Below are positions 1 to 64,000 of a stretch of DNA of 64,000 bases, piece by piece. The first letter of the stretch is position 1. Every line of letters starts with the position of its first letter. Under the pieces are notes generated by a model. The model was not told the origin of the DNA, did not search any database, and saw nothing but the letters and a program-made list of their open reading frames with translations. The position numbers and the translations under genes are program-made. The DNA lies in NCBI RefSeq assembly GCF_004331465.1, contig NZ_SJKB01000010.1:62001-126000 (forward strand). The letters are read 5' to 3'. Origin of the DNA: Kribbella pittospori. Its GTDB lineage: Bacteria > Actinomycetota > Actinomycetes > Propionibacteriales > Kribbellaceae.

Positions 1-415
1 CGGAATCGTGGTTCAGGATGGACAGGAACACGGTTTCCAGCAGCACCGCCTCGGCGAAACTGGCCTCCACCACCAGCACCGGCGAGCCGGGGAAGAAGAT
101 CTCCCCGTCGGCGTAGCCGGCGATGTCCCCGGTGAACCGGTACTCGGCCAGCCAGTCCCGGGTAGCCTGGTCGACGACACCCCGGTCGGCCAGGAATCCG
201 ATCGCCCGCTCGTCGAAGCGGAACCGCTCCAGCGCGTCCAGCAGCCGGTTCACGCCGGCGACCACGCCGTAGCGGCGCCCTTCGGGCAGCCGGCGGGCGA
301 ACAGCTCGAAGACCGAGCGGCGCTGCGCCGTGCCGTCGGCCAGGCTGGCCTGCAGCATGGTGAGCTCGTAGTGGTCCGTGAGGAGCGCGGTCGAGTGCGT
401 CACTGCGTGAGTCAC
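1..415 (-). CDS. pncB: Nicotinate phosphoribosyltransferase, N-terminal part (window edge)
   Basis: The gene runs off the left edge of the window; about 138 N-terminal codons are present on the minus strand. The product should convert nicotinate, PRPP and ATP to nicotinate mononucleotide in the NAD salvage pathway. The start of the protein reads [18 protein letters not shown], the typical opening of this family, followed by the conserved phenylalanine/arginine-rich stretch ([16 protein letters not shown]). I chose the GTG at 415; a second in-frame GTG at 403 is possible. It is divergent from clpS, the same arrangement as mycobacterial pncB1/clpS. The catalytic core lies outside the window. 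Confidence 0.88.
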
Positions 416-464
416 AAGGGCAGCCTATTGCGAACCCGGAACCGATGATGGAGAGAATGGACAG

Positions 465-752
465 GTGAGCACCGCACCAAGCGAACTCGAGAGCCCCGAG
501 GTCGACGAGGCGATCGAGCTGAGCCCACCGTGGGTGACGATCGTCTGGAACGATCCGGTCAACCTGATGGACTACGTCACCTTCGTGTTCCAGACCTACT
601 TCGGCTACTCCAAACACAAGGCGGAGAAGCTGATGCTGCAGGTGCACCAGGAGGGCAAGTCGGCGGTCTCGAACGGCAACCGCGAGGCGATGGAACGCGA
701 CGTGGAAGCGATGCACTCCTACGGCCTGTGGGCCACCTGCGAGAAGTCGTGA
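465..752 (+). CDS. clpS: ATP-dependent Clp protease adaptor ClpS
   Basis: This 95-residue protein has the full ClpS fold signature: [16 protein letters not shown] near residue 23, [15 protein letters not shown] and a C-terminal MHSYGLWAT. ClpS binds the N-domain of the ClpA/ClpC ATPase and delivers N-end-rule substrates to ClpP. The NDP and the histidine of the VH motif belong to the adaptor/substrate pocket. The start is a GTG preceded by a purine-rich stretch (gatggagag). Its TGA overlaps the GTG of the following DUF2017 gene (GTGA at 749-752), so the two are probably translationally coupled. Length is normal for actinobacterial ClpS. Confidence 0.95.
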
Positions 753-1300
753 CCCGGTTCCGCAAGCGCCGCAAGACCGTCGTCGTCAGTTTCGCCGAGC
801 ACGAGGCGGACATCCTGGCGAACCTGCTCCGCAACCTGGTCGAACTCCTGTACGACGGCCTGCCGCCGCGCGCCACCGAATCCTCGGACCCGCTGGCAGC
901 GCTCCTGGACAGCGACGGGCCGACGTCGCCGCCGGAGGACGTCGTACTCCAGCGCTTGCTTCCGGACGCCTACAAGGAGGACGACCAGGCGTCGGGTGAG
1001 TTCCGGCGGTTCACGGAGCGCGGTCTGCGCGACGGGAAGATCGGGGACGCCAAGCGGGTGCTTTCCGCGCTCGAGGAGTCCGGCGCGGACGAGATCGCGC
1101 TGGAACCCGACGAGCAGCTGTCGTGGCTGCGTGCGCTGAACGACCTCCGCCTGGCCATCGGCACCCGCCTGGACATCAAAGAAGAAGACGACTACTCCAC
1201 CTGGGAAAAACTCCCCGACGACGACCCCCGCCGCCTCACCTACGACCTCTACGACTGGCTCGGTTATCTGCAGTCGGCGTTGTTGCATAACATGCGCTGA
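749..1300 (+). CDS. DUF2017 family protein
   Basis: A 183-residue cytoplasmic protein with no signal or membrane segment, starting at the GTG that overlaps the clpS stop. It begins with a basic [11 protein letters not shown] patch and continues with a helical region ([16 protein letters not shown]) and a C-terminal [10 protein letters not shown] helix. It is the positional equivalent of the DUF2017 gene that follows clpS in mycobacteria (Rv1332). Function is unknown. Tight coupling to clpS suggests, but does not prove, a role in proteolysis. The ileS start follows immediately after its stop with no gap. The internal acidic stretch ([15 protein letters not shown]) is likely surface-exposed. 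Confidence 0.8.
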
Positions 1301-4300
1301 GTGAGCTACCCGAAGAGTGGTGACCCTGAGCTGAGTGCTAGTCCTGACTTTCCGCGGGTTGAGCGGGGGGTGCTCGCGTACTGGGAGAAGGACGGGACGT
1401 TTCTGGCCTCGGTGGAGCAGCGGGCGGCGGGGGAGGACGGGGCCAACGAGTTCGTGTTCTATGACGGGCCGCCGTTTGCCAACGGGCTGCCGCACTACGG
1501 GCATCTGCTGACCGGCTATGTGAAGGACGTCGTACCGCGGTACCAGACGATGCGGGGGCGTCGGGTGGAGCGGCGGTTCGGGTGGGATACGCATGGGTTG
1601 CCGGCTGAGTTGGAGGCTCAGCGGGTGCTCGGGCTGAAGACGAAGGCGGACATCCTCGAGCTCGGGATCGAGAAGTTCAACGAGGCGTGCCGGGCGTCGG
1701 TGCTGAAGTACACGGATGAATGGCGCAGCTACGTCACCCGGCAGGCGCGCTGGGTCGACTTCGACCACGATTACAAAACGCTCAACCGCGACTACATGGA
1801 GTCGGTGATCTGGGCGTTCAAGACGCTGTACGACAAGGGCCTGGTGTACGAGGGCCTGCGGGTGCTGCCGTACTGCTGGAACGACGAGACCCCGCTGTCC
1901 AACCACGAGCTGCGGATGGACGACGACGTCTACCAGCAGCGCCAGGACCCGTCGGTGACGATCGCGGTCGAGCTGGAGACCGGTGAGCGCCTGCTCGCCT
2001 GGACCACCACGCCCTGGACCCTGCCGAGCAACCTCGCGATGGCCGTCGGCCCGGACGTCGACTACGTGGTGGTGAACGACGCCGAGGGCCGCCCGACGAT
2101 CCTCGCCGAGGCGCGATTGGCGGCGTACGCCGGTGCGCACGGCGACTTCGCCGGCCTCGGTGACGAGGTGCTCCGGCGGCTCAAGGGCTCCGAGCTGATC
2201 GGCCTGCGCTACACCCCGCTGTTCCCGTTCCTCGCGAACGCCGAGGTCTTCGGGACCGGCGAGGCGTACAAGGTCATCGCGGCCGAGCACGTCACCACCG
2301 ACGAAGGTACGGGCGTCGTCCACATGGCTCCCGCGTACGGCGAGGAGGACCAGGTCGCCTGTGAAGCCGCCGGGATCCCCACCGTGCTCACCGTCGACGA
2401 AGGAGCCCGGTTCACGTCCGTGGTCCCGCCGTACCAGGGGATGCACGTGTTCGAGGCGAACCGCCCGATCATCCGGGACCTGCGGGCGGCCGGGGCGCTG
2501 GTGCGCGAGGACAGCTACGTGCACAGCTACCCGCACTGCTGGCGGTGCCGGAACCCGCTGATCTACAAGGCGGTGTCGAGCTGGTTCGTCGAGGTGACCC
2601 GGATCCGGGACCGGATGGTCGAGCTGAACGAGCAGATCACCTGGGTGCCGGAGCATGTGAAGCACGGGCAGTTCGGGAAGTGGCTGTCGAACGCGCGGGA
2701 CTGGTCGATCAGCCGGAACCGGTTCTGGGGCAGCCCGATCCCGGTCTGGCGTTCGGACGATCCGGCGTACCCGCGGATCGACGTGTACGGCTCGATCGAG
2801 GAGCTGGAGCGCGACTTCGGTGTCGCGGTCCCGGACCTGCACCGCCCGTACGTCGACCAGCTGACCCGGCCGAACCCGGACGACCCGACCGGGCGGTCCA
2901 CGATGCGCCGGGTGCCCGACGTACTGGATGTGTGGTTCGACTCGGGGTCGATGAGTTTCGCGCAGGTGCACTACCCGTTCGAGAACACCGAGTGGTTCGA
3001 GCACCACTTCCCGGGCGACTTCATCGTCGAGTACATCGGCCAGACCCGCGGCTGGTTCTACACCCTGCACATCCTGTCCACGGCGCTGTTCGACCGGCCG
3101 GCGTTCTCGTCCTGCCTGAGTCACGGGATCGTGCTCGGCAACGACGGCCAGAAGATGAGCAAGTCGCTGCGGAACTACCCGGACGTGTCCGAGGTGTTCG
3201 ACCGCGACGGCGCCGACGCGATGCGCTGGTTCCTGATGTCGAGCCCGATCCTGCGCGGCGGGAATCTGGTCGTCACCGAGGAGGGCATCCGCGACGGCGT
3301 CCGCCAGGTGATGATCCCGCTGTGGAACGCCTGGTACTTCTTCGCGCTCTATGCGAACGCCGCCGGGGCGACCGGGACCTGGTCGACCAGCTCCGAGGTG
3401 CTGCTGGACCGGTACGTGCTGGCCCGGCTGCGAGTGTTCGTCGCGGACGTCGAGGAGAAGCTTGACCGGTACGACGTCGCGTCGGCCTGCGATGCGGTGC
3501 TCAGCTACCTGGAAGTGCTGACGAACTGGTACATCCGCCGGTCCCGGGATCGCTTCTGGGACGAGTCGGGCGAGACGTTCCAGGATGCGGTGAACACGCT
3601 CTACACCGCGCTCGAGGTGGTCTGCCGGACGGCCGCGCCGCTGCTGCCGCTCACGGTCGAGCAGGTCTGGCGTGGGCTGACCGGCGAGCGGTCGGTGCAC
3701 CTGACCGACTGGCCGTCGGTCGACGAGCTTCCGGACGACCCGGAGCTGGTCGCGCGGATGGAGCGAGTGCGCGAGGTGTGCTCGGTTGCGTCGTCGATCC
3801 GGAAGGCGGCGGGCATCCGTGGCCGGCAGCCGTTGCAGTCGCTGACGGTCGCGACGGCGGACGCGGAGGCGTTGCGGGCTCTGGTGCCGTTGATCGAGGA
3901 CGAGATCAACCTCCGCGAGGTCGTGCTGACGTCGGCGGATGCGGTGGACGCGCCGGTGTCGCAGCGGTTGACGGTCAACGCGCGAGCCGCGGGACCACGG
4001 CTGGGACGGGACGTCCAGACGGTGATCAAGGCGTCGAAGAGCGGCGACTGGTCGGTCTCCGCGGACGGCGCTGTCGTTGCCGGGGGCATCGAGTTGGCCG
4101 AGGGTGAGTACACCCTGGAGACCACGCTGGCCGAGGGCGGTACGGCGAGTGGCCTGCTCTCCGGCGGCGGCTTCGTCGTACTCGACACGACGATCACGCC
4201 GGAGCTGGAGGCCGAGGGGACGGCGCGCGACGTGATCCGCTCTGTGCAGCAGGCGCGGCGGGACGCCGGTCTGCAGGTGACCGATCGGATGCGCTTGTCG

Positions 4301-4426
4301 GTGACGGCTGACGCTCGCACCATGCAGGCCGTCGAGGCGCATCGCGAGCTGATCATGGCCGAGACGCTCGCTACAGAGCTCGACGTCGCGGAGGGTGCCG
4401 AACTCCAGGTCGCGGTCACTGCCTAG
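1301..4426 (+). CDS. ileS: Isoleucyl-tRNA synthetase, long (type 2) form
   Basis: This 1041-residue class I synthetase charges tRNA-Ile. The HIGH-type signature is HYGH at residues 65-68 and the KMSKS loop is at residues 618-622. Between them lie the editing (CP1) domain and the [16 protein letters not shown] stretch typical of the family. A 'HCWRCRNPL' motif and the DALRY-like '[13 protein letters not shown]' are visible. The long C-terminal region with the [14 protein letters not shown] segment identifies the eukaryote-like type 2 enzyme, a family known for low mupirocin sensitivity. The GTG start directly follows the TGA of DUF2017, so it is part of the clpS transcript. No T-box leader can fit in that junction. 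Confidence 0.96.
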
Positions 4427-4436
4427 GGTTAGCGGC

Positions 4437-5429
4437 ATGGAGACGCGCAGGCTTGGTCGGACCGGTCGGGACGTGGGTGTGGTCGGGCTCGGTGCCTGGC
4501 AGCTGGGTGCCGACTGGGGCTCCGTCGACGAGAGCGATGCGCTCGCGGTACTGCGGGCGGCGGTCGAGGGCGGAGTCACGTTCATCGACACCGCGGACGT
4601 GTACGGCGACGGCCGTAGCGAGCGGCTGGTCGGTCAGGTCTTCAAGGAGACGGTGCTCAACGGGGTTGGCAGCCTGACCGTCGCAACCAAGATGGGACGT
4701 CGCGTCGAGCAGGTGCCGTCGAACTACACGCTGGAGAACTTCCGGGCCTGGAACGACCGGTCCCGGCAGAACCTCGGCGTCGACACCATCGACCTGGTCC
4801 AGCTGCACTGCCCGCCGACGCCGGTGTACTCGACCGACGCGGTGTTCGACGCGCTCGACTCGATGGTGGACGAGGGCAGAATGGCGTCGTACGGCGTGAG
4901 CGTCGAGACCTGCGCCGAGGCGCTCACTGCGATCGCGCGGCCGAACGTGGCATCGGTGCAGATCATCCTGAACGCGTTCCGGCTGAAGCCGCTCGACGAA
5001 GTACTGCCCGCGGCGCAAGCGGCCGGCGTCGGCATCATCGCCCGCGTCCCGCTGGCGAGCGGGCTGCTGTCCGGCAAGTACGACGAGAACACCACGTTCT
5101 CGCCCGACGACCACCGCACGTACAACCGCCACGGCGAGGCCTTCGACGTCGGCGAGACCTTCTCCGGCGTCGACTTCGGCACCGGGCTGGAGGCCGTCCG
5201 CCGCCTGATGCCCTGGCTGCCCGCCGGCGCCACCATGGCCCAGTTCGCCCTCCGCTGGATCCTCGACCAGCCGGGTGTGAGCGTCGTCATCCCGGGCGCG
5301 CGCAATCCGGCCCAGGTGGCGGGCAACCTGGCCGCGGCAAGCCTTTCCCCGCTCACCGCCGACCAGTCGGCCGCCGTCCAGGCGACGTACGACGAGCTGA
5401 TCCGGCCACAGATCCACGATCGCTGGTAG
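4437..5429 (+). CDS. Aldo/keto reductase
   Basis: A 330-residue (beta/alpha)8 NADPH-dependent oxidoreductase. The AKR tetrad can be seen as Asp51 and Tyr56 (FIDTADVYG), a lysine in VATKMGR and a histidine in LVQLHCPP. The C-terminal VVIPGARNPAQV segment is the usual cofactor-binding loop. The ATG at 4437 aligns with the family start (ETRRLGRTG); an upstream in-frame ATG at 4395 lies inside ileS and is less likely. It follows ileS by 10 bases. The substrate cannot be told from sequence; the subfamily resembles the YajO/IolS-like reductases. Confidence 0.9.
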   Translation: METRRLGRTGRDVGVVGLGAWQLGADWGSVDESDALAVLRAAVEGGVTFIDTADVYGDGRSERLVGQVFKETVLNGVGSLTVATKMGRRVEQVPSNYTLENFRAWNDRSRQNLGVDTIDLVQLHCPPTPVYSTDAVFDALDSMVDEGRMASYGVSVETCAEALTAIARPNVASVQIILNAFRLKPLDEVLPAAQAAGVGIIARVPLASGLLSGKYDENTTFSPDDHRTYNRHGEAFDVGETFSGVDFGTGLEAVRRLMPWLPAGATMAQFALRWILDQPGVSVVIPGARNPAQVAGNLAAASLSPLTADQSAAVQATYDELIRPQIHDRW

Positions 5430-5500
5430 CGCTCTGTCCGCATAATGGACCGACTCCCGGGTTGGCGGGCCGGGTCCGGCGGTCGCCGTACCGTGGTCTC

Positions 5501-5956
5501 GTGTTGATCATCGAGAAGGCCACGTACGACGCGATCGTCGCGCACGCCCGCCGGGACCACCCGGACGAGGCCTGTGGCGTGGTCGCGGGGCCGGCCGGGT
5601 CGGACCGGGCGGTCCGGTTCGTGCCGATGCTCAACGCGGCGATGTCACCGACGTTCTACGAGTTCGACTCCGGCGACCTGCTCCGGCTCTACAAGGAGAT
5701 GGACGAGCGCGACGAGGAGCCGGTGGTGATCTACCACTCGCACACCGCCACCGAGGCGTATCCGTCCCGCACCGACATCACCCTGGCCCAGGAGCCCGGC
5801 GCCCACTACGTGCTGGTGTCGACCCGGGACGGCGCCGACTCCCCGGCGTACGACGGGCCGGTCGAGTTCCGGTCGTACCGGATCATCGACGGCGAGGTCG
5901 TGGAAGAAGAAGTGCGCGTGGTCGGTTCTTATGAGGAAAGAAGAGGAGACAACTGA
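5501..5956 (+). CDS. mec: Mec, JAMM/MPN+ metallopeptidase of the CysO-CysM pathway
   Basis: This 151-residue protein carries the complete JAMM zinc site: Glu23 (DEACG), His79 and His81 (YHSH) and Asp92, spaced as HxHx10D. In mycobacteria Mec cuts cysteine off the CysO-cysteine adduct made by CysM. Here mec, cysO and cysM are consecutive, with 1 and 2 bases between them, so the same sulfur-carrier route to cysteine is very likely. The GTG at 5501 was chosen because the upstream codons are low-complexity and unlike the family. A strong AGGAG for cysO lies in its last codons. Confidence 0.93.
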   Translation: MLIIEKATYDAIVAHARRDHPDEACGVVAGPAGSDRAVRFVPMLNAAMSPTFYEFDSGDLLRLYKEMDERDEEPVVIYHSHTATEAYPSRTDITLAQEPGAHYVLVSTRDGADSPAYDGPVEFRSYRIIDGEVVEEEVRVVGSYEERRGDN

Positions 5957-7186
<1,230 letters not shown>

Positions 7187-7292
7187 GGCTCCGGGCTTGA
7201 GGTGGAGCTGAGCACCGGCGGGCGGAGGGCCGGAACTCAGTGGTGTGCCGGTCGTTGCTGCCGGCACCTGGTGGTGATTACGTCATGTCCGC

Positions 7293-7637
7293 CTACGGTT
7301 GCTTGAAGAGGACCTTGCGTCCCAGTCGGGGATGAACGCCGCGGCCCTTGCAACTGTTGCAGGGGCGTTGGGCGTAGCTGAAGAGTGCGCCGCGGTGCCG
7401 TCCGGCGCCTTTGCAACGATTGCATTTGGCGTTCGGGTGCAGCGAGAGCGAGACGACGTACAAGACGAACGCCGCCATGGCCAGCACGACCAGCATCCCG
7501 GTCGGCCCGAGGGCCGCCACGATGTCCGCGGTAGTGCTGTGTGTGTCCGCAGCCTGGCTCGCCGTAGCTTCGTTGGGCTGTGGATTCGGTGCTGCGGTGG
7601 TGCCCAGCACCACCGCGATCTGGTGCGCCAGTGTCAT
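7293..7637 (-). CDS. Small membrane protein with two CxxCxGxG motifs
   Basis: A 114-residue protein with a short N-terminal segment, one strong transmembrane helix (about residues 47-65, GMLVVLAMAAFVLYVVSLSL) and a cytoplasmic-type tail. The tail has two exact CxxCxGxG repeats, CNRCKGAG and CNSCKGRG. These repeats are the zinc-binding signature of the DnaJ cysteine-rich domain; here they stand without a J domain. It is convergent with cysM and divergent from murI. I do not know a function; a membrane-tethered zinc-ribbon involved in protein folding or quality control would be speculation. Confidence 0.72.
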   Translation of the reverse strand: MTLAHQIAVVLGTTAAPNPQPNEATASQAADTHSTTADIVAALGPTGMLVVLAMAAFVLYVVSLSLHPNAKCNRCKGAGRHRGALFSYAQRPCNSCKGRGVHPRLGRKVLFKQP

Positions 7638-7790
7638 GGCATCACGACGGGCGGTCGAGCAAACATCGCTCCAGAGTGGCGCCCATCACGTGAAAAGGCA
7701 ATTCCGCAGAGTAAAGATGTGGATAACTCCGGCGTGTCGGATCGCTCGGTTAGGTAAGGCCGGCTTCCGAACTGCCCGCGATCAGACCTG

Positions 7791-7796
7791 TATAAG
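7791..7796 (+). promoter_or_regulatory. -10 promoter element of a probably leaderless murI
   Basis: TATAAG fits the -10 consensus and ends 8 bases before the murI GTG at 7805. The transcription start would fall on or next to the start codon, so the mRNA is probably leaderless, which is common in actinobacteria. No ribosome-binding site precedes the GTG. A convincing -35 is not visible. Confidence 0.5.
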
Positions 7797-7804
7797 CTCT
7801 GCCT

Positions 7805-8608
7805 GTGGCTGACGCACCGGTGGGGATCTTCGATTCAGGCTTCGGCGGTCTCACCGTCGCCCGCGCGGTGCTCGACCAGTTGCCGCACGAACCGATCCTG
7901 TATCTCGGCGACACCGCCCGGCAGCCGTACGGCCCCAAGCCGATCGCCGAAGTCCGCGAGTATGCGCTGGAGTGCCTCGATCATCTGGTCGAGGCCGGCG
8001 TCAAGATGCTCGTCATCGCCTGCAACTCGGCCAGTGCCGCGATGCTCCGCGACGCGCGCGAACGGTACGACGTACCTGTCGTCGAAGTGATCCTGCCGGC
8101 CGCACGCCGGGCCGTGGCCGCGACCCGGAACCAGCGCGTCGGCGTGATCTGCACACGCGCGACGGCGGCGTCGCTCGCCTACGAGGACGGGTTCGCGGCC
8201 GCCCCGCAGGTGGAGCTGTTCACCCGTGCCTGCCCGGACTTCGTCGACTTCGTCGAGTCCGGCGTGACGTCCGGGCCCGAGCTTCTCGAGGCCGCGCACG
8301 AGTACCTCGATCCGCTGGTCGAGGCCGGCGTGGACACGCTGATCCTCGGCTGCACGCACTATCCGTTGCTCACGGGCGTGATCTCGTACGTGATGGGCGA
8401 CAACGTCACGCTGGTGAGCAGCGCCGAGGAGTGCGCCAAGGATGTGTACGGCGTACTCACCAAGACCGGACTGCTCCGCGCGGACAACCTGCCCGAGCCG
8501 CGGCATCGCTTCGTCACCACCGGCAGCCCGGCCGAGTTCGCCGCCATCGGCTCTCGCTTCCTCGGACCGGTGCTGTCCGGGGTCGACCAGTTCGCGTGGG
8601 TCCGCTAG
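7805..8608 (+). CDS. murI: Glutamate racemase
   Basis: This 267-residue enzyme makes D-glutamate for peptidoglycan. The two catalytic cysteines are Cys73 (VIACNSAS) and Cys183 (LGCTHYPLL), and the family opening [16 protein letters not shown] is intact. The GTG start is supported by the family alignment and by the adjacent TATAAG. It is followed after 131 bases by the MBL-fold phosphodiesterase gene, the same order as Rv1338-Rv1339. Length is normal. Confidence 0.97.
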
Positions 8609-8739
8609 CCGGTCGGTTGTCCAGGGCACCGGATCACGCTGTGATGTGCGCGAAATCACTGCCAGGCAACTGGATCCGATGATTCGCGACGCGACCCGCG
8701 GTCCTGCGAAGCCGGCAACCCGCCGGTAATGTTCCGGCT

Positions 8740-9486
8740 ATGAAGCTCACCGTGATCGGCTGCTCCGGGTCTGTGCCCGGCCCGGACTCGGCCGCCTCGA
8801 GCTATCTGGTCACCGCCGAGGGTTTCCACCTGATCCTCGACCTCGGCAGTGGCGCGCTCGGATCGCTCCAGCGGCACGTCGCGGTCCCGGAGATCGGCGC
8901 GATCGGCCTGTCCCATTTGCATCCTGACCACTGCATGGATCTCTGCGGGCTGTACGTCGCGGCGAAGTACGGACCCGGTACGCCGATCCCGCGGATCCCG
9001 GTCTACGGACCGCCCGGGACGTCCGGCCGGATGGCATCGGCGTACGACCTGCCGACCGATCCCGGGATGGAGGAGGAGATCGAATTCCACACCTGGCAGG
9101 CCGCTCAGCAGATCGGCCCGTTCACGGTGCGAACCGCGCGGATGGTGCACCCGGTGCCGGCGTACGCGATCCGGGTTGAGCACGGCAACAAGTCGCTCGT
9201 CTACACCGGCGACACCGGACCGAACGACGCGCTGATCGAGCTCGCCCGTGGTGCCGACGTCCTGCTGTCCGAGGCCGCCTTGCAGGACAACGATCCGCGC
9301 AACCCGACCGACCTTCACCTGACGCCCGCTGACGCCGGCGAACACGCCAAGAAGGCCGGGGTCAAACGTCTGATCATCACCCACGTCCCGCCCTGGTACC
9401 AGCGCGAAACCCAGGCGGAGCATGCCCGCCGCACCTATCCGGGCCCGGTCGAACTCGCTACCCCTCATGCCGTTTTCGACATCTGA
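8740..9486 (+). CDS. MBL-fold cyclic-nucleotide phosphodiesterase-like hydrolase (Rv1339 family)
   Basis: This 248-residue metallo-beta-lactamase-fold protein has the metal motif HLHPDH at residues 59-64, further metal ligands in MVHPVPAYAIR and TGDTGPND, and a final histidine in ITHVPPW. Its position right after murI matches Rv1339, reported as an atypical class II cAMP phosphodiesterase. The opening MKLTVIGCSGSVPGPDSAAS is typical. RNase Z-like activity is an alternative within the same fold, but the RNase Z exosite arm is missing. The next gene starts inside its last 20 bases. Confidence 0.85.
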   Translation: MKLTVIGCSGSVPGPDSAASSYLVTAEGFHLILDLGSGALGSLQRHVAVPEIGAIGLSHLHPDHCMDLCGLYVAAKYGPGTPIPRIPVYGPPGTSGRMASAYDLPTDPGMEEEIEFHTWQAAQQIGPFTVRTARMVHPVPAYAIRVEHGNKSLVYTGDTGPNDALIELARGADVLLSEAALQDNDPRNPTDLHLTPADAGEHAKKAGVKRLIITHVPPWYQRETQAEHARRTYPGPVELATPHAVFDI

Positions 9487-10306
9487 CGGCGTCACGTTGT
9501 GGACAACAACGACCGGCACCGCCAGTTCGTTGCCGCCCGTCGTCGTCGTTCACGGCGGCCCCGGCCTGTGGGACGACTACGCCGTCCTCGCGGAGATGCT
9601 GGACGATCTGACCGTCGTACATCGGTTCGACCAGCGTGGGTGCGGGCGATCGGGTCCGTCGGAGCTCCAGTCGGTACGGCGGACGGCGCAGGACATCGAC
9701 GAGCTTCGCGAGTACTGGGGGCATGAGCGGATCGTCGTACTCGGGCACTCGTTCGGCGCAACGCTCGCGCTGGCCTACGCGAGCTGGTACGCCGATCGCG
9801 CCGCCGGGCTCGTGTACGTCGGCGGCGTCGGGATCGGCGAGTGGCACCCCCCGACGTTGGCGGAGGAGGCTCGGCGGAGGACACCAGCGCAGCGCGACCG
9901 GCTGGTCGAGCTGGAGGAGAACCCGCGCCGGACGGCAGCTGAGGAGACCGAGTTCCGGGTCCTCGCGTGGTTCACCGATCACGCCGACCGGGCGATGGCG
10001 ATGACCTGGGCCCGCGAGAGCGCGGCGGTCGACCTGCCGATCAACTTCGCCGCCAATCGCGCGCTCACGACAGAGGTGAACGCCTGGCCCGACGACTTCG
10101 TCGCGGGACTTGCGACCGGGATTCGTGCACCGGTCACCTTCGTCCACGGCGCCGGCGATCCGCGCCCGGTGTCGACCGTGCGGGAGCTTGCCACCCACTT
10201 GCCACGGCAGACGTTCCACCTCGTCCCCGACGCCGGCCACTCTCCGTGGCGGGAGCAGCCTGAGCTCTTCCGGGAGGTGCTGCGGGAGGCCGTGCAGGGT
10301 TGCTGA
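9467..10306 (+). CDS. Alpha/beta hydrolase, proline iminopeptidase-like
   Basis: A 279-residue alpha/beta hydrolase. The oxyanion motif HGGPG is at residues 29-33, the nucleophile Ser95 is in GHSFG, and the late histidine is in DAGHSPW. The HGGPG + DQRGCGRS combination is that of the prolyl aminopeptidase/proline iminopeptidase subfamily, although other esterases share it. The ATG at 9467 overlaps the previous gene by 20 bases, suggesting coupling. The last acid residue is probably the Asp of GAGDPR. Confidence 0.85.
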   Translation: MPFSTSDGVTLWTTTTGTASSLPPVVVVHGGPGLWDDYAVLAEMLDDLTVVHRFDQRGCGRSGPSELQSVRRTAQDIDELREYWGHERIVVLGHSFGATLALAYASWYADRAAGLVYVGGVGIGEWHPPTLAEEARRRTPAQRDRLVELEENPRRTAAEETEFRVLAWFTDHADRAMAMTWARESAAVDLPINFAANRALTTEVNAWPDDFVAGLATGIRAPVTFVHGAGDPRPVSTVRELATHLPRQTFHLVPDAGHSPWREQPELFREVLREAVQGC

Positions 10307-10315
10307 AACGAATTC

Positions 10316-10347
10316 TGAGATCTACTCTCAAATTAGAGTCGATCTCA
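10316..10347. promoter_or_regulatory. 32-bp inverted-repeat operator before the MFS/TetR operon
   Basis: TGAGATC-T-ACTCT (10316-10328) is mirrored by AGAGT-C-GATCTCA (10335-10347) around the 6-base centre CAAATT; 12 of 13 arm positions pair. It ends right at the AGGAGG ribosome-binding site of the pump gene. A TetR-family regulator is the last gene of the unit, so this is most likely its operator. Confidence 0.75.
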
Positions 10348-10360
10348 GGAGGAGTGTGTG

Positions 10361-11890
10361 ATGGGTGCTGTGACCCGTGACCCGCGGCGGTGGTGGGCGT
10401 TGGGTGCCATGTCGGTCAGCCTCATCGTGGTCGGGCTGGATCTGACTGTGCTGAACGTCGCGCTGCCGACGCTGGCGACCGAGCTGGGGGCGTCGACCAG
10501 TCAGCTGCAGTGGTTCGCGAACGCGTACACGTTGGTCCTCGCGGCGTTGCTGCTGCCGGCGGGATTACTGGGTGACAGATTCGGCCAGAAACATCTGCTG
10601 ATCGGCGCCCTCGTCGTGTTCGGCGGGGCATCGGCGGCCTGTGCGTTCGCCTCGTCGGCCGGGCAGTTGATCGCGGCTCGTGCGGTGCTCGGGGTCGGGG
10701 CGGCGTTCCTGATCCCGCTGTCGATGTCGTTGCTCAACGTCCTGTTCGAGCCGGGGGAGCGGGTTCGGGCGATGACGATCTGGGTGATGGCCAACTCGCT
10801 CGGCATCCCGCTCGGGCCGGTGCTCGGCGGCTGGCTGCTCGACCACTACCGCTGGGGCTCGGTGTTCCTGATCAACCTGCCGCTGGTCGCCGTCGGTCTG
10901 GTCGCGGTCGCGCTGCTCATCCCGAGAACGCGCGGACATCGGTCCGGACGGATCGACGTACCTGGGATTCTGTTGTCCGGCGCGGGGCTGGTGGCGGTGA
11001 CGTACGGGTTCGTCGCGGCCGGTGAGCGTGGTTGGGGCGACGCGGTGACGCTGGTCAGTCTGGCCGTTGGCGTTGTACTGCTGGCGGTGTTCTGGTCGTG
11101 GCAGCGGCGTACGACGGATGCGCTGGTCGACCTGGCGTTGTTCCGGTCCGCGCGGTTCGCGTGGGGCACGGTGCTCGCGACGCTGGCGTCGTTCGCGTTG
11201 ATGGGTCTGCTGTTCGTGCTGCCGCAGCTCTTCCAGGCTGTGCAGGGCGCGGACGCGTTGAACACCGGTCTGCGGCTGCTGCCGATCATCGGTGGACTCC
11301 TGATCGGCGCCAAGGTCGCCGAGCGGCTCTCTGCCTCGGTTGGTCCGCGACTGACGGTGGCGTTCGGGTTCGTGTTGATGCTGGCCGGCCTCGTGATGGG
11401 CGCGTTCACCAGCGTCGACGCCGGCTACGGGTACACGGCGATCTGGGTCAGCCTGGTCGGGGTGAGCATCGGATTCACGCTGCCGCCGGTGATGGACCTG
11501 GCGATCGGTGCGTTGACCGTCGAGCGCAGCGGATCCGGATCGGGCCTGATCCAGGCGCTCCGCCAGGTCGGCGGCACGATCGGGGTCGCGATCCTCGGTA
11601 CGGTGCTCAACTCGGCGTACCGCGATCACCTGAACGTCGGCGGTCTGCCGCCCGCGGTCGCCGACGCGGCGCGCGACAGCGCGTCCGGGGCGGTCGCGAT
11701 CGCGGCCCACACGAACGCGCCTGCGCTGGCGGAATCGGCCCGTGAGGCGTTCGTGCACGGCATGAGCGCGACGCTGTGGACGTGCAGCGGCATCGCCGCC
11801 GTGGGCTTCGTACTCGCGCTGGCCTTCCTGCCCGGCAGCCGTGGGTCAGTCGAGCCGGAACCCGCGGAAGTTGCCACAATCGAGGTATGA
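10361..11890 (+). CDS. MFS drug transporter, DHA2 (14-helix, EmrB/QacA-type)
   Basis: A 509-residue membrane protein with about 14 hydrophobic helices. Motif D1/C elements of the DHA2 family are visible: LDLTVLNVALPTLATELGAS in helix 1, GDRFGQKHLL after helix 2 and LGIPLGPVLGGWLLDHY in helix 5. Such proteins export hydrophobic drugs by proton antiport. ATG at 10361 is preceded by CAGGAGGAG; a GTG at 10358 is one codon earlier. It overlaps the tetR gene by 4 bases (ATGA) and has a palindromic operator just upstream, so pump and repressor are one autoregulated unit. The drug is unknown. Confidence 0.92.
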   Translation: MGAVTRDPRRWWALGAMSVSLIVVGLDLTVLNVALPTLATELGASTSQLQWFANAYTLVLAALLLPAGLLGDRFGQKHLLIGALVVFGGASAACAFASSAGQLIAARAVLGVGAAFLIPLSMSLLNVLFEPGERVRAMTIWVMANSLGIPLGPVLGGWLLDHYRWGSVFLINLPLVAVGLVAVALLIPRTRGHRSGRIDVPGILLSGAGLVAVTYGFVAAGERGWGDAVTLVSLAVGVVLLAVFWSWQRRTTDALVDLALFRSARFAWGTVLATLASFALMGLLFVLPQLFQAVQGADALNTGLRLLPIIGGLLIGAKVAERLSASVGPRLTVAFGFVLMLAGLVMGAFTSVDAGYGYTAIWVSLVGVSIGFTLPPVMDLAIGALTVERSGSGSGLIQALRQVGGTIGVAILGTVLNSAYRDHLNVGGLPPAVADAARDSASGAVAIAAHTNAPALAESAREAFVHGMSATLWTCSGIAAVGFVLALAFLPGSRGSVEPEPAEVATIEV

Positions 11891-12486
11891 CGACGGAGAA
11901 GCCGCCCGGGCTGCGCGAGCGCAAGAAGGCGAAGACCCGGGCGGCGATCCAGGAGCACGCGCTGCGGCTGTTCCGCGACCAGGGGTACGCCGAGACGACC
12001 GTGCAGGAGATCGCGGCCGCGGCGGAGGTGTCGCCGGCCACCTTCTTCCGGTACTTCCCGACCAAGGAGGACACGGTCGTCTTCGACCGGCTCGACCCCG
12101 TGCTGATCGACGTGTTCCGCGCGCAACCGGCCGAACTGAACCCGACCGACGCGTTGCGGGCGACCCTCAAGGACAGCATGCGGACGCTGACCGAGGAGGA
12201 GTGGGAGCTGGAATCCCAGCGTCAGCAGCTCGTCATCAACGCTCCGGAGCTGCGAGCGCGGATGCTCGACCAGCTGTACGCCGGGATCGACCTGCTGGCC
12301 GCCCTGGCAGCCGAGCGGGTCGGCCGCTCCGCCGACGACTTCGCCGTACGGGCGTGGGCCGGTGCGGTCGTCGGCGTGGTGATGGCGACGTACCAGATCA
12401 CCGGGCACGCCAAGATGAAGGACTACTTCGAAATCATCGACCGCGCCTTCGCCCACCTCGAAGCCGGCCTCCCCCTCGACAAGTAG
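11887..12486 (+). CDS. TetR-family repressor of the adjacent efflux pump
   Basis: A 199-residue regulator with a typical N-terminal TetR helix-turn-helix (TVQEIAAAAEVSPATFFRYFPTKEDTV, about residues 38-62) and a divergent C-terminal ligand domain. The helix-turn-helix and the MftR-like C-terminal domain length fit drug-responsive repressors. It starts with ATGA overlapping the pump stop, so it is co-transcribed with the transporter. The 32-bp operator at 10316-10347 is the probable binding site; ligand binding would release expression of both genes. Confidence 0.9.
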   Translation: MTTEKPPGLRERKKAKTRAAIQEHALRLFRDQGYAETTVQEIAAAAEVSPATFFRYFPTKEDTVVFDRLDPVLIDVFRAQPAELNPTDALRATLKDSMRTLTEEEWELESQRQQLVINAPELRARMLDQLYAGIDLLAALAAERVGRSADDFAVRAWAGAVVGVVMATYQITGHAKMKDYFEIIDRAFAHLEAGLPLDK

Positions 12487-12571
12487 TTGCCTACGGCACC
12501 CGCGAAAGGACACCGCCCTCGGTGAGCCGTGGCTGCCCGGTCTGTCGGTGGGGGCTGCTAGACAGGCGGGT

Positions 12572-13555
12572 ATGGCGCGGGCCCTCGAGATCAGTTACCA
12601 GCAGGCTGTGCGGTATCGGTTGATGGTCAACCGGCTGGGGGTGCGGTTGGCTGGTGGGGAGTATGTGGGGGCGGCTCGATTCGGGTTGCAGGATACGGCT
12701 CCTCGGGATGCGTTGGTCGGGTTGCATGCGCGGGTGGAGGGGTGTGAGCCGTCGGCGTGGGAGGCGCCGGGGTTGGTGCAGACGTACAGTCCGCGGGCGG
12801 CCGTTTATGTGTTGCCGGAGCAGGACTTCGGGGTGTTCACGGTCGGGCGGATGCCGCTCGATGAAGACACGCAGCGCGAGATCGAACGGCAGGCCGACCG
12901 GATCTGCCGGGAGCTGGATGGCGCAGAGCATCGCGGCGGCCGGGGTCCTGAGTTGCGGAGTGCTTGCTGGACTGGGCGGCTGGCGTTGCGATGGACGACC
13001 AGTGCGCTGTACGTGCGTGAGGTTCCAGCCCCGGAGATCGACTTCCAGGACGCGCATGTGGAGTTGTGCCGGCGACATGTGCAGGCGTTCGGGCCGACCA
13101 CCGTGGAGGCCTTCAGTTGGTGGTCCGGGCTGTCGAAACCTGATGCGAGAGAAGTCTGGAAGCTGCTGGACGGCGAGATGATGCCGGTCGAGCTGGAAGG
13201 TCGCGAGGGATGGATCCTCGCAGCGGACGAGCACGCCGTCCGGTCGGCCCCGGCAGCGGTCGGCGCGCGATTTCTGGTCGCTTCGGACCTGAGGCTGTTC
13301 GGGCAGGACCGGCATGGGCTGTTCGCCGGCCCCGGGCAGAAACCGCGGATCCACCTGCACGACTGGTACCACCCGCATGGGCTGATGCTGAACGGCGAGA
13401 TCCGCGGCGCCTGGGGCCGCAAGGGCGGCAAGGTCGACCTCCGCACCGCCGGCCCGCTGTCGGATCAGGACCGAGCCGCGATCGCGGCAGAGGCGCTGTC
13501 GATGCCGATCCCGGGCGCGACGATGACCGTCAACCGCACCGAACTGGAGCTGTAG
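12572..13555 (+). CDS. Winged-helix DNA-binding protein of the AlkZ/YcaQ-like family
   Basis: A 327-residue cytoplasmic protein whose layout fits the AlkZ-like (HTH_42) family: an N-terminal region with R..L....L, a middle 'QTYSPRAAVYVLP' segment and a C-terminal LMLNGEIRGAWGRKGGKVDL block. Family members act as DNA glycosylases on interstrand crosslinks or bulky adducts, using a QxQ motif. I do not see QxQ at the expected place (the segment reads ALVGLHARV), so the catalytic role is doubtful. ATG at 12572 was chosen; it is convergent with the ASCH gene, 1 base apart. Early codons use GTG/TTG more than neighbours. Confidence 0.6.
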   Translation: MARALEISYQQAVRYRLMVNRLGVRLAGGEYVGAARFGLQDTAPRDALVGLHARVEGCEPSAWEAPGLVQTYSPRAAVYVLPEQDFGVFTVGRMPLDEDTQREIERQADRICRELDGAEHRGGRGPELRSACWTGRLALRWTTSALYVREVPAPEIDFQDAHVELCRRHVQAFGPTTVEAFSWWSGLSKPDAREVWKLLDGEMMPVELEGREGWILAADEHAVRSAPAAVGARFLVASDLRLFGQDRHGLFAGPGQKPRIHLHDWYHPHGLMLNGEIRGAWGRKGGKVDLRTAGPLSDQDRAAIAAEALSMPIPGATMTVNRTELEL

Positions 13556-13556
13556 G

Positions 13557-14144
13557 TCAGTCCAGGGAGTTGAGGTAGGCGGCGCCTCGGGGACTTAGTT
13601 GGTAGCCGACTTCGAGGCTGTGGGTCAGGCCCAGGTTCTTGAGTTTGCGGACGTCCAGTTTGAACGGGGCGGTTTCGCGGTTGAGGGAGGCGGCCAGGTC
13701 GGCGGCTCTCGTGGCGGGCTTGGACTGGATCAGCCGGAGGGTCTGGGTGGTCCACTCGCCGTGGTGGCTGAGCTCGTCGAAGCGGGCCAGCCGGGTCTGG
13801 AGATCGGCGAGGTCGTCGGCGGTCAGCTCGGTTTGGGACGCGAGCTCCTCGCGCGGATCCGGCCCCTCGACCAGGTGGAACTTGATCAGGAACGTCGGCC
13901 ACTCGTCGTTGCCGCGCAGCCGTCGGCGGACGTCCTTCGCGTTGCGCCGGTCCGCGCCCGCCACGTCGGCGTCGGTGTCGGCGATCAGGTCCGGGTTCAC
14001 CTGCCGGACGCTGTCGATCTCGATCCGGCCGGCGTTGGTGCGGTAGATCCGCCCCTCCGCCACCCGGGGTTCGGCCCACCGCCGGTACGCCACGGTGATC
14101 TTCCCGTCCGCGACCCCGTCCCGATCCGATCCGGCGAACAACAT
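13557..14144 (-). CDS. ASCH-domain protein
   Basis: A 195-residue protein starting MLFAGSDRDGVADGKITVAYRRW, with the 'GxKxxTxRRW' type of opening seen in ASCH/PUA-related RNA-binding domains. The second half is helical (ADDLADLQTRLARFDEL) and ends with a winged-helix-like tail (TRAADLAASLNRETAPFKLDVRKL). It lies 4 bases after rdgB, so it belongs to the rph-rdgB unit. ASCH proteins are proposed to bind or modify RNA; no specific activity can be given. The longer open frame upstream overlaps rdgB and was rejected. Confidence 0.75.
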   Translation of the reverse strand: MLFAGSDRDGVADGKITVAYRRWAEPRVAEGRIYRTNAGRIEIDSVRQVNPDLIADTDADVAGADRRNAKDVRRRLRGNDEWPTFLIKFHLVEGPDPREELASQTELTADDLADLQTRLARFDELSHHGEWTTQTLRLIQSKPATRAADLAASLNRETAPFKLDVRKLKNLGLTHSLEVGYQLSPRGAAYLNSLD

Positions 14145-14148
14145 GGTC

Positions 14149-14754
14149 CTACCCTCCCAACGCCTTGGCGACGATCGGAGCCAAGGCGCGCAACGCCTTG
14201 CCCCGATGGCTGATCGCGTCCTTCTCCTCGATCGACAGTTCCGCCGTCGTCCGGTCGTACCCCTCGGCCTGGAACAGAACGTCGTACCCGAACCCGCCGG
14301 TGCCGCGCAGCTCACGGATGACCGACCCACGCATCTCGCCGAGCACCAGCTCGTCCGCCTCGTCCGGCTGAACGAACGCGACCGCGGCGACGAACGACGC
14401 ACCGCGCCGCTCGTCCGGTACGTCCTCGAGCTGACCAAGCAGCAGCACGTTGTTCGCGTGGTTGTCCTTGGCCGGCCCCGACCAGCGCGCCGACAGTACG
14501 CCGGGCATCCCATTCAACGCGTCGACACAGATCCCGCTGTCGTCCGCGATCGACGGCAGCCCGGTCGCGGCCAACGCGGCGTGCGCCTTCAGCAGCGCGT
14601 TGCCCTCGAACGTCGGCTCGGTCTCGGCCGGCTCGTCGTACGCCGGTACGTCCCCCAGCCCGAGCACCTCGATCCCCGGCACGATCGGGGTCAGGATGCG
14701 CCGCAGTTCCTCGAGCTTCTTCTTGTTGTTCGAGGCCAGCAGCACCCGACTCAT
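14149..14754 (-). CDS. rdgB: RdgB/HAM1 non-canonical purine NTP pyrophosphatase
   Basis: This 201-residue enzyme hydrolyses dITP, ITP and XTP to monophosphates, keeping damaged purines out of nucleic acids. The family signature ASNNKKKLEELRRIL opens the protein, the metal/substrate motif is SIADDSGICVDALNGMPG (with DDSG), and GGFGYDVLF and SHRGKALRAL complete the active site. The ATG overlaps the stop of the 27-codon mini-gene (ATGA), which itself overlaps rph. Length is normal. Confidence 0.96.
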   Translation of the reverse strand: MSRVLLASNNKKKLEELRRILTPIVPGIEVLGLGDVPAYDEPAETEPTFEGNALLKAHAALAATGLPSIADDSGICVDALNGMPGVLSARWSGPAKDNHANNVLLLGQLEDVPDERRGASFVAAVAFVQPDEADELVLGEMRGSVIRELRGTGGFGYDVLFQAEGYDRTTAELSIEEKDAISHRGKALRALAPIVAKALGG

Positions 14755-14834
14755 CCACGTCCTCGCTTCGCTCCGGGCGCGGATGAGGCACGAGTTGCAC
14801 AGCGCTTGATGGTGAACTCGCTTCGCTCGCTCAC
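14751..14834 (-). CDS. 27-residue mini-cistron coupling rph to rdgB (copy A)
   Basis: An in-frame small ORF fills the whole gap between rph and rdgB. Its GTG overlaps the rph TGA (GTGA) and its TGA overlaps the rdgB ATG (ATGA). The peptide starts VSERSEF and ends [12 protein letters not shown]. Copy B at 57449-57532 has the same length, shares ERSEF, Lys10 and the last 12 residues, and has the same 4-bp overlaps. The last 39 nucleotides of the two copies are identical. It is very basic at the C-terminus. Whether the peptide matters, or only the RNA/DNA, is unknown. Confidence 0.6.
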
Positions 14835-15547
14835 GCGAGGGCCTCCAGCTGCAGCTTGGTCAGCTCCGCGCATCCCGCCGTACCGAGCTCCAGCAGGCTG
14901 TCCAGCTCGGCGCGGTCGAACGGCGCGCCCTCGGCCGTGCCCTGCACCTCGATGAACTTGCCGTCGCCGGTCAGCACCAGGTTCATGTCCGTCTCGGCCC
15001 GCACGTCCTCCTCGTAGCAGAGGTCGAGCATCGGGGCGCCGTCGATGATGCCGACCGAGACCGCGGACACCGAACCGGTCAGCGGCTCGCTCTTCAGCAG
15101 CTTGCGCTCGCGCAGGTACGACACCGCGTCCGCGAGAGCGACGTACGCGCCGGTGATCGCCGCGGTCCGGGTCCCGCCGTCGGCCTGCAGTACGTCGCAG
15201 TCGAGCAGGATCGTGTTCTCGCCGAGGGCCTTGTAGTCGATCACGGCCCGCAGCGAACGCCCGATCAGCCGGGAGATCTCGTGCGTGCGGCCGCCGATCT
15301 TGCCCTTCACCGACTCGCGGTCCGAGCGGGTGTTGGTCGCCCGCGGCAGCATCGCGTACTCCGCGCTGACCCAGCCGAGCCCGGAACCCTTGCGCCAGCG
15401 CGGCACACCCTCGGTCACACTCGCCGCACACAGCACCCGGGTCCGGCCGAACTCGACCAGCACCGAGCCTTCGGCGTGGTCGAGCCACTTCCGGGTCAGG
15501 GTGACGGGCCGCAGCTGATCCGGAGTACGTCCATCGATACGCGCCAT
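14831..15547 (-). CDS. rph: Ribonuclease PH
   Basis: This 238-residue phosphorolytic 3'-5' exoribonuclease trims tRNA 3' ends. Family hallmarks are the opening [20 protein letters not shown], the [14 protein letters not shown] strand, the RNA/phosphate-binding [32 protein letters not shown] region (arginine-rich, shown here as two joined motifs), and the [20 protein letters not shown] motif. It heads an rph - mini-cistron - rdgB - ASCH unit. The start at 15547 is 9 bases after the SGNH gene stop, so that gene may be part of the same transcript. Confidence 0.96.
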
Positions 15548-15556
15548 GCGACGACC

Positions 15557-16429
15557 CTATGCCTCCAGGCGCTGGACCTCCGCATTGGACGGCCGCAGGG
15601 CACCGGACGAACCGGACGGGCGCAGGCCACTGGACGGGCGAACCTGGGTGACGGCCATCCGGGCGGCCCACGGCACCAGGTCGTTGGCCCGCCGGCCGAG
15701 CCACGGAACGCCTTCCTTGACCAGCCAGAGCGTGTCCGCCCACCGACTCGGTGCGACCCCGGCACAGTCCAGATCCGGAGGTACGTCGATCGGCAGTCCG
15801 CGCCGGGCCAGTTCGTCGGCGAACCCCCGGGCCAGCCGCCGGTGACCGCGCTCGCCCGGATGCAGCCGGTCGATGCTCCAGAAGTCCCGCCGGTACACCT
15901 CCGGGTAGTCAGCCATGTCCAGCCGGATCCCGCCGAACTTCGCGTGCAGGTCGTCGTACACCTGGTTGACCTGCTCGATCCGCTGCCACAGTGGGCGGCG
16001 CAGCCAGGCCGGCAGACCGAACACCTGGCCGTGGTCGTGGAACCGGACCGTGAGCAGCAGCGCGCCACGGGCGGTGAGTTGCTCGGCGCAGTGATCCAGG
16101 CAGGCGCGGATCCGGCCGGAGTCGAAGCTGGACCGCAGGGTGTCGTTGACCCCGACGATGAGCGACGCGATGTCGATCGGACCGGTCGTTACGGCCTCGG
16201 GCAGTTGCTCGGTCGCGACCAGGTGCACGGTGGCGCCGCTGGTCGCGAAGTTGGAGAACGTCACACGGTGGGAACTGGCCAGGGAGTCGGCAAGCAGCGA
16301 GGCCCAGCCCCGCCACCCTTCACCCGGGCGCGCACCGGCACCGGACAGGTCGGTCGTACTGCTGCCGTTCATCGGGTCCCCGACACCTACGGTGGTCGAG
16401 TCCCCCAGTGCCACGTAGTGGAGGCTCAC
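15557..16429 (-). CDS. SGNH/GDSL-type esterase
   Basis: A 290-residue hydrolase without a clear signal peptide. The nucleophile is Ser11 in block I (YVALGDSTTVG), followed by the block III-like GVNDTLR and the catalytic DRLHPGERGH (Asp and His). This order is that of SGNH esterases/lipases, which cut acyl esters in lipids, sugars or cell-wall polymers. I chose the GTG at 16429 because the family motif begins about 6 residues later. The longer upstream frame runs into the divergent Gfo/Idh gene. It is 9 bases before rph. Confidence 0.87.
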   Translation of the reverse strand: MSLHYVALGDSTTVGVGDPMNGSSTTDLSGAGARPGEGWRGWASLLADSLASSHRVTFSNFATSGATVHLVATEQLPEAVTTGPIDIASLIVGVNDTLRSSFDSGRIRACLDHCAEQLTARGALLLTVRFHDHGQVFGLPAWLRRPLWQRIEQVNQVYDDLHAKFGGIRLDMADYPEVYRRDFWSIDRLHPGERGHRRLARGFADELARRGLPIDVPPDLDCAGVAPSRWADTLWLVKEGVPWLGRRANDLVPWAARMAVTQVRPSSGLRPSGSSGALRPSNAEVQRLEA

Positions 16430-16576
16430 ATTCCGCCATGGTGACGGCACGGAGCGAGACTTCGGTGTTTCCTGGATGACCAACGCGGCAATTCCAGCTG
16501 GAGGACGGGTGATTGAAGGACGCAACTGCTCGGAGTTACTGTGCTTCAAACAACTATGTGCAGGAGCTGCTTGCTG

Positions 16577-17749
16577 ATGACTGATCTTCGGTTTGGCCTG
16601 GTGGGACTCGGCGCCCGGAGCCGGATCGGGCTGTACGCGCACACGCCCGGTGAAGGGACGGCGATCGTGGCGGTCTGCGATCCGGCCGCCGCGCAGCGGG
16701 ACACGGCACTCGAGCGGTTCCCCGGCGCGACGGCGTACGCGGACCACCATGAGCTGCTCGACCAGAAGCTCGACGGCGTGTTCCTGACCACGCCCGACGA
16801 CCTGCACGAGGGCCCGGCGATCGACTTCCTGCGGGCCGGCGTCTCGGTGTTCGTCGAGAAGCCGCTGGCCATCACGACCGAGGGCTGCGACCGGGTCCTG
16901 CAGGCGGCGTACGAGAGCGGCGCACGGCTGTACGTCGGGCACAACATGCGGCACATGCCTGTCGTACTGACGATGCGGGAGCTGATCCAGTCCGGCGCGA
17001 TCGGCGACGTGAAGGCGATCTGGTGCCGGCATTTCGTCGGCCACGGTGGCGACTTCTACTTCAAGGACTGGCACGCGGACCGCCGTCGGTCCACCGGCCT
17101 GCTGCTGCAGAAGGGTGCCCACGACATCGATGTGATGCACTGGCTGGCGGGCGGCTACACGACCCGGGTGAACGCGATGGGCGCGCTGACCCTGTACGGC
17201 GGGATCGAGGACAGGCAGGACCGGTCGGACCAGCGGTTCGGCGACTTCGTCAGCGACGACAACTGGCCGCCGCTGGAGCAGAAGGGCCTGGCGCCGGTGA
17301 TCGACGTCGAGGACATCTCAATGGCGAACCTCCGTCTCGACAACGGCGTCTTCCTGACCTACGAGCAGTGCCACTACACGCCGGACTACTGGCGCAACTA
17401 CACCGTGATCGGCACGCACGGCCGGCTGGAGAACTTCGGCGACACGTACGGCGGTGTGGTGAAGGTCTGGAACAGCCGCCGGTCCGGGTACCGCGAGGAC
17501 GCCGACCAGGTTGTCGAGATCCCCGGCAGCTCGGACCACCACGGTGGCGCGGATCCCTTGCTGGTGGGCGAGTTCATCCGCTTCGTCCGCGACGGCGGGG
17601 AGACGCTCACGTCCCCGGTCGCCGCGCGGGCAGCGGTCGCGGCCGGGTACGCCGCCACCACGTCACTGCGCTCGGACGGCACCCCGGTCGACGTCCCGCC
17701 GCTGGACCCGACCCTGGTCAGGTATTTCGACAACGGCCAAACGCGGTGA
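16577..17749 (+). CDS. Gfo/Idh/MocA-family oxidoreductase
   Basis: A 390-residue NAD(P)-dependent sugar oxidoreductase. The Rossmann opening FGLVGLGARSRIGLY, the EKPLAITTEG motif (catalytic lysine) and the KGAHDIDVMHWLAGG motif (Asp/His of the active site) are all present. ATG at 16577 is preceded by CAGGAG at about 11 bases; upstream ATGs at 16541 and 16556 lack this. It is divergent from the SGNH esterase. Substrate is unknown; inositol, sugar or glycosidic alcohol substrates are typical. Confidence 0.88.
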   Translation: MTDLRFGLVGLGARSRIGLYAHTPGEGTAIVAVCDPAAAQRDTALERFPGATAYADHHELLDQKLDGVFLTTPDDLHEGPAIDFLRAGVSVFVEKPLAITTEGCDRVLQAAYESGARLYVGHNMRHMPVVLTMRELIQSGAIGDVKAIWCRHFVGHGGDFYFKDWHADRRRSTGLLLQKGAHDIDVMHWLAGGYTTRVNAMGALTLYGGIEDRQDRSDQRFGDFVSDDNWPPLEQKGLAPVIDVEDISMANLRLDNGVFLTYEQCHYTPDYWRNYTVIGTHGRLENFGDTYGGVVKVWNSRRSGYREDADQVVEIPGSSDHHGGADPLLVGEFIRFVRDGGETLTSPVAARAAVAAGYAATTSLRSDGTPVDVPPLDPTLVRYFDNGQTR

Positions 17750-17764
17750 GCTAAGATCGTCGTC

Positions 17765-17818
17765 GTGACCTGGTACGCCGCCATGCGAATGCTGAGCCCT
17801 CGATGCGGAGGACTCTAG
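17765..17818 (+). CDS. 17-codon leader ORF upstream of the DUF62 gene
   Basis: A short ORF (VTWYAAMRMLSPRCGGL) starts at GTG 17765 and stops at TAG 17818. Its codons TAC-GCC-GC (17774-17781) are perfectly complementary to GCGGCGTA (17818-17825) right after the stop, and a strong terminator follows at 17844. That is the layout of a ribosome-mediated attenuator. The peptide has adjacent Trp and Tyr codons and two Met codons but no long run of one amino acid, so the sensed signal is unclear. Confidence 0.4.
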   Translation: MTWYAAMRMLSPRCGGL

Positions 17819-17843
17819 CGGCGTAGGCGCATGTGCTTGCAGC

Positions 17844-17876
17844 GAGAGGCCCCCGGTGTCGGGGGCCTCTCTTTTT
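17844..17876 (+). terminator. Intrinsic terminator between leader ORF and DUF62 gene
   Basis: GAGAGGCCCCC (17844-17854) pairs perfectly with GGGGGCCTCTC (17861-17871) around a 6-base loop, followed by TTTTT. This is the cleanest intrinsic terminator seen in the window. It lies 35 bases upstream of the next ATG, so it can either end the Gfo/Idh transcript or act as an attenuator. Confidence 0.85.
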
Positions 17877-17911
17877 GTCCCAGCTGCCTGCACATCCCTT
17901 GGAGAGATTCG

Positions 17912-18760
17912 ATGTACCCGATCACCTATGTCACCGACTGTTTCGGCGGCAACGCCCGCGCCAGACTCAGCACCCGGATCGGCGCCCTGTTCGGCCAGTC
18001 GCCGACGATCGTGGCCGCCGACGGGCCCGATCCGGAGTCGTTCGCCGCACTCACCCTGCTCGACTGTCTGAGATCGACCGAGTCGTTGGGGGAGGACGGC
18101 CATCCGACCATCACGCTCGTCAACATCGCACCCCGCGACGGCGAGTGGCCCAACGGCGCCCCGTTCTGCTTCTTCACCTACGGCAAGCATCTGGTCGCGA
18201 GCACCTTCGACGCGCGCACGCTGTCCCTGGTACGCCGTGAGCTCGGGATCGACCGGGTTCACGTGACGGACATCCGCGAGGTCGTCGAGGCGGCGCGCGA
18301 GTGGGCGTCGTTCAGCGCCGATGAGCTCGACAGGATCGTCGACACCCAGTTCCGCAGCCTGTGGTACCTGCCACTGCTCGCCAAGTGGCTCGTCGATGGC
18401 CACGCCGTCCCCTCGACGCTGACCGCCGTACCCGAGCTCGACGACTCCGGACCGATCGTGGGCGTCGTCGACAACTTCGGCAACTGCAAGCTCGACTGCG
18501 GCGCCGCCGCGATCGGGTTCAGCATCGGTACGTCGATTCCGGTCGCCGGCCGGACTCAGGACGGCTCGATCACGCTGACAGAGGTCGGCTGCTACCGCCA
18601 CCTGACCGACGTACCCCTCGGAGCCGCGGGTCTGATCCTCGGCAGCTCGGGCACGGACTTCGTCGAACTCGTCATCCGCGGCGGCTCGGCGGCATCCGCC
18701 TTCAACCTTCGCCCGGGCGATTCACCACTGCGCAGTACGCCGGCCGAGTACGCCGCCTGA
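17912..18760 (+). CDS. SAM hydrolase/halogenase-family (DUF62) protein
   Basis: A 282-residue protein matching the DUF62 family of SAM hydroxide adenosyltransferases and fluorinase/chlorinase relatives. The N-terminal domain opens ITYVTDCFGGNARARLS, close to the family's TDFG motif but with an extra residue. The C-terminal domain shows VVDNFGNCKLDC, and GLILGSSGTDFVELVIRGGSAASAF, the family's beta-barrel end. Members split SAM to adenosine and methionine or halogenated products. ATG 17912 has GGAGAG upstream; a longer frame from 17831 would read through the terminator stem and was rejected. It is preceded by a leader ORF and terminator. Confidence 0.68.
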   Translation: MYPITYVTDCFGGNARARLSTRIGALFGQSPTIVAADGPDPESFAALTLLDCLRSTESLGEDGHPTITLVNIAPRDGEWPNGAPFCFFTYGKHLVASTFDARTLSLVRRELGIDRVHVTDIREVVEAAREWASFSADELDRIVDTQFRSLWYLPLLAKWLVDGHAVPSTLTAVPELDDSGPIVGVVDNFGNCKLDCGAAAIGFSIGTSIPVAGRTQDGSITLTEVGCYRHLTDVPLGAAGLILGSSGTDFVELVIRGGSAASAFNLRPGDSPLRSTPAEYAA

Positions 18761-18762
18761 AG

Positions 18763-18843
18763 TGCCAGAGGCGGGACTCGAACCCGCACGCCCGGGGGCA
18801 CCGGCACCTAAAGCCGGCGTGTCTGCCGTTCCACCACTCTGGC
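18763..18843 (-). tRNA. tRNA-Leu (anticodon UAG)
   Basis: The minus strand folds into a tRNA: acceptor GCCAGAG/CTCTGGC with discriminator A, anticodon stem CCGGC/GCCGG with loop TTTAGGT (anticodon TAG), a 13-base variable arm as in tRNA-Leu, and T-arm GCGGG-TTCGAGT-CCCGC. CCA is not encoded. It decodes CUA/CUN leucine codons. It lies just downstream of the DUF62 gene, on the opposite strand. Confidence 0.95.
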
Positions 18844-18896
18844 TGGGGTGCAGCGCTGCTCCCCTCGGAAAGACATCCTAGGGGAGCAGCGTCCGG

Positions 18897-20546
18897 TCAG
18901 CGGCTTTGCAGGGCGTCGATGAACACCGTGCGCAGGTCGCCGGGGTTGCGGGCGACGTACGACTGGCCGCCGGTGGCCTGGGCGAGCTTGCGCAGTTCCT
19001 CGGCGTCCGCGTCCGGGCCCATACCGAGGGCGATGATGCGGACCGGGCGGGCCGGGTCGCGGAGGCCTTCCAGGGTCTGGATGGTCTTCTCCAGGGTCGG
19101 GCTGCCCGGGTCGTCGTTCTTGCCGTCGGTGAACAGCAGGATCGAGTTGACCGCGCTCGAGTCGTACTGGTTCCGGACCGCGCGAACCGCCGCGATCGCG
19201 GTGTCGTAGAGACCCGTGCCGCCGTTGGGGACCGCGTGCTGGATCTTCAGGTTGGCCAGGATCTTGGTCCGCTGGCCGGACGACAGCGGCGCGATCGGGA
19301 CGAGTTCCTTGTAGTCGCCGCCGTCCGAGCCGATCCGGGTCGAGAACGTCCACAGCCCCAGCGAGGCGCTGTTCGGGAACAGCGACAGGCCGCCGCTGGC
19401 CGCCTCGATGGTCAGCTGCATCCGGGTCTTGTTGCCGACCACCTCCGCCATCGAGCCGGAGACGTCGATGACCGCCAGCGAATGGGTGGACAGCGACAGC
19501 CGGGTCCAGTTCTGCAGCGCCTTCTCGATCGCCTCGCCGGTCGGCTTGGTCAGCTGGGTGAGGTCGCCGACCCCACGGCCGCCGCTGAGCGGGCTGAACA
19601 GCGCGTCCCGGAAACCGGCCTGGTCGCGCGCCTGGCTGGAAGCGTCGGTCAGGAGCTCCGCCGCCAGCGCCTTGCCGGCGTCGCTGATCGTCTCGGCGTC
19701 GTCCTTGGCGGTGACCACCATCGGGTAGTCCAGCGTCAGCGTGCCGGTGGCCGGCATGATCGCCTTCAGCTGAGCGTCCGGGTGCTCGTCCTGGTACTTC
19801 ACGAAGCTCTGCTCCGACGCCGGTACGACGACCTTGCTGCCGTCCTGGTCAGCCCTGCCGAACAGTGCGTTCACGTCGGTGTACGGCTTGGCCATCGAAC
19901 CGAGCCGCTGCGCGAGCGGCACGATGACCTGCGACACCTGGGTGTCGGAGGCAGAGGTCTTCTGCCGCTCTGACTGCACCGCGAGCAGCGCGAGCGCGCC
20001 GGGCGAGGTGTTCAGCGGGTCCAGCAGGGCCGGATCCGCGGCGCCGAGAGCGCGCAGCCAGGACGACGTGTCGGCGAAGTTGGCGCTCCGTCCGACCAGC
20101 ACCAGCGGCGAGGTCGCGACGGACGGTACGGCGATGCTCGGGACGCTCTGGCCGTCGTCGGCCTGGGCCACCCACAGGGACGAGTCCGGCACCCACAGGT
20201 CGGGCCGGTTGTCGCTGCCGCTGGCGATGTCCCGGGCCACCTTGGCCGAGGGAGCCCCGCTGATGGTGAACTGCAGACACGGAGTTCCGTCGTCGCCGCC
20301 CTTGCCGGCCAGCGACTTGGCCGCGGCCTCCAGCGAGGGCTGCATCTCGGGTGTGGTGCTCAACGAGACCTGCGTCGGGTCGTCACACGACTTCCCGCCG
20401 AGGAACCCGTCGGCGCCCGACTGCGACCCGAAGGAGCGGACCACAAAGACGGCGCCCAACGACACCACCAATAGCCCGACCGCAGTGATGTACACCGAAC
20501 GACGGTTGTTGTTACTTCGCGTCACCGCAGAGGAATGTTTTCCCAT
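18897..20546 (-). CDS. Membrane-anchored von Willebrand factor A protein with substrate-binding-like domain
   Basis: A 549-residue protein. A single N-terminal transmembrane anchor (about residues 18-38, VYITAVGLLVVSLGAVFVV) is followed by an extracytoplasmic region resembling an ABC solute-binding protein (PDLWVPDSSLW, SPLVLVGR, TLDYPMVV) and a C-terminal VWA domain. The MIDAS metal site DVSGSM is at residues 361-366, with further 'TGLYDT' and 'FTDGKND' metal loops. Likely roles are cell-surface metal-dependent protein binding or stress response; the exact function is unknown. ATG 20546 has a GGGAGGGA site upstream. Confidence 0.85.
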   Translation of the reverse strand: MGKHSSAVTRSNNNRRSVYITAVGLLVVSLGAVFVVRSFGSQSGADGFLGGKSCDDPTQVSLSTTPEMQPSLEAAAKSLAGKGGDDGTPCLQFTISGAPSAKVARDIASGSDNRPDLWVPDSSLWVAQADDGQSVPSIAVPSVATSPLVLVGRSANFADTSSWLRALGAADPALLDPLNTSPGALALLAVQSERQKTSASDTQVSQVIVPLAQRLGSMAKPYTDVNALFGRADQDGSKVVVPASEQSFVKYQDEHPDAQLKAIMPATGTLTLDYPMVVTAKDDAETISDAGKALAAELLTDASSQARDQAGFRDALFSPLSGGRGVGDLTQLTKPTGEAIEKALQNWTRLSLSTHSLAVIDVSGSMAEVVGNKTRMQLTIEAASGGLSLFPNSASLGLWTFSTRIGSDGGDYKELVPIAPLSSGQRTKILANLKIQHAVPNGGTGLYDTAIAAVRAVRNQYDSSAVNSILLFTDGKNDDPGSPTLEKTIQTLEGLRDPARPVRIIALGMGPDADAEELRKLAQATGGQSYVARNPGDLRTVFIDALQSR

Positions 20547-20753
20547 CGCGGCAGGTCCCTCCCTCCCAGAGGCTGACTGCGCGCGCAGATTACCCGCTTT
20601 CGGCTGGTCAGGGCCAAGGTCGGAGTACTTCTTGACACACCCGGGGGTGGACCGCAACCGAACGCCGGTGGTCCTGGGAGTACCGCTCTTTCGCAAGAAC
20701 CCTCAAAAAGTCACCGACGGTAGTGCTGTCACTCCGATCCGGTGAGATCCTGG

Positions 20754-20769
20754 TGTGATCCAAATCACA
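20754..20769. promoter_or_regulatory. CRP/GlxR-type binding site
   Basis: TGTGA-TCCAAA-TCACA matches the TGTGA-N6-TCACA consensus of CRP-family regulators exactly. The symmetry extends to 10-bp arms (CTGGTGTGAT at 20750-20759 and ATCACACCAG at 20764-20773). It is about 208 bp upstream of the VWA gene start and is the likeliest regulator site in this gap. Confidence 0.65.
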
Positions 20770-20789
20770 CCAGAGTCTCTCCTCAAACG

Positions 20790-20820
20790 ACCGTTCCATG
20801 GACCATCGCCATGAAACGGT
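20790..20820 (-). terminator. Hairpin downstream of bcp
   Basis: ACCGTTCCATGG (20790-20801) and CCATGAAACGGT (20809-20820) form a 12-bp stem with one G-U-type position and a 7-base loop, 41 bases beyond the bcp stop. There is only a short T stretch (TCGTTTG) after it, so it may be a weak terminator. Confidence 0.5.
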
Positions 20821-20860
20821 CGAAGGTTTCCCTGCGCGGAGTGGTCTGGACCGGCCCGGA

Positions 20861-21328
20861 TCAGAGGCCGAGATCGCGGCGGAGCTTGGCGACGTGACCG
20901 GTCGCCTTGACGTTGTACTGCGCCACCGAGACCTTGCCCTCGGGGTCCACCACGAAGGTGGAGCGGATCACGCCGGTGACCTTCTTGCCGTACATCGTCT
21001 TCTCGCCGAAGGCGCCGTACGCGGTCAGCACCTGCTTGTCCGGGTCGCTCAGCAGCGGGAAGGTCACGCCGTCGCGCTCGCGGAACTTGGCCAGCTTCGC
21101 GGGCTTGTCCGGTGAGATGCCGAGTACGGCGTACCCGGCGGCCTGCAGCGAGTCCAGGGAGTCGCGGAAGTCGCAGGCCTGCTTGGTGCAGCCGGGCGTC
21201 ATCGCGGCCGGGTAGAAGTAGACGATCACGTTCTTCCCGCGCAGGTCCTTCAGCGCGACCTCGTTGCCATCGGCATCGGGCAGGGTGAAGTCAGGTGCGA
21301 CATCGCCGACGGACAGACGTTCGGACAT
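20861..21328 (-). CDS. bcp: Thiol peroxidase / peroxiredoxin Bcp
   Basis: A 155-residue thioredoxin-fold peroxiredoxin of the Bcp (PrxQ) group. The peroxidatic Cys47 and the resolving Cys52 are in TPGCTKQACDF, five residues apart as in alpha2-type PrxQ. The usual YFYP(A)AMTPGC motif is changed from the common 'PKAxTPGC' only slightly. It reduces hydroperoxides with thioredoxin. It is divergent from the dehydrogenase gene. In mycobacteria bcp (Rv2521) is also next to a DUF3618 gene, as here within 1.3 kb. Confidence 0.94.
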   Translation of the reverse strand: MSERLSVGDVAPDFTLPDADGNEVALKDLRGKNVIVYFYPAAMTPGCTKQACDFRDSLDSLQAAGYAVLGISPDKPAKLAKFRERDGVTFPLLSDPDKQVLTAYGAFGEKTMYGKKVTGVIRSTFVVDPEGKVSVAQYNVKATGHVAKLRRDLGL

Positions 21329-21430
21329 CAGGCCCTCCAGGGGAACGGGGTGAACTGCTGGCAATCGTACGTGCGCGGGGCGCCTGAGTGGCGACTTGCG
21401 CGGGCAGGGGCCGCAGGGTGGAGTGTGCGC

Positions 21431-22474
21431 ATGCGGGCCATGACAGTCACACCGGGGAAAGCCGACTCTGCCAAGCTCGGAGAGGTCGGGGATCCGCCCG
21501 GCTCCGACGGTTCGGTGCTGGTCGAGGGGCTGCTCACCGGCATCTGCGGGACGGACATCGAGCTGGTCTCCGGAGCGTTCGGTAGCGGGCGGCCGGGCGC
21601 GGATCACCTGGTGATCGGCCATGAGTCGCTGGGGCGGGTGCTGGAGGCTCCGGCGGGTTCTGGCTTTGCCACAGGCGATCTGGTGGCCGGTGTGGTTCGC
21701 CGCCCAGACCCGGAGCCCTGTCCGGCGTGTGCGCGCGGTGAGTGGGACTTCTGCCGCAACGGCCTGTACACCGAGCGCGGCATCAAGGAGATGGACGGGT
21801 ACGGCGCCGAGCGGTGGCGGGTCGACCCGTTCTTCGCCGTACCGATCCCGGCCGAGCTTGGGCACCTCGGCGTACTCGTGGAGCCGGCCAGTGTGATCAC
21901 CAAGGCCTGGGAGCAGGTCGATCTGGCGGGCCGGCGGTCCTGGTTCGGGCCGCAACACGTGCTGGTCACCGGGGCCGGTCCGATCGGACTGTTGTCCGCC
22001 CTGATCGCGACACAGCGCGGGTACGACGTCCATGTCCTGGACCGGATGTCGGACGGGCCGAAACCGGAGCTGGTGCGAGCACTCGGTGGTACCTATCTGA
22101 CCGACCTCGCCGAGCTGAGCGTCGTACCGGACGTGGTGATCGAGGCGACCGGGGTCGGGCAGGTGGTGTTCGACTGCGCGAAGCTGCTGGCGCCGGCCGG
22201 TGTGATGTGCCTGATCGGGATCTCGCCCGGTCTCGCGTCGATCGACGTACAGCTGGATGCTCTGATCCGGCAGTTGGTGGTCCGCAACGCCGCACTGGTG
22301 GGTTCGGTGAACGCGGGCAAGCGGCACTACGCGGATGCCGTCGACGTGCTGCTCGCCGCGGACCGGAGCTGGCTGGAGCGGCTGATCACCCGGACCGTGC
22401 CGCTGTCCGACTGGCCGAGCGCGCTGGTCCGCGAGGCGGATGACATCAAGGTGGTCGTGGACTTGCAGGCGTGA
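21431..22474 (+). CDS. Zinc-type medium-chain dehydrogenase, glucose 1-dehydrogenase-like
   Basis: A 347-residue MDR-family protein with the glucose dehydrogenase layout: TGICGTDIELVSGAFG (catalytic Cys and following Asp), GHESLGRV, a structural zinc cluster (CPACARGEWDFC), and a Rossmann motif VLVTGAGPIGLLSALIA. The long GIKEMDGYGAERWRVDP insertion is characteristic of archaeal/actinobacterial glucose 1-dehydrogenases, which oxidise aldoses with NAD(P). ATG 21431 was chosen; ATG 21440 is also possible. It is followed by the DUF3618/GroES-like pair after 77 bases. Confidence 0.85.
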   Translation: MRAMTVTPGKADSAKLGEVGDPPGSDGSVLVEGLLTGICGTDIELVSGAFGSGRPGADHLVIGHESLGRVLEAPAGSGFATGDLVAGVVRRPDPEPCPACARGEWDFCRNGLYTERGIKEMDGYGAERWRVDPFFAVPIPAELGHLGVLVEPASVITKAWEQVDLAGRRSWFGPQHVLVTGAGPIGLLSALIATQRGYDVHVLDRMSDGPKPELVRALGGTYLTDLAELSVVPDVVIEATGVGQVVFDCAKLLAPAGVMCLIGISPGLASIDVQLDALIRQLVVRNAALVGSVNAGKRHYADAVDVLLAADRSWLERLITRTVPLSDWPSALVREADDIKVVVDLQA

Positions 22475-22551
22475 CCTGCGAGGATGGGAGGTACGCAGGG
22501 CAGGCCCGGCCATCCCGGGGCTGGCCCGTCGAATGAAGGGAGCGCCGACAG

Positions 22552-22821
22552 GTGTCGGACACGAAGGCGAAGGCTCGGACTGCCGAGCAGATCGAGGCGG
22601 ACATCGCCGCCACCCGGGCGCGGTTGGCCTCCACCGTGGACGAGTTGGTCGACCGGGCGCACCCGAAGAACCTGGCCAAGCGCCAGGTCGAGCAGGCGAA
22701 GGCGCAGGTCTTCGACGAGCGTGGCCAGTTGCGGACCCAGAAGATCGTCGCGGTCGGTGGTGCCGCGGTCGGCGTACTCGCCGTCCTGCTGCTGATCCGG
22801 CGGCTGGTGGGTCGCCGGTGA
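22552..22821 (+). CDS. DUF3618 membrane-anchored protein
   Basis: An 89-residue protein with the DUF3618 start (TAEQIEADIAATRARLASTVDELVDR), a helical middle and one C-terminal transmembrane helix (VAVGGAAVGVLAVLLLI) followed by a basic RRLVGRR end. It is probably tail-anchored with the N-terminus in the cytoplasm. The GTG at 22552 is chosen from the family start. Its TGA overlaps the GTG of the GroES-like gene (GTGA), so both are coupled. Function is unknown; the mycobacterial homologue Rv2520c is next to bcp. Confidence 0.85.
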   Translation: MSDTKAKARTAEQIEADIAATRARLASTVDELVDRAHPKNLAKRQVEQAKAQVFDERGQLRTQKIVAVGGAAVGVLAVLLLIRRLVGRR

Positions 22822-23156
22822 CTCCTCGCAAGAAGCTCTCCGACGACAAGCTGCCGATCCGGATGCTGCACGACCGGGTCCTGGTCTCCCTCGAGCAGGA
22901 GGGCGAGCGCAAGTCGTCGGCCGGCATCCTGATCCCGGCCACCGCGCAGATGGGCCGCCGGCTCGCCTGGGCGAAGGTGGTCGCCATCGGAGCGAACGTC
23001 CGCACCGTCGAGGTCGACGACCGGGTCCTGTTCGACCCGGAGGACCGGGCCGAGGTCGAGGTCCGCGGTGACGACTACATCCTGCTGCGCGAGCGCGATC
23101 TGCACGCGGTCGCGGCCGGCCGTCTGGAGGACGGTCAGACCGGCCTCTACCTCTAG
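22818..23156 (+). CDS. GroES (Cpn10)-like small protein
   Basis: A 112-residue protein with a Cpn10 beta-barrel pattern: PIRMLHDRVLVSLEQEGERKSSAGILIPATA, VVAIGANV, VDDRVLFDPEDRAEVEVRGDDYILLRERDLHAV (shown as separate motifs). The canonical mobile loop (SAGGIVLP) is replaced by KSSAGILIPAT, so it may still bind a chaperonin, but it is not the main groES because groEL is not beside it. It overlaps DUF3618 by 4 bases. The stop codon is inside a hairpin shared with the convergent amidohydrolase gene. Confidence 0.78.
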   Translation: MTPRKKLSDDKLPIRMLHDRVLVSLEQEGERKSSAGILIPATAQMGRRLAWAKVVAIGANVRTVEVDDRVLFDPEDRAEVEVRGDDYILLRERDLHAVAAGRLEDGQTGLYL

Positions 23157-23169
23157 TGTCTGGACACTA
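23154..23169. terminator. Bidirectional hairpin overlapping both stop codons
   Basis: TAGTGTC-TG-GACACTA is a 16-bp palindrome at the tail-to-tail junction. It contains the TAG of the GroES-like gene (23154-23156) and, on the other strand, the TAG of the amidohydrolase (23167-23169). It may terminate both; arms are short (6-7 bp) and no T-run follows. Confidence 0.45.
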
Positions 23170-24276
23170 AGGCAGGCGGTAGAGCCGACGGGCGTTGTCA
23201 CGACCCCACAGAGTGGCTACGCGTACGGCGTCCTCGGCGGACCAGTCGTCCTGCTCGACGAAGCCGCCGAGCACCGACGTGACGGCCCGCCGCCACAGGG
23301 CTGCGCCGAGGTAATGCAGCTCTGCCGGGCCGAACGCGTCCGAGGAATAGAGCAGCTTGCCGAAGGGCGCCAGCTCCAGTCCTTCGGCGATCACAGCGGC
23401 CGCTCGCGCGCCGACGTACATGGTGGTCAGGCCAAGGTCGAAGTAGACGTGGGGGAAGACGTGTGCGAGGTATCCGGCCTCGCGGTGGAACGGGTAGCAA
23501 TGCAGCAGGGCGACTTGCGTGCCGAGTGGCTCCACCTGGCGCAGCCACTCGGTCAGCAGTAGTGGGTCGGCGGTGCGCAGGTTCAGGTCGGTGTCGCCGA
23601 AGCCGACGTGCAGTTGCAGTGGCAGACCGCGGCGTGCACCGATCCAGAGCAGCCAGCGCAGGAGCACTGGGTCAGTGACGCGGTCAGCACCGGCGGAGTA
23701 CCAGCGGTCGAGTGCCGCCAACACCTCTTTGGCGCTTGGCTCGGTCGGGTCGAAGTCGAACCCGTGCCGATACGCGACGATGCTCTTCAACCCCACAGCA
23801 CCAGCAGTCCGCTCCTCCAGTCGTCGCAGCAACGCATCCGGAACGGCAGACACGGTGGATTCGTGTGCGGCGACGTACTCGAGCTCGGACTCCAGCCGGA
23901 CCACCTCATGTGCACGCGCGCCGCTCAACGCCGCCAACTCGTCCACACCGGTCACCGCGTCGGCCTGGTAGCCCGTGTCGACGAGGTAGTCGCTGACACC
24001 TGCGGCGTTGAGGAGCAGGGTATTCGGGTCCTGCTGCGCTCGGGCCGCGAGGTAGTCGTCCGGCGACGCGTGCGGCTCCAGTCCGAGCAGTGGAGCGCAG
24101 TACCGGCGGATCGCCAGGCCCAGTTGGGAATCGAACGTCGACAGCCATGGCGGGACCGGCCGGTCCGACTCGGTGATCAGCTGCTCGAAGGCGGTCCGGT
24201 CGAGCTCGCCCTTGACCGCGCCGTGGACGTGGTGGTCCACCAGCGACAGCTCAGCGACGTGGTCAGCGAAGGACAT
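23167..24276 (-). CDS. Amidohydrolase family 2 (TIM-barrel metal hydrolase)
   Basis: A 369-residue metal-dependent hydrolase. Visible metal motifs are VDHHVHG near residue 14, QLHVGFGD, LLHCYPF and LYSSDAFGP (Asp). This order fits the amidohydrolase_2 group (decarboxylases and lactonases). The ATG at 24276 lies 14 bases inside the end of the upstream oxidase gene, so the two form an operon. The pair suggests breakdown of an N-methylated or amino-aromatic compound; the substrate is unknown. Confidence 0.8.
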   Translation of the reverse strand: MSFADHVAELSLVDHHVHGAVKGELDRTAFEQLITESDRPVPPWLSTFDSQLGLAIRRYCAPLLGLEPHASPDDYLAARAQQDPNTLLLNAAGVSDYLVDTGYQADAVTGVDELAALSGARAHEVVRLESELEYVAAHESTVSAVPDALLRRLEERTAGAVGLKSIVAYRHGFDFDPTEPSAKEVLAALDRWYSAGADRVTDPVLLRWLLWIGARRGLPLQLHVGFGDTDLNLRTADPLLLTEWLRQVEPLGTQVALLHCYPFHREAGYLAHVFPHVYFDLGLTTMYVGARAAAVIAEGLELAPFGKLLYSSDAFGPAELHYLGAALWRRAVTSVLGGFVEQDDWSAEDAVRVATLWGRDNARRLYRLP

Positions 24277-25342
24277 TGTGGCTCGCCATCCGGAACCGTG
24301 ACGGTACGGCGGTCGCACCGGTCACCAGGCCGCGCACGAACTCACCGACCAGCGGTACGAACTTGCAGCCCTGCCCGCTGAACCCGACGGCGACCGTGAT
24401 CGGTCCGGCCCGGTCGATGACGAACGTGTCCGACGCAGTGTTGTCGTAGAGGCAGCTGATCGTCGTGGACCGCGCTGTGTCGAGTCCTGGGTACCAGTGC
24501 TCGACGTGCCGGATCAGCTCGGCGTCCCGCGTGGGCTCCGGCTTGAAGTCCCTCGTGTCGGGGTCGACCACTGGACCGGAACCGTGTAGCCCGACCTTCA
24601 CTCCAGTTCCGGGCTCGAACAGCCCGTAGCTGTTGCCGTTGTGGTTGAGGAAGCTCGGCCAGTCCAAGCCATCCGTTGTCGGTGCGAAGAACCGCGGCTG
24701 CTCCTGCGTGCAAGTGATCGGTGGCAACGGCGCCAGCCCGGTCAGCAACCTCGGAGTCCACGGACCGGCCGTCACCACGACGTGCTGCGCCCGCACCGCC
24801 CCACCTGGCACGTCGAGCTCCACGAAGCCGTCGTGGACGCGCAGAGCGTGCACCGGTGACTGCACGCGGAACTCTGCGCCGTGCCGGCTGGCGATCGTCT
24901 GCAGTGCCTTGACGGTGCGGTCGGCGTACAAGCGTCCGGAGCCCGGCTGGTGCAGGACCGGTGTCTCGAAGCGGAACCCGGGCCAGCGTTCGGCCGCCGC
25001 CTCCGCCGCCAGCACCTCGCCGGTTGCCGCATGCAACGACCGGAACGCCTCGACGGTCGCGTCGTCCACGCCGAAGTCGATCCCTCCGGTGACCTCGAAC
25101 AGCGTCTCGCCGGACTCCGCCTCCAGCTCACGCCAGAGCGGCCGCGCCTGCTCCGTCAGCCGCGCAAGATCGACGTCGTCGGCAGCCGGCCGGAACAGCC
25201 GCGTACCACCGTGCGACCCGCCGCGGTCGTGCCCGAGCGTGAACTGCTCCAGTACGACGACCTCCCGCCCGTCCGCCGCCAACGCCCGGGCCGCCGCCGA
25301 CCCCATCGCCCCGGCCCCCACCACCGCCACGTCGTACGTCAT
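24263..25342 (-). CDS. Sarcosine oxidase/N-methyltryptophan oxidase-type FAD enzyme
   Basis: A 359-residue flavoprotein of the MSOX/MTOX family, which oxidises N-methyl or secondary amines with oxygen. The FAD Rossmann motif GAGAMGSAAARAL is at residues 9-21. The conserved ISCLYDNTASDTFVID segment holds the cysteine that carries covalent FAD in monomeric sarcosine oxidase, and VGFSGQGCKF near the end closes the FAD site. It overlaps the amidohydrolase by 14 bases and is probably co-transcribed. Confidence 0.86.
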   Translation of the reverse strand: MTYDVAVVGAGAMGSAAARALAADGREVVVLEQFTLGHDRGGSHGGTRLFRPAADDVDLARLTEQARPLWRELEAESGETLFEVTGGIDFGVDDATVEAFRSLHAATGEVLAAEAAAERWPGFRFETPVLHQPGSGRLYADRTVKALQTIASRHGAEFRVQSPVHALRVHDGFVELDVPGGAVRAQHVVVTAGPWTPRLLTGLAPLPPITCTQEQPRFFAPTTDGLDWPSFLNHNGNSYGLFEPGTGVKVGLHGSGPVVDPDTRDFKPEPTRDAELIRHVEHWYPGLDTARSTTISCLYDNTASDTFVIDRAGPITVAVGFSGQGCKFVPLVGEFVRGLVTGATAVPSRFRMASHNVLR

Positions 25343-25390
25343 CCCTCACCCCTCCAACCGGCGTCCTTCGTCCGGTTGGGTCCCATCTTC

Positions 25391-25427
25391 CTAGTGTCCT
25401 GTGTCGGAGATCGACACAGGACACTAG
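25391..25427. terminator. Perfect 16-bp stem hairpin after DoxX
   Basis: CTAGTGTCCTGTGTCG (25391-25406) and CGACACAGGACACTAG (25412-25427) are perfect inverse complements around the 5-base loop GAGAT. The DoxX stop (TAG) lies inside the right arm. The structure is the strongest hairpin between two minus-strand genes here and would end the DoxX transcript; the flank has no long T-run. It shares AGTGTC/GACACT with the hairpin at 23154. Confidence 0.6.
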
Positions 25428-25801
25428 AAGCTGTTGGGACCGAAGCGGAAGACGGCGAGCAGGACGGCCAGGATCAGCACGACCACATTGATCGGGAGCA
25501 CCCTCGTCTCTTTGCGGCGGGTGTGGGTGATGATCGCGCCGACCATGATCACGGCCAGGCCGAGCGCCGCCAGCGGGACCAGGATCGGTGCGATGTCGAG
25601 GGCGCCGGGCAGGATCAGGCCGAGCGCACCGAGCACCTCGGCGGTGCCGATGAGCTTCAGTGTTCCGGGCGAGAAGTCCTCGACCCACTGCATGTTCGGA
25701 TTCGCGAGCAGCTTGCGGCGCGACTGGCTCAGCTTGTTCGCGCCGGCGGCCAGGAAGAAGGCGGCCAGAACCCCTGCGACGATCCACAGAAAGACGTTCA
25801 T
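25424..25801 (-). CDS. DoxX-family membrane protein
   Basis: A 125-residue protein with four hydrophobic helices (NVFLWIVAGVLAAFFLAAGANKL, TAEVLGALGLILPGA, ILVPLAALGLAVIMVGAII, INVVVLILAVLLAV) and a conserved loop with a basic segment (SQSRRKLLANPNMQWVEDF). DoxX proteins are small quinone-related or redox-associated membrane proteins. It is divergently transcribed from a MarR regulator with two clear operator sites in between, so MarR probably controls both. Confidence 0.82.
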   Translation of the reverse strand: MNVFLWIVAGVLAAFFLAAGANKLSQSRRKLLANPNMQWVEDFSPGTLKLIGTAEVLGALGLILPGALDIAPILVPLAALGLAVIMVGAIITHTRRKETRVLPINVVVLILAVLLAVFRFGPNSF

Positions 25802-25819
25802 GTCCCACTCTCAGTGATG

Positions 25820-25868
25820 AGTTGACGTTTCAACCCAAAGCTAGCGCGGGTGACTTGAAGCGTCAACT
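25820..25868. promoter_or_regulatory. Two inverted MarR operator sites
   Basis: AGTTGACGTTTCAA (25820-25833) and TTGAAGCGTCAACT (25855-25868) match as inverted copies at 13 of 14 positions, 35 bp apart. Each is itself near-palindromic (TTGA-N4-TCAA). They lie in the gap between divergent doxX and marR; MarR-family dimers binding both would shut both promoters. Confidence 0.72.
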
Positions 25869-25887
25869 AAGGCCGTAGACTGGTGCC

Positions 25888-26358
25888 ATGGGGAGTGAGA
25901 CGCGGTGGCTGGAGAACGATGAGCTAGCGGCCTGGAAGTCGTTGTCCACGCTGCTGTTCAAATTGCCGGGTGTGCTCGACTACCAGCTCCAGCGGGACTC
26001 GGCGCTGAGTCATTTCGAGTACCTCGTGCTCGCGGGGCTGTCGGAGTCGCCGGGGCGGTCCCTGCGGATGAGCGATCTGGCCGGGTTCGCCAACGGCTCG
26101 CTGTCCCGGCTGTCGCATGTCGTGAAGCGGCTGGAGCAGCGGGGCTTCGTGACCCGTCGCCCGGCCGAGGACGACGGCCGGATCACGGTGGCGACCATCA
26201 CCGACGCCGGGTACGACGTCCTGGTCGCGGCGGCTCCCGGTCACGTTGCGACGGTCCGCGAGTACGTCGTCGACACGCTCACGCCGGCGCAGCTCGCCGA
26301 GCTCAAGACGATCGCCGACCAGATCCTCGCGAAGGTGGACCCGAGCAAGGCCTGCTGA
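25888..26358 (+). CDS. MarR-family regulator
   Basis: A 156-residue winged-helix regulator. The HTH reads RMSDLAGFANGSLSRLSHVVKRLEQRGFV, the wing RRPAEDDGRITVATITDAG follows, and helical arms at both ends make the dimer. The pattern is that of MarR proteins sensing phenolics or oxidants. It is divergent from doxX, with paired operator sites in the gap, so it likely represses doxX and itself. The ATG at 25888 fits the family start. The downstream TetR gene begins 43 bases later. Confidence 0.92.
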   Translation: MGSETRWLENDELAAWKSLSTLLFKLPGVLDYQLQRDSALSHFEYLVLAGLSESPGRSLRMSDLAGFANGSLSRLSHVVKRLEQRGFVTRRPAEDDGRITVATITDAGYDVLVAAAPGHVATVREYVVDTLTPAQLAELKTIADQILAKVDPSKAC

Positions 26359-26401
26359 AAATCCCTTGCCAGGAAGCGAACGGTCGTGCTTTTATCGTCG
26401 A

Positions 26402-27010
26402 GTGGGCAAGGGTGAGGAGACCCGCTCCGCAGTGCTGGACGAGGCTGCGCGTGTGGTCAGTGCAAGCGGCTTGAGCGGTCTGACGATCGGCCTGCTGGCC
26501 GATCGGATGCAGCTGTCCAAGAGCGGCCTGTTCGCCCACTTCCGATCCAAGGAGCAGTTGCAGGTCGCGGTGGTCGAGCGAGCGGTGGAGTTGTACGCCG
26601 AGCGCGTCATCCGACCGGCGCTCAAGGCTCCGCGTGGTGAGCCGCGGTTGCGGGCGCTGTTCGACCGCAAGCTCCGCTGGGACGACGGTGATCTCGCGCT
26701 TCCGGGTGGTTGCTTCTTCGCCAGCGTGTCAGCCGAGCTGGACGACGCTCCGGCTGGCCCGGTCCGCGATCTCGTGGTCAGCGCCGAGCGCGACCATGCC
26801 GAGCTGCTCGCGAACGTCTTCCGGACCGGCATCTCCGAGGGACATTTCCGCGAGGACGCGGACCCGGAGCAGTACGCATACGACATCCGGGGCGTTCTGC
26901 TCTCCTACCACCACGCCAGCCGGCTCCTGGCCGACCCCAAGGCCGAGGACCGAGCGCGCACCGCCTTCGAGGCGCTCCTCCGGGCCGCCCGATCCGATGT
27001 TGTGGAGTGA
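26402..27010 (+). CDS. TetR-family regulator
   Basis: A 202-residue regulator. The N-terminal HTH (GLTIGLLADRMQLSKSGLFAHFRSKEQLQ) is canonical, and the C-terminal half has the TetR_C-type GGCFFASVSAELDD pattern. A GTG at 26402 starts the HTH at a normal distance; the longer frame upstream overlaps marR. It precedes an alpha/beta hydrolase by 6 bases, suggesting it controls that gene or is coregulated with it. Confidence 0.88.
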   Translation: MGKGEETRSAVLDEAARVVSASGLSGLTIGLLADRMQLSKSGLFAHFRSKEQLQVAVVERAVELYAERVIRPALKAPRGEPRLRALFDRKLRWDDGDLALPGGCFFASVSAELDDAPAGPVRDLVVSAERDHAELLANVFRTGISEGHFREDADPEQYAYDIRGVLLSYHHASRLLADPKAEDRARTAFEALLRAARSDVVE

Positions 27011-27016
27011 GTTGTC

Positions 27017-27916
27017 GTGGCCAAGAAAAGCACGAACGTTCGGTTGCTGAATCTCGTCTTCGGGCTGTCCGAGCGCCTCGCGCCACCGATTGGCACGGCG
27101 TTGCTCAACCGGATCTGGTTCAGCATCCCCGCCGTACCGGAGAAGGCGCGGCGGCCGCGGGGCGAGTTGCCAACGCCGACGCCGTTCGAGGTCGGGACAC
27201 TCCGCGGGCGGTCGTACGGCGAGGGGCCGGCGATCTACCTCGTCCACGGCTGGGGTGGGTGGGGCCTGCAGTTGGCGGCGTACATCCAGCCGCTGGTCGA
27301 CCAAGGCTTCCGAGTCGTCACGTACGACGCACCGAGCCACGGCGACTCAGGCCCCGGGCCAGAGGGCAGGTCCGCGTCGACGCTCCTCGAGATCGCCGAC
27401 GCGCTCACCGCGGTCGTTGCCGCGCAGGGACCGGCGTACGGCGTGATCGCGCACTCTGCCGGTGCGACGTCCACTGCCCTCGCGCTGCGGGACGGGCTGG
27501 AGGTGGAGCGGCTTGTGTTCGTGGCGGCCGCGACCGACTTCGTCGTGACACTTGATCAAATGCAAGCGGCCCTCGGCTTCGGTCCGCGGATCCGGCGTGG
27601 GTTCGAGCGGAGGTTCGAGACGCGCTTCGGTCCGATGAGCTCGTTCCAGATGGGCGCGATCGTCGCCGAGATCGCTGCCGGCCGGGCGCTGCCGCCATTG
27701 CTCCTGATCCACGATCGCTCCGACGCGGAGACGCGGTACCAGGGCAGCGCCGACCTGGTCGGCGATTGGCCGGGCGCGCGGCTGGAGACCTCCGAGGGAC
27801 TCGGGCATCGGCGGGTGCTGCGGGACCCGGACCTGGTGAAGCAGGCGGTCGGGTTTCTCGCGGAGCGGGCGCCCGGCGGCGGCGCGGGCGGTGGGCGAGA
27901 GATGATGTGGGAGTGA
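27017..27916 (+). CDS. Alpha/beta hydrolase
   Basis: A 299-residue alpha/beta hydrolase with an N-terminal helical extension, the HGWGGWG oxyanion segment, nucleophile serine in AHSAGA (about residue 157) and the late His in GLGHRRVL. It starts at GTG 27017, 6 bases after the TetR gene, and its TGA overlaps the GTG of dapC (GTGA), so it is coupled to both neighbours. The acid residue is probably Asp in HDRSD. Substrate is unknown. Confidence 0.84.
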   Translation: MAKKSTNVRLLNLVFGLSERLAPPIGTALLNRIWFSIPAVPEKARRPRGELPTPTPFEVGTLRGRSYGEGPAIYLVHGWGGWGLQLAAYIQPLVDQGFRVVTYDAPSHGDSGPGPEGRSASTLLEIADALTAVVAAQGPAYGVIAHSAGATSTALALRDGLEVERLVFVAAATDFVVTLDQMQAALGFGPRIRRGFERRFETRFGPMSSFQMGAIVAEIAAGRALPPLLLIHDRSDAETRYQGSADLVGDWPGARLETSEGLGHRRVLRDPDLVKQAVGFLAERAPGGGAGGGREMMWE

Positions 27917-29016
27917 TCTTCGAGACCTCCAGCCGGCTGCCGGACTTCCCATGGGACAAGCTCGCCCCCTACAAGCAGAAGGCGGCCGAGCATCCCGACG
28001 GCATCGTCGACCTGTCCATCGGCAGCCCGGTGGACCCGGTGCCGGACCTGGTGAAGAAGGCGCTCGCGGACGCGGCCGACGCCCCGTCGTACCCGACCAC
28101 CATCGGTACGTCGACCGCGCGGCAGGCTGCGGTGGACTGGATGACGCGCCGTCTCGATGTCACCGGAGTGGACCCGCAGACCGGCGTACTGCCCGTGATC
28201 GGCACCAAGGAGCTGATCATGCTGCTGCCGACACTGCTCGGCATCGGTGCTGGCGACACCGTCCTCATCCCGGACCTCGCCTACCCGACGTACGAGGCCG
28301 GCGCTGCGCTGGCCCGCGCGACCAGCGTGCCGGTCAGCGATCCGACGACGTACGACGGACCGGTGCGGGTCGCGTACCTGAACTCGCCGCGGAACCCGAC
28401 CGGTGAGATCACCTCCGCCGACGACCTGCGCCGGGCGGTCGAGTGGGCGCGGGCGAACGACGTACTGCTGGTCAGCGACGAGTGCTACCTCGAGTTCGGC
28501 TGGGACGAGCGGCCGCTGTCCGTGCTGCACCCGGACGTGTGCGGTGGCAGCTTCGACAACCTGCTGGCGGTGCACTCGCTGTCCAAGCGGTCCAACCTGG
28601 CCGGGTACCGCGGCGGCTTCGTGGCCGGTGACGAGACGGTGGTGTCCGAACTGCTTGCCGTACGCAAGCACGCCGGGCTGATGGTGCCGTCGCCGATCCA
28701 GGCTGCGATGGCGGCTGCCTTTGCCGACGACGTGCATGTGGACGAGCAGCGGGCTCGTTACCTGCGGCGCCGGTCCGTGCTGCGGGATGCGCTGACCGAT
28801 GCGGGCTGGGCGATCACGCTGTCCAACGGTGGGCTGTACCTGTGGGCCGAGCACCCGTTGTACGACGCCTATGGGTCGGTCGGAGCGCTCGCGGACCGCG
28901 GCATTCTGGTTGCGCCGGGCGCCTTTTACGGTACGGCGGGGGAGCGGAATGTGCGGGTGGCACTGACCGGCACGGACGAGCGGATCGACGCCGCGGTGAA
29001 GAGACTCCAGGAATAA
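27913..29016 (+). CDS. dapC: N-succinyldiaminopimelate aminotransferase DapC
   Basis: A 367-residue class I/II PLP aminotransferase. The opening LPDFPWDKLAPYKQKAAEHPDGIVDLSIGSPVDPVPDLV is that of actinobacterial DapC (here cut into adjoining motifs: FPWDKLAPYKQKA, GIVDLSIGSPVDPVP). The PLP lysine is in SLSKRSNLAGYR and the cofactor aspartate in VSDECYLEFG. It makes succinyl-LL-diaminopimelate precursor in lysine and peptidoglycan synthesis. The fdxA neighbour seen in mycobacteria is absent. It overlaps the hydrolase by 4 bases (GTGA). Confidence 0.86.
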   Translation: MIFETSSRLPDFPWDKLAPYKQKAAEHPDGIVDLSIGSPVDPVPDLVKKALADAADAPSYPTTIGTSTARQAAVDWMTRRLDVTGVDPQTGVLPVIGTKELIMLLPTLLGIGAGDTVLIPDLAYPTYEAGAALARATSVPVSDPTTYDGPVRVAYLNSPRNPTGEITSADDLRRAVEWARANDVLLVSDECYLEFGWDERPLSVLHPDVCGGSFDNLLAVHSLSKRSNLAGYRGGFVAGDETVVSELLAVRKHAGLMVPSPIQAAMAAAFADDVHVDEQRARYLRRRSVLRDALTDAGWAITLSNGGLYLWAEHPLYDAYGSVGALADRGILVAPGAFYGTAGERNVRVALTGTDERIDAAVKRLQE

Positions 29017-29085
29017 CAGAACTTCCACGTCTTGTGCGACGTCCTCTTCAATGGGTAGATGATTCCCTGGGGAGGGGACGTGCAC

Positions 29086-30480
29086 ATGAAGATGTGGCGA
29101 TCTGTCGGGGTGGCGGGGACTGCTGTCGTGCTGGTGCTGGGGTTGCTCCCGGCCGGAGCGCAGGCGGCCGACGAGCCTACGCCTGAGGTGGCGGCAACGA
29201 CTCCTGCGGTCACGCCGCCGCCTGAAGCATTACCTGAGACGCCTCCGCCGGTTGAGAAGCCGGTTGAGACTCCGCCGCCGAGTGAGCCGCCGTCGTCGGC
29301 TGCCTTGGAGGAGCCGACGCCTACGCCGACTCCCAGGCCCGCCGCGGCGCCGGAGTGGTCGATCACGCTGAACCAGCCGGCTGCCTCGTGGGAGGACCGG
29401 CCCGTGGTGTTCACCGGCGCGATCAGCAAGCCGATCACCGGTTCCTACATCACACTGTGGCAGAGCGTCTCGGGCTCTTGGGTCCTGCGTGGCGCGACCC
29501 GGACCACGACCGGCGGGGTCTACAAGTTCAGCTTCACCTCGCCGTACCCAGGGACCTGGGCGTTCCGCACCATCATCGGGGCGAAGGACACCACGTCGCT
29601 GGCGATCTCGGCGGCCCGGTCCGTGCCGATCCAGGACCGCAAGATCGTGGTCAACACACCAGCCCCTTGGTACGCGACGCTGACCGGCGCGTCCGTCAGC
29701 GGGCGGACTTGGCCGGCCGAGCCGCACAAGGAACTCGGGGTGCAGCAGTACGTCGGTGGCAAGTGGCTCGCACTGGGCATCACCAAGACGGACGGGTGGG
29801 GCAAATACCTCTTCCGCGTGCCGGACAACGTGCCGGCGACCAGGACCGTGCGGGTGCTGAGCCGTTGGGTCAGCCAGCCCGCGATGGAGTACTCCGCCTC
29901 GGTCAAGATCGTGGTCAAGGCGCACATGAACCCGAAGGTCTACACAGTCACCGCTGCCTCGGTGCCGAACACCTATCGGGCCGGCTGTCCGGTCCGGCCG
30001 TCGTCGTTGCGGCTGCTTCAGCTGAACTACTGGGGCTTCGACCACACGGTGCACCGCGGTGAGCTGATCGTCCGGGATGCCGCCGTACAGAAGATGATCA
30101 CGGCCTGGACGGCGACGTTCGCGGCCAAGTTCCCGATCCGGCAGATGCGGCGGGTGGACCGGTTCGGCGGCAGCGACATCAAGTCGATGGCGGCCGACAA
30201 CACCTCAGCCTTCAACTGCCGCCGCGTCACCGGCAACCCGTACGCGCTGTCGCCGCACTCCTACGGCTGGGCGATCGACATCAACACCGTAGAGAACCCT
30301 TATCTAGCGGCCAACAACGTCTGGTACCCGTCCAACGGGACCGCGTACCGCAACCGCTCGGTGTCACGCCCAGGCATGCTCTACGCCACCAGCACCCCAA
30401 CCAAGTCCCTGATCGCCCAGGGCTACTTCTGGGGCGCCCGCTGGACCAAACCCGACTACCAACACTTCGAACCCAAGTGA
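29086..30480 (+). CDS. Secreted M15-family D-alanyl/L-alanyl peptidase with proline-rich linker
   Basis: A 464-residue secreted protein. A signal peptide (residues 1-27, positively charged KMW.. then hydrophobic VAGTAVVLVLGLLPAG, cleavage after AQA) is followed by a proline/threonine-rich linker (about 30-85), repeated beta-sandwich-like segments, and a C-terminal M15 domain. The zinc ligands are His391 and Asp398 (SPHSYGWAID) with a final His in YQHFE. These enzymes cut peptidoglycan stem peptides. GGGGAGGGG is at 29069-29077; the ATG at 29086 has the best spacing, with GTG 29080 an alternative. Confidence 0.87.
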   Translation: MKMWRSVGVAGTAVVLVLGLLPAGAQAADEPTPEVAATTPAVTPPPEALPETPPPVEKPVETPPPSEPPSSAALEEPTPTPTPRPAAAPEWSITLNQPAASWEDRPVVFTGAISKPITGSYITLWQSVSGSWVLRGATRTTTGGVYKFSFTSPYPGTWAFRTIIGAKDTTSLAISAARSVPIQDRKIVVNTPAPWYATLTGASVSGRTWPAEPHKELGVQQYVGGKWLALGITKTDGWGKYLFRVPDNVPATRTVRVLSRWVSQPAMEYSASVKIVVKAHMNPKVYTVTAASVPNTYRAGCPVRPSSLRLLQLNYWGFDHTVHRGELIVRDAAVQKMITAWTATFAAKFPIRQMRRVDRFGGSDIKSMAADNTSAFNCRRVTGNPYALSPHSYGWAIDINTVENPYLAANNVWYPSNGTAYRNRSVSRPGMLYATSTPTKSLIAQGYFWGARWTKPDYQHFEPK

Positions 30481-31610
30481 GAACTCTGACTGGTGCCGCG
30501 GCACTAGGCGCTCCCGCGCTGCGAGCTGCTGCCGCGGTGCGGGCTGGTGCTGAGGTGCTGGTTCGTGCTGCGGTGCTCGGTGGTGCGGGGGTGCTGGCTG
30601 GTCGTGCGGTGCGGGCTGGTGCTGTGGTGGTAGCTGGTCGTGCGGTGTTCGGTGGTGCCGGGGTGCTGGCTGGTCGTGCGGTGTTCGGTGGTGCCGGGGT
30701 GCTGGCTGGTCGTGCGGTGCGGGCTGGTGCTGTGGTGGTAGCTGCTCGTGCGGTGTTCGGTGGTGCGGGGGTGCTGGCTGGTCGTGGGGTGCGGGCTGGT
30801 GCTGCGGTGCTGGCTGGTCGTGCGGTGTTCGGTGGTGCTGTGGTGTTTGCTGTGGTGCTGGTGGGTTGCAGTGCTGACCCGCCGCAGCCGCAGGCTGCTG
30901 GGACGCCGCCTGCCAGCACTCCCGCACCTACGCCTCCGCCAACGGGCGGTGGCACGGTGCCGGTGCCTACCAACACCCTGAGCACGGTCAAGCCAACGGA
31001 TGCCGCCGTACCGCCGGAGCTACCGGAGGAGGCGACCGCACCCCCACCCGCCTCGGCCGGTCCGCTCAGCGCTCGCAACCTCCCGGCGCCTACCAAGCTC
31101 GGGGCCGGCTGGAAGACGTACGTCGACCCTGGTGGTTCCGAGGCTGGGTTCCTCGGCAACAAGACCTGGACCCGCCAGCGCGAGCCACACCAGGCCGCCT
31201 TCGAGGCACTCCCGGCCGGCTGTGCCGGTCAACTGCCTTCTAGTTCGCTCCCGGTCCCGCAGTACGCCCTCCAAGCGACATACCGCACCGCCGCCGGCCT
31301 GCCCGCCACCGCTCTGCTCCTACGCTTCAACGGGGCCCAGGAGGCTGCCGCCTACTACAACGGCTACCACTCCCGCATGACCGCCTGCGGCACCGGCGGC
31401 GACCTCTCCGTCACCCAACTCTGGACCGAGGACACCGCCACAGCAGCCACCCGCCAGTACGCCGGCGCAGAGTCCTACACCGACATCTCAGTAGTCCAAG
31501 GCCGCACAGTCGCCCTCCTGGCCGCCACCGCCACCACCCCACCCCCCTCCCAATCCACCTGGTCCCGCACCGCCACCCCCGCCCTCAAATCCACAATCGA
31601 CACCCCCTAA
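30477..31610 (+). CDS. Lipoprotein with repeat-expanded N-terminal region
   Basis: A 377-residue protein that begins at GTG 30477, overlapping the peptidase stop. It ends its hydrophobic part in a lipobox (LVGC, Cys131). The proposed mature part starts with a Pro/Thr-rich linker (about 132-190), then a compact domain with two Cys (GCAG, ACGTG). A normal lipoprotein signal is 18-30 residues; here about 96 residues of near-identical 12-residue units precede the box. A later GTG inside the repeats (for example V111 region) could be the real start. Function of the mature domain is not recognised. Confidence 0.68.
   Translation: MRTLTGAAALGAPALRAAAAVRAGAEVLVRAAVLGGAGVLAGRAVRAGAVVVAGRAVFGGAGVLAGRAVFGGAGVLAGRAVRAGAVVVAARAVFGGAGVLAGRGVRAGAAVLAGRAVFGGAVVFAVVLVGCSADPPQPQAAGTPPASTPAPTPPPTGGGTVPVPTNTLSTVKPTDAAVPPELPEEATAPPPASAGPLSARNLPAPTKLGAGWKTYVDPGGSEAGFLGNKTWTRQREPHQAAFEALPAGCAGQLPSSSLPVPQYALQATYRTAAGLPATALLLRFNGAQEAAAYYNGYHSRMTACGTGGDLSVTQLWTEDTATAATRQYAGAESYTDISVVQGRTVALLAATATTPPPSQSTWSRTATPALKSTIDTP
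30555..30842 (+). repeat. Eight 36-bp tandem repeats inside the lipoprotein gene
   Basis: Units encode VLAGRAVFGGAG or VLAGRAVRAGAV variants, residues 27-122; a half unit (VRAGAE) precedes them from 30537. The units alternate F-G-G and R-A-G versions. Substitutions are few, so the array is probably young or variable in length. The minus strand is Pro/Ala/Thr-rich in one frame, which explains spurious long ORFs there. Confidence 0.9.
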
Positions 31611-31709
31611 CCCACCCCAGCAACCCGCTGTCCCCACCCCCTCCCCACGCCGACTGCAATCACCCCGCCTCCACCCCAGCACCTGCACCTCCAGCGCACT
31701 CACGCCCAA

Positions 31710-32071
31710 CGCTCCACCTCACCGCCTCCAGCGGTTCACCGCCCCGCGTGCACCTCCAGCGCGTCACCCCAGCCCTGCACCTCCAACCCCCACGCCCCAG
31801 CGCCACACGCCCAGCGCCCACACCCCGAGCGCCCCCCACCGCCCGTCGCGTCCTGCGCCCATCGCCTCCACCTCATCGCCTCCGCCCCAACGCTCCACCT
31901 CGCCGCCTCCAGCGGTTCACCGCCCCGCGTGCACCTCCAGCGCGTCACCCCAGCCCTGCACCTCCAGCTCCCACGCCCCAGCGCCACACGCCCCAGCGCC
32001 CTCACCGCCCGTCGCGTCCTGCGCCCATCGCCTCCACCTCATCGCCTCCACCTCATCGCCTCCGCCCCCAA
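31710..32071. repeat. 181-bp direct repeat, about two copies
   Basis: The block starting CGCTCCACCTC at 31710 recurs from 31891 with the same GTGCACCTCCAGCGCGTCA core (31747 and 31928), exactly 181 bp apart. A degenerate partial third copy (AACGGTCCACCTCGCCG) begins near 32072. The short motif CACCTCCAGC recurs several times. Confidence 0.7.
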
Positions 32072-32154
32072 CGGTCCACCTCGCCGCCTCCAGCTCACCG
32101 CACTTCAGGCACTCCCACTCCCGACACCGCAGGCGCCCTATTCGTCTGGCATCT

Positions 32155-32272
32155 GCAACAGAAGCCCGTCAACCTCCGGCGCAGGAGTGCCATGCACGCC
32201 ACCAACTGCAACGGAAGCCCCCTCAACTCCGGCGCCGGAGGCGCCATCTACGCCCACCAACTGGAACGGAAG
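32155..32272. repeat. 53-55-bp direct repeat next to the promoter
   Basis: Units starting GCAACAGAAGCCC (32155), GCAACGGAAGCCC (32208) and GGAACGGAAG (32263) share the pattern TCAAC-TCCGGCGC-GGAG-GCCAT-ACGCC-ACCAACT. The first two are full units, the third only a start. Changes are spread over the units. Confidence 0.6.
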
Positions 32273-32312
32273 TTGTATTACCTTTCAGTATTTGTTGTTT
32301 TACACTCGCGGT

Positions 32313-33467
32313 ATGGGTGACTTCGACCGGTATGCCCGCCTGACCGCGGGTCTCGACGCGCCGCTCGCGGTGGTCGACCTCGCCGCGTTCCGCCGGAACG
32401 CGGACGACCTGGTCCGCCGTGCCGCAGGTACGCCGATCCGGATCGCGTCCAAGTCGGTCCGATGCCGCGCGCTGATCTCCGCCGCGCTCGAGCGCCCCGG
32501 CTTCCACGGCGTGATGAGCTACGCACTCCCGGAAGCCCTCTGGCTGGCGCACAACGGCATCGACGACATCCTGATCGGCTACCCGACCGTGCATCGCACG
32601 GCTCTGCGCACCCTGTCCGAAGACCCCGAGGCCGCAGCCCGGATCACGCTGATGATCGACTCACCCGAGCACCTCGCCTTCATCAAGTCCGCCGCGACCG
32701 GCAACGCCCGCATCCAGGTCTGCCTAGACGTCGACGCCTCGCTGCGCATCTTCGGCCAGCACCTCGGCGTACGTCGTTCGCCCCTCCGCACTCCCGCCGA
32801 CGTCGCTGCCCTTGCCCGCACGGTTGCCGCCGACGACGCCTTCGAACTCACCGGCGTGATGTTCTACGAGGCGCAGATCGCCGGCCTGCCCGACACCTCC
32901 CCAGCCGTCCGCTGGGTCAAGCGCCGCTCGGCCGCCGAGCTCGCCGACCGCCGCGGCGCCGTCGTCGACGCCGTCAAGCAGATCGCTCCGCTGCGCCTCG
33001 TCAACAGCGGCGGCACCGGTAGCGTCGAGATCAGCAGCGCCGACCCTGTCGTCACCGAGGTCACCGCCGGCTCAGGCCTCTACGGCCCGACCCTCTTCGA
33101 CAAGTACGACGTCTTCAAACCCGAGCACGCGGTCGCCTACACCCTCGACGTCGTACGTCGTCCTGCTCCGCGATTCGCCACGCTCTTCGGCGGCGGCTAC
33201 GTCGCCTCCGGACCAGCCAAGAAGTCGCGGCTGCCATCGCCGACCTGGCCGGCCGGGCTGAAACTGTTGGGCACAGAAGGTGCCGGAGAAGTGCAGACTC
33301 CGGTCCTTGGCAGGGCCGCCGAAGGGTTGCATCTTGGAGACCGGGTCTGGATGCGCTACGCGAAGGCGGGCGAAATGCTGGAGCGGTTCGAGGTCGTGCA
33401 CGCGATCGACGGTGACGAGTTGAGCGAGCTCGTCACGTACCGGGGCGAGGGGAAGAACTTCGGATGA
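32313..33467 (+). CDS. PLP-dependent amino acid deaminase/aldolase (alanine-racemase-fold)
   Basis: A 384-residue PLP enzyme of the D-threonine aldolase/D-serine deaminase group. The alanine-racemase-type N-terminal barrel starts with DAPLAVVDLAAFRRNADDLVRR and the PLP lysine is in IASKSVR. The C-terminal part shows GGGYVASGP, and a metal-binding HAIDGDEL-like end. It begins at ATG 32313, right after an AT-rich patch, and its stop overlaps the next start (ATGA). The pair with a sugar-lactone oxidase is a recurring actinobacterial arrangement, but the joint pathway is not known to me. Confidence 0.8.
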   Translation: MGDFDRYARLTAGLDAPLAVVDLAAFRRNADDLVRRAAGTPIRIASKSVRCRALISAALERPGFHGVMSYALPEALWLAHNGIDDILIGYPTVHRTALRTLSEDPEAAARITLMIDSPEHLAFIKSAATGNARIQVCLDVDASLRIFGQHLGVRRSPLRTPADVAALARTVAADDAFELTGVMFYEAQIAGLPDTSPAVRWVKRRSAAELADRRGAVVDAVKQIAPLRLVNSGGTGSVEISSADPVVTEVTAGSGLYGPTLFDKYDVFKPEHAVAYTLDVVRRPAPRFATLFGGGYVASGPAKKSRLPSPTWPAGLKLLGTEGAGEVQTPVLGRAAEGLHLGDRVWMRYAKAGEMLERFEVVHAIDGDELSELVTYRGEGKNFG

Positions 33468-34762
33468 GCACCTGGCGGAACTGGGCCGGCACCGAGTCGG
33501 CCACCGGGGTGGAGATCCTCCGGCCGTCCTCGACCGACGAGCTCGCCGCGATGGTGAAGTCCGCCGCCAAGCAGGGCAAGAAGCTCAAGGCCGTGGGCGC
33601 TGGTCACTCGTTCACCGGCTGCTCCGTGCCCGAGCAGGTGATGATTCGGATGGACAAGCTGTCCTCGATCGTCAACGCAGACAAGGAATCCGGGCGCGTC
33701 ACCGTCGGCGCCGGCACCGGCCTACACAAGCTGAACGCCGGCCTTGCCGCCTTCGACCTCGCGATGGCGAACCTCGGTGACATCGACAAGCAGACCATCT
33801 CCGGCGCCATCTCCACCGGCACTCACGGCACCGGTACGCGCCTCGGCGGCCTCGCCACCCAGGTCGTCGCGCTCGACCTCGTCACCGCGGACGGGTCAGT
33901 GCTGCACTGTTCGGCCGAGGAGAATCCGGACGTCTTCGCCGCGGCCCGTGTCTCGGTCGGCGCGCTCGGCGTGATCAGCTCACTCACGCTGCAGACCGTG
34001 CCGGCGTTCCTGCTGCGTGCGCAGGAGATGCCGTTGCCGCTCACCGAGGTCCTGGACGGCTTCGATGAGCTTGCCGATGGCAACGATCACTTCGAGTTCT
34101 ACTGGTTCCCGCACACCGACCTCGCGCTGACCAAGCGGAACAACCGGGTCGCCACCGGCGTCGGCGCGTCCCCGGTCGGCCGGGTCCGCGGCTGGATCGA
34201 CGACGAACTCCTGTCCAACAAGGTTTTCGAGCTCACCAACCGCGTCGCGGTCAAGCAGCCCGGCCTGGTTCCGCGCATCAACCGGATCGCGTCCCGCGCG
34301 TTGTCGGCCCGCGAGTACGTCGACGCGTCGTACAAGGTGTTCTGTTCCGAGCGCAACGTGGTCTTCCGCGAGTCGGAGTACGCCGTACCCCGGGAGAACG
34401 TGGTCGAGGTGATCCGCCGCCTCCGCGAGTGGATCGATGCCTCGGGCGCCCGGATCCCGTTCCCGATCGAGGTCCGCGTCGCCGCCGCGGACGACATCTG
34501 GCTGTCCACCGCGTTTGGCCGCGACACGGCATACGTCGCGATCCACCAGTACCACCGCCTGGCGCACACCGCCTACTTCGGTGCCTTCGAACGCATCGTC
34601 GCCGACTACAACGGCCGCCCGCACTGGGGCAAGCTCCACACGCTCACCGCCGCGGATCTCCGCACGCGCTATCCGCACTTCGAGGACTACCTCGCCGTCC
34701 GCTCTCGTCTGGACCCGACTCACACGTTCACCAATCCCTACACCCGCCAGGTCTTCGGCTGA
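33464..34762 (+). CDS. FAD-linked D-arabinono-1,4-lactone oxidase-type enzyme
   Basis: A 432-residue VAO-family oxidase. The FAD-binding half has KAVGAGHSFTGCS (His is the usual site of covalent FAD), GAGTGLHKLN and QTISGAISTGTHGTG. The C-terminal ALO domain ends with RPHWGKLHTL and PYTRQVFG, where HWGK is the family signature. Such enzymes oxidise aldonolactones or alditols at the cost of oxygen. It is coupled to the deaminase/aldolase gene by a 4-bp overlap. The substrate cannot be set from sequence. Confidence 0.88.
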   Translation: MSTWRNWAGTESATGVEILRPSSTDELAAMVKSAAKQGKKLKAVGAGHSFTGCSVPEQVMIRMDKLSSIVNADKESGRVTVGAGTGLHKLNAGLAAFDLAMANLGDIDKQTISGAISTGTHGTGTRLGGLATQVVALDLVTADGSVLHCSAEENPDVFAAARVSVGALGVISSLTLQTVPAFLLRAQEMPLPLTEVLDGFDELADGNDHFEFYWFPHTDLALTKRNNRVATGVGASPVGRVRGWIDDELLSNKVFELTNRVAVKQPGLVPRINRIASRALSAREYVDASYKVFCSERNVVFRESEYAVPRENVVEVIRRLREWIDASGARIPFPIEVRVAAADDIWLSTAFGRDTAYVAIHQYHRLAHTAYFGAFERIVADYNGRPHWGKLHTLTAADLRTRYPHFEDYLAVRSRLDPTHTFTNPYTRQVFG

Positions 34763-34817
34763 CGGGCTCGCGCGCGAGGTGGTGTTCGAGGTGACGCGGC
34801 GCGGGTAGCCTGCGGGC

Positions 34818-35540
34818 ATGACTGACGTGGAGGGGCTGCAGCCGGTCGACGAGGACTGGCACAAGGCGTTGGCGGTGATCGCTCACCCGGACGACATGGA
34901 GTTCGGGTCGGCGGCTGCTGTGGCGCGATGGACGGCGCAGGGGAAGGAGGTCGTGTACTGCCTCCTGACGTCCGGTGAGGCGGGGATCGACGGGATCCCG
35001 CCGGAGAAGTCCGGACCGTTGCGCGAGGCCGAACAACTCGAGTCGTCGCGGATCGTCGGCGTCTCGCAGGTCGAGTTCCTCGGCCAGCCGGACGGCACGA
35101 TCGAGTACGGCGTCCCGCTCCGCCGTGTGATCGCCGAGGTGATCCGGCGGCACCAGCCGGAGATCGTGATCACGAACAACTTCCACGACACCTGGGGCGG
35201 CGACGGCAACCTCAACCAGGCCGACCACATCAACACCGGCCGCGCCACGATCGACGCCGTCCGCGACGCGGCCAACCGGTGGATCTTCCCCGACGTGGGT
35301 GAGCGCTGGGGCGGCGTACGGCAGGTCTGGGTCGCGGGCTCACCCAACGCCAAGCACGCCGTCGACACCACCGACACCTTCGACATCGGCGTCCAGTCCC
35401 TGAACGCCCACAAGGCCTACATCGAAGGCCTGAACTGGCCCCACTTCGACCCCACCGAATTCCTGGAAGGCGTCTCCCGCCCCGCCGGCACCCACCTAGG
35501 CACCCGCTACGCCACCCGCTTCGAAGTAGTCACCCCGTAG
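34818..35540 (+). CDS. PIG-L/LmbE-family deacetylase
   Basis: A 240-residue zinc-dependent N-deacetylase. The zinc motif AHPDDMEFG is at residues 22-30 (His-Pro-Asp-Asp) and a later ADHINTGRATIDAVRDAANR holds the third ligand His. The family deacetylates N-acetylglucosamine derivatives, for example mycothiol (MshB) or glycolipids. No mycothiol gene is beside it, so the substrate is unclear. ATG 34818 fits the family start. Confidence 0.87.
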   Translation: MTDVEGLQPVDEDWHKALAVIAHPDDMEFGSAAAVARWTAQGKEVVYCLLTSGEAGIDGIPPEKSGPLREAEQLESSRIVGVSQVEFLGQPDGTIEYGVPLRRVIAEVIRRHQPEIVITNNFHDTWGGDGNLNQADHINTGRATIDAVRDAANRWIFPDVGERWGGVRQVWVAGSPNAKHAVDTTDTFDIGVQSLNAHKAYIEGLNWPHFDPTEFLEGVSRPAGTHLGTRYATRFEVVTP

Positions 35541-35572
35541 TACGAGGCGATCGAGGACTGGCGTGCCGCGAT

Positions 35573-35629
35573 CGAGTCGTGGATTCAAGCTCACCTGGTT
35601 CGACTGGTGGCGCAGATTTCCACGACTCG
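35573..35629. repeat. Left REPIN-like inverted doublet beside the DUF559 gene
   Basis: CGAGTCGTGGA (35573-35583) and TCCACGACTCG (35619-35629) are perfect inverse complements with a 35-base loop. The right part ATTTCCACGACTCGG (35616-35630) is identical to the one at 36621-36635 on the other side of the gene. Span (57 bp) and layout match the right flank. Confidence 0.75.
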
Positions 35630-35649
35630 GGGGCCGCCGCGCGTCAGGC

Positions 35650-36522
35650 TCAGGCCGCGAGGTGGTGGCGGTGGCCTCGGCTGCGGAGGTCCTGCGAGAT
35701 GCGAGCGACGACTGTGGCTGGAGCATGCAGGAGATCGTGGGCTGTAATGACGCGGACCAGCCAGCCTTCGCGTTCGAGGTTCTCGCGGCGGCGGATGTCT
35801 CGCCGCCACTGTCCGATGTCGAGCAGGTGATGGCGGCCGTCGTACTCGATCGCGATTCTCAGCTCCGGGTAGCACAGATCGGGTTTCGCCAGCCAGCCAC
35901 CATCGGAGTCGCGGACGATCAGTCCGATGTCTGGCTCGGGTAGCCCGGCCAGCACAAGCAGGAGGCGCAGCCGAGACTCCATCGGAGAGTCGACGCCTTG
36001 CCGGACGAGGGCGGCAGCCGTCCGCGCCAGCCGGACACCGCGTACGCCGTTCGCTGCGGTGACAGTGTCGATCAGGTGCTGAGGGTCTACGCCTGTACGG
36101 CGGACCAGGGCGTCTCCGGCCGTGACAAGCTCAGTCAGATCGCAGTACCGAGCGAGATCGAGGAACGTTCGTGCCGGTGGTGTCAGCGGCAGACCGAGTA
36201 CGTTCACCGCCTGGATCTCGCGGACCTCGTGCACCCGGAGACCGCGCACGCGTGGCACGACACTGTGTGGATCGCGCCGGACGCTGACCTGCAACTCGTC
36301 GCAGGTCAGCTCAATCGCGCTCCAAAGCTCCAGCGCTGTGTGGTGACTGACCACTCCGCCAGGCACGAGTAGGAGAGCTGCCTCGGCGCGCACCCGCGAC
36401 GTCAGAGCGATGTCGGCTCGAACGTACGCGGACCCCACCACGCGTCGAAAGCGCGCGCTTCGCAGGATCCCCGGCGACATTCCGGCCCTCAGCGCCTGCG
36501 CCGCCGTGAAGACCCGTTCCAC
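35650..36522 (-). CDS. DUF559 endonuclease-domain protein with AbiEi-type N-terminus
   Basis: A 290-residue protein starting at GTG 36522 (VFTAAQALRAGMSPGILRS). The first half resembles the AbiEi antitoxin-type winged helix/linker (VVSHHTALELWSA). The C-terminal DUF559 domain, related to Vsr/PD-(D/E)XK nucleases, shows PELRIAIEYDGRHHLLDIGQWRRDIRRRENLEREGW, here split: Asp/Glu in IAIEYDG, His pair, then the RRD and REN helices. It may cut or bind DNA. Two REPIN-like inverted doublets flank it symmetrically, as in mobile or selfish modules. Confidence 0.83.
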   Translation of the reverse strand: MERVFTAAQALRAGMSPGILRSARFRRVVGSAYVRADIALTSRVRAEAALLLVPGGVVSHHTALELWSAIELTCDELQVSVRRDPHSVVPRVRGLRVHEVREIQAVNVLGLPLTPPARTFLDLARYCDLTELVTAGDALVRRTGVDPQHLIDTVTAANGVRGVRLARTAAALVRQGVDSPMESRLRLLLVLAGLPEPDIGLIVRDSDGGWLAKPDLCYPELRIAIEYDGRHHLLDIGQWRRDIRRRENLEREGWLVRVITAHDLLHAPATVVARISQDLRSRGHRHHLAA

Positions 36523-36577
36523 CCATCCACTATCCCGGACCTCCGCCGACCGCGAACTCGGTCGTCCACAGGCGTCG

Positions 36578-36635
36578 CCGAGTCGTGATCCGCGTCCTCG
36601 AAACCTGTAGAAGAGGGCAAATTTCCACGACTCGG
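36578..36635. repeat. Right REPIN-like inverted doublet beside the DUF559 gene
   Basis: CCGAGTCGTG (36578-36587) and CACGACTCGG (36626-36635) pair perfectly around 38 bases. The right end, with the 15-base ATTTCCACGACTCGG shared with the left flank, is at 36621-36635. It sits 56 bases upstream of the DUF559 start. Confidence 0.75.
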
Positions 36636-36679
36636 CGGAGGCAGGGCGTCCCCGGCGCGTCGGCGAGGTGCCCGGGAGG

Positions 36680-37090
36680 TCAGGTCTTGGGGAGGTCCAG
36701 GTGGATGGAGAGGTGGGGCGGGGTGGGCTTGGGGTTGCGGGGTTCGCGGTCGCCGGAGAGGTCTGGGCCGGGCGGGTTGCCGGGGCCGGACCAGGAGCGG
36801 ACGAGGGTGCGGCCTTTGCGGGAGAGGCGGTGGAGGTCGATCTGCTCGACCTGGTTCGCCGGGATGCCTAGCTGAGCCAGGCTGCGGTTGGCCATCGCGC
36901 AGGCAGAGTCGTGCTTGCGCGGCGAGAGCTTGTGCTGGAGGACGATCGCGATCGTGCCGTCGGGCAGGTCCTCGACGCGGCACAAGCGCATGCCGGCGTC
37001 CAGGGCGTACGACCCGAGCGCCAGGTCGATGTAGTCGGCGTTGGACAGTCGATTGGTCTTTGCGCGAGCAACCACTTCATACCTGGCCAT
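36680..37090 (-). CDS. Hypothetical protein, 136 aa
   Basis: A small cytoplasmic-looking protein I do not recognise. It starts MARYEVVARAKTNRLSNADYIDLALGSYALDAG and carries a middle with KLSPRKHDSACAMANRSL and a Pro-rich C-terminus (GPGNPPGPDLSGD, PKPTPPHLS). A short conserved core (about residues 1-90) is likely the folded part. The start ATG at 37090 has no obvious ribosome site. It follows the DUF6817-type gene on the same strand with an 84-base gap. It has no TM segment or signal. Confidence 0.6.
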   Translation of the reverse strand: MARYEVVARAKTNRLSNADYIDLALGSYALDAGMRLCRVEDLPDGTIAIVLQHKLSPRKHDSACAMANRSLAQLGIPANQVEQIDLHRLSRKGRTLVRSWSGPGNPPGPDLSGDREPRNPKPTPPHLSIHLDLPKT

Positions 37091-37174
37091 GTACCGATCA
37101 TGCGTCGGCGCGCAGCGGTTTTCCAGGTACGCCGCTCGCCGGTAAAGGCAGGTGGTCGTTGGAGGCTGGGTTGG

Positions 37175-37711
37175 TCAGAACTGGACGACCCGGTTGGCCT
37201 CGGTGAGGACGGCGGGGGACGCCAGGGACTGCCAGCGCGGGAGCTGCTCCTGGAGGAACTGGTGGAGCTTCGGGGCCAGATCCGGAGCGTGGTCGAGGAC
37301 GTCCAGTTCGTTGACGATCGTCAGGTCGACGAAGTCGCGGAGATCCGCGGTGGACAGCTCCTCCGACGTACCGGTGAAGCGGTCGGTGACCGTGCGGTGT
37401 TCGGCCAGGTCACGCCAGGTGGTTTCGCGGTCGCAGGCGCCGTACCGGTACACGATCTGCTCGGCTTCGGGGCCGATCACGGCCTCCAGGACCGGGCGTT
37501 CGTTCTGCCAGTCGAACAGGTGGGTGGGGAAACCGTCGGTCCCGTAGGCGGCGTGGGCGAGGCCGGCCAGGACGAGCGTGTCGGAGGCGCCGAGGGTGGT
37601 GAGGCGCTTGGCGACGCGGTGGAGGTGGACGTACAGGCTTCCGCCCGCGTGCTCGAGTTCGTCCGCGCCGCGGACCAGCAGGAGCGATCCCATGTCCTGA
37701 AAGGTGCTCAT
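37175..37711 (-). CDS. DUF6817-type protein
   Basis: A 178-residue protein with the pattern ADELEHAGGSLYVHLHRVAKRL and GLAHAAYGTDGF, a histidine-rich helical core that recalls an HD-type metal site (H..H and HAAYGT). The family assignment is from memory of these motifs. Possible phosphohydrolase activity is a guess. Translation starts at ATG 37711; the region upstream (37712-38110) carries hairpin and short repeats. Confidence 0.6.
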   Translation of the reverse strand: MSTFQDMGSLLLVRGADELEHAGGSLYVHLHRVAKRLTTLGASDTLVLAGLAHAAYGTDGFPTHLFDWQNERPVLEAVIGPEAEQIVYRYGACDRETTWRDLAEHRTVTDRFTGTSEELSTADLRDFVDLTIVNELDVLDHAPDLAPKLHQFLQEQLPRWQSLASPAVLTEANRVVQF

Positions 37712-37888
37712 CTGACCCCTTCACTTCGGGAGCGGCCAGGGCCCAGGAGGATCGGCCCAGGGAATTACGGTAAGGCCTCGATCACGACCGCGCCCAGAGG
37801 TGCGGCGCGCCGGGTTCGTCACATTTTGTTGCCGGGTCTGGGAGCTGCTGCCGCTGCCGCGGCCGCCGCGGTGTCTGCGGGTAGCTGC

Positions 37889-37962
37889 CGTTTGGTACTT
37901 CCCACCCTTGTGCGGGTCGGCGCCTATGTGTCCGTGGCCGGACGGGTGGGAAGCACCAAACG
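37889..37962. repeat. Long inverted repeat (19-bp arms)
   Basis: CGTTTGGTACTTCCCACCC (37889-37907) and GGGTGGGAAGCACCAAACG (37944-37962) match at 18 of 19 positions; in a minus-strand RNA the odd position is a G-U pair, so the stem would be continuous. The loop is 36 bases. Its role is unknown; it is too large for a typical terminator. Confidence 0.65.
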
Positions 37963-38015
37963 TCAGCAGTTGTCGTCAAGCTGCATGTCGCGCAAGCGGC
38001 CGTAGCACAACCGGT

Positions 38016-38075
38016 CGTCGTTCAAGCCACCGTCGCTCAAGCCACCGTCGTTCAAGCGACCGTCGTTCAAGCGGT
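38016..38075. repeat. Four 15-bp tandem repeats
   Basis: Units are CGTCGTTCAAGCCAC, CGTCGCTCAAGCCAC, CGTCGTTCAAGCGAC and CGTCGTTCAAGCGGT. It is a microsatellite-like array in non-coding DNA just after the DUF6319-type gene. Confidence 0.8.
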
Positions 38076-38110
38076 TGTTGTTGGCTGAGATCTGCGGTGG
38101 CCGGCGGGGG

Positions 38111-38551
38111 TCAGTCTGCGAGGTCGGCCAGGGCCTTGCGGGCGGCTTCTAGCTCGGCTTCTAGGGCGGCTACCTTGGCGGCCTGTTGTTCGCGGGCGGC
38201 TTCGATGACCTCGTCGATCGGGGTCGAGAGGTCCTCGTGCAGTTCCTTGGCGGCGCGGGAGACGGCGGCGGCTGCGACGGCGAGGTTGCGGGCCAGGTAC
38301 GTGCTGCCCTGCTTGAGCTCGGCGTGCCACTCGCCGTCTGCGGTACCGGTGACGGTCAGCGTCAGCTCGAGGGTCTTGGTCTTCTTGCTCGCGGCCTTCT
38401 TCGCCGGGGCCTTCTTCGGCTTGTCCGCCTCGGGCGCGTCGGGCGTCGGGGTGGTGGGGTCGGCCGGAGCGGCGGCGTCCGTCGGGGTAAGGGTGTCGGG
38501 AGTGTCGGCGACGTCCGACGGCGCTTCTACTGCCAGAGTGTCTACAGTCAT
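38111..38551 (-). CDS. DUF6319-like Ala/Pro/Lys-rich protein
   Basis: A 146-residue protein. Residues 1-60 are acidic then lysine-rich and disordered (ADKPKKAPAKKAASKKTKT), then a beta segment (LELTLTVTGTADGEWHAEL), and a long coiled helix (residues about 85-146, EVIEAAREQQAAKVAALEAELEAARKALADLAD in pieces). The layout suits a DNA- or nucleoid-associated protein. The family name is a weak recollection. A LexA-type box lies 62-77 bases upstream of its start, so SOS control is possible. Confidence 0.55.
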   Translation of the reverse strand: MTVDTLAVEAPSDVADTPDTLTPTDAAAPADPTTPTPDAPEADKPKKAPAKKAASKKTKTLELTLTVTGTADGEWHAELKQGSTYLARNLAVAAAAVSRAAKELHEDLSTPIDEVIEAAREQQAAKVAALEAELEAARKALADLAD

Positions 38552-38612
38552 CGTTGCGGCGATCTCCTTGTGAACATCGCCCGCAGTGAGCGGGCTGGCG
38601 CTGAGCGTCTAT

Positions 38613-38628
38613 TAGAACATACGTTCGA
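38613..38628. promoter_or_regulatory. LexA/SOS-type box upstream of the DUF6319-like gene
   Basis: On the minus strand the site reads TCGAACGTATGTTCTA. It matches the actinobacterial LexA consensus (TCGAAC-N4-GTTCGA) except for one base in the outer right arm; the inner GAAC-N4-GTTC is perfect. It is 62 bases upstream of the ATG at 38551, with a TAATAG -10-like sequence next to it. Confidence 0.6.
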
Positions 38629-38704
38629 GACGCAAGCCAATCTGGCACCAGCAGCGGATGGTGGAGGACCTCGCTCGCCTACGCGGTGCACACGCCGTGG
38701 ACCG

Positions 38705-39316
38705 TCATCTCTCGGAGAGTCGCCCGTTCAAGCTCTGAGCGAGGGAGGGCCAAAATCGCTGTGCCCAGTCGAACCAGGTCTCATCCCCGGGTGGCGGGGA
38801 GGGCAGAAACGAACCGGAGAGCTCGTCTGCGTCGGGGACCTCGAAGCGCTCTCTCCAGGGGTCGAGCTCCGCCTCGGCCATAGGGAACGTCTGCTCTGGC
38901 GAGTGTTTCCAGCGGTTCTGAATCCGGCTCCATTGCACCTCGCGTTCCACAGGCAGGTACACGATCTCACATGACGCTCCCACTGAAGCGGCCATCCAGC
39001 GCAGGGCGGAGCGCTCATCACGCGACCAGAATCCGAAGTCAAGAACGACGCTGAGCCGCAGGCGCAGGGCGTCGATGGCCAGTGCGACGAGTCGGCCCTC
39101 CAGCAGCCACCGTTTGCCGCCGGGCTCCTGGTGACGGTCTTCTTGGCCGAAGAGGGTGAGCGCCCAGTCGTCGGGGGTGAGCTGCAGGGCTCCGCGCTCC
39201 GCCGCCAACTCCCGCGCTCGAAGGGTCTTCCCGGACCCGGGAAGGCCAACCATCAAGAAGAGTGTGGGCGCCTGCCCGGCCTGCGTGTCTCTCACAGTCG
39301 CATGCATGTGGTCCAT
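38705..39316 (-). CDS. P-loop kinase/zeta-toxin-like ATPase
   Basis: A 203-residue P-loop protein. Walker A is VGLPGSGKT, an arginine-rich lid follows, and the SVVLDFGFWSRDERSALRWMAA pattern (Asp for the metal, arginines for phosphate) is that of the AAA_33 small-molecule kinase-like group, relatives of zeta toxins. It starts at ATG 39316 (or 39307). No antitoxin gene is next to it, so a housekeeping or resistance-type phosphotransferase is as likely as a toxin. It is downstream of gnd on the same strand. Confidence 0.72.
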   Translation of the reverse strand: MDHMHATVRDTQAGQAPTLFLMVGLPGSGKTLRARELAAERGALQLTPDDWALTLFGQEDRHQEPGGKRWLLEGRLVALAIDALRLRLSVVLDFGFWSRDERSALRWMAASVGASCEIVYLPVEREVQWSRIQNRWKHSPEQTFPMAEAELDPWRERFEVPDADELSGSFLPSPPPGDETWFDWAQRFWPSLAQSLNGRLSER

Positions 39317-39406
39317 GGTGCCTGCGACCCACCTGCCGCGCCGAACGCAGCGCTCAGTTGGAGCGTGCAGTGGCCGATCTACCTCCAGAAGTTCTGCTGC
39401 ACTCCG

Positions 39407-39441
39407 CACCCCGCCCCCTCGCTGTGCTCAGGGGCGGGGTG
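39407..39441 (-). terminator. GC-rich hairpin downstream of gnd
   Basis: CACCCCGCCCC (39407-39417) and GGGGCGGGGTG (39431-39441) form a perfect 11-bp stem with a 13-base loop, 48 bases beyond the gnd stop. No T-run follows, so it may pause rather than fully terminate. Confidence 0.45.
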
Positions 39442-39488
39442 GAAACCGCGGTGATCAGTCGCCGGGCATGGCGTGTTGGCCGTCGGGC

Positions 39489-40928
39489 TCAGGACCGGGT
39501 TTCTGAGCGGTCTCCGGACCATTCGAGGTGGTACGTGCCTTCGCGGTCTGCTCGTTTGTAGGTGTGGGCTCCGAAGAGGTCTCGAAGGCCCTGGATGAGG
39601 GCTGCGGGCAAGCGTTCTGCTCGGAGGCCGTCGTAGTAGGAGAGAGCGGCGGAGAAGCCGGGGGCTGGTACGCCGACCTGGGCTGCGGTCGCGACGACGC
39701 GGCGCCAGGATTCCTGGCCGTTGGCGACGGCTTCCTTGAAGTAGTCGTCCACCAAGAGGGACGGGAGTGCGGGGTTGCGGTCGTATGCCTCCTTGATGCG
39801 GTCCAGGAAGCGTGCGCGGATGATGCAGCCGCCGCGCCAGATCGTTGCCATCGCGCCGAGGTCGATGTCCCAGTCGTACTGCTCGCTGGCCGCTCGGATC
39901 GCGTCGAACCCCTGCGCGTACGCCACGAGCTTCGACGAGTACAGCGCATGTCGTACGTCGTCGATGAACGCGTCCCGATCCACGTCGGCCTTCTCCGACG
40001 CCGGCCCCGGGAGTACGCCGGCCGCAGCGGACCGCCGTACGACGTCACCGGACAGAGAGCGCGCGAACACAGCCTCCGCCATGCCGCTCACCGGGATACC
40101 CAGGTCGAGCGCGGACTGCACGGTCCAGCGGCCGGTGCCCTTCTGCTCGGCCTGGTCCAGGACGATGTCCACGAACGGACCGCCGGTGGTCGGGTCGGTC
40201 TGGCTGAGTACGTCGGCGGTGATCTCGATCAGGAACGACTCGAGGTCGCCGGTGTTCCACTCCCGGAACACATCGGCCAGCTCGGACGGCGACAGTCCGA
40301 GGACGTGCCGGAGCAGGTCGTACGCCTCCGCGATCAGCTGCATGTCGGCGTACTCGATGCCGTTGTGCAGCATCTTCACGAAGTGGCCGGCGCCGTCCGG
40401 GCCGACGTGTACGCAGCAGGGCTGGTCGCCGACCTGGGCCGCGATCTTGGTCAGCATCGGCTCGAGTGCGGCGTACGACTCGACCGAACCGCCGGGCATG
40501 ATGCTCGGGCCGTTCAGCGCGCCCTCCTCGCCACCGGACACGCCGCTGCCGACGAAGTGCAGGCCCTGGGCCTGTAGTGCGTCCTGCCGGCGACGGGTGT
40601 CGAGGAAGTGCGCGTTGCCGGCGTCGACGACGATGTCGCCCTCCTCGAGCAGCGGGACGAGCTCGTCGATGACCGCGTCGGTGGCCGGACCGGCCTGGAC
40701 CATGATGATGATCTTGCGCGGCCGCTCCAGCGACGCGACCAGCGCGGGCAGGTCGTCCGCGGGCACGAACTCGCCCTCGTGACCGAACTCCTGGATCAGA
40801 GCGTCGGTGCGGCCCTTCGACCGGTTGTGGACGGCGACGCGGAACCCGTTGCGCGCGAGGTTCCGGGCCAGGTTGCGGCCCATCACGGCGAGGCCGGTGA
40901 CGGCGATCTGGGCTGGAGCAGAACTCAT
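39489..40928 (-). CDS. gnd: 6-phosphogluconate dehydrogenase (decarboxylating)
   Basis: A 479-residue enzyme of the oxidative pentose phosphate pathway that gives ribulose 5-phosphate, CO2 and NADPH. The Rossmann opening is TGLAVMGRNLARNLARNGF with an Arg-Ser pair (HNRSKGRTD) suited to NADP. The substrate signature VGSGVSGGEEGALNGPSIMPGG, VGPDGAGHFVKMLHNGIEYADMQLIAEAYDLL (Lys/His/Asn catalytic, in sections) and the C-terminal motif DRDAFIDDVRHALYSSKLVAYAQGFD are intact. Length equals the long homodimeric form. The glycosidase operon is divergent. Confidence 0.95.
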   Translation of the reverse strand: MSSAPAQIAVTGLAVMGRNLARNLARNGFRVAVHNRSKGRTDALIQEFGHEGEFVPADDLPALVASLERPRKIIIMVQAGPATDAVIDELVPLLEEGDIVVDAGNAHFLDTRRRQDALQAQGLHFVGSGVSGGEEGALNGPSIMPGGSVESYAALEPMLTKIAAQVGDQPCCVHVGPDGAGHFVKMLHNGIEYADMQLIAEAYDLLRHVLGLSPSELADVFREWNTGDLESFLIEITADVLSQTDPTTGGPFVDIVLDQAEQKGTGRWTVQSALDLGIPVSGMAEAVFARSLSGDVVRRSAAAGVLPGPASEKADVDRDAFIDDVRHALYSSKLVAYAQGFDAIRAASEQYDWDIDLGAMATIWRGGCIIRARFLDRIKEAYDRNPALPSLLVDDYFKEAVANGQESWRRVVATAAQVGVPAPGFSAALSYYDGLRAERLPAALIQGLRDLFGAHTYKRADREGTYHLEWSGDRSETRS

Positions 40929-41071
40929 CGAATCTCCCGCTGGTCAAGGTGTGTGCGACCTAGTCTGGCGCGCCCGGCAACCCTCGTCGTCGGCGGGCCC
41001 GATCGGTGGACGGACCAATTCGACGTGGCCGAGCCCTTCTCAATCGCTGTGCATCGATGGTAAACATCTGA

Positions 41072-41083
41072 GAAATCGATTTC
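41072..41083. promoter_or_regulatory. Perfect palindrome (operator candidate) before the glycosidase operon
   Basis: GAAATCGATTTC is a perfect 12-bp palindrome with a central CG, 28 bases upstream of the GH172 start codon. Sugar-responsive LacI-family operators have the same type of symmetry. A TAAACA -10-like hexamer lies just before it. Confidence 0.45.
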
Positions 41084-41111
41084 CGACACCGCCCGCCGGA
41101 AGGTCCCGCCC

Positions 41112-44100
41112 ATGTTCCGTCGTGTTGCCGCGCTCGCTGTCAGCGCCTTGCTCGCTCTCTCCGTCGTGAACGCCTCGACGGCATCAGGTACGACGTACGC
41201 CGGGAACGACAACGGACCGGTCGGCTGGCAGGTGTACCGCAACCTGGACCGGCTGCCCGAGCTGCAGACCGGTGTCCGGACCAAACAGTTCTCCAGCTTC
41301 GGCCGGGACGGGACCAACAACGACGGGTTCGACGGCAAGTACTCCTGTCTGCGCACCACCTCGGCCGGCTGCGTGATCGCGGAGGACAGCGGCCCTGGTG
41401 AGGTCGCGTCGATCTGGTTCACCCGCGACGAGGGCAACGTCAGCAAGACCGGCACCATCACCGTCGAGCTCGACGGCAAGCAGGTGCTGCACGCATCGCT
41501 GCAGGATGTCGTCGACGGCAAGCTCGGCGCGCCGTTCACGTTCCCGCTGGTCGCGAACGGGATCGAGACCAGCGGTGGCGTCTACATCCGGGTGCCGATG
41601 CCGTACCGCTCCTCGATGCGGATCACCACCCAGACCAACCCGTTCTTCTACCACGTCGACTACCGCCAGTTCCCCGACGCCAACGGCATCAGCACGTTCG
41701 ACCCGAGCGACAAGGCCGAGGACGTCGTCGCCCTGCTGAAGGCAGCCGGCACGAAGGACCCGAAGCCGGCCCAGCCGAACAGCAAGACCACCGCGACCCC
41801 GGTGAAGCTTGCCCCCGGCAAGCGAGTCACGTTGGCCGACAACCGCGGCCCGGGTGAGGTCGGCGCGCTCCGGCTGAAGCTGCCCGAGATCGAAGGGCTG
41901 GACCTGCAGTCGTTCGCGGACGACGGTCGTGCGTTCGTCGGCGGCAGCAAGTTCACGATGAAGATCGATCCCGCGAACACCGGTGTGAAGCTGATCCGAC
42001 GGATGGACCTGCGGATCGGCAACCAGCGCGCCAAGGTGCTCGTCGACGGCGCGGAGGCGGGCGAGTGGGCGCCGCTGAAGGCTCAGGGCGCGCAGTGGGC
42101 GGACCAGATCGTCGACCTGCCGGCCGAACTTACTGCCGGTAAGTCCGAGATCACCATCACCAACCAGTTCATCTCGTCCGACCTCGACTTCAACGAGTTC
42201 ACCTACTGGGCCGACTCGATCGTCGGCGGTACGGCGAAGCGCACGGACACCCTCGACGTCGGTCCGGACCACGTCGCGGAAGAGCAGGCGCACGGTTACG
42301 AGATCACCCAGCAGAACTGGAGCGGTTCGCACGCGATGGCGTACGCCGCCACCGAGGAGGACGCGGCCCGCGTGAAGCCGTCGGACTCGTTGCTGGCCGG
42401 CGTCCGTGTCCAGGTGACGATCGACGGCGAGAAGCGGGTCGACGCCCCGATCGGTGAGTTCTTCGGCTCGGGCCTCGGCGAGAACCCGGTCCGCTCGCTG
42501 TTCTTCGGGATGGACCCGGACGGCTGGTACTCGTCCTGGTGGCCGATGCCGTACGCCGCCCGCGCCACGGTCAGCCTGGTCAACACCTCGGCGTACCCGC
42601 TGAACGGTCAGGCCGAAGTTACTTCGAGTCAGGACGCGCGCAAGGCGGTCGACCTGGTGACCGGCAAGACCGGCTACTTCAGTACGATCTCGCAACGCGG
42701 CGAGACCACCCAGGGCAGCGACTGGAACTTCGCCGACGTCACCGGCCGCGGCAAGTTCGTCGGCGTCTCCCAGACCATGGAGGGACTACTTGCCGACGGC
42801 AACACTCGCGGCTACCTCGAGGGCGACGAGCGCGTATACGTCGACGGCGAGCGCACCCCGGCAATCCACGGCACCGGGACCGAGGACTACTACGAGTCGG
42901 GCTGGTACTTCAATGCCGGCACCTACTCGACCCCGTTCCACGGCAACTCCGCGCACGAAGTGCGGGCCGGCTTCTGCACCAACGAGTGCGACGGCGCCTG
43001 GCGACTGCACATCACCGACTCGATCGCCTTCCAGAACCAGCTCGACTTCGGCATCGAGCACGGCCAACAGGACGACCATCCGGCGATCTACGGCTCGACC
43101 GCATTCCTCTACACCGCGGCGAAGTTCGGCGCCCGCGAGACCGACCGCATCGACACCGGCTCTGCCGCCAGCCTCCAGCAGCACGGGTACGCCGACACCG
43201 GCGCGCAGACGTACGACGTGAGCTCGGTGTACGAAGGCGATCACGACGACACGACGCTGACCGGCCAGGTCCGCGCGACCACCCAGCCGATCCGCTTCAG
43301 CGTCAAGACCGACCCGGTCAACCGCGGCGTGACGCTGCGCCGGATGAGCGACCAGAACGTCGCCGGCCAGTCGGCCCAGGTGTTCGTCAACGGCAAGGAC
43401 GCCGGCACCTGGTTGCAGCCGCTCGGCAACGATCACCAGCGCTGGCTGGACGACAACTTCCAGTTGCCCGCGGCACTCACCTTCGGCCGGACCAAGCTCG
43501 ACATCGAGCTGAAGCCCGCCGCCGGACCGAGCTGGACCGCATCGTCGTACGTCGTCCAATCGCTGGTTCTCCCGTACGACGACAAGCGCGGCCCGGCGCA
43601 ACCGACGGGACTCACGGCCAAGGGCCGGGCCGACAACGCGATCAGCCTGACCTGGTCGGACACGAGTGACGACAGTGGAATCGCGCACTACAACATCTAC
43701 GGCGCGAAGGCGGGAGCTACCGAGAAGCTGATCGGCACCAGCCCACTGCCCGGGTTCGTGCACCGCAACCTCGGGCTGAACGAGACCTGGTCCTACCGTG
43801 TCGCCGCCGTCGACCTCGCCGGTCACGTGAGCGTCAAGTCCGCTGCCGCGCAGGGATCCACGGGCAACACGATGCGACTCGAGGCCGAGTCGATGCTGCC
43901 GCCGGTCTCGTCGACGGTCCCGGTCGACCCGCAGGGCAACTGCTGCGGCGTGAGCTGGTCGGGCGGATCGCAGGCCTGGATCCACGCCACCAAGGCCGGC
44001 GACAAGGTCGTGCTGGGCTTCAGCGTCCCGTCGACCGGCTCCTACAACCTCTCGACTGTGCTGACCAAGGCGGGTGACTACGGCATCACCGACCTACAGA

Positions 44101-44291
44101 TCGACACAGCAGCGGCCGTCAACTTCGACGGCTACTCCGCCTCCGGAGTCAGCACGCAGCAGCTCGACCTCGGCAGCGCGCAACTTACTGCCGGTAACCA
44201 CCAACTCGTCATCACCCTGACCGGCAAGAACCCGGCCTCCACCGGCTTCCTCGTCGGCGTCGACCTGCTCGACCTGGAGCTCAACTCATGA
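41112..44291 (+). CDS. Secreted GH172-type glycosidase with FnIII and CBM-like domains
   Basis: A 1059-residue secreted protein. The signal peptide (residues 1-25) ends in ASTASG. Two jelly-roll parts of the DUF2961/GH172 type follow, the second holding [18 protein letters not shown] at about residue 586; Glu/Asp residues in this motif are catalytic in the family. A fibronectin type III domain (about 840-920) and a C-terminal carbohydrate-binding-like domain (about 925-1059) follow. GH172 enzymes release fructofuranose or D-arabinofuranose. Its stop overlaps the next start (ATGA). Confidence 0.85.
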
Positions 44292-45940
44292 TCCGCAAAC
44301 TCCTCGCCGCACTGGTCGGCCTCACCGTCCTCGCCGTACCGCTGCAGTCCGCCGCGTCACCCTCATCCGGGCACGTGCGGATCACGCCGTACGTCAAGAT
44401 CGACAAGGTCGTCGCGGCCGGCCAATTCGCCAAGGTCTACGACCCGAGCGTGGGCGAGACCGAGCCGTGGTACTACAACGACCACACCCTGGTGCAGGAC
44501 CGCGCGACCGGCACCTGGCACGTGTACGCGATCACGCACGCGGAGCCGGCCAACCCGCTCGACGAGAAGAGCTTCGGCCACGCAACCGCGCCAACCCCCA
44601 ACGGTCCATGGACGAAGCAACCGCCGGCACTGATCGCCGACCCGGCCGCAGGGGAGAGCCACATCTGGGCGCCATACGTCATGTACGACGCCGGCACCTA
44701 CTACATGTTCTACGCCGCCGGTACGCCGGACCACACGGCGTACCGGATGCATCTGGCGACGTCGACCGATCTCATGACCTGGACCCGCGATGCGGCCAAC
44801 CCGCTGTTCACGGATGGCTTCGACGGTCGTGATCCGATGGTCCGCAAGGTCGGCGACCAATGGGTGATGTACTACACCGCCAACTCGACGCCGGCCGGCG
44901 GCAACCATATCGTTGCCTACCGCACCAGTACGGACCTGAAGCACTGGAGCGACCGCCAGACAGCGTTCCAGCATCCGTCGACCGGGACCTTCGGTGGCCC
45001 GACCGAGTCGCCGTTCGTCGTCCAGCGCGGAGCGGATTGGTACCTGTTCGTCTGCTGTGACGGTGGCTACGAGTCGACAAAGGTCTACAAGAGCAACGAT
45101 CCGCTGCACTTCACGACCGAGCAGCTCGCCGGGACCATCCCCGCGCACGCGGCCGAGGTCGTGCAGGACGGCCAGAACTGGTACGTCACCGGAGCAGGCT
45201 GGGGGAAGGGCGGCCTGTTCATCGCGCCGCTCGACTTCGCCAAACTGCAGGTGACGAAGGGCCGCGTGGTGACCACCAACCACTACAGGGCGACCATCGA
45301 GACCAGCCCTCGATCAGCACTCACGAGTCTCGACGTCGACCCAACCGGCCGCCGCAACTACCGCCCTGCGCTGGACTCGACCGGACGCTCTACAGCGCCG
45401 TACCTGGCAGTCGGGAACTTCGGCGCCACCGACATCAGCGGCCCGGCAACGAAGGTAGACGCGGGCCGCGAGTCATTGACCCTACGCGGCATCTCCTTCG
45501 GCGATGAGCCGGTCGCCGCGGACTGGACGTTCGACTTCGGCCCGACCACGTTCGACACGCGCCTCGCGTGGACCGTGAAGGCACCAACGAACGCATCCGT
45601 CTGGGAGGTCGCGCTGAACGTCGACTCCGCGTTGCCCGATCAAGGCGACCCCGGCGGATTCGGCCGCGACGGCGACGTCGCCGGACTGCCGCGATGGTCG
45701 ATGGCGACAGCCGCCGGCCTCAGCGTGGTGACGGCGTACCGGCCGGGCTCGGCCTGGTCCGAGGACAACCACTGGTACGACCCGTCGAACGGCGCGGTCG
45801 CCTGGCAGCCGCTGTGGCAACCAGGCGGACGCGCGCTCCCACCGGGCAAGTACGACGGCGGTCGCTGGCGGCTCGGTTTCTCCGGCACCGAGCGGGATGT
45901 TGCCTTCGCGGATTCCCTGGCCGCTAGTGTCGGTACGTGA
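44288..45940 (+). CDS. Secreted five-bladed beta-propeller glycosidase (GH43/GH32-like)
   Basis: A 550-residue secreted protein. The signal peptide (residues 1-23, [16 protein letters not shown]) is followed by a five-bladed propeller with typical blade motifs: [58 protein letters not shown] and [20 protein letters not shown] (Asp, Asp and Glu candidates). A C-terminal beta-sandwich domain lies beyond about residue 340. It is coupled to the GH172 gene by ATGA, so both probably attack one furanose-rich polymer. Subfamily is unassigned. Confidence 0.8.
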
Positions 45941-46470
45941 CCACGCTCAGCCTGGATCCCCGAAGTACTGCTCTCGTCCTGATCGACCTGATGCCGCGCA
46001 TCGTCGCACTCGACACGGCGCCGCTGGCCGGACCGATGGTGCTCGAGCGATGCGTGGCGCTGGCGAAGGCGACGCGGTCGGTCGGTGGGCTGGTGGTCAA
46101 CGTCCGAGTCGAGCGACCGGGGCTGGACGCACAGCCGGAAGGGAGTGGGCTCGCACCGGAACTCGACCCGCAGCCGGGTGACCTCGAGATCGTGAAGCGG
46201 ACGATCGGAGCCTTCGGCCGGACGAGTCTGGACGACGAACTGCAGTCGCGCGGGATCGAGACCGTGGCGCTGGCCGGGATCGCGACCAACTTCGGCGTCG
46301 AGTCCACCGGCCGGGCCGCGGACGATCTCGGCTACAACACCGTCTACCTCACCGACGCGATGACCGGCCTGGACCAGCAAGCCCACGACTTCGCGGTGTC
46401 CTATGTCTTCCCGCGCTTGGGCACGGTCTGCACCGGGACGGAGTACGTCGCCGCACTCAGCCCGGCCTAA
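45937..46470 (+). CDS. Isochorismatase-like hydrolase
   Basis: A 177-residue protein of the cysteine-hydrolase superfamily. The catalytic Asp is in LVLIDLMP and the Lys in VKRTIGAFG. The nucleophile position is Gly in [10 protein letters not shown], where amidases have Cys; isochorismatases of the EntB/PhzD type also have Gly, so vinyl-ether hydrolysis is likelier than amide hydrolysis. The GTG start overlaps the glycosidase stop (GTGA). It is probably the last gene of the secreted glycosidase unit by overlap, although a functional link is not obvious. Confidence 0.8.
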
Positions 46471-46479
46471 TGCCCCAAG

Positions 46480-46833
46480 CTAGGACCGACCGCCCGGATC
46501 GAGATAGTGCAGCCGGCGCCAGATCGCCTCGGACACCTCGGGGAGCAGGTCGTTCGCCTGCTGGTTGAGCTGCCAGTGCGTATTCGCGGCGCGGTCGACG
46601 GCCACGGCGCATTCGGCCAGCCAGCGTTCAGCGCTCTGCTCGGCGGCTCGCGGCAGCGCGCCGTACATCGCGGCGAGGCCCAGGATCACGCTGTCGCCGA
46701 GGACCCGGTTGGTCAGATCGTGGCCGGTCATGGCGTGGTACTGCGCGATGAACGGCGCGAGCACGGCCAGTGCCCGCGTGCGCGGATGACGGGACAGCCA
46801 GAACTGCCGCACCCGGTCCAGCAAGTGGTTCAC
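46480..46833 (-). CDS. Hypothetical helical protein, 117 aa
   Basis: An all-helical protein that I do not recognise. It begins at GTG 46833 with MNHLLDRVRQFWLSRHPRTRALAVLAPFIAQYHAMTGHDLTNRV and ends with a helix carrying ...LHYLDPGGRS. It is convergent with the isochorismatase-like gene, 9 bases apart. No TM segment; slight hydrophobicity in the middle helices. A regulatory or structural role is possible but unproven. Confidence 0.6.
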   Translation of the reverse strand: MNHLLDRVRQFWLSRHPRTRALAVLAPFIAQYHAMTGHDLTNRVLGDSVILGLAAMYGALPRAAEQSAERWLAECAVAVDRAANTHWQLNQQANDLLPEVSEAIWRRLHYLDPGGRS

Positions 46834-46874
46834 CGCGAGACCTCCTCACCGCGACGCTACCCGCTCCGGTGCCC

Positions 46875-47696
46875 CTACGCGAACAGCCCTGCGTTCTCGC
46901 GAACCCAGTCCTGCAACGTGCGCGGCGCCCGACCGGTCACCGTCTGGACCGTGTCGTTGACTGTCGTCTCATCGATCGTCCCGTCTCCGAAGAACCCTTC
47001 GATCGCCTCGGCGTACGGCGCGGGCATCGATGCCTGCAGTTCGTCATGCGTCTCCGCCCGGCTCATCGGGTACGCCGTCAACCCGCGCCCAATCGCCTCG
47101 GCAAGAACCGCGACCTGCTGCGGAGGCGTGAGCGCGACGGGACCGGTGAGGCGCAGGATCGCCCCGACCTGGTCGTCGGCAGTGAACGCACGGACGGCCA
47201 CATCTCCGATGTCTCGCGGATGGATCGTCGCGATCGGTACGTCGGGGAACTGAACCCGCACCACGTCACCTGCGCGGATTTGATCAAGCCAGCGGAGCGT
47301 GTTGGACATGAACGAGTTCGGCCGCAGGAACGTCCACTCCAGCCCGGACGCCTTCACCGCCTCCTCGGCCGCCTGGTGATACCCGGCGATCGCGTTCGAC
47401 GTATCGCTGCCGGCCAGCGAACTGCTCGACAGCAGCACGACCTTCCGCACTCCCGCCCGGACCGCGTTCGCGAGCAATTCCTCGACCCGGTCGTAACCAC
47501 TGAGCAGGAAGATCCCCGTCACCCCGTCAAGTACGAACGAGTCCGGCTTGTTCAGATCGCCGTACACGGGCTCGATCCCGCTCGGCAGAGGAGTGTCCGA
47601 CCGGATCAGCGCCCAGCCCGCGATCCCCTTGCTCGCCAGCGACTGCACCACCGCGCCGCCCGCGTTCCCGCTCGCGCCGGTCACCAGGACTGTCAT
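46875..47696 (-). CDS. NmrA/atypical SDR NAD(P)-binding protein
   Basis: A 273-residue protein of the NmrA-like (QOR2/SDR_a5) group. The Rossmann motif VTGASGNAGGAVV is at the N-terminus; the active-site Tyr/Lys of classical SDRs are replaced, as usual in this group. The segments SNAIAGYHQAAEEAVKASGLEWTFLRPNSFM and HPRDIGDVAVRAF are typical. Such proteins sense or use NAD(P)H and reduce quinones. ATG 47696 was chosen over the longer frame. It is divergent from the methyltransferase. Confidence 0.85.
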   Translation of the reverse strand: MTVLVTGASGNAGGAVVQSLASKGIAGWALIRSDTPLPSGIEPVYGDLNKPDSFVLDGVTGIFLLSGYDRVEELLANAVRAGVRKVVLLSSSSLAGSDTSNAIAGYHQAAEEAVKASGLEWTFLRPNSFMSNTLRWLDQIRAGDVVRVQFPDVPIATIHPRDIGDVAVRAFTADDQVGAILRLTGPVALTPPQQVAVLAEAIGRGLTAYPMSRAETHDELQASMPAPYAEAIEGFFGDGTIDETTVNDTVQTVTGRAPRTLQDWVRENAGLFA

Positions 47697-47787
47697 GCAC
47701 ACCACCCCTTCGGCTCGAGGCGACAGCCTGTCACATGAACCGGATCACCAGCTGATCCGTACAGGAGGGCAAGGAAAGGGGACCAGG

Positions 47788-48432
47788 ATGAGCGGCATCG
47801 ATCTCGCCTACAGCACCGGGCTGACTGAGAACAGCCTGTATCGGTACGACGACTGGCTGCTCCGGGCGGCCGCCATCCGGGACGGTGATCGCGTCCTCGA
47901 CATCGGCTGCGGAACCGGCGGTACGACGCGCGCCGCCGCCTGGCTCGCGGGTTCCGGCGCGGCCGTTGGCGTGGACCTTTCGGAGCAGGCGCTGGCGGAG
48001 GCGACCCGTCGTGCGGAGGAGACTGGCGCCGTCACCGCGACGTTCGTGCCGGCCGACGCACAAGTGCATGCCTTCGAGCCCGAAACCTTCGACGTCCTCC
48101 TCAGCCGTACCGGCTGCACGGACTTCGCCGACCCGATCGCGGCCTTCACCAATCTCGCGCGAGCGCTGCGCCCTGGTGGGCGCGTCGCGCTACTGGTCTG
48201 GCAAGCGCCGAGCCGGAACCCGTGGTACGCCGAACTCACCACCGGCCCTACGCCGCGGCTCGACGTACCCGGTCCGTTCGCCTTCGCCGACCCCGCGCGG
48301 GTAGCGCACATCCTCACCACCGCGGGCTTCCAGACCCCCGAATGCGAGCCCATGCAAGAACTCATCCAGCTCGGTCGCGGCGTCGACTACCCGTCGGCGG
48401 CCTGGCTGGTCACCACCCGCAAGCCCGCATAG
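47788..48432 (+). CDS. Class I SAM-dependent methyltransferase
   Basis: A 214-residue methyltransferase. Motif I is RVLDIGCGTGGTTRAAA, motif II holds GVDLSEQALAEATRR, and the post-motif region includes FDVLLSRTGCTDFAD and LRPGGRVALLVW. The Methyltransf_25 type methylates small molecules. ATG 47788 is preceded by GGAAAGGGG; an AGGAGGGC lies 20 bases upstream. Its 3' end overlaps the convergent phosphotransferase by 23 bases. Confidence 0.87.
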   Translation: MSGIDLAYSTGLTENSLYRYDDWLLRAAAIRDGDRVLDIGCGTGGTTRAAAWLAGSGAAVGVDLSEQALAEATRRAEETGAVTATFVPADAQVHAFEPETFDVLLSRTGCTDFADPIAAFTNLARALRPGGRVALLVWQAPSRNPWYAELTTGPTPRLDVPGPFAFADPARVAHILTTAGFQTPECEPMQELIQLGRGVDYPSAAWLVTTRKPA

Positions 48433-49597
48433 CCTCGACCGCGGCTTGGAGTTCGGTGCGCGGGTCGTCCGCGTGGTAGATGCGTTCGTCCGGCTCGATG
48501 TTCTCGAGGAACCGCTGGTACATGACCGCCCCGACCAGGCGCCCGAGCACCGTCATCGGCTGTAGTGCCCGGAACGGTTCGCTGTTCGGGATCCGGCGCT
48601 TCCAGGCCGCGGACCAGACCTCGACCGCGTGATCACCCTTTGCCTGCGGCATCCATCCGCGGAGCCGCTGGATGTCGGTGGCCGGATGGCCGACGAAACT
48701 GTCCGCCCAGTCGACGATCGCCCGGTTGGTGCCGTCCGAACGCCAGTTGCCCGGATGGAAGTCGCCGTGCACCAGCGTGATCGGCAGACCTGACGCGTCC
48801 AGTTCGGACAGGATGCCGGGCAGCTTCGTCAGCAGCTCCTCCACCGCGAGTACGTCGTCACCGGGCAGCGCGACGATGGTCAGCAGCCGGGACACTTCAT
48901 CCGCCAGGTGCTCCGGTCGCAGCACCGGCGCGTCCAGCTCGTCCACCTCCGCCGCAAGCTCGGCTTGTACGGCGACCCACCGGCTGACCACGTCCTCGAT
49001 CGTCGGCGGATCCGGCTCCCAGCAGTCGGCTCCGGGCGCGTGGGCGAGCAGGGACCAGCGGTTGCCGGCCGACGTACCGAGGACGGTGGGTGCGAGCCGA
49101 CCGTCGTACCGGTGGATGTGATCAATGATATCGGCGTCGATGCTGCCGAACCGGCTCGTCGCCTTCGCCCAGGCGCCCGGGAAGCGGATCAGGCAGGACA
49201 GGTTCCAGGTCTTGACCTGGACCGGATCGAGTGGGCCGATGATGCCTCGCGCCCACTCGATCAGCCAGCCCGGTCCGTCCACCTCCGCCCACGTTGCCCG
49301 GAGTGGTTCGGCCGCGACGATCGCGTCCCAACCGTCGTACGGCGTCTCGTCCACTACGCCGGCCCGCGGCTCGCCCAGCGCCTGTACGTGATAGACGACC
49401 CGACCACCACGACCGACCACAGCCTCGTCCGCGTGAACGAGTCGCAGCACTATAGTCCGCACGCCGAGCAACTGGTCGAGCTGCCGAGTCACGCCCTCGA
49501 CTTCTGACCACCACGCCGGCTCGACCTCGAACGCCGGCACCCGTCCCACGTAGCGGTGCCCGACGCTGACCACTGCCTCGACCGTCTTCGTCTCCAC
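48410..49597 (-). CDS. Aminoglycoside phosphotransferase (APH)-family kinase
   Basis: A 395-residue protein kinase-fold phosphotransferase. The catalytic loop is VHGDFHPGNW and the metal loop IVDWADS, both intact. The N-terminal part (about 1-130) holds an extra domain with a VVYHVQALGEPRAG-type beta-rich region, resembling a NUDIX-like fold. Substrate is unknown; many such proteins phosphorylate metabolites rather than antibiotics. It ends inside the methyltransferase coding region (convergent overlap) and lies 4 bases from tyrS, which reads the same way and ends first. Confidence 0.85.
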   Translation of the reverse strand: METKTVEAVVSVGHRYVGRVPAFEVEPAWWSEVEGVTRQLDQLLGVRTIVLRLVHADEAVVGRGGRVVYHVQALGEPRAGVVDETPYDGWDAIVAAEPLRATWAEVDGPGWLIEWARGIIGPLDPVQVKTWNLSCLIRFPGAWAKATSRFGSIDADIIDHIHRYDGRLAPTVLGTSAGNRWSLLAHAPGADCWEPDPPTIEDVVSRWVAVQAELAAEVDELDAPVLRPEHLADEVSRLLTIVALPGDDVLAVEELLTKLPGILSELDASGLPITLVHGDFHPGNWRSDGTNRAIVDWADSFVGHPATDIQRLRGWMPQAKGDHAVEVWSAAWKRRIPNSEPFRALQPMTVLGRLVGAVMYQRFLENIEPDERIYHADDPRTELQAAVEAMRACGW

Positions 49598-49601
49598 GTG
49601 A

Positions 49602-50804
49602 TCAGTGTCGTCTGACTCGGTGCCAAGTACGTGCGCCGGACTTGATCACAACGCCGTCGCCCAGGTCGACGGCCTCCGCCGGGTCATCCACGCGGGTGCC
49701 GTCGATGGTGACGGCGCCCTGGCGGATCAGCCGCCGGAGCTCGGAGTTGCTGTCGCCGGGCCGGATCGCGCGCAGGAGATCGAGCGCGGTCCTCACAGTA
49801 CTGTCGACGACGATCTCCGGCATCTCCTCGGGCTGATTGCGGTCAGAGAACGTACGCCGGAACGCCTCCAGCTCGGCCTTCGCCGTACCCGCACCGTGGT
49901 AGCGCGTCACCACGGCAGCGGCCACGCGGAGCTTGGCATCGCGGGCCTGCGGACCACCGTGCGCGGCCGCGGAGCCCAGCGCGGCGACCGTGTCCGTGGG
50001 GAGTTCGGTGTAGACGCGGGCGTACGGCTCGACCAAGTCGTCCGGGATGCTCATCAACTTGCCGAACTTCTCCCGCCGCGGGTCCGTCAGCCCGACGTAG
50101 TTGTTCAGCGACTTCGACTGCTTCGCCCGTCCGTCGAGGCCCGGCGTGATCGTGGTCGTGATCACCACCTGCGGCGGCGCGCCCAGGCGCTGCTGGAAGT
50201 GCCGGCCGAGCTGCTCGTTGAACAACTGGTCCGAGCCGACGATGGTCAGATCACTCTGCACCGCGAAGCTGTCGTAGCCCTGCAGCACCGGGTACACCAG
50301 CTCGTGCACCGCGATCTCCCGCCCGGCCGCGACCCGCTCCCGGAACATGTCCCGCGCCATCAGTTGTGCATGCGTGACCTGCGCGAACAGACCGAGCAGC
50401 TCCGCGACCTGCATCCCGTCGTACCACTCGGAGTTCCGCCGTACTTCAAACACCGCGGGATCCGTCCGCAGTACCAGCGACACCTGCTCGAGGAACGACG
50501 TCGCGTTCGCGTCGATCTCTTCCGGCGTCAGCACCGGCCTGGTCTCGGACCGGCCGGTCGGGTCGCCGACGCGAGTGGTCAGGTCGCCGAGCAGGAATAC
50601 GACCAGGTGGCCGAGGTCCTGCAGTTGCCGCATCATCCACAGGTTGACCGCGTGGCCGAGATGCAGATCCGGCGCGGTGCAGTCGACGCCGTACTTGATC
50701 CGCAACGGCCGCCCGGTCGCCAGCCGTTCGCGCAGGTCGGCCTCGCCGACGATGGAGTCGGTGGTACGACGTAATCGGTCGATCACCGTGGTCGGGTCGT
50801 TCAT
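49602..50804 (-). CDS. tyrS: Tyrosyl-tRNA synthetase, long variant with KQSKS loop
   Basis: A 400-residue class I synthetase. The HIGH-type motif is HLGH ([11 protein letters not shown]), the tyrosine-binding region has [12 protein letters not shown], and the S4 RNA-binding domain is at the C-terminus ([16 protein letters not shown]). The KMSKS loop reads KQSKS ([15 protein letters not shown]), an atypical Met-to-Gln change. The long-type layout is that of TyrRZ. No argH is near, unlike the usual actinobacterial tyrS locus, so it may be an extra copy. A leader ORF and terminator lie upstream. Confidence 0.88.
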
Positions 50805-50856
50805 CGGGTCCTCTCGACAGGTCAGGAGGCACCGACAGCGCCTCCGGCAACGGAAA

Positions 50857-50885
50857 GAGGCAGGAACCCGGTCGGTTCCTGCCTC
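50857..50885 (-). terminator. Attenuator-type terminator in the tyrS leader
   Basis: GAGGCAGGAACC and GGTTCCTGCCTC form a perfect 12-bp stem with a 5-base loop, followed on the minus strand by TTTCC. It lies 53 bases upstream of the tyrS ATG, downstream of a short leader ORF. Its position inside the leader suggests conditional termination. Confidence 0.65.
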
Positions 50886-50915
50886 GGAGGCTCTGGGTGG
50901 AGCGAGTTGTGGGGA

Positions 50916-50972
50916 CTACCGGATGCCGGCCCCTCCCAGAGCCGGTCGATATGCCACGCGTCGCTTGATCAC
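50916..50972 (-). CDS. 18-codon tyrS leader peptide
   Basis: GTG at 50972 starts the peptide [18 protein letters not shown] and TAG ends it at 50916. It has one Tyr codon, TAT, rare in this GC-rich DNA, at position 8. The segment GGCTCTGGG within the ORF (plus-strand 50935-50943) is perfectly complementary to CCCAGAGCC right after it (50889-50897). The terminator at 50857-50885 follows. This fits a ribosome-mediated attenuator responding to charged tRNA-Tyr. Confidence 0.55.
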
Positions 50973-51032
50973 GGCGTCAGGGTAGCACCGGCGCATTGGG
51001 CCCGCAGCCGGGTATCCGCCTACCCTCGGGGT

Positions 51033-51590
51033 GTGACGGAGGAGCGAGTGGTGCTGCTGGACGACGCCGGACGGGCGATCGGGACCGAGGCCAAGGCAAC
51101 GGTCCACCACTCCGCGACCCCGCTGCACCTGGCGTTCTCGAGCTACGTCGTCGACGACGCCGGTCGGGTGTTACTGACCCAGCGCGCGCTGACCAAGCCG
51201 ACCTGGCCCGGGGTCTGGACCAACAGTTGCTGTGGGCATCCACTTCCCGGTGAGCCGGTCCCGGATGCGGTACGGCGGCGGCTCGCCGACGAACTGGGGA
51301 TCGTCGCGAATGGCGTCGAGCTGGTGCTGCCGGAGTTCCGCTATCGCGCCGAGATGCCGACCGGCGTGGTGGAGAACGAGATATGCCCGGTCTACCGGGT
51401 CCGGTGGTCCGGGGAACCCACGCCAGATCCGGCAGAGGTCGCGTCGTACCGCTGGGTCGAATGGTCGGAGATGCGCGACTTTCGCGGCCTGTCGCCGTGG
51501 TGCCTGCTGCAGCTGGACGAGCTCAGCGGGGCGCCAGGGGAGTGGACCGTCGGGGATCCTGCCCGCCTGCCACCTGCTGCGCGGTCATGA
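51033..51590 (+). CDS. idi: Isopentenyl-diphosphate delta-isomerase, type 1
   Basis: A 185-residue Nudix-fold enzyme that interconverts isopentenyl and dimethylallyl diphosphate. The catalytic Cys67 is in [12 protein letters not shown], preceded by the metal-binding [12 protein letters not shown] region, and the catalytic Glu is in [13 protein letters not shown] 51033 was chosen by the family start; the longer frame upstream covers the divergent tyrS leader. Its stop lies within the convergent flavoprotein gene by 6 bases. Confidence 0.93.
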
Positions 51591-52487
51591 GCTGAGGTCG
51601 CGGTCGAGCAAGTCCGCGTGCAGGGCCACCGCGGTCGTGCTCGCGTGCCCGGCAGCGCCGATCGCGAACAGGGCAGGGACTGCCGTCGTACCCACCGCGT
51701 AGACACCAGGGACATTGGTCAGTCCAGAGCTGTCGACGGCGACCGCGCCATCCACCACGTCGCAGCCCAGCTTGGTCGCAAGATCGCTCTGCTGGTGCTG
51801 CCGGACGACCACGAACACGGCCCGCGGTAGCAACGTGTCACCACCCTTCAGCAGCACGCGTACGTCGTTCTCCGCCGGCTGAACGGCCTCGACCTGCTCG
51901 GTGCGAGTCGTCACGCCGGCCCTGTCGAGCTTGGTCAGGTGATCGGCGCCGAGTTCGTCGCCATCGGTGCACAGGACGACGTCGTTGCTCCACTTGCTGA
52001 GCAGCAGCGCCCGGGCAACCGAGCGATCCGGCAGACCGCGCATCCCGAGCTGCACGAGCGGCTCGTCACGCACCTCCCAGCCATGGCAGTGCGGACACGC
52101 AACAACTGATCGACCCCACGAGTCCCACACACCCGGCACGTCCGGAAGCTCGTCCCGCAGCCCGGTCGCCAGTACGACGGATCGCACTCGCTGGCCCTCG
52201 ACGACGAAACTGTCGCCGTCTGCTGTCACGTCCTCGACCCGGGTGTCGCGCACCTCGACGTCGTACTCCAGCAGCTGCCGGCGCCCGAGCGCCAGCAACT
52301 CGCCGGGTGCGGTGTCCTCGACTCCGAGGAAGTTGTGGACATGCTCAGCCGCCCGGTTCCGTGCCTTCCCGTCGTCGAACAGCACCACTCGGCGCCGGGC
52401 CCGTCCCAGGGTCAGGGCCGCCTGCAGGCCTGCCACACTTCCACCGATCACTGCTGCGTCGATCACAGCGCCATCTTGCCGCTGCAT
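51585..52487 (-). CDS. Thioredoxin reductase-like FAD/NAD(P) oxidoreductase
   Basis: A 300-residue flavoprotein. FAD Rossmann motif [18 protein letters not shown] is near the N-terminus, the redox motif CPHC is in [11 protein letters not shown], and the C-terminal FAD loop is AVGTTA. The CPHC disulfide fits low-molecular-weight disulfide reductases (TrxB/bacillithiol type), and the NAD(P) half is relatively short. ATG 52487 is used; the GTG at 52466 (VIDAAV) is an alternative. The gene overlaps idi by 6 bases. Confidence 0.84.
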
Positions 52488-52570
52488 CCACAATTCGAGA
52501 AGAACTTACTCGTATATTGAGACGATGAAATCGAGTGCGCACGGAGTCCGGGTAGGGCAAGGTTGGCAGC

Positions 52571-53473
52571 ATGGGTGACATCGTGATCCGGCCGGTCGAG
52601 TCGGAGCGGGACTACGAGGACTGGCGTGCGGTGCGACTCGCGGTGCAGCCGTACGAGCGCTGCCCGAGTGTGGCCGAGCTGCAGAAGCTGGCGAACCCCG
52701 GACGGCTCCTGGTGCTGGCCGTGATGGACGGTGCGGTCGTCGGCAGCGGGACGTCGGATCACTCCAGCGAGGCGGGTCGTGCGGCCATCAAACCGCGGGT
52801 CCGGCCCGAGGCGCGACGGCAAGGTGCAGGCACCGAGTTGCTGCGTGCGCTGACCGAGCATGCCGTTGCCGAGGGGTACCAAGCCGCGGGCTGCTCGGTC
52901 GACGACGAGGAGTCACGCGCGTTCGCCGACCACTTCGGTTTCACCGAGACGAACCGCCAGGTCGAGCAACTCCGCAAGATCGGCGCCGAGCCGTGGCCGG
53001 AGCAGCCGACGGCGTACCGGATCGTGACCGTGGCCGAGCGGCCCGAGCTCTGGGCGAAGGCGTACGAGCAGGTGGCGGTGCCGACCCTTCCCGACCTGGA
53101 TGTGCCGGCACCGATGGACGTCTCGGCCGAGGAGTGGGAGACCGAGTGGATCAACAACCCGGAGGCGATGTTCCTGGCCGTTGTCGGTGACGACGTGATC
53201 GGTGTCGCCGGGTTGATGCTCGACACGGACCAACCGGAGCGGGCCGAGGTCGCCTACACCGCCGTCCATCCGGACTGGCGCGGCAAGAGCGTCGCCTCGA
53301 CCTTGAAGCGAACGAGCATGGCCTGGGCGGCCGAGCACGGGATCACCGAGATCTACACCTGGACCCAGCGCGGCAACGAGAACATGCGCCGGCTGAACGA
53401 GCACCTCGGGTTCACCTACGGCATCGTGAGCGTCGATGTCCGGGCGAAGCTACCGCTGCAGTTCGCGGAGTAG
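52571..53473 (+). CDS. Double-GNAT acetyltransferase
   Basis: A 300-residue protein with two GNAT domains. The first (residues about 1-140) has a degenerate acetyl-CoA loop (PEARRQGAGTELL), the second (about 150-300) the fuller VHPDWRGKSVASTLKR with the Q/RxxGxG/A form and a NENMRRLNEHLGF end. Tandem GNAT proteins acetylate aminoglycosides, mycothiol or metabolites; here no neighbour shows which. It converges on the panE pseudogene and overlaps its 3' end by 24 bases. Confidence 0.83.
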   Translation: MGDIVIRPVESERDYEDWRAVRLAVQPYERCPSVAELQKLANPGRLLVLAVMDGAVVGSGTSDHSSEAGRAAIKPRVRPEARRQGAGTELLRALTEHAVAEGYQAAGCSVDDEESRAFADHFGFTETNRQVEQLRKIGAEPWPEQPTAYRIVTVAERPELWAKAYEQVAVPTLPDLDVPAPMDVSAEEWETEWINNPEAMFLAVVGDDVIGVAGLMLDTDQPERAEVAYTAVHPDWRGKSVASTLKRTSMAWAAEHGITEIYTWTQRGNENMRRLNEHLGFTYGIVSVDVRAKLPLQFAE

Positions 53474-54441
53474 TTCCGGGCCGGGCCAGGGGTGATGGTT
53501 GGTCTCGGCCTTGTGGATCAGCTCGATCAGCTTGGCGTTGACCGGAGCCTTGCGGCCGAGGGCTTCGGCCAGGCGGACGACCTCGCCGTTCAGGTAGTCG
53601 ATCTCGGTCGGACGGCCGGCTTTGAGGTCTTCCCACATCGAGGTCCGGGCGAGCGGGTCGATCGCGAGGACCGAGCCGGCCAAGCGCCGGAACAGGAAGT
53701 CGGGCAGGCGGAGGACGGCCGGGAAGCGGCGCATCGGCACTGCCAGGATCCGAGCCGGTTCGATGCCGTGCGCGGCGAGGAGCGCGAGTGACTCGGCCTG
53801 GGCCGCGGCGAGGCAGCGACGGTACGCCCGCTGGGACAGCTCGTCGCGCAACGGGAGGTCCGAGAGCGCGTTGATCGGGTTGTTGAGGTTGAGGAGGAGC
53901 TTCGACCACTGCACCGGCAGGATGTCGTCGTGCTGCTTCAGCGGCAGGCCGGCCCGGGCGAAGTCCTCGACGTACGGCGCGAGACCTGGATGCTTCTGGA
54001 CATCGAGCGCGCCCGCGGTGCCCTGGTGGAAGACTCCTCACCACGGTTCAGGACGTTGAACGGAACCATCCCGGGCACCACGACTTGGTCCGCCAACTGC
54101 TCCCGCAGGACGTCACCGTTGCGGATGCCGTTCTGGAAGCTGACCACGATCGCACCCGGTTTGAGCACACCGGCCAACTCGGCGGCTGCAGCCTCGGTCG
54201 CCGCCGACTTGACGGTCAGCAGGACCAGATCCGCCGCCCCGGCCGCCTCAGGCGAGGTCTCGTAGCGAACCTCGGCAACCCGGAGATCCGCACCGAGGTA
54301 GTCGGTCAGTCGCAGCCCATGGGCCGCGAGCTCGCCCGCCATCCGCTCCCGCCCGACGAACGCCACGTCGGCCCCACCCGCGAGCAGCCGTCCACCCACG
54401 TAGCAGCCGATCCCGCCGGCGCCGTACACCACGATCGACAC
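53450..54441 (-). pseudogene. panE: 2-Dehydropantoate 2-reductase (PanE/ApbA) with a single frameshift
   Basis: The N-terminal NADPH half (VVYGAGGIGCYVGGRLLAGG...) opens at ATG 54441 and ends in frame at NVLNRGEE near 54034. The C-terminal half resumes in another frame at FHQGTAGALDV (54031) and runs to the stop at 53450, with the active-site QWSKLLLNLNNPINAL. The shift is within GAGGAGTCTTC; one lost base (GAGGAGGTC would read EEVF) gives the whole gene. It may be a real mutation or an assembly error. The reductase makes pantoate for coenzyme A. Confidence 0.85.
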
Positions 54442-54450
54442 GGCACCACC

Positions 54451-54551
54451 GTACCGAAGGACAGGAGGTAGTCAGCATCGACCGGCGCGGCTCCGCTTGG
54501 CCCACCCCTGAGAGGCCAACCAACCGGCCACTACCTCCTGTCCTCCGGTAC
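54451..54551. repeat. 101-bp inverted repeat with 22-bp arms
   Basis: The arms 54451-54472 and 54530-54551 match at 21 of 22 positions; the arm core is GGACAGGAGGTAGT and its complement ACTACCTCCTGTCC. The 57-base centre holds a smaller TTGGCC/GGCCAA hairpin. It fills the gap between the frameshifted panE and the ABC operon end. Confidence 0.75.
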
Positions 54552-54553
54552 AT

Positions 54554-55513
54554 CTAGTGGAGTCGAACCCGCGGATCCAGGAAGGCGTACGCGATGTCGA
54601 CCAGGATGTTCGCGACCACCACCGCGGCGGAGGCGAACAGGACGATCCCGATGATGACGGGGAGATCCTGCTGGTTGATCGCCGTCACCGCGGTCTGCCC
54701 GAGGCCGGGCAGGCTGAACACGGTCTCGATGACGACGACACCGCCGATCAGCTGACCGAGGTCGATGCCGAACTGCGTGACCACCGGAGTCAGCGCGCTG
54801 CGCAGACCGTGCCGGACGATCACCCGGCCCTCCCGGATGCCCTTCGACCGGGCGGTCCGGATGTAGTCCTCGCCGAGGACGTCGAGCATCGAGCCGCGGG
54901 TCAACCGGGTGTAGGTGGCCGCCAGCAACAAAGCGAGAGCCACCCACGGCAACAGCAGGTGCTGGAACCAGGCGCCCGCCCCGGCGGTCAGTGGGGAGTA
55001 CCCACCCGCCGGGAACCAGTGGAACCCGGCCAGCGTGAGCCGGAAGTACAGGAAGTACAGCAGCAGCAACCCGAGCAGGAACGACGGGAACGAGTAGAAG
55101 AACAACGAGAACAGCGTCAGCCCGCGATCGGCCAGCGACCGCGGATGCACCGCGGAGACGACCCCGTTGAAGACGCCCAGCACCAACCACAGTACGGCGG
55201 CTCCGAGCGCCAGCGACACCGTGATCGGCAACGCCGTCCCGATGATCGTTGTCACCGGCACCTGGTGGTAGTAGTCGTACCCGAGGTTGCCGTGCAGCGC
55301 GTTCTCGACGAAGTGCAGGTACTGCTTCCACACCGGCAGGTCCAGCCCGAGCCGGTGCTTGATCAGCTCAACGGTCTCCGGCGTCGCCTGCCGGCCGGCC
55401 AGCGTCTGGGCGACGTTGCTCGGGGCAACGAAGAACAGGGCGAACACGGCCACCGTGATGAGCCACAGGACCAGGAGTCCGTGCCCCAGCCGGCGGATCA
55501 GGAAGAGAGCCAT
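54554..55513 (-). CDS. Peptide-type ABC permease (DppB-like)
   Basis: A 319-residue inner-membrane permease with six helices, the N-terminal signal-like GHGLLVLWLITVAVFALFF and the EAA loop DYIRTARSKGIREGRVIVRHGLRSAL. The layout is that of the DppB/OppB group. It pairs with the DppC-like subunit, whose stop overlaps the start by one base; a GTG at 55516 is one codon upstream. It ends the importer operon, before the 101-bp inverted repeat. Confidence 0.92.
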   Translation of the reverse strand: MALFLIRRLGHGLLVLWLITVAVFALFFVAPSNVAQTLAGRQATPETVELIKHRLGLDLPVWKQYLHFVENALHGNLGYDYYHQVPVTTIIGTALPITVSLALGAAVLWLVLGVFNGVVSAVHPRSLADRGLTLFSLFFYSFPSFLLGLLLLYFLYFRLTLAGFHWFPAGGYSPLTAGAGAWFQHLLLPWVALALLLAATYTRLTRGSMLDVLGEDYIRTARSKGIREGRVIVRHGLRSALTPVVTQFGIDLGQLIGGVVVIETVFSLPGLGQTAVTAINQQDLPVIIGIVLFASAAVVVANILVDIAYAFLDPRVRLH

Positions 55514-55515
55514 CA

Positions 55516-56442
55516 CTAGGTCCGATCTGCGCGGGGGTCGAAGGCGTCGCGGACCCCGTCACCGAACAGGTTGAACGCGAGCGTCGTGATCAGCAGGGCC
55601 AGGCCCGGGAAGAGGATGAACCACCACGCGGTCGTGTAGTAGTTCTGCGAGGCGCTGATCATCCCGCCCCAGTCGGCCGTTGGCGGCGGCAGTCCGAGCC
55701 CGAGGAACGACAACGTCGCCTGGGTCACGATCACCACCGGGATCAGCAGTGTGGTGTAGACGATCACCGGCGCCAGCACGTTCGGCAGCACGTCGACGAA
55801 CATGATCCGCCTGTCACCGGCCCCCAACGACCGGGCTGCCTCGACGAACTCGCGTTCGCGCAACGACAACACCTGCCCACGCACGATCCTGGCCACCGAC
55901 GCCCAACTGAAGAACCCGATCACCAGCACGGTCACCGTCAGGCTCGGCCCGGTGACGGACACCAGCGCGATCGCCACCAGCAGGAACGGCACCGACAGTA
56001 CGACGTCGATCAGCCGCGCGAGCACCGTGTCGACGACCCCGCCGAGGAACCCGGCCGCGAGCCCGAGTACGACGCCGATCGCCACGGTGATCGCGGTCGC
56101 GATCACTCCGACGAGCAGCGAGACACGAGCGCCGTACGCGATCCGGACCAGGATGTCCCGGCCGAGGTCGTCCGTGCCGAGCCAGAACGTCCCGTTCGGC
56201 CCGCGCGGCAACCCGTCCGGGGTCAGGCCGATGTCGCGGTACTGCTCGTTCGGCGGATGACCGGTGATCGCCGCGAAGACCGGCGCGAAGATCGCCATCA
56301 GCACGATCAGCACGATCACGGCCAGCGAGATCATCGCCACCTTGTCCTTGCGCAGCCGCCGCAACGCCAGCACGAACGGACTGCGGCCCTCGATCGCCTT
56401 GGGCTCGTCGACAACGTCGACCATTTCGATGGCTGCGGTCAT
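55516..56442 (-). CDS. Peptide-type ABC permease (DppC-like)
   Basis: A 308-residue permease with the DppC N-terminal helix, a periplasmic loop (YRDIGLTPDGLPRGPNGTFWLGTDDLGRDIL, in parts) and the EAA loop EFVEAARSLGAGDRRIMFVDVLPNVL. The GTDDLGRD motif is the family signature. The ATG at 56442 overlaps the upstream ATPase stop (ATGA). It forms the import channel with DppB-like. Confidence 0.93.
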   Translation of the reverse strand: MTAAIEMVDVVDEPKAIEGRSPFVLALRRLRKDKVAMISLAVIVLIVLMAIFAPVFAAITGHPPNEQYRDIGLTPDGLPRGPNGTFWLGTDDLGRDILVRIAYGARVSLLVGVIATAITVAIGVVLGLAAGFLGGVVDTVLARLIDVVLSVPFLLVAIALVSVTGPSLTVTVLVIGFFSWASVARIVRGQVLSLREREFVEAARSLGAGDRRIMFVDVLPNVLAPVIVYTTLLIPVVIVTQATLSFLGLGLPPPTADWGGMISASQNYYTTAWWFILFPGLALLITTLAFNLFGDGVRDAFDPRADRT

Positions 56443-57452
56443 GATGCCTTCAGGTCCGGTACGGCGGTCGACATGTCCTCGCCGATCGTCAGCGGATGGA
56501 AGCAGGCGGTCCGGTGGTCGTGCTGGTCGTCGAGGACGGGGATCAGCAGCGGCTCCCCGGCGGCACAGTCGGCTCGCGCCTTCGGGCACCGCGTGTGGAA
56601 CCTGCACCCCTCCGGCGGGTTCGTCGCGGCGGGGATGTCGCCACCGAGGATGATCTGCTCACGGCTGTCGGCCGTGTCCGGATCAGCCACCGGCAACGCG
56701 GACAGCAATGCCCGCGTGTACGGGTGACGCGTCTGCCCGAACAACTCGTGCGTGGGCGCCAGTTCGACGATCTTGCCCAGGTACATCACCGCGATCCGGT
56801 CGCTCACGTGCCGGACCACGGACAGGTCGTGCGAGATGAACACATAGGTCAGGTCGAACTCCTTCTGCAGATCGGCCAGCAGGTTGATGATCTGCGCCTG
56901 GATCGACACGTCCAGCGCGGACACCGGCTCGTCGCAGATCACCAGCTTCGGCCGCAGCGCCAGCGCCCGTGCGACCCCGATTCGTTGCCGTTGGCCACCG
57001 GAGAACTCGGCCGGGAACCGGTTGTAGTGCTCGGGGTTCAGCCCGACCAGCTCCATCAGCTCCTGCACCTTCTTCTTCCGTTCCGCCCCGGACGCGATGC
57101 CGTGGATGGCGAACGGGTCGCCGATGATCGAGCCGACCCGGCGGCGCGGGTTCAGCGAGCCGTACGGGTCCTGGAAGATCACCTGGACCTCGCGGCGTAC
57201 CGGCCGCATCGCCCGCCGTGACAGCGTGCTGATCTCCTGCCCGTCGAACCAGACCGAGCCAGACGTCACGTCGTACAGATGGGCCATGCAGCGGGCCAGC
57301 GTCGACTTGCCGCAGCCGGTCTCGCCGACCAGCCCGAGCGTCTCGCCCTTGTGCACCTCGAGAGAGACTCCGTCGACCGCATGGACCACCTCCTTCGAAT
57401 GGGTCGGGAACTCCTTATGGACGTCATCGACCTTCAGCAGTACGTTGCTCAT
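56439..57452 (-). CDS. Peptide-type ABC ATPase (DppF-like)
   Basis: A 337-residue ATPase. Walker A is GETGCGKST, signature FSGGQRQR, Walker B VICDEPVSALD and switch His in FISHDLSVV. The C-terminal oligopeptide-transporter domain with four Cys (GCRFHTRC, KARADC, CFHPL) is an iron-sulfur/zinc-type cluster region seen in this family. The ATG overlaps the stop of mini-cistron B, which separates it from the DppD-like gene. Confidence 0.94.
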   Translation of the reverse strand: MSNVLLKVDDVHKEFPTHSKEVVHAVDGVSLEVHKGETLGLVGETGCGKSTLARCMAHLYDVTSGSVWFDGQEISTLSRRAMRPVRREVQVIFQDPYGSLNPRRRVGSIIGDPFAIHGIASGAERKKKVQELMELVGLNPEHYNRFPAEFSGGQRQRIGVARALALRPKLVICDEPVSALDVSIQAQIINLLADLQKEFDLTYVFISHDLSVVRHVSDRIAVMYLGKIVELAPTHELFGQTRHPYTRALLSALPVADPDTADSREQIILGGDIPAATNPPEGCRFHTRCPKARADCAAGEPLLIPVLDDQHDHRTACFHPLTIGEDMSTAVPDLKAS

Positions 57453-57532
57453 CCACGTCCTCGCTTCGCTCCGGGCGCGGATGAGGCTCCGAGCATGCTG
57501 TGCTTTCTGATGAATTCGCTTCGCTCATTCAT
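57449..57532 (-). CDS. 27-residue mini-cistron coupling DppD-like to DppF-like (copy B)
   Basis: The only bases between the two ATPase genes encode a 27-codon ORF. Its ATG overlaps the upstream TGA (ATGA at 57529-57532) and its TGA overlaps the next ATG (ATGA at 57449-57452). The peptide starts MNERSEF and ends [12 protein letters not shown]. The 3' 39 nucleotides are identical to those of copy A between rph and rdgB; the middle 20 bases differ, so selection or copying acted on the ends. Confidence 0.6.
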   Translation of the reverse strand: MNERSEFIRKHSMLGASSAPGAKRGRG

Positions 57533-58509
57533 GACGCGATCGCCTCGTTCACGGTGTGGGGCAGCCAGCAGGCCGACTGGTGCCGCGGGTCGCCACCGAC
57601 GTTGGTCAGCGGCGGCGGCTCGGTGCGGCACTTGTCGAACACGTGCGGGCAGCGGGCGGCGAACGGACATCCCGCGGGCAGACTGATCAGGCTCGGCGGA
57701 CTGCCGGCGATCGGGGTCAACCGGTCGCCGCTGCGGGCCGGCAGGGATGCCAGCAGGCCTTGGGTGTACGGATGGTGGTTGCGGTAGAAGATGTCGCGAC
57801 GCGGTGCCCGTTCCATCACCGCGCCTGCGTACATGACGACCACCTCGTCGGCCATCTCCGCCACCACGCCGAGGTCGTGGGTGATCAGGATGATCGCCGT
57901 ACCGAACTGCTCCTGCAGGCGGCGCATCACGTTCAGCACCTGGGCCTGCACGGTCACGTCGAGCGCGGTCGTCGGCTCGTCCGCGATCAGCAGCGCCGGG
58001 TCGAGCGCCATCGCCATCGCGATCATCACCCGTTGCCGCATCCCGCCGGAGAACTGGTGCGGGTAGTCGTCGATCCGCTCCGACGCCCGCGGGATGCCGA
58101 CCAGGGTGAGCAGTTCGGCGGCCCGTTGCCGGGCCGCCTGCTTGCTGATCACGGTGTCGTGCGCCCGGATCATCTCGACGATCTGCCAGCCGATCCGGTA
58201 GTGCGGGTGCAGGCTGGACAGCGGGTCCTGGAAGATCATCCCGATCTGCGCCCCGCGCAACCTGCGCAGGGTCGACTGGTCCGCGCTGATGAGATCCGTC
58301 CCGTCGAAGAACGCCGTACCGGACACCTCGGCTCCGCGGGTCAGACCGGTGATGGTCTGGGTGGCGACGCTCTTGCCCGACCCGGACTCGCCGACCACCG
58401 CCAGCGTCTGTCCGGCCTCGACGTCGAACGACAGGCCCCGGACGGCGCGGACGGTGCCGTCCGGGGTGTCGAAGGAGACCCGAAGATCCCTTACTTCAAG
58501 CAGGGCCAT
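57529..58509 (-). CDS. Peptide-type ABC ATPase (DppD-like)
   Basis: A 326-residue ATPase. Walker A is GESGSGKS, signature FSGGMRQR, Walker B LLIADEPTTALD and switch His in ITHDLGVV. The C-terminal cysteine-bearing domain (GCPFAARCPHVFDKC) is typical. The ATG at 58509 has a purine-rich stretch upstream; the longer frame is within the binding-protein gene. It follows the binding-protein gene by 5 bases. Confidence 0.94.
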   Translation of the reverse strand: MALLEVRDLRVSFDTPDGTVRAVRGLSFDVEAGQTLAVVGESGSGKSVATQTITGLTRGAEVSGTAFFDGTDLISADQSTLRRLRGAQIGMIFQDPLSSLHPHYRIGWQIVEMIRAHDTVISKQAARQRAAELLTLVGIPRASERIDDYPHQFSGGMRQRVMIAMAMALDPALLIADEPTTALDVTVQAQVLNVMRRLQEQFGTAIILITHDLGVVAEMADEVVVMYAGAVMERAPRRDIFYRNHHPYTQGLLASLPARSGDRLTPIAGSPPSLISLPAGCPFAARCPHVFDKCRTEPPPLTNVGGDPRHQSACWLPHTVNEAIAS

Positions 58510-58514
58510 GAGGT

Positions 58515-60311
58515 TCAGCCGCCCTGCTTGGCCTTGTCGATCCACACGTTCGTCGGGTCGTAGTTCTGCATCGACGGGACGTAGACGGCGTTGTGGACCT
58601 GCGCGGCGTGGTAGTTCGCCTGCTTGTTGTTGGTGAGCGGGTAGAACGCGGCCTGGTCCATCACCCGGGCGTCGGCCTTGGCCCACAGCTCGGCGGCCGC
58701 GTCCGTCGTCGGCGCCGCGATCGCCTGCTGGATCAGGTCGTTGGTCTCCGGGTCGTTGTAGAGGCCGAAGTTGCTGCCCACGGGCGGGAACGACGGCTCA
58801 CCGGAGAACAACGGGTTGAAGAACGACAGCGCCGCGTTGCCGTACCAGTCGGCGCCCCAGCCGGCCAGCGACAGGTCCCACACACCGCGCTGAGCGACCG
58901 TCGGCACCTGCAGGTACTTCACGTAGAAGTCCGCGTTCGGCGACGGTACGCCGGTGACGGTGATGCCGGCCTTGGACAGGTCCTGCTGGATCGTCTGGAA
59001 GCCCTTGCTGCTGCCCTCGGTCGCATTGCGGTAGAGGAACTTCAGCGTCAGGTGCGGGAACCCGGCCTCGGTGAGCAGTTGCTTGGCCTTCTCCGGGTCG
59101 TACGGATACGGGTCGATCTGCTTCGAGCCGGTGATGACGTCAGGCAGTACGTGCGTGAGCGGCGGGTTCAGCGTCTTGCCGCCGAGCACCTGCAGGACGT
59201 GGTCGCGGTTGATCGCGTAGCTGATCGCCTGCCGGACCTTCGGGTTCGCCAGCGCCTTGTTGTTGTTCGGCGAGGCGGTGTTGTAGACGACGTACGGGTT
59301 CGAGCTGGCGGTGTCGCCGATGGTCAGGTTCGGGTCCTTCTTGGCCTGCAGCGCGGGCAGTTGCGAAGGTGGTGGTGCGACATCGAACTCCATGTCGGCG
59401 GTCGGCGTACCGGTCTGCAACTGCTGCTGGATCGAGTCCTGCGTGACGGTCTCGTTCACCACGATCTTGTCGACGTACGCCTTGCGGACCGGGTCGGTGG
59501 CCGCGTCCCAGGCCGGGTTGCGCGAGTAGTTGATCGACTTGGTCGGAACCCACGAGTCGACCTTGTACGGACCGTCGGACGGGAAGTGGTTGCCGAGTTC
59601 GGTGCTGGCCGGGAGGTACTTCAGCGACTCCACCGGGGCCGGCGAGAAGGCCGGCAGCGTCAGCATGTCGACGAAGTACGTCGCCGGCTGCGTCAGGTGG
59701 AAGACGACGGTGGTGTCGTCCTTGGCGACCACACCGGGCAGCGCCGTCTTGTCGATGTAGTCCTGGATCCCGGCGACCGTCTTCGGCGCCTTGGCGAAGC
59801 CGGCCGCGAACGCCTGGTACCCGTCGATCAGGTTGGCGAAGTCCGGGATGCCGCCGAACGGCTGCACCGGGTTCGCGGTCCGCTTGACGCCCCGGACCAC
59901 ATCGGCGGCAGTCACCTGGCGAGCCGGGGAGGTACCCCATTTCGCGCCAGGCCGGATCTTGATCGTGTACGTCTTGCCGTCCGCGCTCAACCCGCCGTTC
60001 GCGGTCGTCGGGATGTCGGTGGCGAGATCCGCGACCGGTGAGGTGTTCTTGCCACCGGGTTCGGCCGGGTACGTGAACAGCTGCCGGCTCCACATCCGCA
60101 GATTCAGGTAGCCGACCGAGTAGTAGCTGATGTTCGGATCCATGTAGTCGACGTCGCCGGCCCCCAGCATGTTCAGGGTTCCGCCCTTCACGGGAGTGGC
60201 GGTGTCACCTCCGGATCCGGTCGGTGTCGTGCCACCGTTGCTGCATGCGGCGAGCGCGACGAGCGCCGCCACGGCGGCAAGGGATGTTGCCGCCAGCCGT
60301 CTTCTGGCCAT
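58515..60311 (-). CDS. Peptide/solute-binding lipoprotein of an ABC importer
   Basis: A 598-residue family 5 (OppA/DppA-like) extracellular binding protein. The signal peptide ends in a lipobox (VALAACSN, Cys at residue 23) and the mature part has GLSADGKTYTIKIRPGAKW and PKVRQAISYAINRDHVLQVLGG. It starts at ATG 60311 after AGGAGG and is the first gene of the importer operon; the ligand (peptide, oligosaccharide or other) cannot be told. About 170 bases separate it from the divergent response regulator. Confidence 0.93.
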   Translation of the reverse strand: MARRRLAATSLAAVAALVALAACSNGGTTPTGSGGDTATPVKGGTLNMLGAGDVDYMDPNISYYSVGYLNLRMWSRQLFTYPAEPGGKNTSPVADLATDIPTTANGGLSADGKTYTIKIRPGAKWGTSPARQVTAADVVRGVKRTANPVQPFGGIPDFANLIDGYQAFAAGFAKAPKTVAGIQDYIDKTALPGVVAKDDTTVVFHLTQPATYFVDMLTLPAFSPAPVESLKYLPASTELGNHFPSDGPYKVDSWVPTKSINYSRNPAWDAATDPVRKAYVDKIVVNETVTQDSIQQQLQTGTPTADMEFDVAPPPSQLPALQAKKDPNLTIGDTASSNPYVVYNTASPNNNKALANPKVRQAISYAINRDHVLQVLGGKTLNPPLTHVLPDVITGSKQIDPYPYDPEKAKQLLTEAGFPHLTLKFLYRNATEGSSKGFQTIQQDLSKAGITVTGVPSPNADFYVKYLQVPTVAQRGVWDLSLAGWGADWYGNAALSFFNPLFSGEPSFPPVGSNFGLYNDPETNDLIQQAIAAPTTDAAAELWAKADARVMDQAAFYPLTNNKQANYHAAQVHNAVYVPSMQNYDPTNVWIDKAKQGG

Positions 60312-60483
60312 TTTCTGGTCCTCCTCCGGGACTCGATAGCGCCGAAATTAGAACCGTTCCGCGCGCCGTCCGGCCCGGGTCACCGAAGCGTCAAGAGGTT
60401 GTCACCTTCGGCCCGGCGCGAAGATGACGGATTCATGACAGCCGTAACCGGCGGTCGCTCCGGTGGTGCGGGACACTGGGTGC

Positions 60484-61167
60484 GTGCCACACAGTCTGTT
60501 GCTGGTCGACGACGAGCCGCGCATCCGCCGGGTGCTGCGGCTCGCCCTGGAGGACGAGGGGTACCAGGTCGCCGAGGCGGCCAACGGGTACGACGCTCTG
60601 GCCGCGCTGCGCCGGGAACCACCGGACGTGGTGCTGCTGGATCTGATGCTGCCGGACCGGGACGGATTCACGGTCTGCCGCGAGATCCGCCGGGCCAGCG
60701 ACGTGCCGGTCATCATGGTGACCGCGCGTACCGACAGCCACGACGTGGTCGCAGGGCTGGAGGCCGGTGCCGACGACTACGTGACGAAACCACTCGTTGC
60801 CAAGGAGTTGTCGGCTCGGATCCGCGCACTGCTGCGCCGGGTCGAGCCGGCGAACGCGCGGCAGCCCGACGTACTCGTGGTCGGCGACCTCACGATCGAC
60901 GTGCCCGGGGCCGAGGTGACGCGCGGCGATTCCGTGCTGCCGCTGACCCGGACCGAGTTCAAGCTGCTGGCCGAGCTGGCCGGGGCCGAGGGCAAGGTGC
61001 TGAGCCGTGAGCAACTGCTGTCCAAGGTCTGGGGCTACGGGTACTTCGGTGACAGCCGGATCGTCGACGTACACGTCCGCCGGCTGCGGCTGAAGATCGA
61101 GCACGACCCGGCCAGTCCGAAGCATCTCGTCACCGCCCGCGGCCTGGGCTATCGACTGGTGAGCTGA
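60484..61167 (+). CDS. OmpR-family response regulator
   Basis: A 227-residue two-domain regulator. The receiver has acidic pocket DDE (residues 9-11), phosphoacceptor Asp53 (VVLLDLMLPD), Thr81-like VTARTD and Lys in VTKPL. The winged-helix C-terminal domain shows LPLTRTEFKLLAELA and RIVDVHVRRLRLKIEHDP. GTG 60484 was chosen because the family starts with LLLVDDE. It is 2 bases upstream of the histidine kinase. The divergent ABC importer may be a target. Confidence 0.93.
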   Translation: MPHSLLLVDDEPRIRRVLRLALEDEGYQVAEAANGYDALAALRREPPDVVLLDLMLPDRDGFTVCREIRRASDVPVIMVTARTDSHDVVAGLEAGADDYVTKPLVAKELSARIRALLRRVEPANARQPDVLVVGDLTIDVPGAEVTRGDSVLPLTRTEFKLLAELAGAEGKVLSREQLLSKVWGYGYFGDSRIVDVHVRRLRLKIEHDPASPKHLVTARGLGYRLVS

Positions 61168-61169
61168 CG

Positions 61170-62633
61170 TTGCGGCGACGGCGGCAATGGCGACCGGGGC
61201 GACTGAGGCGGCTTCGGGGCAGGACAGGTCTCAAGCCCGGCCTGCGCGGGCGCGTGATGGTGGCCTACGGCCTGCTCGCGCTCGGGCTTTCGTCCGTGCT
61301 GGCGCTGGTCACGTGGGGCGTCGTCTCCGACTACCTCACCGAGCAGCGCGAGTCCTCGGCGATGGTCGAGACCGCCGACAACGCGGCCGCGTTCCACTAT
61401 GGGCTGTTCGGCGCGCCACAGCCGTGCCGGCCGGTGCGTGAGCAGGCCGAGTGCGGCAGTCTGACGCCGGACCCGGAGGTCAGCGTGACGGATCTGCTGA
61501 CCAGCCTGCCGTCCACGGATGCCGCTGCCTCGATGGTCTACTACGACGACACCTGGTACTCCCTGACCGGGAAGCCGTCGGATCTGCCGGTCGACCTGGT
61601 CACCGAGGTCCGGAACGGTACGGCGGCCGATCGCCGGCTCACCGTGGGCGGGCAGCACGTGCTGGCGGTCGGCGTACCGATGAAGCAGCCGGGTACGGCG
61701 TTCTTCGAGTGGCACCCGCTGGCGAGTCTCGACGGGACGCTGCGGACGTTGAAGATCACGCTCGTCGCCGCGGCGATCGTGACCGCCATGATCGGCCTGG
61801 CTGTCGGGCGGCTGGCGAGCACGCTGGCGCTGCGGCCGCTCGCGGCGCTGACCAAGGTGGCGGATGCGGTGGCACGCGGTCGGTTGGATGCGCGGCTGGA
61901 GGCGGAGAACGACCGCGACCTGGGTGGGCTGGCGCGATCGTTCAACCAGACCGCGGCGGATCTGGAACGGCGGGTTGCGGCGGACGCGCGGTTCGCGGGT
62001 GACGTGAGCCATGAGTTGCGTACGCCGTTGATGACGATGCTCAACTCGATGCAGTTGATCCAGAACCATCGGGCCGAACTGCCCGCGGCGGTGCGGGAGC
62101 CGGTCGAGTTGCTCGGTGACGATCTGGATCGGTTCCGGCGGCTGGTGATCGATCTGCTGGAGATCTCGCGGGACGACGGTGGTGATCAGGGCAGCCGGGA
62201 GATCGTGCGGATCGCTGACCTGGTGCGGGCTGCGGCCGATGGGACCGCTGGGCGTGAGGTGACGACGGTTGCGCCGGAGGCCGAGGGGTTGACGCTGCAG
62301 GCGGACAAGCGGCGGCTCGAGCGGGTGATCGCGAACCTGGTCGAGAACGCCGAGGACCACGCCGGCGGCTGCAAGGGTGTCGGCGTCGAGGCCGGTGGAC
62401 TCGGCGTGATCATCACCGTCGACGACGCCGGTCCCGGGATCGCGCCCGAGGATCGTGAACGCATCTTCCAGCGCTTCGGCCGCGGCGAGACCAGCGGCCG
62501 GGGTCGCGGTGTAGGCCTGGGCCTGGCCATCGTCGCCCGCCACGTCCAATGGCACCAAGGCACCATCCAGGTCACCACCCGCCCTTCCGGCGGCGCCCGC
62601 TTCGTAGTAGAACTCCCCGCCAAAATCACCTGA
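61170..62633 (+). CDS. Sensor histidine kinase
   Basis: A 487-residue kinase with a TTG start at 61170. Two TM helices (about residues 30-50 and 194-214) bracket a small extracytoplasmic sensor with two Cys (QPCRPVREQAECG). A HAMP linker, the H-box DVSHELRTPL (His281), N-box ENAEDHA and G-boxes DDAGPGI and GRGVGLGLAIV follow. It is co-transcribed with the response regulator. The sensed signal is unknown. Confidence 0.93.
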   Translation: MRRRRQWRPGRLRRLRGRTGLKPGLRGRVMVAYGLLALGLSSVLALVTWGVVSDYLTEQRESSAMVETADNAAAFHYGLFGAPQPCRPVREQAECGSLTPDPEVSVTDLLTSLPSTDAAASMVYYDDTWYSLTGKPSDLPVDLVTEVRNGTAADRRLTVGGQHVLAVGVPMKQPGTAFFEWHPLASLDGTLRTLKITLVAAAIVTAMIGLAVGRLASTLALRPLAALTKVADAVARGRLDARLEAENDRDLGGLARSFNQTAADLERRVAADARFAGDVSHELRTPLMTMLNSMQLIQNHRAELPAAVREPVELLGDDLDRFRRLVIDLLEISRDDGGDQGSREIVRIADLVRAAADGTAGREVTTVAPEAEGLTLQADKRRLERVIANLVENAEDHAGGCKGVGVEAGGLGVIITVDDAGPGIAPEDRERIFQRFGRGETSGRGRGVGLGLAIVARHVQWHQGTIQVTTRPSGGARFVVELPAKIT

Positions 62634-62681
62634 GCAGTAATTCAAGTGACGTGACCTTGAGGTACTAGGTAACTTGGATTT

Positions 62682-62705
62682 ATGGCTACTTGCCTCTGTG
62701 TCTAG
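62682..62705 (+). CDS. 7-codon leader ORF upstream of the ABC-F gene
   Basis: ATG 62682 starts the peptide MATCLCV and TAG ends it at 62705. Two Cys codons in seven suggest a possible translation-based control. An imperfect hairpin (GGGAC at 62710 and GTCCC at 62736, inner GCTTC/GAAG) follows. ABC-F resistance genes often have such leaders, but evidence here is limited. Confidence 0.35.
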   Translation: MATCLCV

Positions 62706-62765
62706 CTGCGGGACCCGCTTCCGTACCTGAAGTGCGTCCCTTGGCTATCACGGAGAGTAACCACC

Positions 62766-64000
<1,235 letters not shown>

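Follow-up and report, generated by a model that had tools for sequence, protein, structure and literature searches.

We show that a gene predicted to encode a fusion of an AbiEi-like region with a Vsr-type nuclease domain stands, in Kribbella pittospori, between two inverted repeat doublets, that doublets of this kind are dispersed in the genus at numbers that follow the gene, and that related genes of other Actinomycetes commonly stand between repeats of their own. There is good support for the pairing of the gene with the repeats. By analogy with known dispersed repeats, and with a probability that we put at roughly 0.6, the two would together form a small selfish system, in which a single nuclease gene goes with a family of short repeats dispersed in the genome. 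The locus was first noticed in a window of 64,000 nucleotides (the whole stretch of DNA that was analysed), for which the initial annotation proposed a REPIN-like repeat-spreading module with an enzyme other than a RAYT; the dispersal of the doublets, their tracking of the gene and the bracketed paralogues all support that proposal, whereas nothing observed speaks for the genome-marking module that it named as an alternative.

Results

The gene, of the DUF559/AbiEi type, is flanked in the window by paired inverted repeats that both contain ATTTCCACGACTCGG (Table 1), just as initially described. The arms had been given as 10-11 bp, which holds for the left doublet, with perfect arms of 11 bp around a centre of 35 bases; the perfect arms of the right one are longer, at 12 bp, around a centre of 38 bases, and the described range of centres, 35-38 bases, stands. 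Both are inverted doublets of CGAGTCGTGG. The dispersed unit is the doublet and not the common 15-mer, which is ruled out in this role because its 14-base core, TTTCCACGACTCGG, has two exact copies in the genome: beyond those of the window, no further copy was found in its 9.49 Mb. Sequences simulated with a first-order Markov model of the window's dinucleotide make-up (10-bp arms, spacers of 30-45) held two like-armed inverted repeats within 1.2 kb in 0 of 40 cases, but this in-window statistic is weak because the script compared exact 10-mers that are offset in the window pair and left that pair itself unflagged as well. The weight of the evidence is comparative and does not lie in the in-window statistic.

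Table 1. Features of the locus and its surroundings, with positions counted from the first letter of the window.
Feature	Position	Strand	Remarks
ORF	30477-31610		Long low-complexity tandem coding repeat of GRAVFGGAGVLA-like units
PIG-L deacetylase gene	34818-35540	+	Left neighbour of the insertion locus; adjoins the 136-aa ORF in element-less relatives
Left inverted doublet	35573-35629	.	Arms CGAGTCGTGGA (35573-35583) and TCCACGACTCG (35619-35629); 46-bp spacing class
15-mer ATTTCCACGACTCGG, copy 1	35616-35630	+	Common to both doublets
AbiEi-Vsr fusion gene (DUF559/MTES_1575), 290 aa	35650-36522	-	Between the two doublets
CCTGTGGACGAC, DnaA-box-like element (CCTGTGGAyaAC)	36561-36572	-	Between gene start and right doublet
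Right inverted doublet	36576-36637	.	Arms CGCCGAGTCGTG (36576-36587) and CACGACTCGGCG (36626-36637)
15-mer ATTTCCACGACTCGG, copy 2	36621-36635	+	Common to both doublets
136-aa ORF	36680-37090	-	Right neighbour of the insertion locus; without Pfam match

Structure comparison divides the model of the 290-residue protein (pLDDT 94.7) into an AbiEi-like part (residues 1-174) and a nuclease part of the Vsr/EDxHD fold (residues 177-284), and on this model the gene lineage encodes a putative fusion of an AbiEi-type DNA-binding region with such a nuclease. The model matches the AbiEi antitoxin 6y8q (Z 10.6, 164 residues, rmsd 5.9), the homing endonuclease I-Bth0305I (3r3p; Z 12.9, 96 residues, rmsd 2.4) and Vsr (Z 11.0), and there is a profile match to an EDxHD homing endonuclease (E 0.005). 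Pfam assigns MTES_1575 (1.3e-6) and DUF559 (8e-4), both slightly below the curated cut-offs, and finds these domains in 60 and 55, respectively, of 62 family members. Residues S179, E182, R186, P195, E226, G229, H232 and D242 are invariant across the 62 sequences, and the strongly conserved E182, D215, H232 and D242 are candidate catalytic residues. Pairwise dN/dS values of 0.18-0.40 among orthologues show that the gene is under purifying selection. No AbiEii (DUF1814) toxin gene lies beside it, its neighbours being the PIG-L gene and the 136-aa ORF, and no DDE, DEDD, serine or tyrosine transposase is found inside the element, where the enclosed gene is the AbiEi-Vsr fusion. A reading as a defence system was rejected, PADLOC giving just an AbiEi match (1.3e-10) and one weak match to a restriction enzyme.

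Searched in 38 Kribbella genomes, the strict doublet pattern GAGTCGTGG-N22..52-CCACGACTC is found in 20, with a maximum of 16 copies per genome; a simple composition estimate puts the chance expectation at about 0.01 per genome, and the pattern read backwards has 0 matches in the same 38 genomes. The window's own genome holds three strict doublets and no more. The arrangement of the arms is regular: in 60 loci, 43 of 51 same-strand neighbours lie exactly 33 bp apart, and inverted neighbours (n = 66) are spaced, with one exception, by 36/37 bp (37 pairs) or 46-48 bp (28 pairs), which gives the unit layout A -33- B -36 or 46/47- inverted B. Within the arm there is a second conserved patch, GG. 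The letters of the Kribbella spacers are variable and their positions show no hairpin-type co-variation, which disfavours a long hairpin as the recognised form and favours duplex sites; going by these letters, the Kribbella arms would look like phased duplex binding sites.

Where the doublets stand bears on two other explanations. Among 63 solo doublets, a crude gene finder left 18 unclassifiable and placed 22 in convergent gaps, 19 in tandem gaps, 3 in divergent gaps and one in an overlap. Bidirectional terminators, or structural intergenic palindromes unconnected to the gene, would suit the convergent gaps, and the two window doublets do fold better as DNA than shuffled sequences (z -3.6 and -2.9). 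We find this barely credible, given that no T-tract is seen by eye at the doublets, that their sequences are family-specific and their numbers associated with the gene, and that they are precisely absent from near relatives. A regulon, with the protein as repressor and the dispersed doublets as its operators, is an explanation that draws on the AbiEi antitoxins, which repress through paired inverted repeats (PMC7319586), and on the doublet upstream of the gene itself. It is nevertheless highly improbable: just 3 of the 45 classified doublets lie in divergent gaps, most being convergent or tandem, a doublet is also found downstream of the gene, the sites are seldom orthologous between species, and the repeat arrays of Nocardioides keep a fixed 51-bp spacing.

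The dispersed doublets follow the presence of the gene across the genus, as a genome-wide repeat family of the kind initially suspected should. Genomes with an intact gene carry a mean of 10.0 doublets, those with gene remnants 7.25 and those without the gene 1.0 (38 genomes, phylogeny ignored), and the counts of the first and last groups differ with a Mann-Whitney value of 2e-6, again ignoring phylogeny. No doublet is present in 18 of the 25 gene-less genomes, and seven have 1-7 each, which could be relics. These seven, with repeats and without the gene, would also be expected if the repeats owed their spread to a different enzyme, either a RAYT or an IS transposase working in trans, while the AbiEi-Vsr gene hitchhiked or settled on them. 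We regard this as improbable, since repeats with gene-specific sequences accompany the gene at dozens of loci, in many cases on either side of it, and two families of one genus differ in their distribution over genomes.

The eight full-length orthologues all have repeats on both sides, and in most of them the ends are mirror images, with mirrored triple arms. One locus is common to the orthologues of genomes G010, G013, G016, G017, G019, G022 and G029; other loci are occupied in the window's genome (G000), with a decayed copy in G020, and in G033, so that the gene has at least three chromosomal positions. Empty sites, which the initial annotation had suggested looking for in related strains, were found. 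At the common locus, G005 lacks the 1.1-kb element and has 3 bp instead, with flanks 94-96% identical to those of G017; the locus is also empty in G002, G011, G014 and G058, and what remains in G007 is the repeats on the left and the final bases of the gene. One solo doublet of G017 is likewise absent from G005 (flank identity 92-96%). These empty sites are either losses or sites that were never filled. The window's locus holds, in relatives, a full element, a decayed element, a solo doublet or nothing; G009, a 95%-identical genome, was ruled out as a clean empty site, its intergenic gap being unrelated DNA. A CTAG repeat occurs at one locus, where it may be just two stop codons, and no clear target-site duplication was seen.

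A homing-type drive, in which solo repeats or empty alleles are cut by the nuclease and then receive a copy of the gene locus through repair, would make the repeats landing pads and not the replicating unit. It fits a nuclease domain that is nearest to I-Bth0305I and Vsr, a single-copy gene found at more than one site, and a locus that is found with the full gene, with a decayed gene, with a solo doublet or empty. Even so, we consider it unlikely: the majority of the repeats stand alone, at sites that are not orthologous, which implies more frequent spread of the repeats than of the gene, and repeats remain on both sides of the gene, whereas insertion splits a homing site. From these comparative patterns, and by analogy, we infer instead that the nuclease mobilises the repeats.

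The association extends to other Actinomycetes. Among 75 related genes, 41 have an exact repeat of 15 bp or more in common between their two flanks, as do 5 of 653 control positions (0.8%) from those contigs. Within flanks, a repeat distance of 51 or 52 bp is seen in 73 of 160 cases and in 18 of 1346 control flanks (1.3%). The repeat sequence differs by gene family, and many of the repeats form perfect palindromes that have a fixed core; palindromes 51/52 bp apart are the common layout outside Kribbella. A DnaA-box-like element of the class TGTGGAYRM lies upstream of 51 of 78 related genes and of 0.6% of controls. The proposed link to other DUF559 genes is thereby borne out, paralogues in the same genome included, and with doublets dispersed and paralogues bracketed, the outcome that the initial annotation had named as refuting, a motif absent elsewhere or not linked to such genes, did not arise.

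Three more families, GCGCAATTGCGC, CGTTCACGTGAACG and ACACCTCCTGTCGA, were checked for dispersal, and all are dispersed. The first has 27, 5 and 2 copies in three Nocardioides genomes, in which the gene is flanked by that core or part of it, and 0-1 in ten others. The second has 11, 9, 6, 4 and 1 copies in Serinicoccus genomes and 0-1 in seven others; its copies at non-orthologous sites are alike over roughly 104-112 bp only, a mobile unit of about 110 bp. The third brackets a second DUF559 paralogue of the window's genome (L011, G000:C68:126271-126969), has 16 copies there and is present in 21 of 38 genus genomes, with a distribution over the genus different from that of the window-doublet family.

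Some further loci are recorded here as observations in their own right. In Serinicoccus, one syntenic locus of two species (L103 and L124) carries divergent gene alleles with different repeats; the swap is not clean, the second motif having 14 copies in the swapped genome and also 10, 6, 4 and 2 elsewhere. Paralogues L007, L008, L012 and L013 of the window's genome are likewise bracketed, each by its own repeats, with a TGTGGAYAAC-like element close by on one or the other strand, and the upstream flank of L013 holds tandem 83-bp units with TTCCGCGGCGTACGTGGTCGA.

Discussion

Our data suggest how such a system might work. The repeat unit would comprise two or three binding sites in fixed phase, to which the N-terminal AbiEi region would bind pairwise, on double-stranded DNA, recognising its cognate sites, and the C-terminal Vsr/EDxHD-fold domain would then nick or cut at bound units. 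Repair or replication could next copy a single unit, giving rise to dispersed doublets, or alternatively the DNA enclosed by two units, by which the gene would move. Changes in the gene and in its repeats would go together, so that each gene family comes to have its own repeat sequence. Binding by this protein, cutting and copying are steps that we infer, and the same holds for any part that the DnaA-box-like element plays. The two 23-bp inverted repeats to which AbiEi binds are separated by 3 bp, and for Rv2827c the repeats of a pair by 13 bp (PMC7319586), which is the same dimorphism of one turn, or ten bases, as that between 36 and 46/47 bp in Kribbella; the known binding of 23-bp inverted repeats by AbiEi proteins thus matches the geometry of the doublets.

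Several known systems share parts of this arrangement. AbiEi-type antitoxins, of the AbiE type IV toxin-antitoxin system, have in common with the model the fold of its N-terminal 174 residues, but here there is no adjacent AbiEii partner, a nuclease domain is fused and the sites are dispersed over the genome. EDxHD/Vsr-fold nucleases such as I-Bth0305I and Vsr share the fold of the C-terminal domain and its conserved E182, D215, H232 and D242, yet the gene described here does not lie in an intron and is flanked by its own dispersed repeats. The CGTC-tagged REPs are likewise dispersed palindromes, reported as a repeat family without a dedicated transposase (PMC3733652); they are not known to have an AbiEi-Vsr partner.

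The closest parallel is with REP/REPIN-RAYT systems, which likewise combine short palindromic doublets scattered through intergenic DNA with a single-copy gene that has these repeats at its sides, and which are inherited mostly vertically, with occasional moves. The enzyme, however, is an AbiEi-Vsr fusion here and a Y1 (HuH) tyrosine transposase there, no conserved GTAG foot is seen by eye in the 60 Kribbella loci, and the Kribbella sites behave as putative phased duplex binding sites. The system is thus an analogue of REPIN-RAYT by pattern, and membership fails on the enzyme and the GTAG foot; what is new rests on the enzyme and the site architecture.

Bacteria have few mobile repeats; the REPINs, which are among them, are linked to a single enzyme class, the RAYTs. 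Our literature search, which covered mostly open-access papers and few preprints, returned nothing relevant that links DUF559/AbiEi-Vsr genes to palindromic repeats or mobile elements. The genes described here probably represent an undescribed class, widespread in Actinomycetes, in which an AbiEi-Vsr nuclease and not a transposase spreads its own paired sites, whose sequence is specific to the lineage. If this is true, the existence of a second enzyme class, unrelated to the first and accompanied by many repeat families that are specific to their genes, would mean that this life-style arose more than once, and the common annotation 'AbiEi/DUF559 domain' would gain a function. The families would also offer many natural pairs of nuclease and site in which to study the evolution of DNA specificity, and would reveal a hitherto undescribed route by which small selfish DNA can spread in the absence of any known transposase.
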